Part shown: positions 1 through 64,000 of the stretch, piece by piece | Layout: every line of letters begins with the position of its first letter | Position numbering within the stretch: the first letter of the stretch is position 1 | Source: Euhalothece natronophila Z-M001 | Lineage (GTDB): Bacteria; Cyanobacteriota; Cyanobacteriia; Cyanobacteriales; Rubidibacteraceae | DNA length: 64,000 nt | Reading direction: 5' to 3' | Assembly (NCBI RefSeq): GCF_007904085.1 | Contig: NZ_CP042326.1 | Coordinates: 744,001 to 808,000 of the forward strand | Notes under the pieces: model-generated | What the model was told of the DNA's origin: nothing | Seen by the model: the letters and a program-made list of their open reading frames with translations, nothing else | Databases searched by the model: none | Program-made: the position numbers and the translations under genes

Positions 1-306
1 ATGGATGATTTTGACCGCGCGATCGCGCTTTATCAAGAATTAGCTGAAGCAGATCCCAGTGATTTTCGCCCCGTTTTAGGACAAGCCCTTGTTAAGCAAG
101 AACAAGGAGATGAGGAAGCTGCCAAACCCTTATACGAAGAAGCCTTTGCTCTCGCCCCTGCTGAATATAAGGATCAAATTAGAGATATGACTCCCCTTTT
201 AGACGATGAAAATGCGGAGTTACCTGAACAAGCACCAGAAAGTGACTTACCAGCCCAAGAGCCAGAAACAGAAGAAATCCCCGTTTCTCCTGTTCCTGAA
301 GAGTAA
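1..306 (+). CDS. TPR-repeat protein, C-terminal part
   Basis: The reading frame is open from the first base of the window, so this is probably the 3' end of a longer gene and the ATG at position 1 may be internal. Residues 1-60 form about one and a half tetratricopeptide repeats (alternating Ala/Leu/Tyr helices, with AIALYQELAEADP and AKPLYEEAFALAP typical of TPR). Residues 68-101 are a Pro/Glu-rich acidic tail that is probably disordered. TPR proteins act as protein-protein scaffolds; no specific partner can be named. An extended HIP1 site lies inside the coding sequence near base 18. Confidence 0.6.
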   Translation: MDDFDRAIALYQELAEADPSDFRPVLGQALVKQEQGDEEAAKPLYEEAFALAPAEYKDQIRDMTPLLDDENAELPEQAPESDLPAQEPETEEIPVSPVPEE

Positions 307-308
307 TT

Positions 309-384
309 TTGTCCTTTGTTAGTCCTTCGTCCTTTGTCCTTCGTTGTTTGTACACCAATGACTAATAACTAATGACTAATGACT
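309..384 (-). repeat. STRR-type heptamer repeat, copy A
   Basis: Intergenic block made of two kinds of degenerate heptamer: GACTAAT/AACTAAT units (about 355-384) and GGACAAA/GGACGAA units on the complementary strand (about 309-345), joined by a short TGTACAA-like core. The same composite recurs at 10075, 22679, 25964, 28135 and (half copy) 30175. Relative to those copies this one is inverted. It resembles the short tandemly repeated repetitive sequences known from cyanobacteria. It lies between two genes pointing towards each other. Confidence 0.6.
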
Positions 385-669
385 TTATTTAAATTGATCT
401 TGGGCTTTTTCAAAGGCTCGGTTTAAATCATCCCAAGCAGATTGAAATCCAGATTTGACTTCCTCCCAGGCTTCTCCTGTTGATTCTTGGAGATTATTGA
501 GTTGGCTTTGCATCTCATTTCTGCGTTCTTGAAGCTGACTAATTTGTTGTTCCAATTCAGCTTTTCTTTCTTCACTTGCTTGGGAAGCCTTTGCTTTTAA
601 TTCATCAATCTTGGATCCCATTTCCCCAAGTTTTTGTTCCATTTCGCCTTTAGAATCTGGTGGTGACAT
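385..669 (-). CDS. Small coiled-coil protein of unknown function
   Basis: A 94-residue, highly charged protein. Residues 8-60 are an almost uninterrupted heptad pattern rich in Glu, Lys and Gln (KIDELKAKASQASEERKAEL), which predicts a long coiled coil. The C-terminal 35 residues contain WEEVKSGFQSAWDDLNRAFE, an amphipathic helix seen in small cyanobacterial coiled-coil proteins. There is no signal peptide or membrane segment. It is a single-gene unit, convergent with the TPR gene and separated from it by the heptamer repeat. Function is not recognised; a structural or stress-related role would be a guess. Confidence 0.65.
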   Translation of the reverse strand: MSPPDSKGEMEQKLGEMGSKIDELKAKASQASEERKAELEQQISQLQERRNEMQSQLNNLQESTGEAWEEVKSGFQSAWDDLNRAFEKAQDQFK

Positions 670-945
670 AATGTAAAAACCTTCTATATTAATGATGAAA
701 CAAGTATATCGAAGCTCCTTTTTACGTCATCTATCCTTAGGTAGTTTTTAAAACTTCATACAATGATTAAGAATAATTAAAAAAATAAGCCCTGCTGTGT
801 CATTTTTCCAAAATTACGTTTTATCTAAGTCTGATACCGCAACCGATTGCGCTATTGCTTATCTCAGAAAGGGCAGCTTGAAAAATCTTTGAGTTTACCT
901 TATAATTAGCACGAATTTTGTAAGCATAATTACATTCATCAGTCA

Positions 946-955
946 AGAAGGAGGT
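946..955 (+). promoter_or_regulatory. Strong Shine-Dalgarno fixing a TTG start
   Basis: AGAAGGAGGT is an almost perfect complement of the 16S rRNA 3' end, placed 8-9 bases before TTG at 964. It decides the start of the DUF3155 gene, since no ATG or GTG with comparable spacing exists. Confidence 0.75.
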
Positions 956-963
956 AACGGAAC

Positions 964-1281
964 TTGGCAAGAAAACGGAAACGCAAAAGTCGTCGTCGTC
1001 AGGAAGGACGCAAGATCCTTGCCTTAGTACCTCAATATAATATCGAAAGTGGGGAATATAAACCAGTGACGGCAGCGAGAAAATATATTTCTGCAAAAGG
1101 AATCGCGCCACCAGCACTGGTTGTAGTTAGACGCAATGAGCATACCACAGATCGGTATTTTTGGGCAGAAAAGGGTCTATTTGGAGCGCAGTATGTGGAA
1201 GAAAACCACTTTCTCTTCCCCAGCTTAAGAGTTGTCCAACCTGAGGAAGAGCAAGTTGCAGTTGCAAGTAGTCGAGCTTAA
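964..1281 (+). CDS. DUF3155 family protein
   Basis: A 105-residue protein with a strongly basic N-terminus (residues 2-16, RKRKRKSRRRQEGRK) followed by a compact region with the conserved cyanobacterial stretch KPVTAARKYISAKGI and VVRRNEHTTDRYFWAEKGLFG. This pattern matches DUF3155, a family found almost only in cyanobacteria; no biochemical role is established. The basic tail would suit nucleic-acid or ribosome binding (inference). It starts at TTG with an excellent ribosome binding site and is followed by a terminator-like hairpin at 1336. Confidence 0.8.
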   Translation: MARKRKRKSRRRQEGRKILALVPQYNIESGEYKPVTAARKYISAKGIAPPALVVVRRNEHTTDRYFWAEKGLFGAQYVEENHFLFPSLRVVQPEEEQVAVASSRA

Positions 1282-1335
1282 CACAGCATTGCGAAGACAC
1301 TTCAGCATTATGAAAAAGCTAGGATAACATCTTTC

Positions 1336-1369
1336 GGCTCAACTTGACAACTAGTTGAGTCGATTTTCT
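1336..1369 (+). terminator. Probable Rho-independent terminator of the DUF3155 gene
   Basis: GGCTCAACT (1336-1344) and AGTTGAGTC (1353-1361) form a 9-bp stem with one G-U pair and an 8-nt loop, followed by GATTTTCT. The T-run is short, so efficiency is uncertain. Confidence 0.5.
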
Positions 1370-1394
1370 ATCATCAATCGAAAGCAAAAAATAG

Positions 1395-2078
1395 ATGAGT
1401 CAATTAGTTTTAGTAACAGGAGTCAGTCAGGGGTTAGGTCGTGCGATGACCGAAGAATTCATTACCCAAGGCTGTACCGTGATTGGTTGTGCGCGAAATG
1501 AGAGCGCGATCGCGCATTTAAGTCAAACCTATGGTAATCCTCACAGTTTTAGCTGTGTTGATGTTTCTCAAGAAGGGCAAGTGAAGCAATGGCGAGAGGA
1601 AATTTTATCTTCTTATGATCCCCCAGACTTATTAATTAATAATGCCGCGCTGATTAATCAGTCCCTAAATTTTTTGGAAGTGCCTACTACAGAATTTGAC
1701 CAAATTATTGATGTAAATATCAAAGGCGTTGCCAATGTCATGCGCCAATTTTTACCTGCAATGATAGCAAAAAAGCATGGTATTATTGTCAACTTTAGTT
1801 CAGGGTGGGGACGTTCTACTTCTCCCAATGTTGCCCCCTATTGTGCTACAAAATGGGCAATTGAAGGCTTGACTCGGGCGATCGCGCAAGAACTCCCCTC
1901 AGGAATGGCCGCTATTCCCCTCAACCCAGGAATTATTCATACAGAAATGCTAGAAACTTGTTTTGGAAAAAGTGCTGCTAACTTTACTCCTATTGAGGTT
2001 TGGGTTAAAAAAGCAGTGCCTTTTTTACTAGGTATTAAATCTCAGCAAAATGGTCAACCCTTAACCGTTCCCAGCTAA
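1395..2078 (+). CDS. Short-chain dehydrogenase/reductase (SDR family)
   Basis: A 227-residue NAD(P)-dependent oxidoreductase of the classical SDR fold. Visible motifs are the cofactor-binding TGVSQGLG (residues 8-15), the structural LLINNAAL, the catalytic Ser in NFSSGWG and the YCATKWA (YxxxK) pair. The substrate cannot be told from sequence. Length is slightly below the usual 240-260 because the C-terminal substrate-binding loop is short. It stands alone between the DUF3155 gene and proV on the same strand, with about 110-130 bp on either side, so co-transcription is possible but not shown. Confidence 0.85.
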   Translation: MSQLVLVTGVSQGLGRAMTEEFITQGCTVIGCARNESAIAHLSQTYGNPHSFSCVDVSQEGQVKQWREEILSSYDPPDLLINNAALINQSLNFLEVPTTEFDQIIDVNIKGVANVMRQFLPAMIAKKHGIIVNFSSGWGRSTSPNVAPYCATKWAIEGLTRAIAQELPSGMAAIPLNPGIIHTEMLETCFGKSAANFTPIEVWVKKAVPFLLGIKSQQNGQPLTVPS

Positions 2079-2205
2079 ATATTTTTCAGTTACTTCATTA
2101 TGAAAACTCAGTTGTCACTAACGTTACTAAAGATTTAAAAAGTCTTTGTTAAAATAAAACTACTTTGTCGTTTCAACTGACTAGAGATCGTAGTCAGAAA
2201 TTAGC

Positions 2206-3477
2206 ATGAGTATTGCTCAAGAACCTCAAAAAACTTCTGAGCCTAAAATTCGAGTTGATAGTTTAGTCAAAATTTTTGGCAAAAGTCCCCGTGAAGGCTT
2301 AAAACTTTTACGAGAAGGTCATGATCGCGACTCAATCCTTGAAAAAACGGGGAATGTTGTCGGGGTTGGTGGAGTTTCCTTTGAAATTCAACAAGGGGAA
2401 CTCTTTGTGATCATGGGCTTATCCGGCTCAGGAAAATCAACCCTAATTCGCTGTCTCAACCGTCTCATTGAACCCACAAGCGGTCAAGTGATTATTGATG
2501 ACGAAGATATTGCCCATGTCAATTCCAAGCGTTTACGGGAAGTCCGTCGCACAAAAATGGCAATGGTATTCCAAAAATTTGCCTTGTTCCCCCACCTTAC
2601 CGTTGCTGAAAATACCGAATATGGCTTAAATGTTCGTGGATTAAATGATAGGAAACGTCGTCATAAAGCCTTAGAAACCCTAGAAATTGTGGGGTTACAT
2701 AAATGGGCAGATCGCTATCCCTCAGAATTAAGTGGGGGAATGCAACAGCGTGTCGGTTTAGCTAGGGCGTTAGCCACTGATCCTGATATTTTATTAATGG
2801 ATGAAGCATTTGGGGCGCTTGATCCGCTTATTCGCAGAGATATGCAGGCGGAATTGCTGCGTTTACAAGATGAATTACAGAAAACAGTGGTTTTTATTTC
2901 CCATGATATCCATGAAGCCCTAAAACTCGGCGATCGTGTGGCAGTGATGAAAGATGGCTATTTTGTGCAAGTGGGAACTCCTGAAGAATTAGTAACCAAT
3001 CCTGCTGATAACTACATCCGTGACTTTATGTTGGATGTTAATCGCGCCCAAGTGCTAAAAACAGGGTCAATTACTCGCAAAACCATTCCCTTTATTCTGG
3101 GACATGGATCAGCGCAAACCGCTTTTGAACAAATGCAACGTTACCAACGAAAAGAAATGTATGTGGTGAATCAAGATAACACTCCCATTGGCATTGTCAC
3201 CCTTGAAAGCCTCACTCAAGCCTTAAAAGAAGGAAAAGAAGACATTAAAGAGGTTATGGAAACTGATTTCCCGAAAGTGAAAGCTAGCACCACCATTGAA
3301 GACGTTGCCCATCTCTGCCAACAACGATTACCCCTTGCGATTATTGATGATGAAGGAGACTTTAAAGGCGTGGTGGAACACTCTGATATTCTCGCGAGTA
3401 TTGGACGCTTACAAGATGTGGATGAAGAAAGCGATTCGGAAGAATCTGAAAACGAACCTCAAAAAATTGTTGCTTAG
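2206..3477 (+). CDS. proV: Glycine betaine/proline ABC importer, ATP-binding subunit
   Basis: A 423-residue ATPase of the ProV/OpuAA family, which powers uptake of glycine betaine and related compatible solutes. Walker A GLSGSGKST is at residues 71-79, followed by the signature LSGGMQQR, Walker B ILLMDEAFGALDP and the switch His (FISHDIHEA). Residues about 285-400 are a pair of CBS domains, the ionic-strength/c-di-AMP-sensing module typical of this family. The C-terminus is acidic (DEESDSEESENEP). The N-terminal insertion SPREGLKLLREGHDRDSIL is also typical. proW follows 14 bp downstream in the same operon; the binding protein is missing from here and lies at 8839-9873. Confidence 0.93.
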   Translation: MSIAQEPQKTSEPKIRVDSLVKIFGKSPREGLKLLREGHDRDSILEKTGNVVGVGGVSFEIQQGELFVIMGLSGSGKSTLIRCLNRLIEPTSGQVIIDDEDIAHVNSKRLREVRRTKMAMVFQKFALFPHLTVAENTEYGLNVRGLNDRKRRHKALETLEIVGLHKWADRYPSELSGGMQQRVGLARALATDPDILLMDEAFGALDPLIRRDMQAELLRLQDELQKTVVFISHDIHEALKLGDRVAVMKDGYFVQVGTPEELVTNPADNYIRDFMLDVNRAQVLKTGSITRKTIPFILGHGSAQTAFEQMQRYQRKEMYVVNQDNTPIGIVTLESLTQALKEGKEDIKEVMETDFPKVKASTTIEDVAHLCQQRLPLAIIDDEGDFKGVVEHSDILASIGRLQDVDEESDSEESENEPQKIVA

Positions 3478-3491
3478 TTGATTGATTAATT

Positions 3492-4427
3492 ATGTTTAAC
3501 CCCTTTGAAGAGACAATCTGGCCCCTTGGCGAGCAAATTGACGACATCGTTAGTTGGATCGTAAGCAACTATCGCTTTATTTTCCGAGAGTGGATTGGAA
3601 TACCAGTTGGGATTGTTTTACGGCAAATTCAATCATTTTTTGTTGAGATGAATCCCATTGTTTTTCTTGTCGGATTATTTGTCATTGCTTGGCAACTGGC
3701 AAGTCGGAATATTGCTATTTTTAGTGTCATTGCCATGACAGTGGTTGGGCTAATCGGTGCGTGGCAACAATCAATGGTCACTCTTGCTTTAGTGATTACG
3801 GCAGTATTCTTTTGCATTCTGATTGGCATTCCTCTGGGAATTTGGGCAGCAAGCAGCGATCGGTTTGCTACCTTCATTCGTCCTGTTTTAGACACGATGC
3901 AAACCCTCCCCGCCTTCGTTTATTTAGTGCCAGTGGTGATGCTATTTGGAACTGGAGAAGTCCCAGGGGTGATTGTTACCTTTATTTTTGCTGTACCGCC
4001 ATTAATTCGTTTAACCAATATTGGTATTCGGGGCGTTCCTGAAGATGTAGTGGAAGCCGCCCGTGCTTTTGGGGCAACCCCACAACAAGTCCTCATTCAG
4101 GTACAAGTTCCCCTTGCCATGCCCACCATTTTAGCTGGGGTTAACCAGTCTTTGATGCTCGCATTATCCATGGTAGTTATTGCCTCTCTCATTGCGGTAG
4201 CTGGTTTAGGGCAAATGGTTAACCGTGGAATTGGACGACTAGATGTGGGATTAGCCTCTGTTGGGGGGGTTGGTATTGTTTTAATTGCCATTGTTTTAGA
4301 TCGCATTACCCAAGCCATAGGAGATAATAGCCCCGGACGACTGCCATGGAAAAAAAGAGGCCCCATTGGCTTAGTTTTAAATCTCTGGAAAAAAACACAG
4401 AAAAAGAAAGTTCCTCAAGAGTCTTAA
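3492..4427 (+). CDS. proW: Glycine betaine/proline ABC importer, permease
   Basis: A 311-residue inner-membrane permease with about six to seven hydrophobic segments and the BPD_transp_1 EAA loop (VVEAARAFGATPQQVL) that docks onto ProV. The N-terminal amphipathic region, WPLGEQIDDIVSWIVSNYRF, matches ProW/OpuAB. It probably forms a dimer with two ProV subunits. It is translationally close to proV (14-bp gap). In most bacteria proX follows directly; here a 126-bp MITE-like repeat and an oppositely oriented glycosyltransferase gene follow instead. Confidence 0.92.
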   Translation: MFNPFEETIWPLGEQIDDIVSWIVSNYRFIFREWIGIPVGIVLRQIQSFFVEMNPIVFLVGLFVIAWQLASRNIAIFSVIAMTVVGLIGAWQQSMVTLALVITAVFFCILIGIPLGIWAASSDRFATFIRPVLDTMQTLPAFVYLVPVVMLFGTGEVPGVIVTFIFAVPPLIRLTNIGIRGVPEDVVEAARAFGATPQQVLIQVQVPLAMPTILAGVNQSLMLALSMVVIASLIAVAGLGQMVNRGIGRLDVGLASVGGVGIVLIAIVLDRITQAIGDNSPGRLPWKKRGPIGLVLNLWKKTQKKKVPQES

Positions 4428-4547
4428 CTTTCCTCAGTTAATCTCCAAAGATAAAAATCAATTCAGTTTCCTTAACTCTTTTTTGACTATAGGCTAAATT
4501 AAGCACATCTATCGAAAGCAATAGCACTCATAGCTTTTAGCATCACA

Positions 4548-4673
4548 TATAGCAATCCTAAATCAGTTGTAAATTTTTAGTTGTGATCCCCCCTTTAATT
4601 CCCCCCTTACTAAGGGGGGTGGGGGGGATCGTAAGGTTGAGCTAGTTTTTACAAATGAGATCATATTGCTATA
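4548..4673. repeat. MITE-like element, copy 1 (126 bp)
   Basis: A 126-bp non-coding element that begins TATAGCAAT and ends ATTGCTATA, with a longer imperfect terminal inverted repeat that includes TTGTAAA/TTTACAAAT. The centre is a C6/G6 hairpin bounded by GATCCCCCC and GGGGGGATC. By direct comparison it differs from the copy at 9916-10041 at only two positions and has the same length and orientation. It carries no open reading frame. TA-flanked ends suggest mobilisation in trans by a Tc1/mariner-IS630-type transposase (inference). Confidence 0.8.
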
Positions 4674-4743
4674 TTTTTTCTGAAAATTAGCCTCATTTCT
4701 GATCAATTATTTTCGAGTGCTATTGCTACTAGAGATTAACTCT

Positions 4744-5643
4744 CTACTTTTTTCCATATACAGCCTGTACAGTGTACCAATTAAGGAAAATACGAGCAAT
4801 TTCTAGTGCTAAGCCTGATTTTCCTCGCTGAATCAGCCATTGTAAAAGGGGGCGCATCGTTCGCTCATTTAAAAGCCCTCCTAGTGATAACGTTCCCCAC
4901 AAAATGCGATGTAGAATTGTCTTTTGAATCATCATTTTTACCTCCCAAGTGGGATGTTTTTCGTAAAAAATAATTCCCATCTTTCCCCGTTCAATTTCTT
5001 GTTCAATTAATTTTGGCAGTTGCTCTAAAGTAAAGGGAGGATGCCAATGATAACCAATTGCTTCTGGACATTTTATCAATTTTAATCCTAGCTTTTTTAA
5101 GCGTACTCCTAATTCTAAATCTTCCCAACCATAAAGCTGAAATTGAGTATCAAATAAACCTGCTTTTTCTAACCATTGGCGATGAATAGCAACATTTCCT
5201 GTGGCAAAATAAGCGGCAGAAAAGTCAGTAATTTTATAGGGTTCTGCCGTAGGATTTTCAAAATTAGAAGTATTAATAACTCGCCCATAAGTAAAAGTTT
5301 TATCGGGACTTTGATTTAAGCAATGAGCATGAGCTTGAATAAAGTTTTTGGTTACAACTAAGTCACTATCAATAAAAATAATAAAGTCTCTTTTAGCCTT
5401 GTTTATCCCTAAATTTCTTGCTGTTGCTGGTCCCTGATGATCTTGTTGAAAAAGACGAACATGAGGAAAAGATTGTTTTTTTAACCAAGAAACTGTGTTA
5501 TCAGTTGACCCATCATCAACAATAATAATTTCATAGCCAGTTACTAATTCTTGGTCGGTTATGATTTGATTTTCTAAAGCCTGAATACATTTTTCTAAAA
5601 TCGGTTGACGATTATAAGTGGGAATAATAATGCTAAAAAACAT
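4744..5643 (-). CDS. Family 2 glycosyltransferase
   Basis: Start chosen at ATG 5643, which places the hallmark FFSIIIPTYNRQ at the N-terminus; the longer frame up to 5730 would overlap the ilvC leader. GT-A fold motifs are IIIVDDGSTDN and the metal-binding IIFIDSDLVV, followed by the acceptor-domain GWEDLELGVRLKKLG (ED of the family's GxEDxEL signature). The protein is about 299 residues with no clear membrane segment except a weakly hydrophobic C-terminus. It transfers an unidentified sugar from a nucleotide donor. It is divergent from ilvC, far from the EPS locus, so it may act in a separate pathway. Confidence 0.85.
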   Translation of the reverse strand: MFFSIIIPTYNRQPILEKCIQALENQIITDQELVTGYEIIIVDDGSTDNTVSWLKKQSFPHVRLFQQDHQGPATARNLGINKAKRDFIIFIDSDLVVTKNFIQAHAHCLNQSPDKTFTYGRVINTSNFENPTAEPYKITDFSAAYFATGNVAIHRQWLEKAGLFDTQFQLYGWEDLELGVRLKKLGLKLIKCPEAIGYHWHPPFTLEQLPKLIEQEIERGKMGIIFYEKHPTWEVKMMIQKTILHRILWGTLSLGGLLNERTMRPLLQWLIQRGKSGLALEIARIFLNWYTVQAVYGKK

Positions 5644-5705
5644 AGTGTAAATATTAGGAACAATGAGGAAATGATCGCTTATCTTGTGCAGAGTCGTCCT
5701 TTTAA

Positions 5706-6749
<1,044 letters not shown>

Positions 6750-6772
6750 TCAATTACTAAGACACCAAGGAA

Positions 6773-6800
6773 AGAGGGAATAACACTTAATTTCCCTCTC
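6773..6800. terminator. Probable bidirectional terminator
   Basis: AGAGGGAA (6773-6780) pairs with TTCCCTCT (6792-6799) across an 11-nt loop. It lies between convergent ilvC (+) and the DUF2301 gene (-). T-rich flanks are weak on both sides. Confidence 0.5.
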
Positions 6801-6815
6801 TTAGGTTATTCAAAA

Positions 6816-7442
6816 TTATGAATTGCGAGCCTTCTTCAAGTAATCAAACACTGACTTATCCCCAATATCAGAGGGAATATCTTGGGGAAACTTTCTCAGG
6901 GCAAAAACAATAAAACAAACTGTCCAAACTGCTAATAAAATTTGTTCGATTTGCGGTTGCATTACGCCGGTTAAATGTCCTAACAATAAAACGGGCACAA
7001 CAGGCGTTAAAATTTGGGTTTCTAAACGATGAAAACAGAAACCTTCCTTAAAATAAATTCCTGTTAAAGCTGCAAAGGTAAAGCCAATCCCAAATAGAGT
7101 TAAGGGATTATTATAAACATATAAAGCTAAAGGAACATCTGCTTGTATTCCCAAAATAATTGCCGACATTGTCCCAATAAACCAGAATATTTGTAAGAGG
7201 CGATGTAAGGGGATTAAATAAATATGAATTGTCCATAAACTAATCCCTAATCCGAGAGAGAATACGGCATATAAATAGGTAAGGCTTTGTAATACGATGG
7301 GGGTTGCCCCTTGCCAAAAGAATAGCAGTGTGCCGATTGTAAAACTTAAGGCTGCGACAAATAAACCACTGCGATAAGTGATTACCTCAGCGCGATCGCG
7401 CTCTGTAATTTCATAAGTTCCAAACTGTCCTTGATATACCAT
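6816..7442 (-). CDS. DUF2301 integral membrane protein
   Basis: A protein of about 208 residues with around six hydrophobic segments (for example GLFVAALSFTIGTLLFFW and VWTVCFIVFALRKFP), matching the DUF2301 family of cyanobacterial inner-membrane proteins with unknown function. ATG 7442 is preferred over the TTG at 7454 because the Shine-Dalgarno GGAGGAA sits immediately upstream of the ATG and would overlap the TTG codon. An extended HIP1 site encodes ERDRAEV near the N-terminus. It may be read through from the COG0523 gene upstream, but a terminator lies between them. Confidence 0.75.
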   Translation of the reverse strand: MVYQGQFGTYEITERDRAEVITYRSGLFVAALSFTIGTLLFFWQGATPIVLQSLTYLYAVFSLGLGISLWTIHIYLIPLHRLLQIFWFIGTMSAIILGIQADVPLALYVYNNPLTLFGIGFTFAALTGIYFKEGFCFHRLETQILTPVVPVLLLGHLTGVMQPQIEQILLAVWTVCFIVFALRKFPQDIPSDIGDKSVFDYLKKARNS

Positions 7443-7466
7443 AAATTCCTCCAAAATAATAATGCT

Positions 7467-7487
7467 AAAAGGTGGGAAACTCCCACC
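7467..7487 (-). terminator. Rho-independent terminator of the COG0523 gene
   Basis: On the minus strand GGTGGGA and TCCCACC form a 7-bp stem with a 3-nt loop, followed by TTTT. It sits 15 bp after the stop at 7502. Confidence 0.65.
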
Positions 7488-7501
7488 CTAATAACTCTAA
7501 A

Positions 7502-8551
7502 TTAAGCTAAACAATCCTGCACTTGTTGACGCAAGCCTTCTAAATCTAAATCTTGACCAATTAGTACCAATTGATTTTTTGGTTGACCTTTCCACTCATC
7601 ATCTTCAATAGAAAACCGCTTTCCACTTAAATGAAAAATGTGACGGTTCGGGCTTTCATCAAACCAAAGAATCCCTTTTGCTCGAAAGACATTTTCAGGT
7701 AAATCATTATCAAGAAAAGATTGAAACTTCCGAATCGAAAATGGGCGATCACTTTGGAAAGATAAAGACACAAACCCATCATTATCTAAGTGGTGAGAGT
7801 GATGATGGTGGTCATGATCATGATCGTGGTGATGATGGTCATGATCGTGATCATGGTGATGGTCATGGTCATCTTCTGGGGAAAAATACTTATCAGACTC
7901 AAATAACCCCACGCTTAAAATCAACGGTAGCGGCACATTCGCATTTTGGGTACGCATCAACCTTGCGCCTTCTTTCATCTCACGGATGCGATTTTCCAAC
8001 GCCTCTACCTGTGACTCTTCCACCAAGTCAGTTTTATTCATGAGAATAATATCCCCATAAGAAATCTGACTATAAGCCGCCTCACTATTAAATAAGTCGA
8101 GACTAAAATTAGCACAATCAACCACCGTTACAATCGAGTCAAGGCGTGTCATGTCCCGTAACTCTGTTCCCAAAAAAGTTAAAGCAACGGGTAACGGATC
8201 AGCCAATCCCGTCGTCTCCACCACTAGATAATCAATCTTCTCATCTCGTTCTAAAACCTTATAAACCGCTTCTACCAAATCATTGTTAATGGTGCAGCAA
8301 ATACAACCATTATTTAACTCCACCATCGTGTCATCAGATTGCACAATTAAATCATTATCAATACCAATCTCCCCAAACTCATTCACCAAAACGGCTGTTT
8401 TCAGCCCCTCATTGTTATTTAGAATATGATTGAGAAGTGTGGTTTTCCCACTGCCCAAAAAACCTGTGATTATAGTAACAGGTAGCCCCATTTTCGGGGT
8501 ATTCATCTGTTCTTGGTCGCCACCTTTGACCTGTGTATTCACTGCTTCCAT
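7502..8551 (-). CDS. COG0523 GTPase, putative zinc/metal chaperone
   Basis: A 349-residue CobW/COG0523-type G3E GTPase. Visible motifs are Walker A GFLGSGKTT (residues 30-38), the metal-binding CICC (CxCC), the Walker B-like VVETTGLADP, the NKTD guanine-specificity motif and a C-terminal CobW_C domain starting near SLSFQSDRPFS. Between the two domains is a stretch of about 25 residues that is nearly all His and Asp. His-rich loops are typical of the zinc-related subgroup rather than of cobalamin-pathway CobW. No cobalamin gene is adjacent. Zinc delivery or storage is inferred from family knowledge; nickel or cobalt cannot be ruled out. Confidence 0.88.
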   Translation of the reverse strand: MEAVNTQVKGGDQEQMNTPKMGLPVTIITGFLGSGKTTLLNHILNNNEGLKTAVLVNEFGEIGIDNDLIVQSDDTMVELNNGCICCTINNDLVEAVYKVLERDEKIDYLVVETTGLADPLPVALTFLGTELRDMTRLDSIVTVVDCANFSLDLFNSEAAYSQISYGDIILMNKTDLVEESQVEALENRIREMKEGARLMRTQNANVPLPLILSVGLFESDKYFSPEDDHDHHHDHDHDHHHHDHDHDHHHHSHHLDNDGFVSLSFQSDRPFSIRKFQSFLDNDLPENVFRAKGILWFDESPNRHIFHLSGKRFSIEDDEWKGQPKNQLVLIGQDLDLEGLRQQVQDCLA

Positions 8552-8838
8552 AATAAACTGGATACTAGATAACGTTTCACTTCATTTTCTCTATTATTAC
8601 TTACTTAAACTGTTTCTTCTCTCTTCAGATTGACCAGAAACCACTCAATCAAAATCTAAGCAGTGAAGACACCCACCCACTATATCTTAAATCTTGTTTT
8701 ACTCAGTAGCGCGATCGCTTCTGGCGTAGAGCGAAGCTCCATCGCACCACAGCAGAATTTAGCCATTACTTCTCCATATAAACTAAGCATAGCTAAATTC
8801 CCCCTTTATTAAAACAAGGTTGATCTAAAAAGAGAGCA
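8552..8838. other. Intergenic region with HIP1 and a 17-bp repeat
   Basis: No credible gene. GATACTAGATAACGTTT at 8561-8577 recurs exactly at 10289-10305 before cysS, and both copies are followed a few bases later by TCTATTATTACTT. Around 8709-8740 a HIP1 site is followed by the small hairpin GAGC-GAA-GCTC. Confidence 0.5.
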
Positions 8839-9873
8839 TCAATTTAGCCATTGCTGAAATGTTTCCTCATGATTACTAATCCAAGTTTCAGCATGACGAC
8901 GAATTTCGGAAGAACTATCTTCTCCTTCCCGAAGCCTTTGATTTTGGTCATTAATATCTTCAATGGGAATGCTAACTTGCTCCATAAATTCCACAGCATC
9001 TGGATTTGATTGAGCAAACTCTTTATTAGCAATAATCATAATTCTGTCAGTAACAAATCCTAAATTTTTACCTTCATAAGTCGTATCAATATTTTCTTCA
9101 GAGGAGTTTGAATCAGGAAGGGATGTATAAGGAACTTCTAGCCATTTTACATCTTCTCCTGGTACTAAAACGCTGCTTGTCCAAAGAGGAGTCCAAGTAT
9201 AATATAAGATTGGTTCATTTTGTTCATATCGCGTCACCACATCTGCCATTAAAGCAACATATCTTCCTTGGTCATGCTCAACAGTGTCTTCTAATCCATA
9301 ACTTTCCAAATGATGATTAATAATTGTTTCACAGCCCCATCCCGGATTACAACCAACTAAATTGGCTTTTCCATTGTCATTAGTATCAAAAAGTTTAGCA
9401 ACTTCTGGGTCTTGAAGTTGTTCTAAATTCGTGATGTCATATTCTTCAGCAGTGGCGATATCAATGAGATAACCTTGGACAGCATTATCAATAATAACTC
9501 CCACTTTTTCTAATGTTTCATCTCCCCCACTATTATCATAAAATTCTTGACCAATTTGCTCCCAATGAGCAGCACTATAATCAATTCCGCCAGAAGCAAT
9601 ATCTGTGTGCATTAAAGCAGGTTCTAACTCTCGCATAGAATTAATTTCATAGCCTAGCTTTTCTAATCCAATATTGACAATCTCAGTTTGAAACCGCTCC
9701 TCTAAGGAAACATAAGCAGGGGTGATTTCTCGTCCTTGATCGGGAAGATTATCATTAGTTTCTTCAGAAATGGGCGACTCTTGACAGCTATTAAGACTAA
9801 TAATTATGCTCGTAATTGTAATGGCAATTATTACTAAATCTTGTACTTTACGCAGAAATAATGTCATTTCCAA
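8839..9873 (-). CDS. proX: Glycine betaine ABC transporter substrate-binding lipoprotein
   Basis: A 344-residue binding protein of the OpuAC/ProX family. Residues 8-29 form a hydrophobic signal segment ending in SLNSC, a lipobox with Cys30, so the mature protein is probably membrane-anchored. The family pattern is clear: DIASGGIDYSAAHWEQ, the Asn/Gly-rich LVGCNPGWGCE and the ligand-binding YYTWTPLWTSSVL with clustered Trp and Tyr residues for quaternary-ammonium binding. It is the missing third part of the proV-proW system but lies 4.4 kb away on the opposite strand, with a MITE copy 42 bp upstream. Confidence 0.9.
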   Translation of the reverse strand: MEMTLFLRKVQDLVIIAITITSIIISLNSCQESPISEETNDNLPDQGREITPAYVSLEERFQTEIVNIGLEKLGYEINSMRELEPALMHTDIASGGIDYSAAHWEQIGQEFYDNSGGDETLEKVGVIIDNAVQGYLIDIATAEEYDITNLEQLQDPEVAKLFDTNDNGKANLVGCNPGWGCETIINHHLESYGLEDTVEHDQGRYVALMADVVTRYEQNEPILYYTWTPLWTSSVLVPGEDVKWLEVPYTSLPDSNSSEENIDTTYEGKNLGFVTDRIMIIANKEFAQSNPDAVEFMEQVSIPIEDINDQNQRLREGEDSSSEIRRHAETWISNHEETFQQWLN

Positions 9874-9915
9874 AAAAAATTAGATTATACTGTTTTGTTC
9901 GTTATTGGAATATAC

Positions 9916-10041
9916 TATAGCAATCCTAAATCAGTTGTAAATTTTTAGTTGTGATCCCCCCTTTAATTCCCCCCTTACTAAGGGGGGTAGGGGGGATCGT
10001 AATGTTGAGCTAGTTTTTACAAATGAGATCATATTGCTATA
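9916..10041. repeat. MITE-like element, copy 2 (126 bp)
   Basis: Same element as 4548-4673, same orientation and length, two mismatches (in the G-run and in GTAATGTTGAGC). It lies in the upstream region of proX and may influence its expression. The two copies bracket a 5.2-kb segment. Confidence 0.8.
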
Positions 10042-10074
10042 TAGCGTTTCTTAGTCTGTTGAGGAACACACTAA

Positions 10075-10130
10075 GTCATTAGTTATTAGTTATTGGTTGA
10101 CAAAAGACATCAAGACTAAGGACAAACAGC
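10075..10130 (+). repeat. STRR-type heptamer repeat, copy B
   Basis: GTCATTAGTTATTAGTTATT followed by GGTTGACAAAAGAC and a degenerate GGACAAAC end. Same architecture as copies A and C-E but more diverged. It lies 34 bp from MITE copy 2. Confidence 0.5.
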
Positions 10131-10339
10131 AACGGATTAAGTGTAACCAGATTTTGCGAAAACGCGATCGCTCTAGCTTTGCAGCAGGAATAATGACGGT
10201 AATTCCAACCACTTGCTTTTTAAGTTGGACAACTCGAATTATACTGATGGCTAAAGTGGTAAGATTAGATTCGCAGAGAGATAGACTAGATACTAGATAA
10301 CGTTTAACTACAGCTTTTCTATTATTACTTGATTGCGTT

Positions 10340-11794
10340 ATGACCTTAACTGTTTTTAATAGCTTAACTCGTCGCCAAGAACCCTTTACATCCCTTGAAC
10401 CGAATAAAATTCGGATGTACTGCTGTGGCATTACTGTATATGATTACTGTCATTTAGGTCATGGACGCACTTGTTTAATTTGGGATGTGGTGCGACGTTA
10501 TTTGCAATGGCGTGGCTATGAGGTGCGATATGTTCAGAATTTTACCGACATTGATGACAAAATTCTTAAACGCGCCCAAACTGAAGGCGTAAGCATGGAA
10601 GACATTTCCGAACGCTTCATTGATGCTTATTTTGAAGATATGGAACGGTTGGGGATTAAAAAAGCAGATGCTTATCCTCGCGCCACTCATGCCCTTGATG
10701 GGATTCAAAGATTAGTGTCTCAACTAGAAAACAAAGGTTATGCCTATCCAGCCCATGGTGATGTTTATTATTCTGTGCGTCAGTTCCCCGAATATGGCAA
10801 ACTATCGGGACGGAAGTTAGAAGACTTAAAAGCTGGTGCAAGTGGACGCTTAGAGGAAAGTGATCCTGATGCCGAGAAAAAGCGCGATCCCTTTGATTTT
10901 GCCCTTTGGAAGGCAGCAAAACCCCATGAACCGTCTTATCCTTCTCCTTGGGGAAATGGTCGCCCAGGTTGGCATATTGAATGCTCTGCAATGGTTAAAC
11001 AGGAGTTAGGAGACACCATTGATATTCATGTGGGGGGCGGTGACTTAATGTTTCCCCACCATGAAAACGAAATTGCCCAATCAGAAGCAGCAACAGGGAA
11101 GCCCTTAGCCCGTTATTGGCTACACAATGGCATGGTTAAGGTGGATGGGGAAAAAATGTCTAAGTCTTTGGGGAATTTTATTACCTTGCGTGACTTACTC
11201 AATAGCGTTGACCCCATTGTAGTTCGGTTGTTCATTCTCCAAGCCCATTATCGTAAACCTCTTGACTTTACTGAAGAAGGATTAGAAGGGGCAAGAAATG
11301 GCTGGAAGACTTTGCGAGAAGGCTTACGATTCAAAGAGAATTACGGTAAGCAACTGGGTTGGGAGGATAACCCTCCAACCAAGAGTGATGAAACCATTAC
11401 TCAACGCTTTGCCGAAATTGTCGATGATGATTTTAATTTTGCGGGTGGACTTGCGATTTTATTTGAGTTAGCCAAAGACTTACGCAAGGAAGGGAATTTA
11501 TTAGTTCATCAGGGGAAAACTGAGGCTTCTGCTGAAGAATTAGCAGTAAAATGGCATACTTTAACCGAATTAGCGGATGTTTTTGGTTTAACTGTAGAAA
11601 TTGAAGAAACTACTTCCTCTCAAGCAACAACCTTAAGTAATGAGGAGGTACAGACTCTAATTGAAAAGCGGGCAGCCGCTCGTAAGGAGAAAAACTTTGC
11701 CGAAGCAGATCGCATTCGAGATGAGTTAACAGAAAAAGGTGTTGTTTTAATTGATCAACCCGGGGGAGAAACTCGTTGGTACTGGGAAAAATAG
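10340..11794 (+). CDS. cysS: Cysteinyl-tRNA synthetase
   Basis: A 484-residue class I aminoacyl-tRNA synthetase that charges tRNA-Cys. The HIGH-equivalent HLGHGRT, the zinc ligands CCGITVYDYCHLGH and GWHIECSAM, the HHENEIAQSEA helix and KMSKS (GEKMSKSLGN) are all present and in order. Length is close to the usual 460-490. The C-terminus ends RWYWEK, with the TAG stop formed by the first bases of a MITE-like inverted repeat (11792-11911), so the native 3' end may have been slightly altered. Single-gene unit. Confidence 0.95.
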   Translation: MTLTVFNSLTRRQEPFTSLEPNKIRMYCCGITVYDYCHLGHGRTCLIWDVVRRYLQWRGYEVRYVQNFTDIDDKILKRAQTEGVSMEDISERFIDAYFEDMERLGIKKADAYPRATHALDGIQRLVSQLENKGYAYPAHGDVYYSVRQFPEYGKLSGRKLEDLKAGASGRLEESDPDAEKKRDPFDFALWKAAKPHEPSYPSPWGNGRPGWHIECSAMVKQELGDTIDIHVGGGDLMFPHHENEIAQSEAATGKPLARYWLHNGMVKVDGEKMSKSLGNFITLRDLLNSVDPIVVRLFILQAHYRKPLDFTEEGLEGARNGWKTLREGLRFKENYGKQLGWEDNPPTKSDETITQRFAEIVDDDFNFAGGLAILFELAKDLRKEGNLLVHQGKTEASAEELAVKWHTLTELADVFGLTVEIEETTSSQATTLSNEEVQTLIEKRAAARKEKNFAEADRIRDELTEKGVVLIDQPGGETRWYWEK

Positions 11795-11911
11795 TCATTC
11801 CAAATATAGTCGTTCCAATTCAGTTCCGTAGTGCAGCCATCTTGGCTACTACTAGGGAGCAAGATGCTCCCACTACTTTTAGGTTGCTGTTTTTTATTTG
11901 GAATCACTATA
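11792..11911. repeat. MITE-like element overlapping the cysS stop codon
   Basis: Terminal inverted repeats TAGTCATTCCAAAT (left, starting in the cysS TAG stop) and ATTTGGAATCACTA (right) enclose two internal hairpins, GTAG..AGCC/GGCT.CTAC near 11829-11853 and TAGGGAGCA..TGCTCCCACTA near 11855-11878. There is no coding capacity. It is unrelated in sequence to the 126-bp element. Confidence 0.65.
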
Positions 11912-11998
11912 AAGAATATCGCACCACGGCTTTAAACCAATGGCGCGATTATTGAAGAAAGTGGTTTTATTTTGTTCAAAATTGAGCAAAAAAGAGAT

Positions 11999-12202
11999 TT
12001 AAGCTAAACCAGTATTAGTTCCTGGCTTTCCTGTGGCTAATTGTACCTTGACAATTTTACCACCCATTTTCATAATGCGCTGTTGCTCTGTAAACCAATT
12101 ATCGTAGGGAACCAGTTTGGTAAAGTAAGTATTTTGTAACTCTCGTTGGGTACGAATTCGAGTTTGGCTCGGAACACAAGCCGTAATCTTAAACATTCTC
12201 AT
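11999..12202 (-). CDS. apcC: Phycobilisome core linker Lc7.8
   Basis: A 67-residue small linker that caps allophycocyanin trimers in the phycobilisome core. The sequence from MRMFKITACVPSQTRIRTQR through YFTKLVPYDNWFTEQQRIMK to the GTNTGLA end is that of ApcC (CpcD-like domain) over its whole length. It is the last gene of the apcA-apcB-apcC order, 188 bp after apcB. Peripheral to the thylakoid surface. Confidence 0.97.
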   Translation of the reverse strand: MRMFKITACVPSQTRIRTQRELQNTYFTKLVPYDNWFTEQQRIMKMGGKIVKVQLATGKPGTNTGLA

Positions 12203-12390
12203 GGGTTATAAGCTCCAAATTTGTTTATTGTTAATTCCTTTAAACATACTTAGTTCGGGAGTTAGCCAGTCAATACTAGATCATTAAAACCTATCTTTAA
12301 GATTGAGATAAGTCTTTAACCCCCTAGCACTCACTCGCCACTACCCGAACTGAAGTCATCATGGATTGATTATCTCAGGCAATTTCTGAG

Positions 12391-12876
12391 TTAGCTTAAG
12401 CCAGAGCAGATGTAGTCAAAATAGACACCCATTTCTTTGCCAGCATCTTGACCAACAAGTCCTGCGGTGACTTCTTTCATCGCTTGAATTGCTTGAACAG
12501 TGGCATTAATGGGTACACCGAGAGAGTTATAGGTTTCTTTTAAGCCATTGAGAACCCGCTCATCAAGGATAGAAGGATCTCCAGCAAGCATCGCATAGGT
12601 GGAATAGCGAAGATAATAGTCTAAATCGCGAATACAAGCAGCATAGCGACGGGTGGTGTACATATTACCACCTGGACGAGTGATATCGGAATAGAGTAAA
12701 GATTTTGCTACCGCTTCTTTAACAATGTTAGCTGCGTTAGCACTGATGATGTTAGCTGCCCGAACGCGCAGTTGACCAGTTTGGAAATAGCCTTTGAGCT
12801 TTTCCATTGCTGCATCATCAAGGTATTTGCCTTGTACGTCAGCAGAATTAATAACAGAGGTAATTGCGTCTTGCAT
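12391..12876 (-). CDS. apcB: Allophycocyanin beta subunit
   Basis: A 161-residue phycobiliprotein. It contains the chromophore-binding Cys in [16 protein letters not shown] (about residue 81), the conserved Asn region and the C-terminus [12 protein letters not shown]. It pairs with ApcA to form the (alpha-beta)3 trimers of the phycobilisome core, each subunit carrying one phycocyanobilin. It lies 71 bp after apcA, so the two are surely co-transcribed. Confidence 0.98.
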
Positions 12877-12947
12877 CGTTATTTCCCTTTTCTATTGTCT
12901 GTTTATGATGGTGTCTAATTAAAATTTTCTACGCAGCAGTAAAAAGA

Positions 12948-13433
12948 CTACTGCATAGCGCCGATAACATAGTCAAAGTAAGAAGCTGCTTCTCCAGCAT
13001 CTTCAGCAGACATCATGGAGCAAGCAATGTCTTTCATGCAACGTACACTCTCAGCAACAGCATTAATAGGAGTCCCGAGAGAGTTGTACATTTCACGCAC
13101 GCCGACCAATCCAATTTCTTCAATGGGAGTAACATCGCCAGCGACTACACCATAGGTAACGAGACGGAGATAGTAGTCCATGTCCCGTAAGCAGGTTGCA
13201 GTCATTTCTTCCCCATAAGCATTGCCGCCTGGAGATACTACGTCAGGACGTTTTTGGAATAATTGATCGCCAGCTTGCTTCACAATACGCTCACGAGCAC
13301 TGGTAAGGGTTTGTGCAATACGGAGACGCTGTTCACCACCTTCAACGAAGGCTTTGATGCGATCTAATTCGCCGGGGCTGAGGTAACGGGCTTCAGCATC
13401 AGCGTTCACGATGGACTTCGTGACGATACTCAT
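12948..13433 (-). CDS. apcA: Allophycocyanin alpha subunit
   Basis: A 161-residue phycobiliprotein of the phycobilisome core. [20 protein letters not shown], the chromophore Cys in [18 protein letters not shown] and [11 protein letters not shown] are diagnostic. It is the first gene of apcA-apcB-apcC. In many cyanobacteria the core-membrane linker gene apcE precedes it; here a 427-bp non-coding leader and an unrelated membrane-protein gene do, so apcE must be elsewhere. Confidence 0.98.
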
Positions 13434-13860
13434 GTTTTAGAATCCTCCAACGGATAAATGTAGTTTTAGATAATCAGCGGACTCTTGGAAATCAATTTAA
13501 TGATCCCTTGAGACTTGTTGAGGCTATTTTCCCGAATAGCTCCACTAATATACAGTACCAGCAAACGGGATTGTTCATAAACCCAACAACCTTTCTCCGA
13601 TTTATTTTGCGATATTTCGTTCACTTTCTATCGTGTTTTTTTATATTTTGTAATATTTCGCCTAATTTTTCTTGACCTCGTCGCTAACCTGAAGCCGTTG
13701 CGATTCCATCTGCCCTCCAGTTTACACTAAATCGTTGTGGTGGGCTAACGCTTCACTTACGGGGTCAATCCCTTGTACTAGTTGTTTACATTAGCGCTTC
13801 GTTCAAGTATTCTCAGTTAATTCAGGTAGAACCATCGCTAGTTGCTACATTAAAAATATA
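13434..13860 (-). promoter_or_regulatory. Upstream region of apcABC
   Basis: A 427-bp stretch without a gene, AT-rich near 13600-13670, preceding the highly expressed apc operon. It probably holds the promoter and a long 5' leader, as known for other apc operons, but I cannot place the -10/-35 boxes with confidence. A GAGGATTC motif just before apcA (about 13440-13447) is a good ribosome binding site. Confidence 0.45.
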
Positions 13861-15087
13861 TTATTGATTTCCAAAGAGCCCATCCCAAACATTATTTTCA
13901 AGTTCGCTAATTTCTCCTTCCTGAGGCTGATCTTCTATGTTGTAATAATTTTCTAACGTTCTCTCAATGAATAACGCTTCTTCACGATTACTAACCTTAA
14001 CTAATTCTTCTCCTGATCCCTGATTCGTATCGATATGAACGATATAAATATAACTATTTTCACCACTAGAATATTGTTTTGAATACAGTCTTTTCAATTG
14101 ACTTGCTTCAATCTGTTGATTTTTAAAAAAAGGAAAGGGAACTGAACCATAGGTAACCGTAATCAGTTTATTATCAGCAACAATATAGGTATAATTTACC
14201 CACCGTGCAACTGCTAAATAAAGGGTCAATATTCCAAACAACAAAAACAGTAAAAATATTGGCAATAACCTAGAGATATTTTCACCTGTATTATCACTGT
14301 TAGCAACTAATAAAGCAACAATAATTAAAAAAGTATTCAATAAAATTGCAAATATTGCTGTAATAAATCCCCCGTTCCACTTTTTATTAATTTGAATTTG
14401 GTTATCATCTTGATAAACGGTAATACTTCTAGGGGCTTCTATTTGATGAAATGGATTAGTCAAATTTGAGGGATCAATTTCTCCTTTCTGAGGCTGATCT
14501 TCAAGGTTATAATAATCCTCTAATGTTCTTTCAATAAATAAGGCTTCTTTGCCAGTAGCCACAGTTATAATTTTTTTATCGTCTCCTGTATAAGTATTGG
14601 CATAAATATCATAACTTTGATTCTTTTGATTTCTTTTCGCGTATAGTCTTTCTAAATTCGCCTTCCTGACTCTTTTGTTACGAATCCAAGGACAGGGAAG
14701 AGGCTGGTGATTAATCAGAATTTCTTCTTCATTTGCCCAGATACGGGTTTGATTTAACCACTTGGTAATTATATAATAAACAAAAAATATTCCTGTAATT
14801 AAGAATAATAAGCCTATTAAGGCAACTAATCCTAACCAAATAACTTCATTACTGTCCTCGATTCTTATAATATCCTGAAGCGTTTCATTAAAATGATTGT
14901 TGATAAAGTTGGAGATCAAGAATAATGGTTGAATTGCAAATAAAATGATAGCGATAGGAACAAAGGTATAGATAATTGTTTTTCTATCTAACCATTTTCG
15001 AGTAATAATTAAACTGGCATCACTTTGATGGATTTGAATACTTTTAGGAGCTTCTATTTCACCAGATTCAATTGGTTCTTGAGACAT
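13861..15087 (-). CDS. Membrane protein with internal tandem duplication
   Basis: A 408-residue protein built of two homologous halves. Each begins with an EAP(K/R)SI segment, then two hydrophobic helices (residues about 37-60 and 88-110; 230-250 and 268-290), then a soluble PH-like beta-rich part, ending in EALFIERTLE(D/N)YYN(L/I)EDQPQ. The half-to-half similarity is highest in that last motif. No catalytic motif or known family was recognised. It is probably an inner-membrane protein with cytosolic domains. It stands alone between apcA and sqdX. Confidence 0.7.
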   Translation of the reverse strand: MSQEPIESGEIEAPKSIQIHQSDASLIITRKWLDRKTIIYTFVPIAIILFAIQPLFLISNFINNHFNETLQDIIRIEDSNEVIWLGLVALIGLLFLITGIFFVYYIITKWLNQTRIWANEEEILINHQPLPCPWIRNKRVRKANLERLYAKRNQKNQSYDIYANTYTGDDKKIITVATGKEALFIERTLEDYYNLEDQPQKGEIDPSNLTNPFHQIEAPRSITVYQDDNQIQINKKWNGGFITAIFAILLNTFLIIVALLVANSDNTGENISRLLPIFLLFLLFGILTLYLAVARWVNYTYIVADNKLITVTYGSVPFPFFKNQQIEASQLKRLYSKQYSSGENSYIYIVHIDTNQGSGEELVKVSNREEALFIERTLENYYNIEDQPQEGEISELENNVWDGLFGNQ

Positions 15088-15192
15088 CTGAGTAATCTAT
15101 TTTATTTGGGTTGACTTGCCAGTTAGTTTCTCCTACCAATTATACTGGCAAATCATTAAAAAGAAAAACTTAAATAAAATTTATTCCTCTCC

Positions 15193-16326
15193 TTAACCAA
15201 CTGCAGAAAGCGAAGTTTTGGACAATACCTGTTGATAGTAATCTCGTAACTGTTGAGTGGCTGCTATCCATCCCCAACATTCGGCTTCTTGACGGGCTTG
15301 TTCTCGCAATAATTCTCGTTCCGATCGCGCTTCTAGTAACTTTTGCGTTGCTGTAATTGCCCCTTCTGGATCATCAGGTTCAAATAAATAGCCATTGACC
15401 CCATCTGTGACAATATCAGGGATACCGCCCGATCGCGCTGCCACTACAGGACACCCTGCAGCCATAGCTTCTAATAACACTAAACCAAGGGTTTCTGTAC
15501 GTGATGGGAACACAAAAGCATCTGCCGAGGCATAGGCAGCCCCTAAGGTTTCTCCTTCTAAATAGCCCACAAAATGAGTCGGAGTATCTGCAAAATATTT
15601 TTCTAAATTTTCCCGACTCGGCCCATCCCCAACAATTGCTAATCTTGCCCTTGGAATTGCCTCTAAAATTGGTTTAATCTCATCAATTTGTTTTTCTGCT
15701 GAAACACGCCCCACATACAGTAATAACGGATCATCGGGATTACCTTGGGATAAATGCTCACGCATTTGTTGAGAGCGCAACTGGGGACGAAATAACTCCG
15801 TATCTACTCCTCTTTGCCATAGCGCCACCCGTTCAATCCCATGATCACTTAACTCCTCCATCATTGCTGTTGAGGTGCAAAGATTCAATTCGGCTTGATT
15901 ATGTCCTACTTTTAATAATTCCCATAACACCCCTTCTAACGCCCCCATTCCGTAATGCTGTAAATATTGAGGCAAATGGGTATGATAAGACGCAATGAGC
16001 GGTAACTTCATCATTTTGGCATAATATAGCCCTGCCACACCTAAAACTGCAGGGTTCACCACGTGAATTAAATCAGGTTGAAATTTCTCTAATTCTTCTC
16101 CAATGGAGGGACGGGGAAATGCCAATTTTAGCTCTGGATACAAGGGCAATGGCATTCCAGAAACCCCATAAACCTTTGCCCCCTTATATTCTGTTAATCC
16201 ACCATCTGGAGCAACTACCAATACTTGATCACCACTTTGTTGTAAATGATTAATGGTATGGCGCAAACGGGTAACAATGCCATCAACTTTCGGTAAAAAG
16301 GTTTCGGTAAATAGGGCAATACGCAT
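15193..16326 (-). CDS. sqdX: Sulfoquinovosyltransferase
   Basis: A 377-residue GT4-type glycosyltransferase that transfers sulfoquinovose from UDP-sulfoquinovose to diacylglycerol, the last step of sulfolipid (SQDG) synthesis at the membrane. RIALFTETFLPKVDGIVTRL at the start, the HTHLPQYLQHYG region and the C-terminal EX7E motif in TETLGLVLLEAMAAG match SqdX closely. sqdB, which makes the donor, is 7 kb away at 23518-24741 on the same strand. It is probably monocistronic. Confidence 0.88.
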   Translation of the reverse strand: MRIALFTETFLPKVDGIVTRLRHTINHLQQSGDQVLVVAPDGGLTEYKGAKVYGVSGMPLPLYPELKLAFPRPSIGEELEKFQPDLIHVVNPAVLGVAGLYYAKMMKLPLIASYHTHLPQYLQHYGMGALEGVLWELLKVGHNQAELNLCTSTAMMEELSDHGIERVALWQRGVDTELFRPQLRSQQMREHLSQGNPDDPLLLYVGRVSAEKQIDEIKPILEAIPRARLAIVGDGPSRENLEKYFADTPTHFVGYLEGETLGAAYASADAFVFPSRTETLGLVLLEAMAAGCPVVAARSGGIPDIVTDGVNGYLFEPDDPEGAITATQKLLEARSERELLREQARQEAECWGWIAATQQLRDYYQQVLSKTSLSAVG

Positions 16327-16443
16327 AGATTGGCTCGTTAGAACACAAGGGACAGAAATATTGAATCATCCCTGATTGTAGAATGTCACTGCCTAATTTA
16401 ACCAAAAAAATCAGGATTGGCTTGAGCCAGCTTGTGCAAAGTT

Positions 16444-17517
16444 CTAGTTTTTACTTCCACTTCCTAAGTTAGTGGTAACTTGAATTTGTAATTCCCTTAA
16501 CTTATCAGCAATTTTCCCATTTTTAATCAATTCTTCGGCTTGGGCTAATCCTTGGGATAAATCAGCACAAATCCCCATTAAATACAAATAAGCACCCCCA
16601 TTCCAAATCGCCGCCGACATTAGTTCTCCTGGCTTTCCTTCAATCACGGATTGTAAGTCTTGGATTAATTGCTCTTTCGATTCTAATAAAACATCTCGTC
16701 CAGCAAAGCCATAATGTTCTGGGTGCAGGTTCAGCCGTTGAAATTCTTGATCTTGTTCCCTAACCCCAATAATACCAGTACGGTTACGCGCTAAGTCACA
16801 ACTGCCTTCTAAGCCTTTGACGGTGATTAGTTTTTTCATGGGACGGAGATCAAAAACTTCTCGGAAGCGATCTTCGGTGGGTGGATGAACAAATCCTGAG
16901 ATGAGATTGGCTTCTCCTGCGTAAGGAGACCAAATTAGTTCTAGAGTTGCAAAAGGGGGACGCTTGCCAATTTCATCACGATAAGGCACTAATTTTTGGG
17001 CTTGGGGGAAATGTTTTGGCAGATAGTAAAAAGCAATTCCTGTTTCACTCAGGAGTTTGTGATTATCTTCGAGGGTTAAGGAACGATAATTAATTCCTAA
17101 TCCTTCCCAAATGTCAACGTAAGGAAGACCATATTTAGTGGGCATACAATCGCCGCCTTGGAGAATGACAGGAACCCCCAAACTGGCAAGTAAAAGTAGG
17201 GTAATGGGAAAAACAGGGGCAGTGCGCGATCGCGCGTCATAAGGCACACCAAACACAGTAACAGGATATGCCGTTTCCTCAGTTAAGGGCGGAATTTTGC
17301 CCCCAAATTGATCATAGGCATCTAACATTCCTGCTAATTCCTCAGAGGTGGGACGTTTAATGCGATGGGCAATCAGAAACGCCCCGATTTGGGCAGGGGT
17401 CGCTTCTTGTTTTAAAATTAGTTCGGTGGCGGTGGCGGCTTCGGCGCGAGTTAAATTTTTGCCAGTATGGGGACCGCTACCCACTTTTTTGAGGAGTTCT
17501 CGGAATGATGCACTCAT
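16444..17517 (-). CDS. Anthranilate phosphoribosyltransferase-like protein (TrpD2 type)
   Basis: A 357-residue member of the glycosyltransferase family 3 / nucleoside phosphorylase-like fold. The N-terminal helical bundle (NLTRAEAATATELILKQEAT) and the second domain are recognisable, but the canonical GTGGD/S PRPP loop of TrpD is replaced (around FGVPYDARSRTAPVFP), so it is unlikely to be the tryptophan enzyme. YbiB/TrpD2 relatives bind nucleic acid; that role is only possible here. It follows the LysR gene by 10 bp and is probably co-transcribed with it. Confidence 0.75.
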   Translation of the reverse strand: MSASFRELLKKVGSGPHTGKNLTRAEAATATELILKQEATPAQIGAFLIAHRIKRPTSEELAGMLDAYDQFGGKIPPLTEETAYPVTVFGVPYDARSRTAPVFPITLLLLASLGVPVILQGGDCMPTKYGLPYVDIWEGLGINYRSLTLEDNHKLLSETGIAFYYLPKHFPQAQKLVPYRDEIGKRPPFATLELIWSPYAGEANLISGFVHPPTEDRFREVFDLRPMKKLITVKGLEGSCDLARNRTGIIGVREQDQEFQRLNLHPEHYGFAGRDVLLESKEQLIQDLQSVIEGKPGELMSAAIWNGGAYLYLMGICADLSQGLAQAEELIKNGKIADKLRELQIQVTTNLGSGSKN

Positions 17518-17527
17518 GGCTTTTTGT

Positions 17528-18463
17528 TTAATAAACTGATAAAGGGGTACTCATTTTATCGGACACTGAGAGTTTCTGAACCATTTGACGAAAGGCTTTA
17601 ATGGGAGGAATTTCTGCGCGATCGCGCGTCGTGGCAAACACCACTTGTCGGGTTAGGGTTTCTTGGGTTTGATGATTTTCAATGCGACCAATGGCAAGAG
17701 TGGGGTCTTCTTGGGCTTCTACTAGCGCCGAATGGGGAAGGAGGGCAATTAATTCTCCTTGTCGAATTACGCCACGAAACGCATCAAGAGTATTTAATTC
17801 CATTGCCATTTTAATCGGGGCATTTTGTTGGGAAAACCAATCTTGTACAAGACGTTGCATTCCATAACCATCTTTAAATACCACATGGGGATAAGAGGCT
17901 AATTCAGACCAGCCTAATTGATTATACTGGGTTAAGGGATGATTTGCTGCCATTAAAACTTCAATGGGTTCTTCAAATAGGATATCAGTGACCATTTCTG
18001 GATTCGTGGTAAAGGCGGGATTATTCATCACAATGGCAACATCCACTAAGCCATCTCGTAAGACTTTTAAAGCGCGATCGCTGCCAAGGGCGGTTACTCT
18101 TAATTGTACGTGAGGATACTGGCGACTAAATACTTGTAAGATCGGTGGCAGATGATAAGAACACACGGAATGGATGGCAGCAACGCATAATTCGGGTTGT
18201 TTTCCTGCCATTAGATCATGGAGTTCTTGGGTGATCATTGCCCATTCTTGGCAAATTTTACGGGCGCGAGGCAACAACCTCTCTCCAGCTACCGTTAGTT
18301 TTGCTTGGTGAGAACGATGGAAGAGATCAACCCCTAATGTATTTTCTAATCCTTGCACTTGCCTACTAATAGTCGATTGGGTGACAGAACATTTTTTCGC
18401 GGCTTGTCCGAAGTTTCCTGTTTCCGTGATGGCTAAAAATGCTTGTAACTGCTCAATCCGCAT
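17528..18463 (-). CDS. LysR-family transcriptional regulator
   Basis: A 311-residue regulator. The N-terminal winged helix-turn-helix (residues 1-60, FGQAAKKCSVTQSTISRQVQ followed by LEN-LGVDLFHR) is a textbook LysR domain, and the remainder is a periplasmic-binding-like effector domain with FKDGYGMQRLVQDWF. The effector is unknown. It is upstream of the TrpD2-like gene in the same direction, which may be its target or simply a partner in the transcript. Confidence 0.9.
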   Translation of the reverse strand: MRIEQLQAFLAITETGNFGQAAKKCSVTQSTISRQVQGLENTLGVDLFHRSHQAKLTVAGERLLPRARKICQEWAMITQELHDLMAGKQPELCVAAIHSVCSYHLPPILQVFSRQYPHVQLRVTALGSDRALKVLRDGLVDVAIVMNNPAFTTNPEMVTDILFEEPIEVLMAANHPLTQYNQLGWSELASYPHVVFKDGYGMQRLVQDWFSQQNAPIKMAMELNTLDAFRGVIRQGELIALLPHSALVEAQEDPTLAIGRIENHQTQETLTRQVVFATTRDRAEIPPIKAFRQMVQKLSVSDKMSTPLSVY

Positions 18464-18542
18464 TTTTCTTTTAGTATCTTAAATTACATTTATTGATGAG
18501 AATAACGAATTTTACAGTTACGTTTCGTGCATTTTGATACAT

Positions 18543-19712
18543 CTACGGAAGTTTTTTCAAAGCAGCTTGGGCGTGTAATTTCACAATGGGCGTTTGATCT
18601 TGGATTAGTTTTTGCAGAATCTCTTTGCCTTCACGAATGCCTAAGTTACCCATGGCAACGGCTAAGGCTTGCTTTAGGGAGGTTTCTTCTTGCCAGGTGG
18701 GAGTTTGAGAATAAATCGTAGTCAGAGTTCTGACAATTTCAGGCTTGTGATCTTCGGTTTTCCAACGTCCTAAAATGGTAATTATTTCTTTGACGATGAC
18801 AAGGGGCTGTTTTTCCAGATTCTGCGTGATTACAGAGAGGCTTTGTGGGGTTTCGTGATAGCTTAAGCCCTGTATAATTGACTTTTTCAGGAGGTCAGGG
18901 GTTAAAGGCTCATTTAAGTAGTGATTAAGGGCGTTTAAAGCATTGGGAGTTCCTATTCTACCAAGCGCGATCGCGCAGTGAGATCCCACTTCCCAGTTAA
19001 TATCACTTAAAAGTGGTAATAAAGCCTCGGCGACAGCATGGGGATCATAATCATTTCCCCGTACCCCTAAAGCAATCACACTTTCTTTGCGTACCCTAGA
19101 ATCAGTATCTTGCAAAGCAGCGATTAAGGCTTCTACAATTCTAGTATCTCGGAAGCTACTCAGGGCTTCAATGGCAATTCTACGGATTTGGGAATCCTCA
19201 TCATTAACCACCGTTAATAAGGGGTCAATGGTTTCAGGCTGACGAAGATAGGCTAACGCCTCTACTGCTGCCAGTCGCGTTTGAGGCTGATTTAAGGCTT
19301 CTTTTAGGGTGGGAATTGCAATTTTGCCTTGTTTCGATAAGCCATGGGCGCAAGCCTCAATAATCTCAGTATCTGTATCTGTTTTTAAAACATTGGTTAA
19401 AGAAAAAATGGCAGCAGGGGTTTGAAATTGACTTAAAATGGCAACGGCTTCACAACGGAGATCAAGATCGGCATTAGGATTTTCTATTAGTTCGGTTAAA
19501 GGCGCGATCGCGCGTTCTCCAAACTTCGGTAAGAATTTAGCAATTTCCCAACGTTCTCGAAATTCCCCACAGATAAAACGTTCCCATACCCACTGAAATG
19601 CTTCCTCTTTTTCTGAGGGCGGTAACTCAATTAACCCCTTACCATCCTCTGATAAAGGCAACTGCTGTAAATAGTTGTAAAGTTTCACTGAAGACGATGT
19701 TTTCTCTCTCAC
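18543..19712 (-). CDS. HEAT-repeat protein
   Basis: A 389-residue alpha-solenoid protein with about nine HEAT repeats (examples: RCEAVAILSQFQTPAAIFSL, IRRIAIEALSSFRDTRIVEA, VRKESVIALGVRGNDYD). Such proteins in cyanobacteria include phycobilin lyases and scaffolds; lyase function cannot be asserted because the repeats are generic. The start is GTG at 19712, only a few bases downstream of the terminator of the preceding sigma gene, so its promoter must overlap that terminator or expression depends on read-through. Confidence 0.8.
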   Translation of the reverse strand: MREKTSSSVKLYNYLQQLPLSEDGKGLIELPPSEKEEAFQWVWERFICGEFRERWEIAKFLPKFGERAIAPLTELIENPNADLDLRCEAVAILSQFQTPAAIFSLTNVLKTDTDTEIIEACAHGLSKQGKIAIPTLKEALNQPQTRLAAVEALAYLRQPETIDPLLTVVNDEDSQIRRIAIEALSSFRDTRIVEALIAALQDTDSRVRKESVIALGVRGNDYDPHAVAEALLPLLSDINWEVGSHCAIALGRIGTPNALNALNHYLNEPLTPDLLKKSIIQGLSYHETPQSLSVITQNLEKQPLVIVKEIITILGRWKTEDHKPEIVRTLTTIYSQTPTWQEETSLKQALAVAMGNLGIREGKEILQKLIQDQTPIVKLHAQAALKKLP

Positions 19713-19718
19713 CTCGAC

Positions 19719-19740
19719 AAAAAAAGGGGGAAAATCCCCC
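19719..19740 (-). terminator. Rho-independent terminator of the sigma factor gene
   Basis: On the minus strand GGGGG-ATTTT-CCCCC is followed by seven T residues. It lies 18 bp after the sigma-gene stop and just before the HEAT gene start. Confidence 0.8.
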
Positions 19741-19757
19741 TCGGTTGATGTTGAGTT

Positions 19758-20744
19758 TTAACTAGCAGCAATGTATTCTGCCACACCACCACGTTTTCTA
19801 CGCAGTTTAGCTAAGGCTTGATGTTCGAGTTGGCGGACTCGTTCCCGACTGAGGTTAAGTTTCTTACCCACCTTCGCTAAGGATAGCTCATTGCCATCTT
19901 CTAAGCCAAAGCGTAAGGATAACACTTCCCGTTGTTGAGGGGTCAACTCAGAGAGCATAATATCAATGTCTTGTCGCATTGATTCCTGAGTTAGGTAAGT
20001 TTCTGGGGAATTTTCATCATCTTCCAAGAGTTCCGATAGTTCCGTATCCTGATTATCGCCAACTCGGACATCAAGGGAAATCGGCTGACGAGCAATGCTG
20101 AGATACTCTCGAATTTGGGAAGGTTCTAGTTCTAACTCGGTGGCAATTTCTGTGGGAGTCGCATTACGTCCCAGTTTTTGCGCCAGTTCTCGCTGTACCT
20201 TCTTGATTTTATTCAGCTTTTCGGTAATATGAATGGGCAAACGAATCGCCCGAGCCTGTTGCGCGATCGCGCGGGTAATAGCTTGACGAATCCACCAGTA
20301 GGCATAAGTTGAGAATTTATAGCCTCTTGTGGGGTCAAATTTTTCTACTCCTCTCTCTAGCCCTAATGTTCCTTCTTGAATTAAGTCCAAGAATTCCATG
20401 TTGCGCTTTTGATATTTTTTCGCGATCGCCACCACCAAACGCAGATTCGCCTCGATCATTTTGCGCTTGGCGCGATTGCCCTCTTTAATAATTTTGTCTA
20501 GCTCAGATTTGCTAATCTCAGCTTTCTCTAGCCATTCCTCTTCAGTTGCTTCTCGTCCCAGTTCTTTTTCTAATTCTTCTTTTTGGTCTAACAGCCCCAT
20601 CATTTTCTGCACTTGCTTACCCAAGATAATCTCTTGTTCGTGAGTAAGTAGGGGGACACGCCCTATCTCATGAAGATAGGTTCGCACCATGTCTGCAGAG
20701 AAAATCGGCTTTTCGTTGTTTTGGTCTAATTTTGCAGTGGGCAT
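19758..20744 (-). CDS. Group 2 sigma-70 factor (SigB/SigD-like)
   Basis: A 328-residue RNA polymerase sigma factor. Region 1.2 ([21 protein letters not shown]), region 2 ([34 protein letters not shown]), region 3 and region 4 ([20 protein letters not shown]) are all intact. It lacks the long N-terminal extension of the primary SigA, which defines group 2. The [16 protein letters not shown] start is closest in my memory to SigB-type factors, but SigD or SigE cannot be excluded. Group 2 factors serve stress, dark or nitrogen responses. Confidence 0.9.
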
Positions 20745-21182
20745 CTGTAATCGTCAGTGACTCCGTTTATAAGCAGGTTTTTGTTCGTAACTTGGGTTGC
20801 TCTCACTGAGAGGGAATGTTACCCTTTACCCAATAAACTATCTATTACTTATTCAACCCTACATCTTGCTTATGACAGATATTAGGCTGGATTAGTTTCT
20901 TCCTTTTTCATACTGAGGTAATTGGATTAATTTATACACAGAAAGCGAGGGAACATTTCCTTATTGTTATCTAAATTTTAAGTTTGATCCTTCTAAAGGA
21001 ACTGGTTATGACTTTACTTTCATTATAATGCTAGATATAACTCTGGCATCACCACAACCTGTGCGGTTTTCCCACCATTATTTATAGGTTTCCCAAAACC
21101 GAATATTTTTCTTCCTCCTTACTTTTTTTTACCTCATCTCAATTTAGCTAAACTTTAATCATAACAGCTTTGAATTAAAAAA
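20745..21182. other. Intergenic region upstream of the sigma factor gene
   Basis: 438 bp with no credible gene on either strand. It should contain the sigma-gene promoter and the 3' end of the J-domain transcript. An AT-rich stretch runs from about 20830 to 21000. No clear repeat or hairpin with a T-tract was seen. Confidence 0.4.
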
Positions 21183-22586
21183 TCAAGATACGACAGATAA
21201 TGTTACCCAACTTAACAGTGTAGTTATTAAAAGCATTATCGGAACAATTAGGGCAGAAAGGGATTCTGAGAGGTTTAGCAGTTGGAAACAGCCCCCATAA
21301 AGCAAGAGCAAGGTGTAAGAAAGAGGAAATACACTAATTACCATTAGCAAAAAAACAAAACCAGGAATCAGCGTGGTAAAAGCGCTAAATAGCGAAAACG
21401 CTGCCAAGGGTAAAACCGCAGTACTGGCAAAAAATAAGTCTTTTTTCCAATCATAAGGGGATTGCAATAAAAAACGAATGCCAACGTTAATCCCAAACAG
21501 AGAAAGGCTAGGCATTATTCCTACAGGTAAAAACCGCAAGAGGGTAGTTAAGTTCAAGCCAAAATGAGCTAACATCCCAAATAGAAAAGCGACATTGCTT
21601 AAAAGCAAAGAGTTAACAGCCACTACTGGAATCTGGTTTGGATCTAAGCGACCATAAGCTAGTAAGATTCCCCCCACAGGGTTTTTGAGAATGGGGGTTA
21701 AGCTAAAAATGGTGGTTTGGGCTGTATTTTGAATTGCCGTAGCAAGTTTAGAGATAGAATCTTGAACTTGTTTTCCTACTTGTTGACGGCGAGAGTAAGG
21801 ATGATGAAAATTTTGCACTGGTTGAGCTTGGGAACGCTTATTATTTCCAAAGATACGATTCCCTACCTTGATATGAAACCAACTGTAACGATTAAGGGTA
21901 TCAATTCCTAAACGATATCCCTGCATATTTCCTTGTCGCTTACAAATTTCGGCATATTCTTGCCAGTCAGCAATAGCACGGTTACGATACCGTAATTCAT
22001 AATGAGCAACCCCACGATAATAATAGGGCGGGGGAAAGTCTTGTTGGAGATAAATGGCTTTGCTATAGGCTTTAATTGCAGAATCAGCGTAGCCTAAACG
22101 TTGACGGGCGCGTCCTCGATAATAATGCGCGATCGCGTTTTCTGGTTGATATCTTAAAATCTGTTGACAATCTTCTAAAACCGCCCGTTCTTCTCCTAAT
22201 GCCAAATAGGCTTCACACCGTTTTAAGTAGGCTTCCACAAAGCGATCATTCAGACGGATAGCTTCTGAGAGATCAGTAACGGCAGCCCGATAGTTTTGTA
22301 AGAGCATTTTTTCCACCCCTCGCACATAATAAACCTGTGCGCTTCCTCCTTTTTTTTGGGAGGAAGATTTGGGACGCTGACGATCATACTTTTTGCGCTG
22401 TGTTACATCACTTAGCACTTCATAGGCTTCCCGCAAAACTCGAAACCGTTTCGCCGCAGTCGCATCATTGGGGTGTAAGTCAGGGTGACAATCACGGGCG
22501 AGACGACGAAAGGCTTGTTTGATCTCCTGCTGGGTAGCGTTCTCTGAAACACCAAGGATTTTATAGTAATCCTGATCTTCTGGCAT
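21183..22586 (-). CDS. J-domain protein with TPR repeats and membrane segments
   Basis: A 467-residue co-chaperone-type protein. Residues 5-70 are a DnaJ domain with HPD at 34-36, the motif that stimulates Hsp70 ATPase. Residues about 80-210 hold three to four TPRs (VEAYLKRCEAYLALGEERAV, AIAHYYRGRARQRLGYADSA). There is no Gly/Phe or zinc-finger region. The C-terminal 170 residues contain about four hydrophobic segments, so the protein is membrane-anchored with J and TPR parts in the cytosol. A Hsp70-recruiting role at a membrane is inferred. Confidence 0.85.
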   Translation of the reverse strand: MPEDQDYYKILGVSENATQQEIKQAFRRLARDCHPDLHPNDATAAKRFRVLREAYEVLSDVTQRKKYDRQRPKSSSQKKGGSAQVYYVRGVEKMLLQNYRAAVTDLSEAIRLNDRFVEAYLKRCEAYLALGEERAVLEDCQQILRYQPENAIAHYYRGRARQRLGYADSAIKAYSKAIYLQQDFPPPYYYRGVAHYELRYRNRAIADWQEYAEICKRQGNMQGYRLGIDTLNRYSWFHIKVGNRIFGNNKRSQAQPVQNFHHPYSRRQQVGKQVQDSISKLATAIQNTAQTTIFSLTPILKNPVGGILLAYGRLDPNQIPVVAVNSLLLSNVAFLFGMLAHFGLNLTTLLRFLPVGIMPSLSLFGINVGIRFLLQSPYDWKKDLFFASTAVLPLAAFSLFSAFTTLIPGFVFLLMVISVFPLSYTLLLLYGGCFQLLNLSESLSALIVPIMLLITTLLSWVTLSVVS

Positions 22587-22678
22587 CTGTATTAGGGAAG
22601 GAAAACTTGATCTCGATTGTATCTTACTTAGTTAACGCAGATATACAGCTATTTTTTTAAGTCGTGCTATGCTGATGG

Positions 22679-22715
22679 GTCATTGGTTATTAGTCATTGT
22701 TTTACAAAGGACAAA
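22679..22715 (+). repeat. STRR-type heptamer repeat, copy C
   Basis: GTCATTGGTTATTAGTCATT and TTTTACAAAGGACAAA; the last repeat base abuts the rsmG start codon, so the repeat supplies the rsmG leader and its weak AGGAC ribosome binding site. Confidence 0.55.
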
Positions 22716-23378
22716 ATGAATAGACTTCCAAACTTAAGCCATGTTTGGGAAGAAACATTGGGCTGGTGTCCATCTCCTGAACAGCAACAACAATTTGAGG
22801 CCCTGTATCAAGGGATTCTTCAGGGGAATCAAAAGCTGAATTTAACCCGCATTACTGAACCTGAAGCCTTTTGGGAAAAACATTTATGGGACTCTTTGCG
22901 CGGGCTAACTCCCCTTAATTTAGAGACTGAGGCAAGGGTTTCCATCATTGATATTGGCACTGGTGCAGGCTTCCCTGGTCTTCCCTGCGCGATCGCGCTT
23001 CCTCATGCTAAGGTTACTTTACTGGATTCTACCCGTAAAAAAATTGCTTTTCTCAAAACTTTAATTTCTGAATTAGGGTTATCTCAAGTGAGCGCGATCG
23101 TGGGACGAGCTGAAAATATTAGTTGGAAGCCCCAGTACGATTTTGCTCTATTACGAGCAGTTTCTTCCGCTTCTACCTGTGCTGAATATGCGTTACCCCT
23201 TTTAAAGCCTGAAGGAATTGCTGTCCTTTATCGAGGGCGTTGGACAGAGGAGGAAGAACAAACGCTCAAAAAAACCCTTTCTAAACTGGGAGGAAGCCTT
23301 CTAAACATTGAGTCCTTTTCCACTCCCCTCACTTTCGGTCAACGTCACTGTATTTACCTTAAAAAAGCCCAAAAATGA
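22716..23378 (+). CDS. rsmG: 16S rRNA (guanine-527-N7)-methyltransferase
   Basis: A protein of about 220 residues that methylates G527 of 16S rRNA using S-adenosylmethionine. The AdoMet loop IIDIGTGAGFPGLPCAIALP and the preceding NLTRITEPEAFWEKHLWDSL are typical of RsmG/GidB. The ATG at 22716 is chosen because the 11 residues further upstream are encoded by a dispersed repeat and are not conserved. Single gene, followed by a stem-loop at 23384. Confidence 0.93.
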   Translation: MNRLPNLSHVWEETLGWCPSPEQQQQFEALYQGILQGNQKLNLTRITEPEAFWEKHLWDSLRGLTPLNLETEARVSIIDIGTGAGFPGLPCAIALPHAKVTLLDSTRKKIAFLKTLISELGLSQVSAIVGRAENISWKPQYDFALLRAVSSASTCAEYALPLLKPEGIAVLYRGRWTEEEEQTLKKTLSKLGGSLLNIESFSTPLTFGQRHCIYLKKAQK

Positions 23379-23383
23379 AAAGA

Positions 23384-23418
23384 CTTCAGGGAGTCTTGCC
23401 ATGTTTCGACCCCTGAAG
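23384..23418 (+). terminator. Stem-loop after rsmG, possible terminator
   Basis: CTTCAGGG (23384-23391) pairs with CCCTGAAG (23411-23418), loop 19 nt. No T-run follows, so termination is uncertain. Confidence 0.35.
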
Positions 23419-23517
23419 CTCTCCCGTTCGATTACTCCTCACTCACCACTGACTATAGAGTAACCAGATGTCACTCGAAAGACATAGAGCTAAGTGACAG
23501 TTTTATAATTGGCTTCC

Positions 23518-24741
23518 TTAATGATGACTTGAACCTGAGGTAACTTCTTCCTTGACTTGAGGAACACCTGCTTTCTGTTCTTTTGTCCAAACCGAGGTGC
23601 AAGGGATTTTCGAGAGATCGGCATTATCAGCATACTTCTTGGCAATTTCTGTAACTTCGTGGAGTAATCCCTCGGCTAATGTTGTCGGTTTCAAGCCCAT
23701 CTCTAAGAAGCAACTATTATCGACTTTCAGATCATTTTCCGCTGCTTCTTTGCGTGGGTTTTCCACATACGCCACTTCTGTATCCGTTAACTTGCCAATG
23801 AGTCGCGCTAAATCCCGAACCCGATGAGTTTCCGTCATCTGGTTGAGAATTTTCACTCGTTCCCCTTTTTCGGGGGGATACTGCAACGCCAACTCAATAC
23901 AGCGCACGGTATTTTGAATATGAATAAACGCCCGAGTTTGTCCGCCTGTTCCATGGACGGTTAAAGGATAACCAATAGCCGCTTGCATCAAGAAGCGATT
24001 AAGAACCGTTCCATAATCGCCATCATAATCAAAGCGATTAATCAGCCGTTCATCTAGCTTTGTCTGTTCGGTATCGGTTCCCCAGACAATTCCTTGGTGT
24101 AAATCAGTGACACGCACCCCATCATTTTTATTGTAATAGGCGAACAAGAGTTGATCTTGGGTTTTGGTCATGTGATAGATGCTTCCCGGGTTTGGGGGAT
24201 AAAGAATTTGTTGCGGAATCCGTTCCCCATTTTCGGTGACGACCTCAATATCAAGATAGCCTTCAGGAATTTTCATCCCTGCAGTTCCATAACCATAAAC
24301 CCCCATTGTTCCTAAATGGACTAAATGGGTGTCTAGTCCTAACTCAGCGATCGCGCAGAGGGTATTATGAGTGGCATTAATGTTATTATTAACCGTATAG
24401 CGACGATGACGAGGAGACTTCATCGAATAAGGGGCAGCCCGTTGTTCCGCAAAGTGTACGATCGCGTCGGGTCGTTCTTCGCTAAGTAGCTTCAGTAAGC
24501 GATCATACTCTTCCACAATATCAATCTTATGGAATTGGATCTCCTTACCACTGACCTCTTTCCATGCTTGCAAACGCACTCCCATGGGCGAGATAGGAGT
24601 TAAAGACCCTGCTTCTAACTCATTATCAATATTGCGGCGAGACAAGTTATCCACAATAATTACCTCATGTCCCGCATTGGATAAATGGAGAGAAGTGGGC
24701 CATCCGCAAAAGCCGTCGCCACCAAGAATCACTACTTTCAT
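23518..24741 (-). CDS. sqdB: UDP-sulfoquinovose synthase
   Basis: A 407-residue extended-SDR enzyme that converts UDP-glucose and sulfite to UDP-sulfoquinovose, the head-group donor for SQDG. The NAD-binding ILGGDGFCGWPT at the N-terminus, the long DNLSRRNIDNELEAGSLTPI segment specific to SQD1/SqdB, the catalytic Thr in LGTMGVYGYG and the YHMTK pair are visible. Slightly longer than the usual 380-400 because of a C-terminal tail (TKEQKAGVPQVKEEV). Its partner sqdX is at 15193-16326. Monocistronic. Confidence 0.95.
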   Translation of the reverse strand: MKVVILGGDGFCGWPTSLHLSNAGHEVIIVDNLSRRNIDNELEAGSLTPISPMGVRLQAWKEVSGKEIQFHKIDIVEEYDRLLKLLSEERPDAIVHFAEQRAAPYSMKSPRHRRYTVNNNINATHNTLCAIAELGLDTHLVHLGTMGVYGYGTAGMKIPEGYLDIEVVTENGERIPQQILYPPNPGSIYHMTKTQDQLLFAYYNKNDGVRVTDLHQGIVWGTDTEQTKLDERLINRFDYDGDYGTVLNRFLMQAAIGYPLTVHGTGGQTRAFIHIQNTVRCIELALQYPPEKGERVKILNQMTETHRVRDLARLIGKLTDTEVAYVENPRKEAAENDLKVDNSCFLEMGLKPTTLAEGLLHEVTEIAKKYADNADLSKIPCTSVWTKEQKAGVPQVKEEVTSGSSHH

Positions 24742-24972
24742 AATTAACCAAAGCCTAATTTAAAATCACTTCATTATCGCGAGCATTTTACCCGTAGAGT
24801 GCTGATGCTCGTATGGTATTTAGGTAGTTTATTATACCATATTTTTGACTGTTAGTCATGGGTTAACATTGCCTTGGTTTTTTGTTCAACACTCCTAAAT
24901 TATTGAAATTGACCAATTGCCTCTCACAAGGTAATGTTTTCTGGTTTGCTTTAAGTTTAAACCAACAATATA

Positions 24973-25277
24973 ATGCAGTACCGTTTCCAGTGGGATCCAA
25001 TCAAAGCTCAGAGAAACTTAGAGAAACATGGGGTTAGTTTTCGGGAAGCAGAGGGAGTTAATTGCTAGTTTTCTCAGATCCCATGGCTTTGACCATCTTT
25101 GATGAGGAACACAGTTTGGTGGAAGAACGGTGGATTACACTAGGAGTAACGTCAAATGGTCAGTATTTGCTAGTTGTTCATACAATTGATGAAGGCGTGG
25201 CTCTTCTCGATGTGAGAATTATTTCTGCAAGACGAGCCACTAGGCAAGAAATTCATTGTTATGAGGAAAAAGACTGA
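24973..25277 (+). pseudogene. brnT: brnT toxin gene disrupted by an 11-bp insertion
   Basis: Starting at ATG 24973 the frame reads MQYRFQWDPIKAQRNLEKHG and VSFREAEGV, the N-terminus of a BrnT (COG2929) RNase toxin, then hits TAG at 25066. From 25070 another frame gives FSDPMALTIFDEEHS, VEERWITLG and IISARRATRQEIHCYEE, the rest of BrnT. Removing the 11 bases AATTGCTAGTT (flanked by AGTT direct repeats) restores GVFSDP and a 97-residue protein of normal length. All other conserved residues look intact. The downstream brnA overlaps the stop (TGATG), as in functional modules. The 71-codon open frame at 25062-25277 is only a remnant. Confidence 0.8.
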
Positions 25278-25465
25278 TGAAAGCTGAATATGACTTTTCT
25301 AAAGCAGAACAGGGTAAATTTTATTATCCCAATGCAACGTTTAAATCTCCTATCTATCTTGATGATGAAGTACAAGAATTTGTAAGAAAAAAAGCTGAGG
25401 AAAAAGGAGTTGATTGGAATGAAGTAGTTAATGAGATTCTGAGGAAGGAAATGCATCTGACTTAA
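25277..25465 (+). CDS. brnA: BrnA-like antitoxin
   Basis: A 62-residue protein overlapping the brnT stop codon by one base (TGATG). It starts MKAEYDFSKAEQGKFY, the DFSKA motif of BrnA antitoxins that binds the toxin, and ends with a ribbon-helix-helix-like YLDDEVQEFVRKKAEEKGVD for DNA binding. In intact systems BrnA neutralises BrnT and represses the operon. Here it would be left as an orphan antitoxin/repressor because brnT is broken. Confidence 0.75.
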   Translation: MKAEYDFSKAEQGKFYYPNATFKSPIYLDDEVQEFVRKKAEEKGVDWNEVVNEILRKEMHLT

Positions 25466-25551
25466 GCAAATGAGGAAAACCTTTTTTCCACTAAGTGCGA
25501 TCAGTATTTTTCAATTAATTACTGCTAGCTACGATCGCGCAAATTTACCAG

Positions 25552-25968
25552 CTAGTCATTATTTAAGGGATATCTAGTCATTAATTCCTCAAAAGTATAG
25601 GGGCATTGTTTCGGGATATCTAGTTGATACTCTCGCAAAACAACCCGTCTCGCTCTTTCATATTGCTTGGGAAGATCAATTTTATCTAAAAGAGTCTTAC
25701 TTAATCTATCTTCAATTTCATCTTGAGAATTATCCACTTCTTTAAGCCAATGATTACGAGGATAAATTTCTTGGGAATAATCAAGTTTTAGTCTGTGTTC
25801 TATCAACCGTTTCAAAAAGCTATTGACAGCATTAAGTTTTTCATTTCCCAAGTCTTCTATTTCCTCTTTGAGATGTTCCCAATCAAGTGCTTTAATATTA
25901 TGTTCCTGCAAAGCTCTTGCTTGCATTTTAGTCCATTCAAAAAAATCTGTTTCGTAAAGGCTGGTCAT
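25552..25968 (-). CDS. DUF29 family protein
   Basis: A 138-residue helical protein. YETDFFEWTKMQARALQEHN at the N-terminus and DWEHLKEEIEDLGNEK are the DUF29 signature, a family abundant in cyanobacteria and often near mobile or toxin-antitoxin genes; function unknown. Its ATG lies at the edge of heptamer repeat copy D, so leader and start region are repeat-derived. Location next to brnTA fits an accessory island. Confidence 0.85.
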   Translation of the reverse strand: MTSLYETDFFEWTKMQARALQEHNIKALDWEHLKEEIEDLGNEKLNAVNSFLKRLIEHRLKLDYSQEIYPRNHWLKEVDNSQDEIEDRLSKTLLDKIDLPKQYERARRVVLREYQLDIPKQCPYTFEELMTRYPLNND

Positions 25969-26042
25969 TGTTATTCGTTAATTGTTATTCGTTATTGGTT
26001 TACAAACAACGAAGGACAAAGGACAAACAACCAAGGACAAAT
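25964..26042 (+). repeat. STRR-type heptamer repeat, copy D
   Basis: GTCATTGTTATTCGTTAATT followed by further TTATTCG/TTATTGG units, then GGTTTACAAACAACGAAGGA and GGACAAA units. Longest and clearest copy together with E. It fills the whole gap between the DUF29 and DUF3067 genes. Confidence 0.6.
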
Positions 26043-26043
26043 T

Positions 26044-26358
26044 TCATTCTTCCAGTATCCACTCTGAAGTTCTATCGCCAAGATCAATGGGAATATTTAC
26101 CGCTTTTCCTAAACGAGGACGTTCTTTTGTGGTTTGGATATACTCTTTAACTTGATTAACACTTCCCCAGGCTTGAAGATAGCTAGAAATTGCATTTAAG
26201 TGTTCTAAATATTCCGTTTCACTTAATGGAAAAGAAGCCTGTTCTAAATAGCGCCACATCACCTGCAAAAAAATTTTATTGCGAACTCGACGCAATTGAA
26301 CATCAAAGGAATAACCCCATTTATCAACAATGAGTTGGTGCAATTCTTGTCCCGTCAT
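26044..26358 (-). CDS. DUF3067 family protein
   Basis: A 104-residue soluble protein, MTGQELHQLIVDKWGYSFDV at the N-terminus and FLQVMWRYLEQASFPLSETE in the middle, matching DUF3067, conserved in cyanobacteria and plastids. No enzymatic motif is visible. It follows the HAS-barrel gene by 8 bp and is likely co-transcribed with it and with ndhS. Confidence 0.8.
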   Translation of the reverse strand: MTGQELHQLIVDKWGYSFDVQLRRVRNKIFLQVMWRYLEQASFPLSETEYLEHLNAISSYLQAWGSVNQVKEYIQTTKERPRLGKAVNIPIDLGDRTSEWILEE

Positions 26359-26366
26359 AGAAAAGC

Positions 26367-27029
26367 CTAGAAATGAACTTGACTTAGAATATATCGCAAG
26401 CGGTCATAATCATCTTTGAGTAAAGTGCTTAGTTTTCGCCCTGCTTGTACTAGCCAGTCTCTATCCGCTTGACGCAAGCGATAAATTTCCCTTAATACTG
26501 CTGCCACTAGAGAATCAACAGGAACACTTCTCACATCTAATAGGGTGCGTAAAAAATCTAACTCCTCGGTAAACTGAATAATCTCCTCTTGCTCACAATA
26601 ATAAACCCCTTGATGAATTTGTGGGGGACGGGGAGGAAGATATTGATAGCATCGTTTCCCTCCATAGCCATTACTACTGGCTTCTGGCGTGAGAAAGCCC
26701 AAAATTGTCACCCGAAACTCGGTTTTTAACATAGCGAAAATTTGCGGCTGTTCTTCCCGTAATTGGCTTAATGACAGTCCTAATGCACGGGCGCGATGAA
26801 CCGAGTCTATAGGAGTCGTGGTAGCATAGGTAACTACTGCTAAGACTTCATTTCCCGATTCTTCATCGTAAGATTTTACCCAACTGCCGAAAGGAGGCAT
26901 AACAGGAAAGGATAAGTCTTCGGGTTCTAAACATTGGGCAAGAAACTCAGTAGTTGTCGTTTCTATTACCTCAGCGAAATGATTGGGGTGTAGGTTTTCC
27001 GTCGAAAATTGCGGAAGGGGAATACGCAT
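26367..27029 (-). CDS. Cyanobacterial HAS-barrel-type protein of unknown function
   Basis: A 220-residue protein, with EFLAQCLEPEDLSFPVMPPF and GSWVKSYDEESGNEVLAVVT forming the beta-barrel domain seen at the N-terminus of HerA-type ATPases (HAS barrel), and a helical C-terminus ending LLKDDYDRLRYILSQVHF. There is no Walker motif, so it is the stand-alone form conserved in cyanobacteria. It sits 21 bp downstream of ndhS and 8 bp upstream of the DUF3067 gene. Role unknown. Confidence 0.7.
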   Translation of the reverse strand: MRIPLPQFSTENLHPNHFAEVIETTTTEFLAQCLEPEDLSFPVMPPFGSWVKSYDEESGNEVLAVVTYATTTPIDSVHRARALGLSLSQLREEQPQIFAMLKTEFRVTILGFLTPEASSNGYGGKRCYQYLPPRPPQIHQGVYYCEQEEIIQFTEELDFLRTLLDVRSVPVDSLVAAVLREIYRLRQADRDWLVQAGRKLSTLLKDDYDRLRYILSQVHF

Positions 27030-27050
27030 GAATGATCTAGAACATCAATT

Positions 27051-27242
27051 TTACTTCTTCTTCCCTTTGCGAGGCGTAACCTCTTCTAGTTCTGATAATT
27101 TGAAAGTTACCAGTTTATCCCAGTTTCCGCCTTCAAATAACACGGCGGCGTTATCGTCGGTAATTCTTTGTACTAGCCCTTCAAAGCGATAGTAGGTGTC
27201 ATCTACGTTGGTGACTTTAACTTTTTTTCCGGGTAAAATCAT
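27051..27242 (-). CDS. ndhS: NAD(P)H-quinone oxidoreductase subunit S
   Basis: A 63-residue SH3-like subunit of the thylakoid NDH-1 complex that forms part of the ferredoxin-binding site. [20 protein letters not shown] and [20 protein letters not shown] are nearly diagnostic. It begins a likely three-gene unit (ndhS, HAS-barrel, DUF3067). Confidence 0.92.
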
Positions 27243-27334
27243 CTTACTTCTCTTCAGCTTGATGGTGAGATCAATTCATACTTTAGCAAAATTCCCCATC
27301 TTTAACTAGCTGTTTCCCTCTAAAAATAGGCATT

Positions 27335-27367
27335 AAAAAAACAATGGGAGGAGTTTCCCACCCATTG
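27335..27367 (-). terminator. Rho-independent terminator of msrA
   Basis: On the minus strand CAATGGG and CCCATTG enclose an inner GGGA..TCC pairing, followed by seven T. It lies 20 bp after the msrA stop. Confidence 0.8.
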
Positions 27368-27386
27368 CTAGGAATGAAACATTAGA

Positions 27387-28049
27387 TTAAACAGTTTGGG
27401 CTTCGGTTAAGCCTGGGAAGGATACTTGTGTTCCTCCTAACCCACAATAGCCACGAGGATTTTTCGCTAAGTATTGTTGATGGTAGTCTTCTGCATAATA
27501 AAATTCTGGAGCTTCTATAATTTCTGTGGTGATATTCCCATAGCCTTTTTCCATTAAGGCTTTCTGATAAACGTTTTTAGATGCTTCTGCTAACTTATGT
27601 TGTTGGTTGTTATACACATAAATTCCAGACCGATATTGTGTTCCGACATCATTTCCTTGACGCATTCCTTGAGTCGGATCATGGTTTTCCCAGAAGGTTT
27701 TTAATAAGGTTTCATAACTAATTTTTTCAGGGTCATATACAACACGCACGACTTCATTGTGTCCAGTCATCCCTGTACAAACTTCTTGGTAGGTGGGGTT
27801 AGGGGTAATTCCTCCTGCATAACCCACGGCGGTGCTATAAACTCCCGATAATTGCCAAAATACTCTTTCTGCACCCCAAAAACAACCCATGCCAAATAAG
27901 GCGAGTTCTGTTCCTTCAGGAAAAGGCGGTTGAATGGGATTGCCATTAACGTAATGATGATTGGTAATGGGCATTGTTTCTTCGCGCCCAGGGAGAGCTT
28001 CTTCTGGTGTGGGAAGACTTAACTTTTTACCAAAACCGAATAAACCCAT
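27387..28049 (-). CDS. msrA: Peptide-methionine (S)-S-oxide reductase
   Basis: A protein of about 220 residues that repairs oxidised methionine. The active-site [13 protein letters not shown] with the catalytic Cys, the TAVGYAGG motif and the [10 protein letters not shown] end are all present. ATG 28049 gives [20 protein letters not shown], the usual cyanobacterial N-terminus; the 30 residues further upstream are low-complexity and run into heptamer repeat E. Single gene. Confidence 0.93.
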
Positions 28050-28134
28050 GGTTTTATTTATAATTGAATTATTGTTTGCATATCTATTGTGGCTTATATT
28101 TCGGTTGTTCTTCTCTCCCTTAAAGTAGGTTTTT

Positions 28135-28195
28135 GTCATTGGTCATTAGTCATTAGTCATTGGTTATTGGTTTACAAACAACCAAGGACAAAAAA
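28135..28195 (+). repeat. STRR-type heptamer repeat, copy E
   Basis: GTCATTGGTCATTAGTCATT, then further TTATTGG units, then TTTACAAACAACCAAGGACA. It lies between divergent msrA and the LpxB-like gene. Confidence 0.6.
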
Positions 28196-28274
28196 TTAAG
28201 AATGTACCTCATAGGAGTGAAAACTGCTATACTCCCTAATTACTCGATGGATAAATAGATGGAAAGAATCGACA

Positions 28275-29513
28275 TTGAAATTACTCTGTCTTAGTAATGG
28301 TCACGGTGAAGATGTTATTGCTGTTCAAATTATCAAAGCCCTATATCAGCAAACAGACCAGATAGAGGTTGTTGCTCTGCCAATTGTGGGGGAGGGGATT
28401 GCTTATCAGAAATCGCGCATTCCAATTATTGCCCCAGTTAAAAAAATGCCCTCAGGAGGCTTTGTCTATATGGAAGCCCGAGAGTTATGGCGAGACCTTC
28501 AGGGGGGCTTAGTCGGGTTAACTTTGGCGCAGTTAAAGGCAGTTCAACGTTGGGGGAAACAAGGAGGAATGATTCTGGCAGTGGGCGATATTGTTCCCTT
28601 GCTTTTTGCTTGGCTGAGTCAGACTAATTATGTGTTTGTGGGAACAGCAAAGTCTGAGTATTATCTACAGGATGAAGTGGGCTGGTTACCCCAAACTTCT
28701 TTCTTACAACGGAAATTAGGCTCGGTGTATCTCCCATGGGAACGTTGTTTAATGAAAAATCGCCGTTGTTTGGGGGTGTTTCCTCGGGACAGTTTAACCA
28801 CTCATCAGTTACAACAATTTGGGGTTCGGGCGCATGATTTTGGGAATCCGATGATGGACGGGTTATTTCCTGAAGTGCCTATTGTCGAAGAGAGAGAAGA
28901 AGCGCGATCGCTGCGTATTTTACTATTACCTGGGTCTCGTTCCCCTGAAGCCGAGAGAAATTGGGAACTCATTTTAGAAGCCGTGGAAAGTATTATCGCC
29001 CGAGAAAAGAAACGTCGGTTGTGTTTTTTAAGCGCGATCGCGCCTAGCCTAGATTTAAATCCATTTTGTGAGCGATTACAAGCCCAAGGCTGGCAACAAA
29101 ATACAACAAATTCTCTTTCCACTCCCGTGCAAGACAAACAAGGCTTAGAATTTCAAAAAGGCGTTACCCGACTCCTTCTCACCCAAACGGCTTATCATAG
29201 TTGCTTACTCTCTGCTGATTTAGCTGTTGCTATGGCTGGAACCGCTACAGAACAATTTGTGGGCTTAGGGAAGCCTGTCATTACTTTTCCCGGAGAAGGG
29301 CCCCAATATACCCCTGCTTTTGCTGAAGCCCAAACCCGTTTACTCGGAGCATCCGTCATTCTCGTAAAAAAACCATCTCAAGCGGCTACCGTTTTACATG
29401 AATTATTCAGCGATCCAGATCGGTTACAATTAATTGCAGATAATGGCAAGCGTCGGATGGGAGAAGCGGGAGCATCTTCTCAGATTGCTGAGTATTTAGT
29501 GAATCAAATTTAA
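28275..29513 (+). CDS. LpxB-like glycosyltransferase-fold protein
   Basis: A 412-residue protein of the cyanobacterial family described as lipid-A-disaccharide synthase-related. The N-terminus LCLSNGHGEDVIAVQII and the C-terminal AVAMAGTATEQFVGLGKPVI plus FPGEGPQYTPAFAEAQ are characteristic. True LpxB activity is not implied; the substrate is unknown. It starts at TTG (28275) with GGAAAG upstream. Its 3' end overlaps the convergent phosphopantetheinyl transferase gene by 107 bp. Confidence 0.8.
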   Translation: MKLLCLSNGHGEDVIAVQIIKALYQQTDQIEVVALPIVGEGIAYQKSRIPIIAPVKKMPSGGFVYMEARELWRDLQGGLVGLTLAQLKAVQRWGKQGGMILAVGDIVPLLFAWLSQTNYVFVGTAKSEYYLQDEVGWLPQTSFLQRKLGSVYLPWERCLMKNRRCLGVFPRDSLTTHQLQQFGVRAHDFGNPMMDGLFPEVPIVEEREEARSLRILLLPGSRSPEAERNWELILEAVESIIAREKKRRLCFLSAIAPSLDLNPFCERLQAQGWQQNTTNSLSTPVQDKQGLEFQKGVTRLLLTQTAYHSCLLSADLAVAMAGTATEQFVGLGKPVITFPGEGPQYTPAFAEAQTRLLGASVILVKKPSQAATVLHELFSDPDRLQLIADNGKRRMGEAGASSQIAEYLVNQI

Positions 29514-30159
29514 AACATTCATCTCCTAAACAAGCCACAGTGGCAACAAAATTATCTGTTAATGCTAAAGATAATAAAGTAACAGGTTGATTAGAATAAC
29601 TCACTTCCACTTGCTTAGAATGAGATGAAGACACCATGACCTCTATATTTTCTAATCCCGCTAATCCTTCTCCCGTTGCTTTCAAGTAAGCCTCTTTTGC
29701 TGTCCAAAATTGAAAAAATGTTTCTATTTGTTCGGGTGACGATAAAGATTCTAAATAAGACGCTTCTTTCTCAGTAAAAAAACGTTTTGCCAAAGAAAGA
29801 ACATTAGAAACAGGACGCATTAACTCCACATCAATGCCAATTTCATAATCAGAATAAGCAAAGGCATATAACCCTAAATTATGAGAATGAGAGACATTAA
29901 ATTGTAGGGGAGGAGAAGTATTATTTTCGGTTAATATAGGCTTACCGCGATCGCGATAGGTAAACTCAACTTTTTGTGGTTCTAAATTAAGATAGTTTCC
30001 AATCAAATACCGTAAAATCCCCCGTCCCGCTATAAAACGAGTTTGATGCTCTGGCTTAACCAAACGACTCGCCCGTTCTTTTTCTTCTTGATTTAAAACA
30101 GACCAGTATTGTTTTTCCAGTTGCGGACAAATATCTAAATTCGCTTTCCAGATATCAAT
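29407..30159 (-). CDS. 4'-phosphopantetheinyl transferase (Sfp/HetI type), start uncertain
   Basis: It transfers phosphopantetheine from CoA to carrier proteins. Motifs LQFNVSHSHNLGLYAFAY, the Mg-binding GIDVELMRP and FWTAKEAYLKATGEGL are clear. The first usual start codon in frame is TTG 30063, but conserved family sequence continues upstream: IWKANLDICPQLEKQYWSVL precedes RLVKPEHQTRF. No ATG, GTG or TTG exists between that and the TAG at 30199-30201, which lies inside heptamer repeat F. I therefore extend to ATT 30159 as a possible rare start. The gene may be expressed from a rare codon or be 5'-damaged. Confidence 0.75.
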   Translation of the reverse strand: MDIWKANLDICPQLEKQYWSVLNQEEKERASRLVKPEHQTRFIAGRGILRYLIGNYLNLEPQKVEFTYRDRGKPILTENNTSPPLQFNVSHSHNLGLYAFAYSDYEIGIDVELMRPVSNVLSLAKRFFTEKEASYLESLSSPEQIETFFQFWTAKEAYLKATGEGLAGLENIEVMVSSSHSKQVEVSYSNQPVTLLSLALTDNFVATVACLGDECFKFDSLNTQQSEKMLPLLPSDACHYLQLIVTDLDR

Positions 30160-30174
30160 GATTTTGTTATTTTT

Positions 30175-30220
30175 TATTTTTGTACAAAGGACGAAGGACT
30201 AACAACAAAGGACAAAATTA
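30175..30220 (+). repeat. STRR-type heptamer repeat, half copy F
   Basis: Only the GGACAAA/GGACGAA/GGACTAA half is present (TGTACAAAGGACGAAGGACT and continuation). It replaces the expected 5' end of the phosphopantetheinyl transferase gene. Confidence 0.55.
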
Positions 30221-30251
30221 TTTTAACAATCATTGCCTGAATTTCGGTAAT

Positions 30252-30280
30252 AAAAACCCCCCTCATAGCGAGAAGGGGGA
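30252..30280 (-). terminator. Rho-independent terminator of metK
   Basis: On the minus strand CCCCC-TT-CTC, loop GCTAT, GAG-GGGGG, followed by TTTTTATT. It lies 30 bp beyond the metK stop. Confidence 0.8.
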
Positions 30281-30309
30281 ATTCATTAGATGAAAGATTT
30301 CAATCTAAT

Positions 30310-31560
30310 TTATACAGCAGCCGTTGCTTTGAGAGCTTGTTTTAAGGCTTCTGCTTTATCGGTACGTTCCCAAGGAAGATCAAGGTCAGGTCGTCCAAAG
30401 TGACCATAAGCCGCAGTATCTTGATAGAAACGTCCATTACGCTGTTTGGGAAGAGATTGCATATCAAATGCTTGAATAATTCCCGCAGGACGAAGTTCAA
30501 AGTTTTGGCGAATCACTTCTAGTAACTTGTCTTCATCAACTTTACCAGTGCCGAAAGTATCAACAAAGACACTGGTGGGACGGGCTACCCCAATTGCGTA
30601 ACTCAGTTGAACTTCGCATTTATCCGCCAAGCCTGCTGCCACAATGTTTTTCGCAACATAACGGCTAGCATAAGCAGCACTGCGGTCAACTTTTGTTGGA
30701 TCTTTACCAGAGAAAGCACCACCGCCATGACGAGAATAACCACCGTAGGTATCTACGATAATTTTCCGTCCAGTTAAACCAGCGTCTCCCTGTGGTCCAC
30801 CGACAACAAATTTACCTGTGGGGTTCATTAAGTATTTGGTGTTGTCATCAGGCTTGATGTCGATATCTTCAAAGATAGGAAGGACAACTTCTTTCCAGAG
30901 ATCCGCTTTGATTTTATCGTGAACAGCTTTTTCATCAGTGCTACCACCAACTTCGGGATCATGCTGGGTTGAAAGCAAGATGGTGTCAATACGAACGGGC
31001 TTACCATCTTCGTAAGCCACACTGACTTGGCTTTTTCCATCAGGACGAAGATAGCCAAGAGTTCCATTTTTACGAACTTTCGCTAACTGGCGAGTGAGAC
31101 GGTGAGACAAGCTAATGGGTAATGGCATTAATTCTGGGGTTTCGTTGCAAGCATAACCAAACATTAAGCCTTGGTCACCGGCTCCAATTTGATCCAGTTC
31201 ATCATTACTCAGTTCGCGACTTTCTTGGGCGCTTGTTACCCCTTGAGAAATGTCAGGGGATTGTTCATCAAGGGCAATGAGAACAGAACAGCTATCAGCA
31301 GAGAAGCCATTATCTGCATCAGTGTAACCGATTTCTTTGATTTTATCCCGTACTAAGTTTACGAAGTTCACCTGCGTTTTGGAGGTAATTTCCCCTGTCA
31401 CCAGCACTAACCCCGTGTTGACAACAACCTCCGCTGCTACACGGCTTTTGTCGTCTCCAGCGAGTAATGCGTCAAGAATTGTATCGGAAATCTGGTCACA
31501 AACTTTATCAGGATGACCTTCTGTCACCGATTCAGAACTAAAAATATACTTACTAGACAA
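30310..31560 (-). CDS. metK: S-adenosylmethionine synthetase
   Basis: A 416-residue enzyme making AdoMet from methionine and [32 protein letters not shown] and the [19 protein letters not shown] loop are hallmarks. The start is placed at TTG 31560 (protein starts [15 protein letters not shown]), because AGGAGG lies 10 bases upstream at 31571-31576; the frame could extend to 31608 but that would run through the Shine-Dalgarno. Followed by a strong terminator. No SAM riboswitch pattern was seen in the leader. Confidence 0.95.
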
Positions 31561-31570
31561 GGTGATTTTT

Positions 31571-31576
31571 CCTCCT
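31571..31576 (-). promoter_or_regulatory. Ribosome binding site that fixes the metK start
   Basis: AGGAGG on the minus strand, 10 bases before the TTG at 31560. It argues against the longer open frame. Confidence 0.7.
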
Positions 31577-31845
31577 ATATCGAAATTCAACAGTATCTCA
31601 GTAACCAATAGAGGCTACGACTGCGGTTCATAACTTGAGTGCTAAGAACCTTTACTTTAGATTTTTCACTTACTTATCCATAGACACTATACCAGATAGT
31701 CAGCAAAGAGTCATATTTTGATCTAATTTCAGCTACTTTTGATACTGATAAGGAAAAGCTGTGACTTTTTACAATTGGGATCATGCCCTTTTGTAAACTC
31801 AGGTCGAGTTACCATAATAAGGTTGTGTTGGATTTATAAAGTTAC

Positions 31846-33141
31846 ATGATTGAACGTTATACTCTCCCTGCTATGGGGGAACTCTGGACAAATGAAGCAA
31901 AATTAAAAACTTGGTTACAGGTGGAGGTAGCAGTTTGTGAAGCGCAAGCAGAACTTGGTTATATTCCCGACTCAGCATTAGCCGAAATTAAGGAGAAAGC
32001 AGATTTTGATCCGCAGCGAGTGCTGGAAATTGAATCAGAAGTTCGTCATGATGTCATTGCATTTTTAACAAATGTTAATGAATATGTGGGTGAAGCAGGA
32101 CGTTATATCCATCTGGGTTTAACCAGTTCCGATGTGCTCGATACTGCCCTAGCTTTACAGTTAGTGGCAAGTCTGAATTTGATTTTAGAAGAGTTGGAAG
32201 CCCTCGCTCAAGCTATTCGCTATCAGGCGCAACAACATCGTTATACAGTGATGGTGGGACGGTCTCATGGCATCCATGCTGAACCCATTACTTTCGGATT
32301 TAAATTAGCTGGTTGGTTAGCCGAGATCTTCCGTCATCGCGATCGCGCTGTTCATCTTCGCAATGAAATTGCGGTAGGGAAAATTTCGGGAGCAGTGGGC
32401 ACTTATGCCAATATTGATCCAAGAGTAGAAGCCCTAGCTTGTGAGAAACTCGGTTTAAAACCTGACACTGCCTCGACACAGGTGATATCGCGCGATCGTC
32501 ATGGACATTTTTTGCAACAACTTGCCCTTTTAACTGCCTCCATTGAACGTTTTGCTGTCGAAATTCGTAATCTTCAGCGCACTGATGTCTTAGAAGTGGA
32601 AGAATATTTTTCTAAAGGACAAAAAGGTTCTTCGGCAATGCCCCACAAACGCAATCCTATCCGTTCAGAACGTTTAACTGGATTAGCACGAATTGTACGG
32701 GGTAACGCCATGACTGCCCTAGAAAATGTTGCTTTATGGCATGAGAGAGATATTTCCCACAGTTCTGCGGAGCGAGTAATTCTTCCAGACAGTTGCATTC
32801 TTACCCATTTTATGATTAATGAAATTACCCAGTTAGTCAAAAATTTGTTCGTTTATCCCGAAAACATGAAGCGTAATATGAACGTTTATGGAGGGGTAAT
32901 TTTCAGTCAACGAGTATTATTAACCCTTGTGGAAAAAGGGATGAATCGGGAGGAAGCCTATCAAATCGTGCAAAGTTGCGCCCATCAAGCCTGGAACCAA
33001 CCCAATGGAAACTTTTATCAATTAATCTGTGAAGAGCCTACCGTGCAGAAAACCCTATCTTCTGAGGAAATAGAAAGCTGTTTTGATCCCCAGCACCACT
33101 TACAAAACCTAGATACTATTTATCAACGTCTAGGAATTTAA
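31846..33141 (+). CDS. purB: Adenylosuccinate lyase
   Basis: A 431-residue lyase acting twice in purine synthesis (SAICAR to AICAR, adenylosuccinate to AMP). The fumarase-superfamily signature KGSSAMPHKRNP, the HLGLTSSDVLDTAL segment and GRSHGIHAEPITFGFK with the catalytic His are present. Length is typical. It is divergent from metK and followed by a terminator at 33154. Confidence 0.96.
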   Translation: MIERYTLPAMGELWTNEAKLKTWLQVEVAVCEAQAELGYIPDSALAEIKEKADFDPQRVLEIESEVRHDVIAFLTNVNEYVGEAGRYIHLGLTSSDVLDTALALQLVASLNLILEELEALAQAIRYQAQQHRYTVMVGRSHGIHAEPITFGFKLAGWLAEIFRHRDRAVHLRNEIAVGKISGAVGTYANIDPRVEALACEKLGLKPDTASTQVISRDRHGHFLQQLALLTASIERFAVEIRNLQRTDVLEVEEYFSKGQKGSSAMPHKRNPIRSERLTGLARIVRGNAMTALENVALWHERDISHSSAERVILPDSCILTHFMINEITQLVKNLFVYPENMKRNMNVYGGVIFSQRVLLTLVEKGMNREEAYQIVQSCAHQAWNQPNGNFYQLICEEPTVQKTLSSEEIESCFDPQHHLQNLDTIYQRLGI

Positions 33142-33153
33142 AAATAAAAGCTA

Positions 33154-33186
33154 AGGGGAAAGTCTCGTTAAAGCTGAGATTCCCCT
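33154..33186. terminator. Terminator between purB and ndhO
   Basis: GGGGAA (33155-33160) with inner CTC, and GAG with TTCCCC (33180-33185), loop about 9 nt. It lies between convergent genes and probably serves both. Confidence 0.65.
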
Positions 33187-33202
33187 CATTTGCTCGCCAT
33201 TT

Positions 33203-33421
33203 TTAATTTACAGGTTCTAATTGATCTAGGCGAAGCCAAACTCCAGGAGTTGCTACATAGAACTTAACAAAAGCATAATCCCCCTCTGTTTCTAAAACTT
33301 CTCCTTTGCTTTCAAATAAATAGGAAGGAAACCGATTATCACTTGCCATTGCTTCCACGCTATTTTCTAACTTCTCTCGTACTACGTGAACTAAAGCCCC
33401 TTTCTTTACTTTTCCTGCCAT
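33203..33421 (-). CDS. ndhO: NAD(P)H-quinone oxidoreductase subunit O
   Basis: A 72-residue small peripheral subunit of thylakoid NDH-1. [40 protein letters not shown] and [12 protein letters not shown] match NdhO. Single-gene unit, the last housekeeping gene before the EPS locus. Confidence 0.93.
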
Positions 33422-33650
33422 AACTAAATTAATGATTTTGTCAATATATCTGATCTGATGCTAATTGTGCCATATTTTAGTTAGGAGTTAAAAAAAACAA
33501 TAGTAAAAATTCCCATGATGGTAGGGGTTACTCATACTGATTGTGAGAAAGCTTGGGCAACCGAAAATATCGCGATCGCGCCCTCAATACAAAATCAATT
33601 TTAACCGTACAACTTAATTCCCACATATACAAATAATTTTGCTTAACTAC

Positions 33651-34268
33651 TTAGCAAGCTCCCTGTTTAGTGATAACAATTTTAATTGTCTTTAAAATTA
33701 GCTGTAAGTCATAAACTAGAGACCACTTTTGCTGATAAGCAATATCCATTTTGACAATTTCTTCAAAGTCTTTCACAATAGAACGTCCGTTAACTTGCCA
33801 TTCTCCAGTTAAGCCTGGTTTAACCTTGAGTCGTTGGAAATGATGAGGCAAATACTGAGATACTTCATCGGGAGTAGGAGGTCGTGTTCCGACTAAGCTC
33901 ATATCTCCTTTTAAGACATTTAAAAACTGAGGTAGTTCATCCAAACTCGTTCGTCGTAAAAATTTTCCTACCCTTGTCACACGAGGGTCATGTTCATTTT
34001 TAAATATAAATCCTTCTGCCTGATTAGTCACTAAGCCTTTCATTTTTTCTGCATCTGTGATCATTGATCGAAACTTCCAAATCCGAAATGGTCTTCCGTA
34101 AAGCCCTATTCTGGTTTGTGTAAAAAAAATTGGTCCTGGATCATCAATATAAATAAGAAAGGCAATTAATGGATACAGAGTTAGTGTGACTATTAGTCCT
34201 ACTAAAGCACCCAAAATATCTATGATACGTTTTGCTTTACTGTTAACAGAAGGTAAGTGATAAAACAT
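33651..34268 (-). CDS. Sugar transferase (undecaprenyl-phosphate glycosyl-1-phosphate type)
   Basis: A 205-residue WcaJ/WbaP-type catalytic domain without the four N-terminal membrane helices. One hydrophobic hairpin (IIDILGALVGLIVTLTLYPL) anchors it. KFRSM, the catalytic RRTSLDELPQFLNVLKGDMS and VGTRPP are intact. It probably loads the first sugar phosphate onto undecaprenyl phosphate to begin the EPS repeat unit. It is the most downstream gene of the minus-strand EPS cluster; 45 bp separate it from the next glycosyltransferase. Confidence 0.9.
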   Translation of the reverse strand: MFYHLPSVNSKAKRIIDILGALVGLIVTLTLYPLIAFLIYIDDPGPIFFTQTRIGLYGRPFRIWKFRSMITDAEKMKGLVTNQAEGFIFKNEHDPRVTRVGKFLRRTSLDELPQFLNVLKGDMSLVGTRPPTPDEVSQYLPHHFQRLKVKPGLTGEWQVNGRSIVKDFEEIVKMDIAYQQKWSLVYDLQLILKTIKIVITKQGAC

Positions 34269-34313
34269 TGTTATCTTTATTTGCTTTTATTAGTAATTTT
34301 TTTGTTAATTACG

Positions 34314-35492
34314 TTAATTACCAAAAATGTTGAAATCGCTAGGTCGATTAGTTTTATTGTCAGCTAAAAAAATTAGAAAATTTTGATGAGACATACCAAT
34401 AACTTTTAACCATCTCCTTCGCTTAATTCTTTGGTAAAGATTTAGTTGATTTTTCTTGAATGGTTCAGTTTCAATTTGAATTTGATCAAAGTTAATGACT
34501 CTTTGGAATATAATTTTTTTTCTAAACTTTTCCCAAGCTAAATGATTTGGCCAAATTAATGAAGTAACAGGATGAGCAAAAAGTTTTAATAAACTAATCA
34601 ACATTCGTAGATATAGTTTATGATCCAAATAATTAGCAGAGTCTGCTTCTAGAGCCTTATATAACCAGAACAATGTTTTATCATGATGATCGCTCCCTTG
34701 ACTTTGTCCAGCTAAATAGCGGTAAAAATTACCAGCAGACCATTGGAAAAACTCTTTCGGAATTTCAGGATATTGTTGTTGAATTCCATTTAAAGTGAGG
34801 GTCATAGATTTTGCCATTGTAATGTGATTGCCAGACATACTGCCCACAACTTTGCGGTATCCAACTAAAATGTCTGGCACTAGTCGAAATTGATAATATT
34901 GAGCTAGGCGGAGATATAATTCCCAGTCTTCGCAACCTTGGGCGTTTTGTCGTTTTAAATTGCAGTTATAATAACCAACTTTTTCTAAACAGGTACGACG
35001 AATTAAAGGAGTGCTAGCAGTATTAATTAAATTACAAAGGAGAAATGGGAAAAAAACATTACCTTCTACTATTGGAACAACGCATCGACGATAATTAATC
35101 AAATCTTCTTCATCAATTCCCACGGACCACGCATAAACTAAGCCAATAGAAGAGTTAGATTGTATAAAATATTCTATTTGTTTTTCTATTTTTTGAGGGT
35201 ACCAAATGTCATCAGCATCTAATGGTGCAATATATTCTCCTTTAGCAGTTTTTATTCCTAAATTACGAGCGGCAGCTACGCCCTGATTAGATTGTTGTAA
35301 TAGCATGACTCTGGCATCTTTTTCCATAAACTCTTTAACAATTTGTGGTGTTTGATCTTGAGAGCCATCATCAATTACAAAAATTTCTAGATGATTGTAA
35401 GTTTGTGTAATAACAGAATTTAAGGTTTTTTCAATAAACTTTTCTGCATTATACGCAGGAATAATCACTGAAACTAAGGGGGATTGATTCAT
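34314..35492 (-). CDS. Family 2 glycosyltransferase
   Basis: A 392-residue GT-A enzyme: VSVIIPAYNAEKFIEKTLNS, IFVIDDGSQDQT and metal-binding APLDADDIWYP, then CEDWELYLRLA. The C-terminal 130 residues are helical and variable. No membrane segment. Cytosolic EPS repeat-unit assembly is inferred from the neighbours; 23 bp follow the next gene upstream. Confidence 0.88.
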   Translation of the reverse strand: MNQSPLVSVIIPAYNAEKFIEKTLNSVITQTYNHLEIFVIDDGSQDQTPQIVKEFMEKDARVMLLQQSNQGVAAARNLGIKTAKGEYIAPLDADDIWYPQKIEKQIEYFIQSNSSIGLVYAWSVGIDEEDLINYRRCVVPIVEGNVFFPFLLCNLINTASTPLIRRTCLEKVGYYNCNLKRQNAQGCEDWELYLRLAQYYQFRLVPDILVGYRKVVGSMSGNHITMAKSMTLTLNGIQQQYPEIPKEFFQWSAGNFYRYLAGQSQGSDHHDKTLFWLYKALEADSANYLDHKLYLRMLISLLKLFAHPVTSLIWPNHLAWEKFRKKIIFQRVINFDQIQIETEPFKKNQLNLYQRIKRRRWLKVIGMSHQNFLIFLADNKTNRPSDFNIFGN

Positions 35493-35515
35493 GGTTTTTA
35501 ATGAACAATAATTAG

Positions 35516-36649
35516 TTAGGTAAGAGCTGCTTGATAAACAGCTTTTATTTGAGGCGCGATCGCGCTCCAGGTATAATGCTCTTTAACATAGTTCTGGCAG
35601 GCTTGGGCAGTGGGTAAGTGACGTTGACCCCCTAAAACTTCCTGAATCCCCTGAGCTAGTTGTTGGGGTTGATAACCTTCTAAAATTAAATCAGGACAGA
35701 AAGGTTGGAGAATCTCAGGAATTCCACCAATGGGAGTTCCTAATACAGGTGTACCTGTTGCTAAAGACTCCACGACAACTAACCCAAACCCTTCAAGAGC
35801 AACTGTCGGGACAACTGAGAGATCAGCCGCTCGGTAAGCCAAGGGTAACTCTTCATCAGCAAGATAACCTAACAGTTTCACATGATCCTGAAGGTTCATT
35901 TCTTCAATTTGGGCTTGCAAGGTTGATGTGAGTTCTCCCTTTCCAGCAATATAAAGCAGAACCTCGGGGTAGTGATGGCGCACTTGATCTATAGCAGTAA
36001 TCAGGTTATCTAACCCCATGCGTTTTGATAAGCGACGGATACAAAAAAGGATCGCGCGATCGCGCTTCCAACCTAGTTTTTCCTGCGCCTCTTCTTGGGA
36101 GAAAGAACAATCAAAACGATTCAAATCAACACCGCCAGGAATAATCTGTATGCGTTCCCGAGGAATGTGATATTCCTGCTGTAAGATATTACAGAAGGTG
36201 TGAGAAAGAACAATAAATTGCGCCGTTCGCTGATAAACCCTTTGTTCTAGTGCCTTTTTTGCCCAGTTAACTAACGGTTTCCGTCGTTCAATCCGACTTT
36301 CTAAAGCCCAGGGGCCATGAAAATGAGTCACTAAAGCGCGATCGTGCAACTGATCCAATATGGGAAAGGTATATAAGGCAAAATGTGACACCACTAGATA
36401 CTCATCTTCTTCCTCCAAGATCTGATAAGCTGACTTTCTAATTCCTTGCCAGCGTTGAAGTATATGAGAATCCCGAGGTGCAAAGACTTGAACTGGTTCA
36501 TCCTTCAGTAAGGAAGACCCCATGACCAATCCTTGAACACCTACACCTGCTTGCGATAAAGCGTGGAAGCAATTGTAATAATAGCGGTTTAACCCTCCAG
36601 CCTCTTCAGGAAACCAACCCATACCAATTTGTAATGTTTTTATGTTCAT
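35516..36649 (-). CDS. Family 4 (GT-B) glycosyltransferase
   Basis: A 377-residue GT-B enzyme. N-terminal acceptor domain (IGMGWFPEEAGGLNRYYYNC), donor domain with IPGGVDLNRFD and the EX7E motif EGFGLVVVESLATG. Several HIP1 sites lie within it, unlike its upstream neighbours. The upstream neighbour is a remnant of another GT4 gene. Confidence 0.9.
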   Translation of the reverse strand: MNIKTLQIGMGWFPEEAGGLNRYYYNCFHALSQAGVGVQGLVMGSSLLKDEPVQVFAPRDSHILQRWQGIRKSAYQILEEEDEYLVVSHFALYTFPILDQLHDRALVTHFHGPWALESRIERRKPLVNWAKKALEQRVYQRTAQFIVLSHTFCNILQQEYHIPRERIQIIPGGVDLNRFDCSFSQEEAQEKLGWKRDRAILFCIRRLSKRMGLDNLITAIDQVRHHYPEVLLYIAGKGELTSTLQAQIEEMNLQDHVKLLGYLADEELPLAYRAADLSVVPTVALEGFGLVVVESLATGTPVLGTPIGGIPEILQPFCPDLILEGYQPQQLAQGIQEVLGGQRHLPTAQACQNYVKEHYTWSAIAPQIKAVYQAALT

Positions 36650-36654
36650 TTGAG

Positions 36655-36825
36655 TTATAACCTCATACTTTTCTGAGCTAAGAGATTTTCCTTAATTCCC
36701 TTACCATTAATCCCATCTTCTATTTGATCTTTGCTTCCAACAGCAGGAGTTTGCACAGGCACAACCCCGCATAACATTGCTTCTGGAATCAGCCAACCAA
36801 ACCCTTCTAAATGAATACAGTAGTT
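36655..36825 (-). pseudogene. GT4 glycosyltransferase C-terminal fragment
   Basis: Between the stop of the acyltransferase fragment and the next gene, the frame reads NYCIHLEGFGWLIPEAMLCG, then VVPVQTPAVGSKDQIEDGIN and ends at TAA 36655. This is the EX7E region and following helix of a GT4 enzyme without any start codon or N-terminal domain. It could be the lost end of the truncated GT4 gene at 37305-37907, with about 90 central residues missing. Confidence 0.7.
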
Positions 36826-37320
36826 TTAAAATTGAAAATACAGAAACTCATTTGGCTGATCGCGGAAAATCAAAGCTGTGATCAAGAGAACGGCAGTAAA
36901 TCCAGCATAAATAAAATTCGGTCGCCATCTATACCAAGCTTTTTTTTGACTGCTTAGATGATTATAAATGTCAAGAGTAACTACTTCATGACTCATAATC
37001 TGGTAAAGATTTGGTAAAAATAGAGTTATGCCAAGTAATGACAATAATAAGACTACCGATTCATTGCCACCGTAGTTATTCAAAGTGCCAAATTGAACTC
37101 CTAAACGACTCAGAAAATTAAGTTGCTCAATATACAATTCAGGTAAAATAAAGCCATTACCACCAAACATTCCGATAATAATATTGTAAGAACCGCCTAA
37201 AGTATTTGCTCTGAAAACCACCCAAGAAACAATTATTGCCAATAAAGTTAGCAAACGAGCCAAGCAATAAAAATAGATAGAATCAAGGACAAAATTACGC
37301 TTTTCTATAAAATTAATCGG
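36826..37320 (-). pseudogene. MBOAT O-acyltransferase C-terminal fragment
   Basis: The open frame from TTG 37263 gives 145 residues with four hydrophobic segments, including IIVSWVVFRANTLGGSYNII, the conserved WVxFRA region near the end of AlgI/DltB-type acyltransferases. Homologous sequence continues upstream to about 37320 (INFIEKRNFVLDSIYFYCL). The catalytic His domain and the other 300 residues are missing. Its 5' end runs into the tail of the truncated glycosyltransferase. Confidence 0.65.
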
Positions 37321-37907
37321 ATATTTTTCTTTGGGATCTTTAATTTAGTAGCATAGGCTTCTTGAACTTCACTACTAATTGCAATAAAACGATCACCTAA
37401 AAATGTTGGATAGTATTGGTTAATGAAAGTAGCAATTCTAACTCCAAAGCGTTTTCTTGAAGGTTCAATAGCAGCGGTTGAGACATAGGGTACGTTATAA
37501 CAGAGTTTCATCATCTGTGCATAGAGAGTTAAAGAAAGGGAATTAATGTTAATAACATCAGGCTTAAATTCACGAACAACTGTATTGAGTTTTAGTAAAG
37601 CCTGAAAAGTACGAAATAGTTTTGCTTTGCCACTGATTCGCCAATCAGGAAAAGGAACAAAAAAATGCTGAATATTTTGAGACTCAAGCCAGCGGGGTCC
37701 ACGAGTAAATCTTCCTACATCATCTTGATCTTCCATAGAAGAAACAATGGCAACCTGCCAACCGTGGTCTTGTAATTTTTTTGTTAAAGTGACGAGGACT
37801 TGAAGAATCCCTTCATTACCCCATAGAAAGCCTACAACCAGAAGTACACGAGGTACTTTAGAAGAAGTCTTTTCAGAAATAACCTTTCGATTGATAAATG
37901 TCTTCAT
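37305..37907 (-). pseudogene. GT4 glycosyltransferase, N-terminal half only
   Basis: A 200-residue frame with the GT-B acceptor domain (VLLVVGFLWGNEGILQVLVT; FKPDVININSLSLTLYAQMM) that ends KIPKKNIRLIL just where the NGVD loop and donor domain should begin. The donor domain and EX7E motif are absent, so it cannot bind nucleotide sugar. The stop results from a junction with acyltransferase sequence. Confidence 0.75.
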
Positions 37908-37960
37908 AACAAATAAAATTTAAAGTTCGTAGAGTAATTGTTGTATTGATACTTTTATCT

Positions 37961-39397
37961 TTAATCTTCATACAAATATAAATTTTTATAATACTTATTT
38001 CCTGCCAAGATAATAGCAGAAAAACTCCAAAAAATTAATCCACTAAAACCGACTAAAGAATTAGCGGCAAAAAGCAAAAATAAAAATGCAAAACTAAGAG
38101 AACGACAGCACGCTAAAAATTCATCAAACGCAATTTCTTTATAGGCTTGAAACATTTTTCCAACTAATAAAATAATTCCTCCAAAATAAGGGATTGCTCC
38201 AAACCAACCTAAGGTATTAAAAATTGCGATAACACCACTATCAATAGTGATTGGAATGGGTTGACCCCTTTCATCCAGAGTAAATGCGACGCCAATACCC
38301 GTACCTTGATAGTTAAAAAGAGCTTCATTTAAGTGACCTTCATACAATGTTTGTCTGTCTTGGGCGCTTGCGTCTTCTTCCAGATTAGAAAATGTTTCCA
38401 TACGATCGCTGATTCGTTCTGAAAACGGTTCTAGAGTTGCCAATGGGATAACTATTAAAGCTAAAACTGTAATGGTCATTATTAATCTTAATTGCAACCT
38501 TAACTTTAACGAACTAGCAAAAACAATTAGGGCCAATAACCATGCTCCCCAAGCTGCCCGAACAATTGCTAACAAGAAACTTAAATAGCCAAATCCAGCA
38601 GCAGGTAAACGTATAATACTGGAACTACTAAATAATAAAATTAAACCCGTCATCATTGTTGCGGCAAAAGGACCGGGAGAATTCATTGTACTCCAAATAC
38701 GCATGCCAAACGGCTCAGGATCTCCAGCACTAGAGGTCATCCCTGATTCAATTAACCAAAGGCGATCCCATTCGGGAGCCACTAAATATTGAATCACTCC
38801 ATAAATGCCCATAACCAGAACCCCCCACACAAAAGTCCGCTGAATCGTTTGTCGATAATCAGGGTAACTTCGCCAGTTAATCCATAAGTAAATTGCGAAA
38901 GAAAGTGGCGTTAACCAATCAATTAAATCGCGGATGACAATTGGCGGGAAACCGCGTACTAACCCAATTAAAAAGGCATAGCTAATGCCTCCTAAAGCTA
39001 GTAAAAAAGGTAATCCCCCCCTGCGGTTCATTTGGGGCAGGTATTGAATGACCGTTGCTAATGGAATTAGAGCAACCAGTGGCGGAGCAAGCAAAACGGT
39101 ACTCGGATTAACCCAACTACTGTGATAATCAATTAAGCGACGGATAAAGGGAGTGAGAAAGTACAGCCATAAGGTGAAGCTGATATACATTAGGGGGCAT
39201 TTTTGAAAGAGAAATAAACCGACGGCTAAAGACCCTAAAGGAAAAACCACTCGCAGGAGATTACCAGCTCCGACAAATATGCCGACAGCGGTAAAAAAGA
39301 AAAGTCCAAAAATGAGGATCCAAGCAGTTGCAGGTTGGGGGATAAACCGTAAGATTATTTGCTGTAAGGGGGTGAGAGTTTTTTGAGAAAGGCTCAT
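37961..39397 (-). CDS. O-antigen ligase/polymerase-like membrane protein (Wzy type)
   Basis: A 478-residue protein with about eleven to twelve hydrophobic segments and one large periplasmic loop around residues 310-380 (RISDRMETFSNLEEDASAQD), the layout of Wzy polymerases and O-antigen ligases. It probably joins repeat units at the outer face of the inner membrane. The assignment rests on topology and context, as this family has little sequence conservation. 15 bp separate it from the GT2 upstream. Confidence 0.75.
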   Translation of the reverse strand: MSLSQKTLTPLQQIILRFIPQPATAWILIFGLFFFTAVGIFVGAGNLLRVVFPLGSLAVGLFLFQKCPLMYISFTLWLYFLTPFIRRLIDYHSSWVNPSTVLLAPPLVALIPLATVIQYLPQMNRRGGLPFLLALGGISYAFLIGLVRGFPPIVIRDLIDWLTPLSFAIYLWINWRSYPDYRQTIQRTFVWGVLVMGIYGVIQYLVAPEWDRLWLIESGMTSSAGDPEPFGMRIWSTMNSPGPFAATMMTGLILLFSSSSIIRLPAAGFGYLSFLLAIVRAAWGAWLLALIVFASSLKLRLQLRLIMTITVLALIVIPLATLEPFSERISDRMETFSNLEEDASAQDRQTLYEGHLNEALFNYQGTGIGVAFTLDERGQPIPITIDSGVIAIFNTLGWFGAIPYFGGIILLVGKMFQAYKEIAFDEFLACCRSLSFAFLFLLFAANSLVGFSGLIFWSFSAIILAGNKYYKNLYLYED

Positions 39398-39412
39398 AAT
39401 GGGTTAGCTTTG

Positions 39413-40435
39413 CTAATTTAAGGGATTTGTCCTGAGAGTTTTAAGGGAAATCAAGCAATCTTTAATGGTCCGTTTTAATTTAATTTCTGCTGAGTAGCGC
39501 CATTCTAAGAAGGGACGGAAACCACAATGTAAAGCGACTAAGCGCAGTCTTAGAGCTGGAGAATCTCCTAGTGCTTTTAACAAATCCACTAATTCCTTTC
39601 GTTCCGCACTTGTAAATAGAGGACGGAAACAGTAAGGGGCATGAATTAAGGCTAATCGACAGCGTTGTTGCTGAATCGGCTTAGGATTCCAGTTTCGTCT
39701 GGCAAAGGCTGGCAACAGACTTTCCTCATAAATTCGGATTAATCCTCGTAACTCTAGGGCTTTCCGTTTTGGGCGCACAGCTTTGGTGTCTGTCCAAACC
39801 CGATAAGAGCCTAAAATTTGATCGCTATAAATATTGCCATAACCTACATCTGCCATGCGAACAATCAAGTCGTAATCTTCTACAAATTCAGGACGATCTT
39901 GATATACGTTTAATTCATGCAAGGCTGCAGCCCGAAAAAGACAAAGGTTTGCTGCCATCCGAAATCCTGAAACAGCTGCTTTGAGTTCTTTTTCACCATT
40001 CCAAAATTCTTCATTTCTCGCTAATCGACGAATTCCGTGTTTTTTTCCATATTCATCAATTTGCTCAACTGCTGCATGGGCATAGCCAGCATCAGCATAT
40101 TTCTCCATTAGCGGGACTAAGATTTCTAGATAATTCGGCTTTAAGATGTCATCGGAGTCAAGACGAACAATATATGGAGTGTTGGGTTGGCTGAGTAACC
40201 ACGTATTATTGGCTGCAATTCCTAAATTTTTCGGTTGACGATAGTAACGGATTTGTGGAAATTTTTGACGAAGTTGACTCATCACTGTTGGGGTTTCATC
40301 GGTACTGGCATCATCAGAAACCCAGACTTCAACATGGGGATAGGTCTGTTGGCAAGCACTAATAACCGATTCTGGTAAATACTTGGCTTGGTTATAAGTA
40401 GGGATACAAATAGCAACTGATGTGGGATGTGGCAT
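39413..40435 (-). CDS. Family 2 glycosyltransferase
   Basis: A 340-residue GT-A enzyme: VAICIPTYNQAKYLPESVIS, VWVSDDASTDET and VRLDSDDILKP are visible, with FVEDYDLIVRMADVG as the acceptor motif. The C-terminus is long and basic. Immediately upstream of the Wzy-like gene and probably co-transcribed with it. Confidence 0.88.
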   Translation of the reverse strand: MPHPTSVAICIPTYNQAKYLPESVISACQQTYPHVEVWVSDDASTDETPTVMSQLRQKFPQIRYYRQPKNLGIAANNTWLLSQPNTPYIVRLDSDDILKPNYLEILVPLMEKYADAGYAHAAVEQIDEYGKKHGIRRLARNEEFWNGEKELKAAVSGFRMAANLCLFRAAALHELNVYQDRPEFVEDYDLIVRMADVGYGNIYSDQILGSYRVWTDTKAVRPKRKALELRGLIRIYEESLLPAFARRNWNPKPIQQQRCRLALIHAPYCFRPLFTSAERKELVDLLKALGDSPALRLRLVALHCGFRPFLEWRYSAEIKLKRTIKDCLISLKTLRTNPLN

Positions 40436-40510
40436 CGGGAATAAAGTTTGATTAATTAACTAAGAGTTTATTAGGATTCCATTCAGAAAAGGTGGGTTAA
40501 TCGAATTAAG

Positions 40511-40754
40511 CTATAGGTTTGGATGTTTTTCGAGATAAGTTTCTAAGATCAGGGGTTGTTGCAAGCTCTCTCGCCAAGTCAACCATCCTTGATAACGCCC
40601 TTTAATAGAGGCAAGGCATTTTTGTGTTGCTAAAGAACGTTGTCGAGGGAGTAATCTTAGCCATTGCAGGAATCCAGGGGCTTGCGTTGTCCCAATTAAT
40701 CCTGCCCAAATTAGAAAAATAGTTCGCCTGAGAGGGGGAAGAAATTCCAATAAA
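40511..40754 (-). pseudogene. GT2 gene, 3' part (separated by IS4 insertion)
   Basis: Reads SLLEFLPPLRRTIFLIWAGL, IGTTQAPGFLQWLRLL and KGRYQGWLTWRESL, the typical C-terminal hydrophobic tail of the GT2 family whose N-terminal part lies at 42050-42783. Joining the two at one copy of the 9-bp target duplication gives HNETLSLLEFLPP in frame. The open frame up to GTG 40849 reads into IS sequence and is not a gene. Confidence 0.85.
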
Positions 40755-40763
40755 CTCAAGGTT

Positions 40764-42049
40764 CTCACGGGGTGACAATCGTGTTGTAATCGCCTCAAGC
40801 GCTGACGTAGATAGCCTTTTATAATAAACAGATCAGGCTGCGCGATCACGCTAACTGTGCGATCGCAGAAACCAAAATGAACTTAAAAAATGCTACCAAA
40901 ATTATATCGCAATCACCTTGCTAATCGACTCACTCGTGCCCAATTATTAAGCCTAGAAATCTGGGTATGGCTGTTACAAGTTCATAAAAATGTGAAAATC
41001 GAAAAACTAGCTGCGTACTATCCTTTACCGATTAAGTATGAAAGTCGTCGCCGTCGTCTTCAAAGATTTCTAGTGCTTCCTTCCCTGTCCATGGCCCTAA
41101 TTTGGTTTCCAATCATTAAAGAAATTATTAAACTCATTCACCCAAGTAATCAACCTCTTTACTTAGCTTTAGACAGAACGCAGTGGCAAGATAAAAACTT
41201 GTTTGTTGTCGCCTTCATTCATCAGAAACGAGCTCTTCCCATTTATTGGCAATTTTTATCAAAGAAAGGAGCCAGTAATTTAAAAGAACAAAAAGCTTTA
41301 CTCAAACCGATTTTGAAACTTCTGAGAGGTTATCGATTAATCATTTTAGGAGACCGTGAATTTCATAGCATCGAGCTGGCTAAATGGTTACGGAGAGAGA
41401 AAGTGGGCTTTGTTCTGCGTCAGAAAAAAGACCGAAACATTCAAGTCAAAGGAAAAGATTGTCAATCTCTTAGTTGCTTCGACTTTCAACCAGGAGACTC
41501 TCATTTCTTTCCTAATATAAAAGTGGGTAAAAACGGATTCGGTCAATTTTCTGTTGCCGTTAAATGGAAAAAGAAATACCGAGGAAGTGTCGAAAAAGAG
41601 CCTTGGTATCTTCTGACTAATCTTCCCGATCTCGACTCGGCAATCAAAGCTTATCAAAAGCGTATGGGAATCGAAGCCATGTTTAAGGATTGTAAGATCG
41701 GAGGTTATAATTTAGAAGGCTCTAAGGCTTCAGTAAAAAGACTAAGTAATTTGGTTTTGTTGTGCGCGATCGCGTACACGGTCTCCAGTTTAAAGGGGCA
41801 ATCCATTCGGTTCAAAGGTCAACAAGAATATCTTGGTCGTCTGAGAACAGTGAAGCAAAAAATGACGAAAAATAGTAATTTCTTAATCGGCTTATATGGT
41901 CAAACTTGGATCATCACTCAGATTTTTGTCAAAGATTGGGTAGAAGAATTGATGAGTCTTAATCGCAATAAGTTTCCCTTTTATCAGAAAGGGTTAAGAG
42001 CTATGGAACTTATACAGCAAGGGGCTTAAGCCAGTCGTCACCCCTTGAG
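40764..42049 (+). mobile_element. IS4-family insertion sequence (1286 bp)
   Basis: Ends are CTCACGGGGTGACAATCG (left) and the inverse of CTCAAGGGGTGACGACTG (right), an imperfect 18-bp terminal inverted repeat. The flanks are identical 9-bp copies of CTCAAGGTT at 40755-40763 and 42050-42058, a perfect target duplication, so the insertion is recent. It carries one transposase gene. It interrupts a GT2 gene of the EPS cluster. Confidence 0.88.
40890..42029 (+). CDS. IS4-family transposase
   Basis: A 379-residue DDE transposase. First Asp in LYLALDRTQWQDKN, second in LIILGDREFHS, and the Y-2-R-3-E-6-K signature YQKRMGIEAMFKDCK with the catalytic Glu. Intact from end to end, so probably active. 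A HIP1 site lies inside (near 41764), which suggests long residence in HIP1-rich genomes. It is the only gene of the element at 40764-42049 and is oriented opposite to the interrupted gene. Confidence 0.93.
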   Translation: MLPKLYRNHLANRLTRAQLLSLEIWVWLLQVHKNVKIEKLAAYYPLPIKYESRRRRLQRFLVLPSLSMALIWFPIIKEIIKLIHPSNQPLYLALDRTQWQDKNLFVVAFIHQKRALPIYWQFLSKKGASNLKEQKALLKPILKLLRGYRLIILGDREFHSIELAKWLRREKVGFVLRQKKDRNIQVKGKDCQSLSCFDFQPGDSHFFPNIKVGKNGFGQFSVAVKWKKKYRGSVEKEPWYLLTNLPDLDSAIKAYQKRMGIEAMFKDCKIGGYNLEGSKASVKRLSNLVLLCAIAYTVSSLKGQSIRFKGQQEYLGRLRTVKQKMTKNSNFLIGLYGQTWIITQIFVKDWVEELMSLNRNKFPFYQKGLRAMELIQQGA

Positions 42050-42783
42050 CTCAAGGTTTCATTATGAACTTGATTGATGTAAGCGGTTTGGTTGAAGTCA
42101 CTGCGTTGATCTTCATCAAAACGTTGGGCAGGATAGTGGTTAACGGCGACAGTGGGATCGTAAATAATTTTTGCTCCCTTCCGTTTTAGGGCAAGACAAA
42201 ATGCAAGTTCAAAGTGGACTTGTGCGCCACTCCCTCGCATTCGGGGGTCAAACCTTAATTGCGCGATCGCGCGACGACGAAAACTCATATTTACGCCTTT
42301 AATCACATCGACATTCTTTAACCAGCCTGTTCCGAGATGATGGTTGCCAATGACTCGTCCAAACCATTGCACTTGCCCGACTTTCTCAGTTAATTTGCCT
42401 GGATGTAATTGCTTGTCTAGATAAACCCAATCCCGCCCTCCTAAACCGACAAGATTTTCATCTACCACAAAATGACATTCAATTAGTTCTAGCCAATCAG
42501 GATGAGGGGCTGCATCGTCATCGGTAAAGCTAATAATATCTCCTGAAGCAGCTTCAAGCCCAACATTCATAGCGGCAATAACCCCTGGCGTGGTTACCGA
42601 TAAGACTTTTAAGGGTAAAAATTCTGAATTATAGATTTGCAGAAAGGTTTGAGTGAGTTCATCCGTGTCTCGGACAATAATTAGAAGTTCATCCACCGGA
42701 CGAGTTTGAGCTTTAATCGCTTCTAAGCATCGTGCTAAGTCTTGTGGGCGACGATAAGTTGGAATAATCAGGGTAATTTTCAT
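42050..42783 (-). pseudogene. GT2 gene, 5' part (separated by IS4 insertion)
   Basis: ATG 42783 starts MKITLIIPTYRRPQDLARCL, with metal-binding FTDDDAAPHPDWLE and the RMRGSGAQVHFELAFCLALK acceptor motif. The frame runs on into the IS as SSRGDDWLKPLAV and stops at 42010, so the real sequence ends near HNETL. With the 3' part at 40511-40754 the undisrupted protein would be 325 residues. The catalytic domain is complete, so a truncated product might still fold. Confidence 0.85.
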
Positions 42784-42890
42784 TGTCTTTTCAAATTAAT
42801 CTCAATAATGATGTACTAGGCTTTCCAGCTATTGGGTAGAAGTCATAACAAATGATGAGTTTTAGCAGTATGAAATGATGCTTCTACCCA
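42780..42890 (-). pseudogene. GT4 3'-end remnant and 58-bp inverted repeat
   Basis: 42784-42838 resembles the 3' end of the GT4 gene at 49587 (for example TGTCTTTTCAAATTAATCT versus TGTCTTTTCAAATAAATCT, and CTTCCAGCTAT shared) but has a stop inside. Next to it TGGGTAGAAG (42833-42842) and CTTCTACCCA (42881-42890) form an inverted repeat with a 38-nt loop. Probably a scar of rearrangement. Confidence 0.5.
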
Positions 42891-42911
42891 TCTGCGATCT
42901 CTACTTAAGAG

Positions 42912-43037
42912 TTAATTCGCTTGTTTTTTAGTCTTCAAGTGTCTTTTTTTGCCCTCCCCCATAACTATAGGAATCACTATATTTTTCTTAATCGGAAACC
43001 ATAACGGATAAATATTAGGATGAGTGAGATAACCTTT
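42912..43037 (-). pseudogene. 3' end of the HAD-type gene, cut off by IS630
   Basis: Reads KGYLTHPNIYPLWFPIKKNI, VIPIVMGEGKKRHLK and ends KTKKQAN at 42912. Removing the IS and one TA restores FFFLLFQLKGYLTHP in frame with 44157-45473. It is the basic C-terminal tail of that protein. The open frame extending to 43100 is IS sequence. Confidence 0.75.
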
Positions 43038-43039
43038 TA

Positions 43040-44156
43040 TTAATCCGTGCGCTAAATAGTTAACATGGGAAAGTGAAGTACGGCAGTTTTCTATATGCAA
43101 TTAAAAGACGCTCGGAGTTTACCCCCTCAAGCTCAACAAGCAATCCGTAAAAGGGCGGTCATGGCAGTGATTGAGAACAAACGTTCTCAAGGAGAAGTGG
43201 CCCAAGAGTTTGGAGTTACTCGTACAGCAGTTAATCAGTGGGTGCAACGTTACCGTCGTGGGGGTGAGACAGCTCTCAAAGCTTGTAAACAAGGTCGTCG
43301 TGAGCATCCTACCTTGGCGCGATCGCAGGTAACGACAATTACTCGTCTCATTCGGGATTACAGCCCAGAACAACTACAACTGCCATTTACTCTCTGGACT
43401 CGACAAGCCGTATCTCAGCTCATTGAACAATGTTGGGGAATTACTCTTTCTCAAACGACGATTGGTCGTTATCTGCGTCGTTGGGGACTGTCTCCACAAA
43501 AGCCTGCCAAATGCGCTCGTGAGCAATGTCCTCACCAGCTTCAGCATTGGTTAACTCATGAATATCCAGCGATTCACAAGCGAGCACAGCAGGAAGGAGC
43601 TGAGATTCATTGGGGTGATGAAATGGGATTGCGTTCGGACCATCAAGCAGGGACTTGTTGGTCTGAGGTAGGGAAAACGCCAATTGTAGAAGGAACTGGG
43701 CAACGTTTCAGTTGCAACTTAATTTCCGCCCTGACCAATCGAGGAACCCTACGCTTTCAAGTATTTCAAGGGGGATTTAATAGCGATGTCTTTTTGGAAT
43801 TTTTACGCCGATTAATTCGCTCCAGGGAAAACAAAGTTTTTTTGATTGTAGATCGCCACCCAGTACATCGCTCCCGTAAAGTTCAACAATGGGTAGCTCA
43901 ACATCAGGATGAATTGGAACTGTTTTATCTTCCCCCCTACAGCCCAGAACGAAATCCCGATGAATTTCTCAATCAGGACATTAAAAGCAATGCTATGAGA
44001 CGACAAAGACCCCGTAATCGTAATGAACTCATGAAAAGGGTTCGCTCTTATTTATACAGTCTTCAGAAATGTCCCGAACGTATTAGTCGTTATTTTTGGG
44101 CTCAGCCAGTTCAATATGCTGGCCTTTAGGTGTTAACTATTTCCTGCACGGATTAA
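43040..44156 (+). mobile_element. IS630-family insertion sequence (1117 bp)
   Basis: Terminal inverted repeats of about 27 bp: TTAATCCGTGC then AAATAGTTAACA on the left; the right end is the inverse with three central mismatches. TA dinucleotides at 43038-43039 and 44157-44158 are the expected target duplication of the IS630-Tc1-mariner group. It carries one intact transposase gene and interrupts the 3' end of the HAD-type gene. Confidence 0.88.
43095..44129 (+). CDS. IS630-family transposase
   Basis: A 344-residue transposase with an N-terminal helix-turn-helix (RSQGEVAQEFGVTRTAVNQW) and a DDE domain: HWGDEMGLRSDH (first Asp), FLIVDRHPVHRS (second Asp) and YSPERNPDEFLNQDIK (Glu). All in one frame without the frameshift that many IS630 copies use, so a single product is expected. 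A HIP1 site occurs near 43318. Confidence 0.93.
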   Translation: MQLKDARSLPPQAQQAIRKRAVMAVIENKRSQGEVAQEFGVTRTAVNQWVQRYRRGGETALKACKQGRREHPTLARSQVTTITRLIRDYSPEQLQLPFTLWTRQAVSQLIEQCWGITLSQTTIGRYLRRWGLSPQKPAKCAREQCPHQLQHWLTHEYPAIHKRAQQEGAEIHWGDEMGLRSDHQAGTCWSEVGKTPIVEGTGQRFSCNLISALTNRGTLRFQVFQGGFNSDVFLEFLRRLIRSRENKVFLIVDRHPVHRSRKVQQWVAQHQDELELFYLPPYSPERNPDEFLNQDIKSNAMRRQRPRNRNELMKRVRSYLYSLQKCPERISRYFWAQPVQYAGL

Positions 44157-45530
44157 TAACTGAAAGAGCAAGAAAAAGAAAAATTTGATTAAAGGATTAG
44201 AAATTGCCATTGATCCTTCTATCCAATAAATATCTGAACTATTTTTTCTAGATTGATTAAAAGAGTTCATGGAACTAATATAGTTAGGGAAATCTTTTAT
44301 TTTTAGGGGGCGGGCGATTTTTTGAGAATTTTCTATTTCTAAGGCAATAATTGCTTTAATTTCTGGAATATTAGGCTGGGACAAAAAAGTAATAGTATTG
44401 ACAACTGCACATCTTTTTATCTCCTCAATTTCTTTGTTTAATAGATGTGTTTCTCCTAACTCCTTTGCATAAGCAATAACGATATTATGTAAAGATTCAA
44501 CTAAATTTTCTTCCTTTCCTTTGTAATCACTCATTACAGTAGGATAATTAGCCATCATCAACAATTTTTCAATTAAATGCCAATTGCGAAAAATAATTTC
44601 AGTTTTAGAAGGCTCAGGCTTAATAACAACATCTTGTTCTAAGAAAGCTTTATACTCTCCTGCTTCTAAAGTCGTTATATAATTTCGTAGAATCCCAAAA
44701 TAATAACCTGTTACATTTTGGTTTAAGATAGTTTTAAGTGACTTTTGCAAGTTAAGAGTCCAACCTAAGTCAACTAACGCCCACTCAGATGAAGAAAGAA
44801 GCCCCTCTTGGGTAAAATAGTCAAGGATAATATCACGCGCAGCTTTAGCTTTCTCTAAGATAATAGACTTTACGTTTGGATGCTGAAGAACTTGCCAAAG
44901 TGTTTCTAAGTTTTCTGATGAAATTGGTTGTTTCCAAAAGCTAGTAGTCAAATTATGTTGACTTAAAACCGATTCAATTTCTAATGGATCTATATTTAGT
45001 TTGTTAAAAACATCAGTTAAAGGATTAGATTCTCCTTGAATAAATACCCAGTCAAGAGTTTCTTGACTTACTTCTGTTATCGAAGCTAGAAATAAGGTCT
45101 GACGTGAAGTGTCGAGATAGCAACACTCTGGCACTGGTCGAGACTTAGCAAGTATATGAGCTATCTTGAGAAAAAGTTGTCCCTCAGAAGCAACAAAATA
45201 TAATCGTTGAATCCCTCTTTTGTAAGCATCTTCTAATACCCAGGCCACATAGCTAGTTAATAAGGGAGAAATTACATTAGTTGCTAAACTTGCTAAATGT
45301 TGAGAAAGTGTAACCTCATCAGTATATTCTAGCCTGACTGATCTGCTAATTCCTGCAATTTGTGAATGGACGAGGGGCGGTTTTAAGGATTTAGTTATGA
45401 TACTTGTTTCATAACGGTTTAATTGAATATCTTTGCAATAAGTAGCTTTAATTCCTAATTGCCGAGGCATCATAACATCACTGTAAATATTGTCACCATA
45501 ATGATGAAGCTGATTAGGTTTTATCCCCTC
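44157..45530 (-). pseudogene. HAD-type protein (COG5610-like), central and C-terminal part
   Basis: This frame continues the HAD gene after the A8 tract: EGIKPNQLHHYGDNIYSDVM holds HAD motif III/IV (GDN..SD). Then comes a large C-terminal domain with LYFVASEGQLFLKIAHIL, YLDTSRQTLFLASI and WALVDLGWTLNLQKSL. The same three landmarks occur in the stand-alone paralogs at 46039-49559. The frame from ATG 45473 is open for 446 codons but its last residues (LIRAGNS) come from IS630. Without both lesions the gene would run from 46005 to 42912. Confidence 0.75.
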
Positions 45531-46005
45531 TTTTTTTTAGTACATATTTAAATAAACTACCAGTTCCTTTTACTAAGCCAATATCACTGGATATATAAAG
45601 AGAATCTGCTAATTCTGCTATTTCAAATTTTAAAAGAATGTCTCTAATTACACTATAAGGCAAATACATATCGGAAATAAAAATTATTTTTTCTCCTTGC
45701 TGGCGCAGACGTTTAATTAAAGTTTGTGTTGCTTTGATCGGGCGTAAGTGTTTGACTTCTAGTAAAATTTCTTTTTCAGCAGAAGAGAGTTGTTTTAATG
45801 TATTATCCTTTTCATAGATTTGGTGAATTGAAATATCTTCTCGTTTAGACTCTGACCTCGTGCGATGTTCTGCATTAATTCTGGCTTTAACTAGATTGGA
45901 GGATTGTTCTAAACCAGAATCTTGACTTAACAAATAGAACAAATCAATTGGATGAGCAAAGGTTCGAGTAATACAAGTATCAAAAATATCAAAAGAGTAA
46001 ATCAT
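45514..46005 (-). pseudogene. HAD-superfamily hydrolase domain, 5' part of frameshifted gene
   Basis: 163 codons with HAD motif I MIYSFDIFDTCITR (DxFDT) and motif II KIIFISDMYLP, ending prematurely at KKRGDKT. A run of eight A on the coding strand (45531-45538) shifts the frame; seven A would give VLKKEGIKPNQLHHYGDN and continue into the downstream frame. Substrate unknown; COG5610 proteins are found in polysaccharide loci. The product from this frame alone would lack HAD motif III/IV. Confidence 0.78.
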
Positions 46006-46038
46006 GCTTTCTTATTCCTTTACATTTTAATCAATTAC

Positions 46039-47124
46039 TTAAAAGGGTTTCCAGATCTTCAAAAGTTGAATTAAACGAGCAATAGGAAGAGGAAATTCTA
46101 ATGTTGTTTGCCCTGAATTCCAATGAGCTTGTCTAACTCTATTTATTTTTGTTTTAAGTGAGCTTTTAGGAGCATTTACCTGAAAATTTAGAAACGAACC
46201 ATTTTCAGTACAATCCATTATAGAAACTTCATTTTTTTTAGGAAATTTTATTAAACGGAATAATTTTTTATAGGCTTTATCAGCTTGACGCTCTATTTGA
46301 TCTAAATTACATTGGCTTTGTTCTTTAAAGTATTCTACAATTCCTGAAAAGAATAGATCATTTGATTTGGAAGTGGGAGCAATTACGGATTCTAAAGCGA
46401 TACCAGCATTAGGCATTATAACTCCATCATTATCTTGATATCCCTCAGTGCTAGGGAACTCGATCTCTAAAATATTTTCTATTAATAGATGATAAGCAAA
46501 AATGCATGAACGTGGATATTTATTATGTTTTAATTCATCTGTGCTAATCCCTGAAATATTTAAGTTAGGAATATCTGGTTTATGTCTAGAGGATATTGCA
46601 AAGTATAATCCTACCCATTCATATTGTGAAAAACTTCTCATTAACATTCCTTGGGTATTTCCGAACCATCCAGTATCGACTAAAATAATTTTTTCTTTTC
46701 CCTCTAAAAGATTTCCTAAATACTTTTTAAAGTTCATATGCTGTTTCAAAAAATAATTATTTTCTAAATTATTTTCTCTATATATTTTTTTAATATATTC
46801 TGGATTTCTTAAAATACTATAATCAAAAACATAATCAAAATCAGTATATAAGCAAGATTTAGTACAAGCTAATCTAGAAATATAAAGATCCTTTTCAGTT
46901 AGGTTACATTTAAGATTATTTAATTTGCGGTATAATTGATACAAGTATCTTAACCGTAAGCCTCCACGAGCCATATACAATATAATATAACTATCATTAT
47001 AATTATTAGTTATTTCTTTATGAAGAAGGTGACAGAATTCATAAAAAATTGGACCTAGTATGTTTTTTGAAAATAAAAATCTTTCTTGGATTATTTTACT
47101 TTCTAATTTATTTAATGTTTTCAT
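46039..47124 (-). CDS. Stand-alone COG5610 C-terminal-like domain protein, paralog 1
   Basis: 361 residues from MKTLNKLESKI (the frame extends five codons further to 47139). It is not a known enzyme. Visible landmarks: IILYMARGGLRLRYLYQLYR, EKDLYISRLACTKSCLY, KIILVDTGWFGNTQGMLMRS, HNKYPRSC and SGQTTLEFPLPIARL at the C-terminus. The first three align with the C-terminal domain of the HAD-type protein just downstream. No membrane segment. Very AT-rich with no HIP1. First of three tandem paralogs by position, last in transcription order; 28 bp after paralog 2's neighbour-leader region. Role unknown. Confidence 0.7.
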   Translation of the reverse strand: MKTLNKLESKIIQERFLFSKNILGPIFYEFCHLLHKEITNNYNDSYIILYMARGGLRLRYLYQLYRKLNNLKCNLTEKDLYISRLACTKSCLYTDFDYVFDYSILRNPEYIKKIYRENNLENNYFLKQHMNFKKYLGNLLEGKEKIILVDTGWFGNTQGMLMRSFSQYEWVGLYFAISSRHKPDIPNLNISGISTDELKHNKYPRSCIFAYHLLIENILEIEFPSTEGYQDNDGVIMPNAGIALESVIAPTSKSNDLFFSGIVEYFKEQSQCNLDQIERQADKAYKKLFRLIKFPKKNEVSIMDCTENGSFLNFQVNAPKSSLKTKINRVRQAHWNSGQTTLEFPLPIARLIQLLKIWKPF

Positions 47125-47166
47125 ATTTAATTTGAGCATAATTTATAAAAAATATAATTCAATTAC

Positions 47167-48360
47167 TTAAAAGTGTTCCCAGATTTTCAAAAGTTGAATT
47201 AAACGAGCAATAGGAAGAGGAAATTCTAATGTTGTTTGTCCTGATCTCCAAGGTGATGTTTTTACTAAAGACCTTTTAGCTTGGAAAGATTTTAACTCTT
47301 TGCTCTTTTTAAGAACCTCAGGTGAGTCACTGGTACTACAATCCATCATAGACAACTCACTTTTTCTAGGAAATTTTATTAAACGAAATAAATGCTTATA
47401 GGCTTCGTTAGCTTTATTATGTATTTTATTTGAATCAAATTGCTTTTGTTCCTTAAAGTATTCTATAATTCCTAAAAAATATGGATTCTTATCATTTAAG
47501 TTAGGAGCAATTGTAGATTCTGAAGCTATACCATTAATAGGCATTACTTTTCCCTCGTTATATTGATACTCTTCAGTGCTAGGAAAATCGATCTTTAAAA
47601 CAGCCTCAATTAATAGAGAATGAGAAAAAATACATGAACGTGGATATTTATTATGTCTAATTTCATCTGAGCTAACTCCTAGAATATGCTTTAAGTGAGC
47701 ATTATTAGAATTATTTTTTGGTCTAGATTTTGCATAAAAATATAATCCTATCCATTCATATTGCGAGAAGCTTCTCATTAGCATACCTTGAGTGGTTCCG
47801 CTCCCTCCACTATCGACTAAAATAATTTTTTGTTTTCCTTCTAAAAGGTCATCTAAATATTTTTTGAGCCTTATATTATGTTCCAAAAAATAGCTTTTTA
47901 ACCAGTAACTTTCCTGATATCTATTTTTTAATTTTTCAATATAAAGTTCCCCTTGCTTACAGCCATCTCGAAAATTTTGACTTAAATCTTGCGCTTTTAT
48001 TATCGATTCAAAAATTTCAGTAAAACTACTGGAATGTTCTGTTGTCATAATAAAATCAAAAACATAATCAAAATCAGTATATAAGCAGGATTTAGCACAA
48101 CAGAATCTAGAAATATAAAAATCCTTTTCAACAAGTTTGCATTTTAAGTTATTTGATTGGCGGTATAATTGATATAAATACCTTAATCTAAGTCCATCGC
48201 GAGCCATATATAATATGATATCAGTATCATGATTGTAATTATTGTTTACTTCTTCATGCAGAAGATGACAAAATTCATAAAAAATCGGCCCTAGTATATT
48301 TTTTGAAAATGAAATTCTTTCCTGCATTATTCTACTGTCTAATTCATATAATGTTTTCAT
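47167..48360 (-). CDS. Stand-alone COG5610 C-terminal-like domain protein, paralog 2
   Basis: 397 residues, longest of the three because of an insertion of about 30 residues around positions 110-145 (TTEHSSSFTEIFESIIKAQD). It shares DIILYMARDGLRLRYLYQLY, VEKDFYISRF, IILVDSGGSGTTQGMLMRSF and the C-terminal RSGQTTLEFPLPIARLIQLL with its neighbours. In the VD(T/S)GW motif Trp is replaced by Gly. This start (MKTLYELDS) is the conserved one, as the upstream ATG of the other two is ATA here. Confidence 0.7.
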   Translation of the reverse strand: MKTLYELDSRIMQERISFSKNILGPIFYEFCHLLHEEVNNNYNHDTDIILYMARDGLRLRYLYQLYRQSNNLKCKLVEKDFYISRFCCAKSCLYTDFDYVFDFIMTTEHSSSFTEIFESIIKAQDLSQNFRDGCKQGELYIEKLKNRYQESYWLKSYFLEHNIRLKKYLDDLLEGKQKIILVDSGGSGTTQGMLMRSFSQYEWIGLYFYAKSRPKNNSNNAHLKHILGVSSDEIRHNKYPRSCIFSHSLLIEAVLKIDFPSTEEYQYNEGKVMPINGIASESTIAPNLNDKNPYFLGIIEYFKEQKQFDSNKIHNKANEAYKHLFRLIKFPRKSELSMMDCSTSDSPEVLKKSKELKSFQAKRSLVKTSPWRSGQTTLEFPLPIARLIQLLKIWEHF

Positions 48361-48470
48361 TTTTAAGTTGAGTATAATTAATATTTATTGGGTTGTTTTT
48401 TAAAACTAATTTTAACTATTAAAAAAGTAAATTATGCTTTATTATCCTTTGAAATTCTATTAATTTTTAC

Positions 48471-49559
48471 TTAAAAGACTTCCCAGATCTTCAAAAGGTG
48501 AATAAAATGAGCAATAGGAAGAGGAAATTCTAATGTTGTTTGTCCTGACTTCCAATGAGCTTGTCTAATTCTATTTATTTTTGTTTGAAGTGAGCCTTCA
48601 AGATCATCTGCCTGAAGGATTAGAGGCGAATCATTACTAGTACAATCCATCATAGAAACTTCTTTTCTTTTAGGAAATTTTATTAAACGGAATAATTTTT
48701 TGTAGGCTTTATCTGCTTGACACTCTATTTGATCTAAATTACATTGGCTTTGTTCTTTAAAGTATTCTACAATTCCTGAAAAAAATAGGTCATTTGATTT
48801 GGAAGTGGGAGCAATTACGGATTCTGAAGCTATACCAGTATTAGGCATTATAATTCCATCATCATCTTGATATCCCTCAGCGCTAGGGAAATCGATGTTT
48901 AAAATATCTTCTATTAACAGAAAATAAGAAGAAATACATGAACGTGGATATTTATTATGTTTTAGGTCATCTGTGCTAATACCTAAAATATTTAAATCAG
49001 GAATATCTGGTTTATGTCTAGAGATTTTTCCAAAGTATAATCCTATCCATTGATATTGTGAGAAACTTCTCATTAACATTATTTGAATATTTCCTGACCA
49101 TCCAGTATCAACTAAAATAATTTTTTCTTTTTTCTCTACAAGATTATCCAAGTATTTTTTAAGTTTAATATAGTGTTCTAAATAGTAATTTTTTACCAAT
49201 TTAGTTTCTCTATATATTGTCTTGATATATTCTGGATTTGTTTTGATAGCATAATCGAAAACATAATCAAAATCACTATAGAAGCAAGATTTAGTACAAG
49301 CTAATCTAGAAATATAAAAATCCTTTTCAACAAGGCTGCATTTTAAGTTATTTAATTGGCGGTATAATTGATATAAATATCTTAATCTAAGTCCATCGCG
49401 AGCCATATATAATATGATATCAGTATCATGATTGTAATTATTGTGTATTTCTTTATGAAGAAGATGACAAAATTCATAAAATATCGGACCTAGGATATTT
49501 TTTGCAAAAGATGTCTTTTCCTGAGTTATTTTACTGTCTAATTGATTTAATGTTTTCAT
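48471..49559 (-). CDS. Stand-alone COG5610 C-terminal-like domain protein, paralog 3
   Basis: About 362 residues from MKTLNQLDSKI (frame open to 49577). The N-terminal 100 residues are closest to paralog 2 (NHDTDIILYMARDGLRLRYL, VEKDFYISR), whereas residues about 230-310 are almost identical to paralog 1 (SNDLFFSGIVEYFKEQSQCN). The gene is therefore a mosaic, as expected from gene conversion. It is the first of the three in transcription, 27 bp after a GT4 gene. Confidence 0.7.
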   Translation of the reverse strand: MKTLNQLDSKITQEKTSFAKNILGPIFYEFCHLLHKEIHNNYNHDTDIILYMARDGLRLRYLYQLYRQLNNLKCSLVEKDFYISRLACTKSCFYSDFDYVFDYAIKTNPEYIKTIYRETKLVKNYYLEHYIKLKKYLDNLVEKKEKIILVDTGWSGNIQIMLMRSFSQYQWIGLYFGKISRHKPDIPDLNILGISTDDLKHNKYPRSCISSYFLLIEDILNIDFPSAEGYQDDDGIIMPNTGIASESVIAPTSKSNDLFFSGIVEYFKEQSQCNLDQIECQADKAYKKLFRLIKFPKRKEVSMMDCTSNDSPLILQADDLEGSLQTKINRIRQAHWKSGQTTLEFPLPIAHFIHLLKIWEVF

Positions 49560-49586
49560 ATTATTAAACTTGAGCATAATAACTAT

Positions 49587-50723
49587 TTATTGGGTTGTCT
49601 TTTCAAATAAATCTAAATAATGCTGTGCCATAGTCTTCCAGCTATATTGTTCGGCTATGGTTCTAGCAGCTTTTCCCATTCGAGTCCTAAGATTAAGATT
49701 GTTACTTAGGGTAGTGAGGGCTTCGGTTAAAGCCGAAATGTTTTCCGAGTCTGATAAAACTAAACCGCAATCAGAGGTAACTAAATCAGCTGCCCCCACA
49801 GATTTGATTGTGATCACCGGTAAGCCACTTGCCATAGCCTCTAACACAACGAGTCCAAAGGGTTCATAGCGAGAAGGGAAGACAAAAAAGTTAGTAGCGC
49901 GCATAATTTGAGCAATATCTTGGCGATATCCAAGAAAATGCACTCGTTTTTCTAATCCCAATTCTGTTGCTAATTTAGGATAAGGACTGTCTTGGGTGTC
50001 GCCTACCACAGCCAGATGTAATTCCTCAGTAGGGATAAGGGCATGTAGGACCATTTCAAGATTTTTGCGAGAGGTGCGAATATCACCTACAAATAAAGCC
50101 AAAGGAACCTTTTCTGGAAGTTGCCAAACATGACGTGGTTCTGTTCCAGGTGAAAATTCATCAAGATCAACGCCGTTGGGAATGACTTTAATTTTTTCAG
50201 GGGGAAGCACGCTCAATTCTTCTTTTACTTTGTGTGATACAGCAATCACTGACTTGGCTCGGTGAAAGGCTTGTTTTTCCCAAAAAGCATTTAATTTTGT
50301 ATATAACCATTGGTATAAACCGTAAAAGTTACGATGCTGTTTAGCAGTGTGATAGGGAGATCGCGCCCAAGCACTATGGACAAAGTGAACAGCATTCACA
50401 TCGCCAGGAAACTGAGTAATTGCCCCATTCACCTTAATTAGATCAAATTTTTGATGATGTTGACGCAACCAACGGGTACTTTGCCAAGAAAAAATGAAAT
50501 TGCGAAGCAATTCAGTTGGGAAATTGCTAACAGAAATTTTGACCCAATTAACTTCACTGTGCTGACTTAGAAAAGAATCAACAACACTAGCTAAAATAGT
50601 GACCTGATAACCACGGGCAATTGCTTCTTGGACAATTTCATAATTTACTCTTCCTTGGCCATCTCCTTTAATTACTTTATGAGTAACAATGCAGATATGG
50701 TTAGAACTATATTTTTTCATCAA
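49587..50723 (-). CDS. Family 4 (GT-B) glycosyltransferase
   Basis: A 378-residue GT-B enzyme: CIVTHKVIKGDGQGRVNYEI at the start, VIPNGVDLDEFSPG donor loop and EPFGLVVLEAMASGLPVI (EX7E). Retaining transfer in EPS assembly is inferred. It precedes the three paralogs in transcription. A decayed copy of its 3' end is at 42784. Confidence 0.9.
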   Translation of the reverse strand: MMKKYSSNHICIVTHKVIKGDGQGRVNYEIVQEAIARGYQVTILASVVDSFLSQHSEVNWVKISVSNFPTELLRNFIFSWQSTRWLRQHHQKFDLIKVNGAITQFPGDVNAVHFVHSAWARSPYHTAKQHRNFYGLYQWLYTKLNAFWEKQAFHRAKSVIAVSHKVKEELSVLPPEKIKVIPNGVDLDEFSPGTEPRHVWQLPEKVPLALFVGDIRTSRKNLEMVLHALIPTEELHLAVVGDTQDSPYPKLATELGLEKRVHFLGYRQDIAQIMRATNFFVFPSRYEPFGLVVLEAMASGLPVITIKSVGAADLVTSDCGLVLSDSENISALTEALTTLSNNLNLRTRMGKAARTIAEQYSWKTMAQHYLDLFEKTTQ

Positions 50724-50767
50724 CTAAAATAGAGAGATTTGAAGTTTTATTTACATAATAATATTTT

Positions 50768-51622
50768 TTATATTAATTTATGAATATTAGATTTTTTTAT
50801 AATTGGAATCCAAGAGAGAAATGAGCTTTTTCGCAAAAGATAAATTGTCATATGATTAATATATAAAAACAAGAAAAAAAACAATTTTAAGTAGTTAGGG
50901 GTTATATATTTATAACGTTTAATACCTACGTAAAGCCGAGCAGCTTCTGAATAAATCTGGCATTGAGTTAAATAATTAATATTTACTTTATAATCGAGCA
51001 TTCCATTATTTTTTCTATTAAAAACTTTAAGATTTTGATCATGAATAATTTTATAGCCTTTCTTTAAGGCCCGAAGACAAAGTTCAGCATCTTCATAGCC
51101 AAAGAAAATATTTTCATCCCACTGTTCTTGATAAAAAAAGATTCTGGGAAAGACTGTTGCATGGATTACAACGGTTTCAGGGATTTCGCTAGACGTAAAA
51201 TAGCCACGAAAAGTTAGTTTCCCAGGTTTTAGTTCATACCCATCTGGATATTGACTAATTCCTGAAATAATAACTCGATTTTTATCTTCTGAAGGCATTT
51301 GCTGATATTGCTCTAAAGCAGAAGCTATAAAATTAGGTTGTACACAAACATCATCGTCAATAAAGCATACTAAGTCAGTATTAGGTATAGCATTCACAGC
51401 ATTATTACGATTAGGACAGACACCCCTTTGGGGACCAGTAAGATAAATAGTTCCAGGATATTTTTCAGTAATGCAACGATTTTGCTGTTGAACTTCCTGA
51501 TTAGGTGAGTCATCAGAAACAATAACATGAGCAGGCTTAACCGTAGAATTCCAAAGGGCATTTAAACAAAGGTCTAGCTCCTTTGTCCGATTTCTAGTTG
51601 TAATGCAAGCAGATAGTTTCAT
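50768..51622 (-). CDS. Family 2 glycosyltransferase
   Basis: A 284-residue GT-A enzyme: SACITTRNRTKELDLCLNAL, VIVSDDSPNQEVQ, metal-binding VCFIDDDVCVQPNFI and FFGYEDAELCLRALKKG. A hydrophobic stretch near the C-terminus (FFFLFLYINHMTIYLL) may be a membrane anchor. Its ATG overlaps the restored stop of the upstream GT2 gene as ATGA, which implies translational coupling. Confidence 0.88.
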   Translation of the reverse strand: MKLSACITTRNRTKELDLCLNALWNSTVKPAHVIVSDDSPNQEVQQQNRCITEKYPGTIYLTGPQRGVCPNRNNAVNAIPNTDLVCFIDDDVCVQPNFIASALEQYQQMPSEDKNRVIISGISQYPDGYELKPGKLTFRGYFTSSEIPETVVIHATVFPRIFFYQEQWDENIFFGYEDAELCLRALKKGYKIIHDQNLKVFNRKNNGMLDYKVNINYLTQCQIYSEAARLYVGIKRYKYITPNYLKLFFFLFLYINHMTIYLLRKSSFLSWIPIIKKSNIHKLI

Positions 51623-51732
51623 CTCTTTTTAAAGATAGTTGCTGTTAACTTAATTAAATTAAATTGACTTTGTTTCCAAAAATTCGGAATAACTAAAAAA
51701 CTAAGATTTTTGAGCCAAAATCGAATGAGATA
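51619..51732 (-). other. Out-of-frame 3' extension of the upstream GT2 gene
   Basis: Past the A12 tract another frame stays open: YLIRFWLKNLSFLVIPNFWK, then QSQFNLIKLTATIFKKR, ending in TGA at 51619-51621. That stop forms ATGA with the next gene's start. With ten or thirteen A the two frames join. This looks like the original C-terminus. Confidence 0.7.
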
Positions 51733-52619
51733 TTTTTTTTTTTTGCTTTGCTATAAAAGTGCCAATCTAAAATTAGTTTTGAAACTTCTATTCCTTCTGC
51801 GAAATCCCATTTTTTTTGTAGATAGTATTGAGTTCGCCGATAAGGTAAATTCCGTAATAAGCTCACTTTTTCAGGATATTGAATATATTTGAGAAAATTA
51901 TTTAGATATTGATTTGTCATTTCAATTCCAGATTGTGATCGCTGCTGTTTTTCAACTGTCAAATTACTACTAGCATGATTATTAGAATCATGAATCCGAT
52001 AATTTGCTAATGGATCATTTAATCCCACCACTTCCCCTAAAAAGGCAGTACAAAAAACCAGACAGCCGTCAGCACACAAACGCCACTTAACAGGATCAAT
52101 TGGAAAAACTTTATTAAGGGCACTACGACGATAAGCTAACCCAGAAGTAGGAGGATAGTGCCAAGCATTCCCTGTTTTAAGAATAATTTTGGCTAAGTTA
52201 TCATCTGGAATCCATCCATATTTACCGTGATTAATAATCTTGTCATCACTATCAATGACATTGAGAGGGTGCATTATACCAATAATGTCGGATTGACTCC
52301 TAAAAATATCGACAATCTTTTTTAATTTATTGGGTAGCCAAATATCATCGGCATCCAAAAAAGCGATAATTTCGCCACTTGATGCTTCAAAAGCGGTATT
52401 AAAAGCAGCCCCTTGTCCCTGATTTTCTTGAAAAATTGAGGTGATTTTATCAGGGGCTTTCTGGTGTAGTTGTTCAATTACTTGATAGCTATTATCAGTA
52501 GAACCATCATCAACAATGATAATTTCATAATTGCGATAAGTTTGATTAAGAACAGAATTAATTGTCGATTCAAGGTATTGAGCATAGTTGTAGTTAGAGA
52601 CTAGAACAGAAACTTTCAT
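51693..52619 (-). CDS. Family 2 glycosyltransferase, frameshifted near its 3' end at an A12 tract
   Basis: A 308-codon frame with intact catalytic domain: VSVLVSNYNYAQYLESTINS, IIVDDGSTDNSYQV, metal-binding AFLDADDIWLPNKL and ADGCLVFCTAFLGEV. The last 15 codons (NISFDFGSKILVF) follow a run of twelve A (51733-51744 on the minus strand) and appear to be out of frame. The other frame gives a better C-terminus and a coupled stop at 51619. Polymerase slippage on A12 could yield a mixture of both products. The truncation affects only the C-terminal tail, so activity may persist. Confidence 0.8.
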   Translation of the reverse strand: MKVSVLVSNYNYAQYLESTINSVLNQTYRNYEIIIVDDGSTDNSYQVIEQLHQKAPDKITSIFQENQGQGAAFNTAFEASSGEIIAFLDADDIWLPNKLKKIVDIFRSQSDIIGIMHPLNVIDSDDKIINHGKYGWIPDDNLAKIILKTGNAWHYPPTSGLAYRRSALNKVFPIDPVKWRLCADGCLVFCTAFLGEVVGLNDPLANYRIHDSNNHASSNLTVEKQQRSQSGIEMTNQYLNNFLKYIQYPEKVSLLRNLPYRRTQYYLQKKWDFAEGIEVSKLILDWHFYSKAKKKNISFDFGSKILVF

Positions 52620-52636
52620 GCTAAGAAAATCCTCTA

Positions 52637-53680
52637 CTATTTTTGAGCTTTATTGACTAAGGGCGAAGAACTTTCAACCTCAAAGAAAGAATGATTTGCT
52701 ATATCAAACTTAATTTGGTTAACCAAGGTCTCTAATCTCTCATCAATTGAAGAAATTACTTTATCACTACTTAGATAGGGTTGAGAATACGCAGCATATA
52801 ATAAAGCTTTAGCGACTTTTTCTTTACTAATTAACCAGTTAGAAATCTTTGTTCTAGCACCAAAAATAATTTTTTTAGGTAGAGATCTCTGAGTTTTCAT
52901 AATTGCTGAAGCTGGCCACAATGATGGTAAATCAATCGGTTGATAATTGAATCCAATTGAGCTACAGTGATCTACCCATTTAAAATCAAGAATGCATTCT
53001 AATGTTTTAACTGGAATCCAAGGAGTACGTAAAGCATCACTGACAATCGCACCATGAAGTGCATCAGTTACTAACACTTCTGCTAGATTAATTTTGTTAA
53101 TTATCTCTATAGGAGATTCTCGTGGATCAATATAGGTAAAGCCAATACTATTACAGATGTTCTGCCAAGGGGAAAGCTGTGCTGATGATATATGAGGCAT
53201 GAATGCTACTCCCTTTTTCTCCACAGACTGACTTGTGGGTATTATCTTTCTTAATAAATAAGCTCCATCTGCTACAGCTACTTTATTAGGAAGACCTAAC
53301 ACATGAGCTGATAAGGGTCCTCGTACCCAATAAAACCTTTTTGAGTCAGTATATTGTTCTTGTGGTGAGGCAATTGGTAACTTAAAGGATACTTTAGATT
53401 TGGCATACGGAAAATTTAACCCAAAACCGAATTGATTTTTCATCATCCCGTATCCACATCCTGTACCTGCAATTACAGCTTTATTTGAAGAAGTAAAACC
53501 TTGTAGGAGACTATTAGATAAATAACTTCCAATAGAAAGAAGGCTAATATCTGAAATTATCTTCTCAGGTCTTGTTTCTTCAGTTGTAATAATTTCTAAG
53601 TGATCGCCAAGCAATTGGCTCCAGATTAGAGGGTTTAGTTGATCTCCGAAATTAGGAAAATTTTGGTAAGCGAGTTTCAT
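52637..53680 (-). CDS. Polysaccharide pyruvyl transferase family protein
   Basis: A 347-residue protein of the CsaB/ExoV-like family, which adds ketal-linked pyruvate from phosphoenolpyruvate to sugars of surface polymers. N-terminal NFPNFGDQLNPLIWSQLLGD, FYWVRGPLSAHVLGL, VADGAYLL, and LVTDALHGAIVSDALRTPWI (the conserved D-x-LHG-xI segment) are visible. Pyruvylation would make the EPS anionic. A truncated copy of its 3' end follows upstream at 53771-54037. It is 17 bp from the GT2 gene downstream. Confidence 0.85.
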   Translation of the reverse strand: MKLAYQNFPNFGDQLNPLIWSQLLGDHLEIITTEETRPEKIISDISLLSIGSYLSNSLLQGFTSSNKAVIAGTGCGYGMMKNQFGFGLNFPYAKSKVSFKLPIASPQEQYTDSKRFYWVRGPLSAHVLGLPNKVAVADGAYLLRKIIPTSQSVEKKGVAFMPHISSAQLSPWQNICNSIGFTYIDPRESPIEIINKINLAEVLVTDALHGAIVSDALRTPWIPVKTLECILDFKWVDHCSSIGFNYQPIDLPSLWPASAIMKTQRSLPKKIIFGARTKISNWLISKEKVAKALLYAAYSQPYLSSDKVISSIDERLETLVNQIKFDIANHSFFEVESSSPLVNKAQK

Positions 53681-53770
53681 GGCAAAAAAAATTAATTTGT
53701 ATAAACGTAAAACCTAGACTTTTGTCCAGCTTCTTCATGATTAGCATATCAATATCATATCGCCGAATTA

Positions 53771-54037
53771 CTAATGCAGGTAGAAAGAATTGACTAAAGA
53801 AGACATAGTTTGAGTACTAAAAAAAGTATGTTCTTCGATATCTATTTTGATTTAGTCAACTAAAGCCTCTAATTTCTTATCAATTGAAGAAATTACTTGA
53901 TCACTACTTAGATAGGGTTGAGAATACGCAGCATATAATAAAGCTTTAGCGACTTCTTCTTTACTAATTAACCAGTTAGAAATCTTTGTTCTAGCACCAA
54001 AAATATTTTTTTTAGGTAGAGATCTCGAAGTTTTCAT
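53771..54037 (-). pseudogene. Partial duplicate of the pyruvyl transferase 3' end
   Basis: From 54037 the frame reads MKTSRSLPKKNIFGARTKIS, NWLISKEEVAKALLYAAYSQ and so on, almost identical to residues from about 262 onward of the gene at 52637. It has a TAA after LEALVD (53852), then continues IKIDIEEHTFF, matching IKFDIANHSFF of the intact gene, to a TAG at 53771. No start-side domain exists, so this is a duplication remnant. Confidence 0.85.
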
Positions 54038-54111
54038 TATATAGAAAAGAAAATTCTCTCGCTCTATTTCGTTACGGTTTACTTACTATGTATGGAATCC
54101 CCTTTTAACAC

Positions 54112-55164
54112 CTAAGATTTATATGATTTATCTTTGTTAATTACTATTAACAAATTAAGCAATTGTTTAAGTCTAAAACGCAATCGGTATTTTAATAAAG
54201 TGCGATAACTAAAGTCACAAATGACAATTGGAAAAGATAAGAAAATACAAAATAATATAGGGTAATCATCAATTACTTTTACCAAAAAATTGGGTAAAAG
54301 ACTTAAATAGCGAAGATGGACGTAGCTTCGATACACAACTGACAGGAAAAAATAATGATTTTTTGGAAATGAAAAAGCCTCAGGAAATTGAATCTTTAAA
54401 CGTTCAAGCATTGGATCAAGTTCACTTTCTTTTAAGATATTCAAAAGGTATTTTCCTGTATAATCTACCCCAAATAAAATGCAATTTTCTAAATATTTGG
54501 TATTTCGATTTTTGGAATTATCCAACTCTGTATGACAAATTTCACTAAATTTCTTTTTAATGCTGTTGACTCCCCCTAAATAGGAAAGATGCCAGCCAGC
54601 GTTGGGAAATACAAGGTCAGTTCGTTCATTCCATGTTGCTTCTGGTTGCCCTAAAATGAAAGCCATATGTTTATCTTGTAGTTGATTACCTCGGCAAGCC
54701 ATTGGTCCATCATCCCATTGCCTTGGCAGTTGCCAATTTGCAAAATAAATTGAATGGTTTAACAGGAGCCTTGTGGGCTGAGAAAGGTTTGATGAAAGCT
54801 CTTTAATGACACCACATTTAGGAATTTCATCTAAATCTCCTACAATAACTAAGTCATCAGGTTTAATATCAACTAAGCCTTTGAGAATGGCAGCATGTTG
54901 ATATTTTTCTCTAGCCCAAGGAGAATCTGTTTCAGTGGGCATATCATCGACAACCACATGAATGATCTGGTTTTGAAATTCTTGATAACTCGATTTATTC
55001 TGGGCATAGTATAAAGGCTTTGGTTCTCCACGAAAAGTTGTTGTTGCTTCTACTAAAACGAAAAAGTCAACGCATTGACTCAACTCATTGAGCCGAAAAG
55101 ATAACAACTCTAGTTCACAGTTAAAAAGGAAACAATCCCATACTTTAGACATATTTTTCACCAA
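54112..55164 (-). CDS. GT17 family glycosyltransferase
   Basis: A 350-residue protein of the family related to beta-1,4-N-acetylglucosaminyltransferase. WDCFLFNCELELLSFRLNEL, FFVLVEATTTFRGEPKPLYY, DLVIVGDLDEIPKCGVI (DxD) and GWHLSYLGGVNSIKKKFSEI are the family blocks. The C-terminal 60 residues are hydrophobic and then basic, perhaps a membrane-associated tail. GT17 members are uncommon in EPS loci; sugar specificity is inferred only from the family. Confidence 0.88.
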   Translation of the reverse strand: MVKNMSKVWDCFLFNCELELLSFRLNELSQCVDFFVLVEATTTFRGEPKPLYYAQNKSSYQEFQNQIIHVVVDDMPTETDSPWAREKYQHAAILKGLVDIKPDDLVIVGDLDEIPKCGVIKELSSNLSQPTRLLLNHSIYFANWQLPRQWDDGPMACRGNQLQDKHMAFILGQPEATWNERTDLVFPNAGWHLSYLGGVNSIKKKFSEICHTELDNSKNRNTKYLENCILFGVDYTGKYLLNILKESELDPMLERLKIQFPEAFSFPKNHYFFLSVVYRSYVHLRYLSLLPNFLVKVIDDYPILFCIFLSFPIVICDFSYRTLLKYRLRFRLKQLLNLLIVINKDKSYKS

Positions 55165-55199
55165 CTTAAATAATGTTTATTTATTGATAATAATTAACT

Positions 55200-56369
55200 T
55201 CAGGTGTTATAATTATTTGAGTTATATATTTTTTGTTTTTTAGCCAAGCCTTGCTTGTATAAGGTAATACTATGATGAGCAATACGAGACCAACTATAGT
55301 TTTGTGCTGTAGCATAAGCATTATCCCGTAGTTGTTTTAAGTAAGAAGAATCTGTAATTAGTTGCTTGATCGCGTTGATAATTGCGTGACTATCATAGGG
55401 AGGAACTAATAAACCATTTTCTCCATCTCTAATAATTTCTTTCGGTCCAGAAACATTAGTTGCAATGGGAGTTAAACCACAAGCCATTGCCTCAAGTAAT
55501 ACTAAACCTAATCCTTCAGAAAGAGACGGTAACAATTTAATTTGATGTCCTTGTAGCAGAGTGGGTAACGTATCATTAGAATAGTGAGGAATAACCTGAA
55601 CCCGATCGCGCACTGCCTCATCAAAATCTTGATGAACCTGTGCTGGAGAACAGCCTGTGCCAAGAAAACTTACCTGAACTTGAGGATAGCGTTTCAAAAT
55701 TGTATTTAAAGCGGGAACACCATAATTAATTCCTTTGCGAGGGATATAACTTCCTACTTGAACAATACTAATTTTTGACGGAGAAGATAGCGGGCTTGTC
55801 TCAAACTTTAAGCCTAAAAAAGATTCTGAGATTCCATTTGTCACAATATGAGTTTTTTCTCGTTTAATACTTAAATTTGTCACAGCATATTCTAAATCGT
55901 CGTGATTTAATAGAAAAACTAAATCTGCTCCTCGTAAGGAATTGGCTACTTCCCAAAGTCGAAATCCTCCATGATAGAACCTATATTTCCAACTTGAATG
56001 TTGCCTTCCTGTCTGCACTTCTTTGAGGAAAGCATGATGAACAGTATGTTCCAAACCATGACTTCGGGTAACTAAAAGGGGATGATTATTGTGTTGATAG
56101 GAACTTACTTTTCCCCAGAACCAAGCATCGCCAGTTGAAGCATCAATAATATCAATGGGAGTTGATAATTTGGATAAATAGTGAGCTAAAAAATAAGGAA
56201 AAATAACTGATTTAATTTTTCCTGATAAATAATGAGGTAAGTGATCAAAAGAATAGTAAAATACTTGATGTCCAAGTTTTTGATATTCTTGACCAAGCTG
56301 GAGGGTAGCACCAGGAGCACCAGTATTGGGATCTAGATGGTGATGAATCGTCAGTAATATTTTCATCAA
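55200..56369 (-). CDS. Family 4 (GT-B) glycosyltransferase
   Basis: A 389-residue GT-B enzyme: ILLTIHHHLDPNTGAPGATL at the start, VGSYIPRKGINYGVPALNTI and SEGLGLVLLEAMACGLTPIA (EX7E). The extreme N-terminus has two Met codons (MMK); the exact one is undecided. No membrane segment. EPS repeat-unit assembly is inferred from context. Confidence 0.88.
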   Translation of the reverse strand: MMKILLTIHHHLDPNTGAPGATLQLGQEYQKLGHQVFYYSFDHLPHYLSGKIKSVIFPYFLAHYLSKLSTPIDIIDASTGDAWFWGKVSSYQHNNHPLLVTRSHGLEHTVHHAFLKEVQTGRQHSSWKYRFYHGGFRLWEVANSLRGADLVFLLNHDDLEYAVTNLSIKREKTHIVTNGISESFLGLKFETSPLSSPSKISIVQVGSYIPRKGINYGVPALNTILKRYPQVQVSFLGTGCSPAQVHQDFDEAVRDRVQVIPHYSNDTLPTLLQGHQIKLLPSLSEGLGLVLLEAMACGLTPIATNVSGPKEIIRDGENGLLVPPYDSHAIINAIKQLITDSSYLKQLRDNAYATAQNYSWSRIAHHSITLYKQGLAKKQKIYNSNNYNT

Positions 56370-56406
56370 TGCAGTTGGGTTTTAATTGCAGGAAAGAAAT
56401 AATTAA

Positions 56407-56570
56407 TTATGGATAAATATCAGTTAAAACTTGTTGATAAAATTTAGGTACTTTTAAATAAGATTTATTAAAACTAAAATTTTCCATAAGAGAAGAATAT
56501 CCATTTTCACTAATTTGTTTTGCTTTTTGATAATTTTGGGCTAGCAAATCAATCGATTCAGCTAAGTTTC
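56407..56570 (-). pseudogene. GT4 glycosyltransferase C-terminal remnant
   Basis: In the gap between two GT4 genes the frame reads LAESIDLLAQNYQKAKQISE, then NGYSSLMENFSFNKSYLKV and KFYQQVLTDIYP, ending at TAA 56407. It resembles the last helices of GT4 enzymes (NGY..v.enFS....y..iY). A stop precedes it, and no N-terminal part is present. The other bases to 56657 show nothing recognisable. Confidence 0.55.
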
Positions 56571-56657
56571 AAGTATTAATGAATTAGTAGCTGAAAAAAA
56601 CAGCTTCTTATAACTGAATTCTGATTGCTATATATGATTGGAGATATTTGCCATTTT

Positions 56658-57887
56658 TTAGTAATTATTAAGAGCCATTCTATAAATTTCTAAATGCCTT
56701 CTTAGGAAAATATTAGGTGCAAATTTATTTTCAACATCTTTTCGCGCTTGTTCGGCCATGCTTTCTAAATTAGAACAAGTAAGAGCCTGATGAAGCGCTT
56801 GATTTAAAGATTCTTGATTAGCTGTTTCTACCAAAATACCATTACGCCCAGTTTTAATAATTTCTGGTACACCACCAGTGGAAAAACCAACAATCACACA
56901 AGAGGCAGCCATTGCTTCTAGAACTGTGAGACCAAAAACCTCTTCTAGAGAGCAAAAGAGCATAATATCTGCAGCGAGATAAGTTTGGGCAATTTCCTTG
57001 GAGTTTTCAATATAGCCTATTTCTTTAATTTCTAGCCCTTTTAAGGAGGCTCTTAGCTCATCATCACAATGACCAACTATTAACACTAGGGGAGAAAAGT
57101 GTCGACAGCTTTGTAACGCGGCTATAGCATATTTGGCTCCTTTACGAGGATCTGCTAAGTAATGTGCTGAAATTACGACCACCTTTCGATGTTCAGGAAT
57201 ATCTAGAGCAATTTGGGCTTCTCGTTTGGTGGTATGTAAAAAGGGATCTAAATCAATACTATTAGGGATAATGACAGGTGGAATTTTAAACGATAAAGAT
57301 AGACTAGCCTGTTGAGCTATCCAAGCACTGGGAAATATATATTGGATTTTAGCTTGTCGAGCTAGCCATCGCTTGATTTTATGGATTTCTTTGGAGTGAT
57401 CGCGCAACCGATTTTTCCACGTCTTTTGGGGTAACTGAGGACATTGATAACACTGGCTAGCAAATTTTTCACAACCTTGGGGATATAAGCAACCTCCTGT
57501 AAAAGCTGAACAGTCGTGTACTGTAAAAAAAGTAGGCTTGCGTTGAGAAGTTAGGGCTAAAGTAAGAGGAGAAATGTGTTTATATAAATCATGAAAATGA
57601 ATGATATCGTACTGATCAATAATATGGTTAAGGGTTAACCAGTATTCAGCCGGTAAGATTTCCCAAAGTCCAAACTTCTTGGTAGTCCTATGACTTAATT
57701 GACATAGTTTGCGTCTAAGGCCTTTTCCATACAGGCTTTTTTGAAAAGAGTGAGATTGCTGATCAAAAACGGCAATAAAGTGGTCTGTTGGATAGCCAGC
57801 TTTATTGAGCCAGATTGCCAAATCTTCAGCAACTTGGCTTGCCCCGCCTCCATTGCGATTTGCTTTACTGATTACTGCTATTTTCAT
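56658..57887 (-). CDS. Family 4 (GT-B) glycosyltransferase
   Basis: 409 residues from ATG 57887 (MKIAVISKANRNGGGASQVA), which is the natural start; the frame runs on to 57977 but that part overlaps the ABC transporter gene. Also visible are IIHFHDLYKHIS, a cysteine-rich insert GGCLYPQGCEKFASQCYQC found in a subgroup of GT4 enzymes, IIPNSIDLDPFL and EEVFGLTVLEAMAASCVIV. EPS assembly is inferred from context. Confidence 0.88.
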   Translation of the reverse strand: MKIAVISKANRNGGGASQVAEDLAIWLNKAGYPTDHFIAVFDQQSHSFQKSLYGKGLRRKLCQLSHRTTKKFGLWEILPAEYWLTLNHIIDQYDIIHFHDLYKHISPLTLALTSQRKPTFFTVHDCSAFTGGCLYPQGCEKFASQCYQCPQLPQKTWKNRLRDHSKEIHKIKRWLARQAKIQYIFPSAWIAQQASLSLSFKIPPVIIPNSIDLDPFLHTTKREAQIALDIPEHRKVVVISAHYLADPRKGAKYAIAALQSCRHFSPLVLIVGHCDDELRASLKGLEIKEIGYIENSKEIAQTYLAADIMLFCSLEEVFGLTVLEAMAASCVIVGFSTGGVPEIIKTGRNGILVETANQESLNQALHQALTCSNLESMAEQARKDVENKFAPNIFLRRHLEIYRMALNNY

Positions 57888-57943
57888 TGGCTTTCCTGAA
57901 CTATACCCTAAGATAATTCCACAGTTTTTGAAAGAGTCCTTGC

Positions 57944-59833
57944 TTAACCAAAGGACTGTACTTGATGATAAGACCAAAGCTTGCCTTGCCTTTGTAGCAA
58001 CTCTTCATAATTTCCCTGTTCCACAATTTGCCCTTGTTCAAGCACCACAACTTGATCCGCGTGCTTAATTGTAGAAAGCCGATGAGCAATTGTAATTACC
58101 GTGCGACCAGTGGAAAGTTTTTCTAAAGACTCTTGAATGAGTTTTTCAGTAATCGAATCTAAAGCGCTGGTGGCTTCATCTAAAATTAGAATTTCAGGGT
58201 CTCGAAGCAAAGCCCGAGCAATGGCAATCCGTTGTCGTTGTCCCCCAGAAAGTCGTATGCCGCGATCGCCTAATAAGGTATCTAGTTGTTGAGGAAGTTC
58301 TTGAATAAACTGGGTAGCATTTGCCAATCTTGCTACTTCCCAAATGGCACCATCGTCAATCTCATTCACGCCATAAGCAATGTTATATCGGATGGTCTTA
58401 TTAAAAAGAAAAGTATCCTGACTAACCACCGACATCTGACGGCGAAGAGAATTGATCTCAAAGTCTTGTAAATCCACGCCATCAATCAAAATCTGACCTT
58501 GTAGAGGATCGTAAAAACGCGGAATTAAATCAGCAAGGGTTGTTTTTCCCGCACCAGATGCGCCAACTAAAGCAGTCGTTTTCCCTTTTGGAATCAAGAG
58601 ATTAATATTACGTAAAACGGGTTCTGTTTTGGTATAACCAAACTCGACACCAATAAATTCAATACCTTGTTGAAGCCCTTTAAATTGAAGGTAGCCATTT
58701 TTTTGATCACTTTTATTGGTACTTTTTAGTAGCTGTTTAATGTTGTCAATAGATCCTTGAAATTGGCTTAAAGCTCCCCGTGAGTTGTTAACCTCTGAGA
58801 CTAACGGCATCATCCGAAAAAGCACAAACATAAAGGTTAACAAAGAAGCAGCTCGTAAGTCACCATCAACAATAAGTATGTTAAAGGCAACCACTACCAT
58901 GCCTACTAAAATGGAGCTTGAGATCGCCTCAGCTAGGGGTTTAATCGAATTAGATACCAAAAACAGGGGATAATGTACCTTAATAACTTCTTGGCTCGCT
59001 TGGTAAAAGCGTCGCTCTTCAAACCCTTGATTAGCAGAAGCCCTAATGGTACGAATCCCATTAATAAATTCTATGATCACTGAAGTTAAGTTACCCTTAG
59101 CTTTAGGTAAAGCAAAACTTGCTTCTCGAACTCTAGCAATTAAGTTAGAAAGTCCCACTGAGAGTAAGGCAAATAGCATCAGGGCAATAATGGTTAATTG
59201 CCAAGAAAGCCAAAACATAGAAATAATATAGGCAATTAAGGTTGACCCCCGAGTCATTAAATGTGAAATCACACCAAAAGCATGCTGAAGTTGATCTACT
59301 TCACTGGTAATACTATTAATTAATTCTCCAGATCGCGTTTTGGCATAGTAGCTTAAGCTAAGGTCTTGTAGCTGATTAAATAGACGTTTGCGAATACTAT
59401 CAGCTAAATAGAGTTGAGAAAGCTGGGAATAAAATTGTCCAAAATAGTTGAGAAGGGAGCGTAACCAAACTGCCAGTAAAATTAAAGCCCCTAAACGGTA
59501 AATTCTCACTTGGGCAGAAGCAGTAGTGGCTAGAACCCAGACATCAAGCCAGCGAATACCTGTTTCAATTGGGGGCTCATTAGGGCTAGTTAATCCCTGT
59601 AAAAAAGAGGCAATTAACCCCACAGTGGCTCCCTCAAAAAAAGCACTCAATAATGTCAGCGCGATCGCGCCGAAAGCAATTTTGGGAAAATACTTAAATT
59701 CTCGCAGGATTAAAAAGTTTTCTTGCCAAAAGTGAGTAGCCAGAATCCAACGACGAGAGAAATTACCCAAGCGAGAAGTAATGATCTTTGCTTTTAATAT
59801 CAAGTTAACGCCTCCTCTAAAGAATTGGGACAA
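57944..59833 (-). CDS. ABC exporter, fused membrane and ATPase domains
   Basis: A 629-residue half-transporter (MsbA/HlyB type): an N-terminal region of six membrane segments (about residues 50-350) and an ATPase with Walker A VGASGAGKTTLAD, signature LSGGQRQRIAIARAL and Walker B ILILDEATSALDS. It works as a homodimer. In this position it may export a lipid-linked sugar unit or polymer; a flippase role in place of Wzx, which I do not see in the window, is inferred. Its start overlaps the HepC-like gene by 34 bp. Confidence 0.9.
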   Translation of the reverse strand: MSQFFRGGVNLILKAKIITSRLGNFSRRWILATHFWQENFLILREFKYFPKIAFGAIALTLLSAFFEGATVGLIASFLQGLTSPNEPPIETGIRWLDVWVLATTASAQVRIYRLGALILLAVWLRSLLNYFGQFYSQLSQLYLADSIRKRLFNQLQDLSLSYYAKTRSGELINSITSEVDQLQHAFGVISHLMTRGSTLIAYIISMFWLSWQLTIIALMLFALLSVGLSNLIARVREASFALPKAKGNLTSVIIEFINGIRTIRASANQGFEERRFYQASQEVIKVHYPLFLVSNSIKPLAEAISSSILVGMVVVAFNILIVDGDLRAASLLTFMFVLFRMMPLVSEVNNSRGALSQFQGSIDNIKQLLKSTNKSDQKNGYLQFKGLQQGIEFIGVEFGYTKTEPVLRNINLLIPKGKTTALVGASGAGKTTLADLIPRFYDPLQGQILIDGVDLQDFEINSLRRQMSVVSQDTFLFNKTIRYNIAYGVNEIDDGAIWEVARLANATQFIQELPQQLDTLLGDRGIRLSGGQRQRIAIARALLRDPEILILDEATSALDSITEKLIQESLEKLSTGRTVITIAHRLSTIKHADQVVVLEQGQIVEQGNYEELLQRQGKLWSYHQVQSFG

Positions 59834-60465
59834 CTTCCCATTAATTTCATGTCTCCTTTAATGACATTCCAAAATTGTGGCAAATTAGCTAAACCAGTTT
59901 TTTCTAACCAGAAATCTAATCCTTTTCTGCCAGTAGAAAGAGTTGCTTTTTGAAATAACAGCCCTCTCTCATTGACACACCATTGTTGGGTTAACCCAAA
60001 ATTACCAGTAAATACTTTCAACAAGATTATGAGTAGTAATAAACAAGGAGCCATTAAGAAAAATAAATTCACAGCCAATAACCAATTAAAAGCCCGATTG
60101 ACTCCGAAATGAGGTTGATTTTTTTGCTTAGTAGAAGGAATGCGTATCCAGACTTCCTTCTTAGTTGATCGCGCGATCGCCGCCCAGATTAAAATTGCCC
60201 TTTTTCCTAAGTTAGCATCTAAATAAATTTTCTTAACTGCAGAACATTGCAAACAGTTACGCAACCAAGTCTCATTACTCAATGCTGGTAACATTAAATT
60301 CTCTTCTCTTGCTGATTTGACCCAAAGCTGTTTCCCTCGCCATCGTAAATAACAACAACCCCAAGCTAATTCCCCATTCTTTTGATCGAAAGTTGCCTCA
60401 GAAGGATTTGTCGGTACGGTGACAACCATTGACGTTTTGAGTAAGATTGATGAAGAAAATGTCAT
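59800..60465 (-). CDS. HepC-like/sugar transferase-related protein
   Basis: A 221-residue protein. The N-terminal 110 residues are a soluble domain (LAWGCCYLRWRGKQLWVKSA) found in cyanobacterial HepC-like proteins. A hydrophobic hairpin (LLAVNLFFLMAPCLLLLIIL) follows, then the sugar-transferase end KTGLANLPQFWNVIKGDMKL. In true transferases this reads TSLDELPQ; here the catalytic-region Asp-Glu is Ala-Asn, and the KFRSM block is missing. It may therefore be a non-catalytic or altered member. Between the Wzc-like and ABC genes. Confidence 0.65.
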   Translation of the reverse strand: MTFSSSILLKTSMVVTVPTNPSEATFDQKNGELAWGCCYLRWRGKQLWVKSAREENLMLPALSNETWLRNCLQCSAVKKIYLDANLGKRAILIWAAIARSTKKEVWIRIPSTKQKNQPHFGVNRAFNWLLAVNLFFLMAPCLLLLIILLKVFTGNFGLTQQWCVNERGLLFQKATLSTGRKGLDFWLEKTGLANLPQFWNVIKGDMKLMGSCPNSLEEALT

Positions 60466-60544
60466 GAATAAAAATCCTCACATTAGAAATACATTGAAAA
60501 TGAAGACACCTCGTTAATCATTAGTCCTCGGTGGCAAATTGCAA

Positions 60545-62743
60545 TTAACTAGATTCGGAAAAAGAGGTGGATAAATCAGCACTGGTCAACATAGGAGTTG
60601 AATAAGCCCGAGAATTCTGATCTTCCCCACCATTGGCAATCACCCCAATTAAGTTGAAATTTCCAAGAAGAGTAATTGCTCTTTGTAATTCCATTTGATT
60701 AATTTTGGCAATACGACTTACTAAGATCGTGGCTTCTGTACTCGCGGCTACTGGAATCGCATCTGCAATTCCTAATACTGCAGGAACATCCACTAAAATT
60801 AAGTCATAAACTTGTTCATATCGTTTAATCAACTGTTTCATTCTTGGAGAACTCAAGAACTTCACCGGATCATCAATACCAGATCCTGCCGTCAACACAT
60901 CAATATGAGAATCCACAACAGTAACTCTCTGAATAAGAGGTAACTCTACTTCTCCCTTGAGAAAGTCATTTAAGCCCTGTTCATTGGAGAGTTCTAGAAT
61001 TTCATGGAGTAATGGTTCTCTGAAATTACTATCAATGACTAAAACTCGTTGATGTAGGCGTGATGCGCTTAGGGCTAAACCAATGGTTAAGGTAGATTTT
61101 CCCTCTTTCATCAAAGCAGAAGTGACTGTAATTGATTTTGGTCGAGGGGAACCACTGAGTAAATAAATGTTTTGATTAATGACATCTAACGCCTCCCGAA
61201 AAGGTTGCCATTGGAAAATGGCTGGATTAAATTTGTTAGGGGAATGGAGAGATAAATTCAGAGAAAATTCATGCCTTGAAGAAGGCTTCCACTTTGGAAC
61301 TACGCCGAGTAAAGGAAATAAAGCATTCTGTTGTAATTGTTCTGAAGAATAAATGGCATTATCTAAGAGTTCTCGTAGAGCGACTACAATCCCACTTAGA
61401 AATAAGGCAGCAACCCCTGCTAATAATAAACTTTCTTGTTGCGTTGGTCCCACGGGGCTTCCTGTTAATGGCGCTTCTACTACCTCCCAATTAAAACCAC
61501 CGCGGTTAAGTTCAATCCCTAGCTCTTGTCGAGCCGTTAAAAGTTGTTGTAACGTGGCACGTTGCACTTCTATTTCTTGTTGTAGTCTGTCATGCTCCTC
61601 CAATAGAGTAGGAAATTGAGCTAACTGCGAGCGTAACTGATCTTCTGCTTGGCTTAGCTGTTCTTGTTGAGCTGATAAGTTAGCTAGTTCTCCTTCTAGT
61701 AAGACTAGATCGCCAATTAAGCCTAACTCAGTTCCCCCAAGTTGTTCGGCAGGATTAATCCCTGTGTTAGAAGTGAGTAATCTTGCTTTTTCTGCTTCTA
61801 ACTGTTTGGAGAGTTCTTCTTCTTTTTCTAATAAGACTTGCACGGTAGGATTATTATCAGTAAAGCGAGTACGCTCTTCAATTAAGTCTTCTCGATTGGC
61901 TTGAATTTGATCGAGTAATCGTTGATAAAGGGTTGATTCACTTAAACGGGCTGCATTAATCGCCTCAGTTGTAGAACGTCCTACCTGTCCTTGGAGAATA
62001 TTATAGCGAGCTAATGTTCCTTGATAAGTTGCTCTGACTTGTTCTTGATTTTCTTCAATTGCATCGAGTCGAGCGGATAAAGCCTGTGCTGTTTGTTCAG
62101 GAGCAATTAAGTTATTTTGTTGACGAAATGCTTTTAAGTTATCCTCCATTTCCCTTAAGTTTTCTCGCGTGATCGTAATCTGCTCATTCGTAAAACTAAG
62201 CCCTTGCGTTAACCGTTGCTCTTGTTGTTCTAAGTTATACTCTTGATACACTTCTAACATTACTGCCAAAACGTCTTGGGTTTTTATGGGATCATCATCG
62301 ATATATTCGGCTTGAAATAACTTAGTAACCTCATTATCTTCTTCCACTCGTTCTAGTGCTAAACTATTGCGAATACTAGAGATAGTTAAATCAGGATAAT
62401 CATCTTGTAAACGTTCAACTGCTTCTTGTAATAATCCCGAACTTCGCATCAAATTAAGTTGTGTATAGTAATCAACTTCAAGAGTATTTTCGGTTAAATT
62501 AGAAAATTCTCTTTGATTGGGATCAATTTGATAGTTGGGTTCTACTAAAATTTTGATACTGCTTTGATAAGTTGGTTTTCTTTGCAATGCTAACCATCCA
62601 GATGCAGAAAATATAATTAAAAATGTAACAACAAACCAGTAACGTCTCCGCCAAAACATTCCAAAGACTTGACCGTAACCAAAATCATCACGTTCTGAAT
62701 AGTAGTTATTTGTGTCTGTTTTTGAAGTCATCATAGTTTTCAA
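60545..62743 (-). CDS. Wzc-like chain-length/tyrosine-kinase-type protein
   Basis: A 732-residue protein with an N-terminal Wzz domain flanked by membrane segments (YWFVVTFLIIFSASGWLAL; SLLLAGVAALFLSGIVVAL), a long periplasmic coiled coil (residues about 170-440) and a cytosolic BY-kinase domain. Walker A is MKEGKSTLTIGLALS, Walker A' is VLVIDSNFREP and Walker B is YDLILVDVPAVLG. The usual A' motif is DxDxR; here the second Asp is Asn. The C-terminus is Ser-rich with hardly any Tyr, unlike a normal autophosphorylation tail. It likely controls EPS length and export. Confidence 0.87.
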   Translation of the reverse strand: MKTMMTSKTDTNNYYSERDDFGYGQVFGMFWRRRYWFVVTFLIIFSASGWLALQRKPTYQSSIKILVEPNYQIDPNQREFSNLTENTLEVDYYTQLNLMRSSGLLQEAVERLQDDYPDLTISSIRNSLALERVEEDNEVTKLFQAEYIDDDPIKTQDVLAVMLEVYQEYNLEQQEQRLTQGLSFTNEQITITRENLREMEDNLKAFRQQNNLIAPEQTAQALSARLDAIEENQEQVRATYQGTLARYNILQGQVGRSTTEAINAARLSESTLYQRLLDQIQANREDLIEERTRFTDNNPTVQVLLEKEEELSKQLEAEKARLLTSNTGINPAEQLGGTELGLIGDLVLLEGELANLSAQQEQLSQAEDQLRSQLAQFPTLLEEHDRLQQEIEVQRATLQQLLTARQELGIELNRGGFNWEVVEAPLTGSPVGPTQQESLLLAGVAALFLSGIVVALRELLDNAIYSSEQLQQNALFPLLGVVPKWKPSSRHEFSLNLSLHSPNKFNPAIFQWQPFREALDVINQNIYLLSGSPRPKSITVTSALMKEGKSTLTIGLALSASRLHQRVLVIDSNFREPLLHEILELSNEQGLNDFLKGEVELPLIQRVTVVDSHIDVLTAGSGIDDPVKFLSSPRMKQLIKRYEQVYDLILVDVPAVLGIADAIPVAASTEATILVSRIAKINQMELQRAITLLGNFNLIGVIANGGEDQNSRAYSTPMLTSADLSTSFSESS

Positions 62744-62783
62744 TTAAGTGATAGCTAGTTAGATTAAGTGTTTATTGTTAATA

Positions 62784-63914
62784 TTAAACAAGTTTTATTT
62801 GATTTAAATTCAATTTTAATTTTTCATTAAGATTCATTTGAGCCTCTAAAATTTTCATAATTTTTTCAAAAAATACTTTTTCTGAAAAGTTGCTTAGAGC
62901 ATGTTCTCTAATGTTTTGATAATCCCAAGAATGGGATGCAGCTTGGCAAAGTGCTTTATATAAAGCATCAGGGGTTTGTTGCTTAAATAGAAGACCTGTA
63001 TATTCATGAATTTGTGTATCTAAAATGCCACCAGCACCATAAGCAATAACAGGAGTTCCACTTAAGTTTGCTTCAATGGGAACTAAGCCATAATCTTCTA
63101 GCGCTGCCACAATGACTCCTTGTGCCTTTGACATGAAAAATTTTCGTAATTCATCATTGACAAACCCTAAAAATTTAATATTGTCTAAGGCTTTTTTCTC
63201 TAAATAAGCTCGCTCAGGTCCATCGCCAATTATGAGCAATGGCCATCCTAACCAATTAAAAGTCTCAACGATAATGTCAATGCGTTTATAACTAATTAAT
63301 CGAGAAGAGACTAAATAGTATGGTTCTTTTTGATCAGAAAATATAAAGTTATTGGTATCAACTGGATAATTAACAACCAATGCATCGCGCTTGTAAATAT
63401 TTTGAATACGTTTAGCCACAGTCGTTGAATTGGCAATATAAATATTCGGTTCTTGTGCATAGCGAAAGTCTTGTTGTTTAAGAGTGTTAAAAATTGAATT
63501 TAAAAGGGGAGCAAAAGAACGGTAATTGTGATACTCTTGCAAATAAAATTGTGTATTCCAAATAAAGCGAGTTACATTGTGACAAAAGCAAACATGAATT
63601 GCATCTTCTCTTTTTTTTACTGCCTTGGCGAAACTCGAAGTGCTACTAATAATTAAGTCATATTGCCTTAAATCAAGGCTTCTAAAAGCAGGAAAATATA
63701 AAGGAGCAAATAAACGAAAATATCGCTTAGAAAAGGGGACAGTTTGTAAAAACGTTGTGTAAATCTTTCGCTCATTTAAAGAAATTGTCTGCTTTGGGTC
63801 ATAAACAGAGGTAAAAATATCCGCTTGGGGAAAGTATCGACACAACAGTTCAAAGACGCGTTCTGCGCCCCCCCGTTGTGTGAGGTAATCATGGACTAAC
63901 GCGATTTTTAGCAT
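62784..63914 (-). CDS. Family 4 (GT-B) glycosyltransferase
   Basis: A 376-residue GT-B enzyme: ALVHDYLTQRGGAERVFELL, ADIFTSVYDP, VCFCHNVTRFIWN and the EX7E-type EDYGLVPIEANLSGTPVIA. This subset includes mannosyl- and rhamnosyltransferases of O-antigen loci (WbaZ-like). It is the first complete gene of the EPS unit on this side, 40 bp before the wzc-like gene. Confidence 0.88.
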   Translation of the reverse strand: MLKIALVHDYLTQRGGAERVFELLCRYFPQADIFTSVYDPKQTISLNERKIYTTFLQTVPFSKRYFRLFAPLYFPAFRSLDLRQYDLIISSTSSFAKAVKKREDAIHVCFCHNVTRFIWNTQFYLQEYHNYRSFAPLLNSIFNTLKQQDFRYAQEPNIYIANSTTVAKRIQNIYKRDALVVNYPVDTNNFIFSDQKEPYYLVSSRLISYKRIDIIVETFNWLGWPLLIIGDGPERAYLEKKALDNIKFLGFVNDELRKFFMSKAQGVIVAALEDYGLVPIEANLSGTPVIAYGAGGILDTQIHEYTGLLFKQQTPDALYKALCQAASHSWDYQNIREHALSNFSEKVFFEKIMKILEAQMNLNEKLKLNLNQIKLV

Positions 63915-63933
63915 AGTTATTTCCGATTGATAA

Positions 63934-64000
63934 TTAAGTTAAAACTTTCTCTAAAACAGCATTGAAATTGTTCAGAGATTGCGTTAAAGAAAACTTTTGT
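63934..64000 (-). CDS. 3' end of a gene continuing beyond the window
   Basis: Open frame from the window edge reading QKFSLTQSLNNFNAVLEKVL and ending at TAA 63934-63936. The pattern resembles the last helix of GT4 glycosyltransferases, but 21 codons are too few to be sure. Confidence 0.4.
   Translation of the reverse strand, partial: QKFSLTQSLNNFNAVLEKVLT

Follow-up and report, generated by a model that had tools for sequence, protein, structure and literature searches.

Three tandem genes of Euhalothece natronophila Z-M001, named here A, B, and C, most likely encode stand-alone glycan phosphoribosyltransferases (gPRTs) of a divergent subfamily. The predicted structures of A and B place them with the gPRT of PRPP-dependent ribofuranosyltransferases, a domain whose function has already been described; the activity of the three proteins is inferred. 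The genes probably encode three transferases that add ribofuranose-5-phosphate to acceptors in the exopolysaccharide (EPS), from which the phosphate would be removed in trans.

Arrangement and relatedness of the three genes

The window, which is the whole 64,000-nucleotide stretch of DNA that was analysed, contains the three genes as tandem open frames on the minus strand, encoding 366, 397, and 368 residues (C, B, and A, respectively, in the list of open reading frames). The motifs by which the initial annotation had grouped them as three stand-alone copies are found in the sequences, and its placement of the copies in an EPS locus is borne out by nearby genes for glycosyltransferases, a Wzz-type protein, an ABC transporter, sugar transferases, and a pyruvyl transferase. 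The same locus also holds IS genes and seemingly truncated genes.

49587..50723, minus strand: GT4 glycosyltransferase, directly upstream of A
48471..49577, minus strand: gene A, stand-alone gPRT-type protein of 368 residues, or 362 residues from the second in-frame ATG at 49559
48362..48415, minus strand: 54-nucleotide repeat 5' of B, 80% identical to 49564-49617
47167..48360, minus strand: gene B, stand-alone gPRT-type protein of 397 residues with a full-length helical insert
46039..47139, minus strand: gene C, stand-alone gPRT-type protein of 366 residues, 78% identical to A

Proteins A and C share 78% of their residues, A and B 64%, and B and C 62%, with dN/dS values among the three genes of 0.40–0.46. 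Duplication by misassembly was rejected, because the proteins differ by 22–38% and B has a longer insert. The three form one clade (SH-aLRT 100) within a group of 49 sequences in a tree of the domain; as this was a quick reconstruction with long branches, only its deepest division and the grouping of A, B, and C were relied on. A, B, and C have recombined with one another and have a mosaic structure. The 54-nucleotide repeat is likely the footprint of a tandem duplication; its partner at 49564-49617 overlaps the last part of the GT4 gene and the start of A.

The closest relatives of A, B, and C among the sequences compared (L072 and L013) are only 24–28% identical to them. The comparison covered cyanobacterial relatives, 41 genome loci that a single pattern scan had picked out, and sets of plasmids, phages, and viral contigs, and because the search was limited to these sets, a closer donor may exist. 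The phages contained no match to the domain. Among viral contigs, A gave five candidates, none of which held up, and the profile A3 gave one out of five, a contig equal to L013 in length and domain scores.

Structural and sequence similarity to gPRTs

Scans of A, B, and C against Pfam and NCBIfam returned nothing over the cut-off, and the annotated records examined label the domain as "hydrolase", "HAD family hydrolase", or "hypothetical protein". The initial annotation knew of no described function for it, a view that the predicted structures overturn. The model of B (pLDDT 87.5, pTM 0.90) matches 7shg_B with a Z-score of 24.8 and an rmsd of 3.4 over 311 aligned residues, and Bcs3 (8a0c_A) with a Z-score of 22.8. 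The corresponding Z-scores for the model of A (pLDDT 86.4) are 22.6 for 7shg_B and 21.1 for Bcs3 (8a0c_B). Foldseek matches for B and A have E-values of 7.1e-8 and 1.2e-7, and sequence identity within the fold matches is 12–19%. The next-ranked matches, the nucleotide-type phosphoribosyltransferases HPRT and PyrR, which are typified by a compact type I PRTase fold with a vicinal acidic pair, have Z-scores of about 7.5, which is no better than those of common arrangements. The models of A and B have the PRTase-like core with five parallel strands and the helical bundles of the gPRT fold.

Direct searches of PDB sequences with A and with the profiles A3 and A4 found neither 7shg, nor Bcs3, nor any other gPRT. 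Homology by sequence to a characterised gPRT is reached through a bridge from A4, a profile of 42 paralog-type rows, to A7, a profile of eight rows from the family of the neighbouring HAD-type gene H, and from A7 to 7shg. A profile-profile comparison of A4 with A7 gives a probability of 98.0% and an E-value of 1.5e-13 over 368 columns, and pairs three motifs with the C-terminal half of the HAD gene in the order reported in the initial annotation; this E-value rules out a chance line-up. Profile A7 matches 7shg with an E-value of 5.5e-32 and Bcs3 with 2.2e-29, and the sequence of H alone gives 6.8e-5. When A alone was used in tblastn searches of plasmids, its matches were HAD proteins of full length, in their C-terminal part (Methylomagnum, E-value 7e-13; R. 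etli, 7e-11).

The structure 7shg is that of the dual-domain ribofuranosyltransferase of Thermobacillus composti, reportedly the subject of Kelly et al. 2022 in Nat Chem Biol. It has the same fold as B over the 311 aligned residues, and the S-R and D-x-G motifs are common to both. By contrast, 7shg combines PRP and gPRT in a single chain, whereas A, B, and C consist of the gPRT only, are 17–19% identical to it in the fold match, and have ARDG or ARGG in place of its SREG. The three proteins have no HAD domain and therefore fall outside the dual-domain PRP-gPRT proteins; H would belong to them, but is frame-shifted in this assembly.

Three papers describe the biochemistry of PRPP-dependent ribofuranosyltransferases (PMC10299916, PMC12096443, PMC11127046). 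Bcs3, the Haemophilus influenzae type b polymerase (PDB 8a0c/8a0m), includes the transferase CriT, which resembles A, B, and C in fold and at most PRPP-site positions, and has the PRP CrpP beside it. Unlike the stand-alone proteins, Bcs3 is one multi-enzyme chain of CroT, CrpP, CriT, and SH3b; its segments 2-631 and 632-1162 are each inactive alone and active when combined (PMC10299916). The C-terminal domain of Campylobacter jejuni Cj1432 (PMC12096443) and KrkA of E. coli K13 (PMC12887879) are likewise described as transferring ribose-5-phosphate from PRPP ahead of a HAD phosphatase. They are multi-domain chains, unlike A, B, and C, and are likened to them by description only. No paper on stand-alone gPRTs was found in the literature searched, which did not include the text of Kelly et al. 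2022, and the term COG5610 was not met there.

The PRPP site

Cifuente et al. (PMC10299916) place S707-R708, E818, T825, and E874 of Bcs3 around PRPP. E874 is the proposed base; D680 holds the ribose, and its replacement with alanine lowered activity. The equivalent positions in A, B, and C are as follows.

49392..49403, minus strand: A loop 1, A-R-D-G, equivalent to Bcs3 S678-R679-D680
49305..49310, minus strand: A loop 2, S-R, equivalent to Bcs3 S707-R708
49086..49109, minus strand: A loop 3, D-x6-I, equivalent to Bcs3 E818...T825
48193..48204, minus strand: B loop 1, A-R-D-G
47791..47814, minus strand: B loop 3, D183-x6-T190, equivalent to Bcs3 E818...T825
47605..47607, minus strand: B Glu252, set on Bcs3 E874 by motif and by eye; Glu in 42/42 rows
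46960..46971, minus strand: C loop 1, A-R-G-G, with Gly at the position of Bcs3 D680

All 42 rows agree at the S-R, D, G, and E positions, including the S-R that corresponds to Bcs3 S707-R708. The position of E818 is occupied by aspartate in every row, as it is in 7shg, with unchanged spacing to the position of T825, which is threonine in 39 of the 42 rows and isoleucine in A. Loop 1 has the acid in A and B, whereas C and 40 of the 42 rows have glycine in a column that was partly preselected, as the scan pattern allowed G or D; CriT differs from the subfamily in having Asp680 and Glu818 where mostly Gly and Asp occur. The invariance of A53, R54, and G56 was set aside as evidence because the pattern covered that stretch. 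Subfamily copies that are fused to a PRP have the same loop 1 glycine. The helical insert, which contacts the phosphatase in Bcs3, is shorter by about 32 residues in A and C.

Linkage to PRP phosphatases

A, B, and C lie upstream of the HAD-type gene H on the same strand. The HAD and C-terminal domains that the initial annotation assigned to H are present, but not in one gene: a frameshift splits H into two frames in this assembly. By contrast, its relatives L073 and L074, which are 41% identical to H, are single open genes.

45514..46005, minus strand: HAD phosphatase (PRP) part of H, ending at the frameshift before HAD motif IV
45531..45538, minus strand: eight-base A run (coding strand), with the frameshift at it or next to it
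44133..45473, minus strand: gPRT part of H (C-terminal domain)

The HAD half of H is of the kind of the partner phosphatase (PRP) that takes off the 5'-phosphate in this enzyme family. The gPRT of H has lost the loop 1 arginine (ASEG), whereas the motif reads [SAT]R[DE]G in the seven other sequences of A7. The single PRP-type HAD found in a search of the genome is that of H; the other HAD match (E-value 8.6e-11) was rejected as a second PRP, as it belongs to the REG-2-like family (TIGR02252, 242.7 bits against a cut-off of 155.2). Local expansion of the same domain was proposed in the initial annotation and holds, but not as an expansion from H: the tree puts the domain of H in a group of eight rows, separate from the 49-row group of A, B, and C. 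No PRP from the lineage of A, B, and C was found in these searches.

The domain had also been thought to be otherwise fused to HAD, which does not apply generally. It is fused in 30 of the 41 loci, and the other 11 carry it as a gene of its own close to a HAD gene. A PRP-type HAD is present in all 41 loci, either fused or nearby. Stand-alone gPRTs occur in Pseudomonadota, Actinomycetota, and Lentisphaerota. The HAD + gPRT pairs of Methylobacterium, Blastococcus, Geodermatophilus, Salinisphaera, and others contain stand-alone gPRTs of the same subfamily, each with one gPRT downstream of its HAD gene, whereas the window has three gPRTs upstream of a HAD from another lineage. Two cyanobacterial genomes (G265 and G049) have two gPRTs beside one PRP, the single PRP match in each.

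Proposed function and alternatives

The analysis establishes the homology of A, B, and C, their fold, local duplication, and mosaic structure, and the linkage of the domain to PRP genes elsewhere; the donor PRPP, the acceptors, the linkage formed, and the phosphate step in trans are putative. The reading of A, B, and C as EPS ribofuranose-5-phosphate transferases is favoured by the fold matches, the sequence bridge through A7, the retained PRPP-site residues, the linkage to PRP-type HADs, the joint activity of the split Bcs3 segments, the two genomes with two gPRTs and one PRP, the dN/dS values, and the EPS context. Against it count the lack of a direct sequence match to 7shg or Bcs3, the low identity in the fold matches, the loop 1 glycine of C and most rows, the loop 3 isoleucine of A, the frameshift in the PRP, and the shortened insert of A and C. 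PRPP would most likely bind in a pocket made up of loops 1 (A-R-D/G-G), 2 (S-R), and 3 (D-x-G-x-x-G), and the invariant glutamate would activate the acceptor hydroxyl. Ribofuranose-5-phosphate would then be moved with inversion, giving a beta linkage, onto a sugar of the growing exopolysaccharide. A separate HAD phosphatase may subsequently take off the 5'-phosphate in trans; the candidates are the adjoining PRP, the only one of its type found in the genome, or else another phosphatase. The copies stem from a gene low in GC and probably acquired, which was duplicated locally, and they have recombined with one another. It is possible, though doubtful, that one HAD phosphatase serves as a hub for several acceptor-specific stand-alone gPRTs that duplicate and swap PRPP-site segments by gene conversion, and that here, with the phosphatase broken in the assembly, the EPS may keep ribofuranose-5-phosphate.

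It is unlikely that the transferases act without any PRP, with H dead and ribofuranose-5-phosphate left on the EPS as a charged decoration. This would agree with the frameshift that cuts the only PRP found in the genome before motif IV, the different family of the other HAD match, the missing loop 1 arginine of H, the position of A, B, and C upstream of a PRP that is not from their lineage, and the shortened phosphatase-contact bundle of A and C. However, runs such as the eight A bases at the frameshift are common sites of sequencing error or slippage, all 41 related loci have a PRP-type HAD close by, and the step could fall to a generic phosphatase, for example the REG-2-like protein. That the copies are non-catalytic, as paralogs that recombination maintains, that are decaying, or that act as a scaffold or regulator of EPS assembly, is quite unlikely. 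The absence of the loop 1 Asp from C and the loop 3 Thr from A, the merely moderate dN/dS, and the IS and apparently truncated genes of the locus would fit this reading; against it, none of the three frames is interrupted, no row departs from the S-R, D, G, and E residues, and the loop 1 glycine is the rule in the subfamily, including PRP-fused copies.

Transfer of another 5-phosphopentosyl or phosphosugar group by the same fold is very unlikely. The ribose-holding aspartate of Bcs3 is replaced by glycine in most rows, and all characterised gPRTs of known structure are distant from the subfamily, but most phosphate- and pyrophosphate-binding positions are retained and the partner is a PRP-type phosphatase. 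It is highly improbable that the domain is an uncharacterised one that modifies or regulates glycan assembly, as the initial annotation had it. The lack of a Pfam or NCBIfam model at the cut-off is consistent with that proposal, but fold and linkage identify the domain, and the regulatory role found no support, with most PRPP-site positions retained.

With A, B, and C assigned as gPRTs, a domain that no Pfam or NCBIfam model detects over the cut-off now has a likely function. A subfamily mostly without the loop 1 acid is a test of what portion of the PRPP site is required. Stand-alone gPRTs and genomes with two gPRTs and one PRP show that the two are separable modules. It can now be tested whether one phosphatase is able to serve several transferases and whether phosphoribose can be left on a surface glycan.

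Gene array in the exopolysaccharide locus

The window includes three tandem stand-alone genes of the glycan phosphoribosyltransferase (gPRT) type, which lie between a gene for a GT4 glycosyltransferase and a HAD-type dual-domain gene, in this order:

48471-49577, minus strand: gene A, intact
47167-48360, minus strand: gene B, intact
46039-47139, minus strand: gene C, intact
45514-46005 and 44133-45473, minus strand: neighbouring HAD-type gene

Because the array is surrounded by further glycosyltransferases, a pyruvyl transferase, a Wzz-type protein, an ABC transporter, and sugar transferases, the locus is assigned to exopolysaccharides (EPS), as in the initial annotation. Scans of A, B, and C against Pfam and NCBIfam gave no matches above the cut-off. 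Two transposase genes are located inside the locus (40890-42029, DDE_Tnp_1; 43095-44129, DDE_3/HTH), the second of which directly adjoins the broken dual-domain gene. At 36826-37907, the N-terminal part of a GT4 gene is followed by another ORF, in what looks like a rearranged, truncated pair; judged by eye, this ORF resembles the end of an MBOAT acyltransferase. The ORF at 59800-60465 matches the bacterial sugar transferase model over a short stretch only (profile positions 82-113 of 179). The genome (3.52 Mb, five contigs) contains eight matches to the phycobilisome family, all above the cut-off (E = 3.1e-63 to 1.0e-9), which identify it as cyanobacterial; among 14 control genomes, the family was matched in Synechococcus elongatus only.

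Domain and fold of the stand-alone proteins

The profile of 42 paralog-type sequences (A4) aligns with that of the neighbour's family (A7, eight sequences) over 368 columns with a probability of 98.0% and an E-value of 1.5e-13, pairing the motifs ARDG with SRDG, ISR with GSR, and VDSG with VDLG. A tblastn search with A matched 14 of 72,556 plasmid records; five of the 14 were inspected, and in the two whose genes are annotated in full length, the match lies in the C-terminal part of a "hydrolase" (655 residues) and a "HAD family hydrolase" (660 residues). Judged by these alignments, A, B, and C carry the domain of the HAD gene, in agreement with the initial proposal that they share its C-terminal part.

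AlphaFold models of B (pLDDT 87.5, pTM 0.90, 42 sequences) and A (pLDDT 86.4, pTM 0.88, 36 sequences) show the fold of gPRT enzymes. The closest PDB structure to the model of B is 7shg_B from Thermobacillus composti, a polysaccharide ribofuranosyltransferase (Z 24.8, rmsd 3.4, 311 aligned residues, 7shg_B residues 260-597), followed by Bcs3, the polymerase of Haemophilus influenzae type b (8a0c_A, Z 22.8, residues 637-1026), and then by HPRT and PyrR with Z of at most 7.5; Foldseek gave an E-value of 7.1e-8. The corresponding Z scores for A are 22.6, 21.1, and then 7.5, and the Foldseek E-value for A is 1.2e-7. Sequence searches with the neighbour's family detect 7shg (E = 5.5e-32) and Bcs3 (E = 2.2e-29); PDB sequence searches with A alone and with the paralog-type profiles A3 and A4 found neither. 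The counterpart of the domain in Bcs3 is CriT (PMC10299916).

Predicted PRPP site

Cifuente et al. docked PRPP against S678-R679-D680, S707-R708-R712, E818, and T825 of Bcs3, and proposed E874 as the base (PMC10299916). The 42-sequence alignment shows no variation at S-R (S84 and R85 in B), D183, G185, G188, or E252, and at T190 (B numbering) 39 of the 42 have threonine. The spacing from D183 to T190 equals that from E818 to T825, and E252 was placed on E874 by eye, from its motif and its position in the helix that follows the last core strand. R712 is without a partner at equal spacing; a basic residue (35 Arg, 7 Lys) is located one position further on. The position of D680 is glycine in 40 of 42 sequences, with aspartate in A and B only, and A has isoleucine at the position of T825; these substitutions count against the reading as a PRPP site. 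A53, R54, and G56 are also invariant, which proves nothing because the scan that fetched the loci required this stretch. Loops 2 and 3 are 66 residues apart in A and C, 98 in B, and 93-108 in the 39 other members; the helical bundle between these loops in Bcs3 touches the phosphatase (PMC10299916).

Origin of the array

A tree of 57 domains unites A, B, and C in a clade (SH-aLRT 100) inside a group of 49 and places the neighbour in the other group of eight, together with domains from the retrieved loci L073 and L074. Because the method was quick and several branches are long, conclusions are limited to the deep split and the A/B/C clade. The clade agrees with the local expansion that had been suggested, and the separate placement of the neighbour argues against an origin of the copies from its domain. 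The GC content of A, B, and C is 27-29%, compared with 42-43% in four genes elsewhere in the window, taken as non-EPS; however, most EPS-locus genes are also low (31-42% among those measured), so low GC alone is no proof of separate arrival. The copies are mosaics. The stretch with loop 1 (codons 41-80) has a dS of 0.05 between A and B against 1.9 between A and C, and the order is reversed in codons 281-400, where dS is 0.04-0.15 between A and C and 0.32-1.6 between A and B; this pattern indicates gene conversion. Ahead of B lies a 54-base repeat with 80% identity to the sequence where the GT4 gene and A meet, and overall dN/dS between copies is 0.40-0.46.

Phosphatase of the neighbouring gene

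The HAD part of the neighbour is closest to the partner phosphatases (PRPs) of L073 and L074 (46-50%), that is, to its own lineage. It ends before HAD motif IV owing to a frameshift at a run of eight A (45531-45538). Loop 1 of the neighbour's gPRT (44133-45473) is ASEG, with the arginine lost, where the other seven sequences have [SAT]R[DE]G; this is a further sign of decay besides the frameshift. The dual-domain gene is either decaying or has an open frame in the cell. The PRP profile has three matches at E ≤1 in the genome: the two pieces of the neighbour and a HAD protein at C1:1127194 (E = 8.6e-11 over 76 positions). The latter was rejected as a second PRP, as it is REG-2-like (TIGR02252, 242.7 bits, cut-off 155.2).

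Distribution of stand-alone and fused copies

A pattern scan of the genome collection yielded 126 candidate stretches, 41 of which encode a relative. All 41 loci contain a PRP-type HAD, detected with a five-sequence model that included the window's own; it is fused in 30 and a separate gene in 11 (L013, L015, L016, L017, L018, L019, L020, L021, L022, L037, and L045). The two genes overlap by four bases in five of the 11 and are 0.7-0.9 kb apart in three; in L019, L020, and L045, the open frame of the domain overlaps the HAD gene in another frame, and its true start is unsure. On a plasmid of Methylorubrum extorquens AM1 (L010, outside the 41), the two are also separate, with an ORF between them. 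The initial description of the domain as otherwise fused to a HAD hydrolase is therefore not right. The survey of neighbourhoods suggested with it did recover stand-alone copies, in these 11 loci. The 41 loci, with up to 6 kb per side, contain no second strong copy of the A/B/C subfamily. At the edge of L044, which already has a dual-domain gene, a second HAD-type ORF (1-1377) has a weak domain match (E = 0.001). The Salinisphaera contig in which HAD and gPRT are separate genes (L054/L013) is seemingly also filed as an IMG/VR viral contig, with equal length and domain scores.

The A/B/C subfamily is rare in cyanobacteria. A4 matches four of 291 genomes of the order, namely this one, G275 (E = 3.6e-82), and, weakly, G214 (1.2e-13) and G265 (5.2e-6), the weak matches being other gPRTs; in an overlapping sample of 386 genomes of the phylum it matches this one only. 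The narrower profile A2 matched none of five other genomes of the genus. The neighbour's subfamily is present in 15 of the 291. In G275, the HAD gene stands by itself and precedes a gPRT that is fused to a GT2 glycosyltransferase and has TRAG in loop 1 (L072, 3918-7013). In G265, a stand-alone gPRT of 450 residues immediately precedes an intact dual-domain ribofuranosyltransferase (L073, 6498-9927); by eye, glycosyltransferase-like and ABC-transporter-like genes surround it. G049 encodes HAD, gPRT, and gPRT in one open frame of 1223 residues (L071, 4665-8336), a single phosphatase with two transferases behind it. In each of six cyanobacterial genomes checked, four of which also contributed sequences to the alignment used, the PRP search gave a single match at E ≤1e-10; therefore, in two genomes with open genes, one PRP stands beside two gPRTs.

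Proposed function

Most likely, A, B, and C would take ribofuranose-5-phosphate from PRPP and attach it to EPS acceptors, with a HAD phosphatase acting in trans. The fold and the homology are shown; we infer the donor, the acceptor, the linkage, and the removal of the phosphate. The model is that of split Bcs3, the halves of which function in trans (PMC10299916). The gPRT family is already known, and the novelty is its tandem stand-alone arrangement without a PRP of the same lineage.
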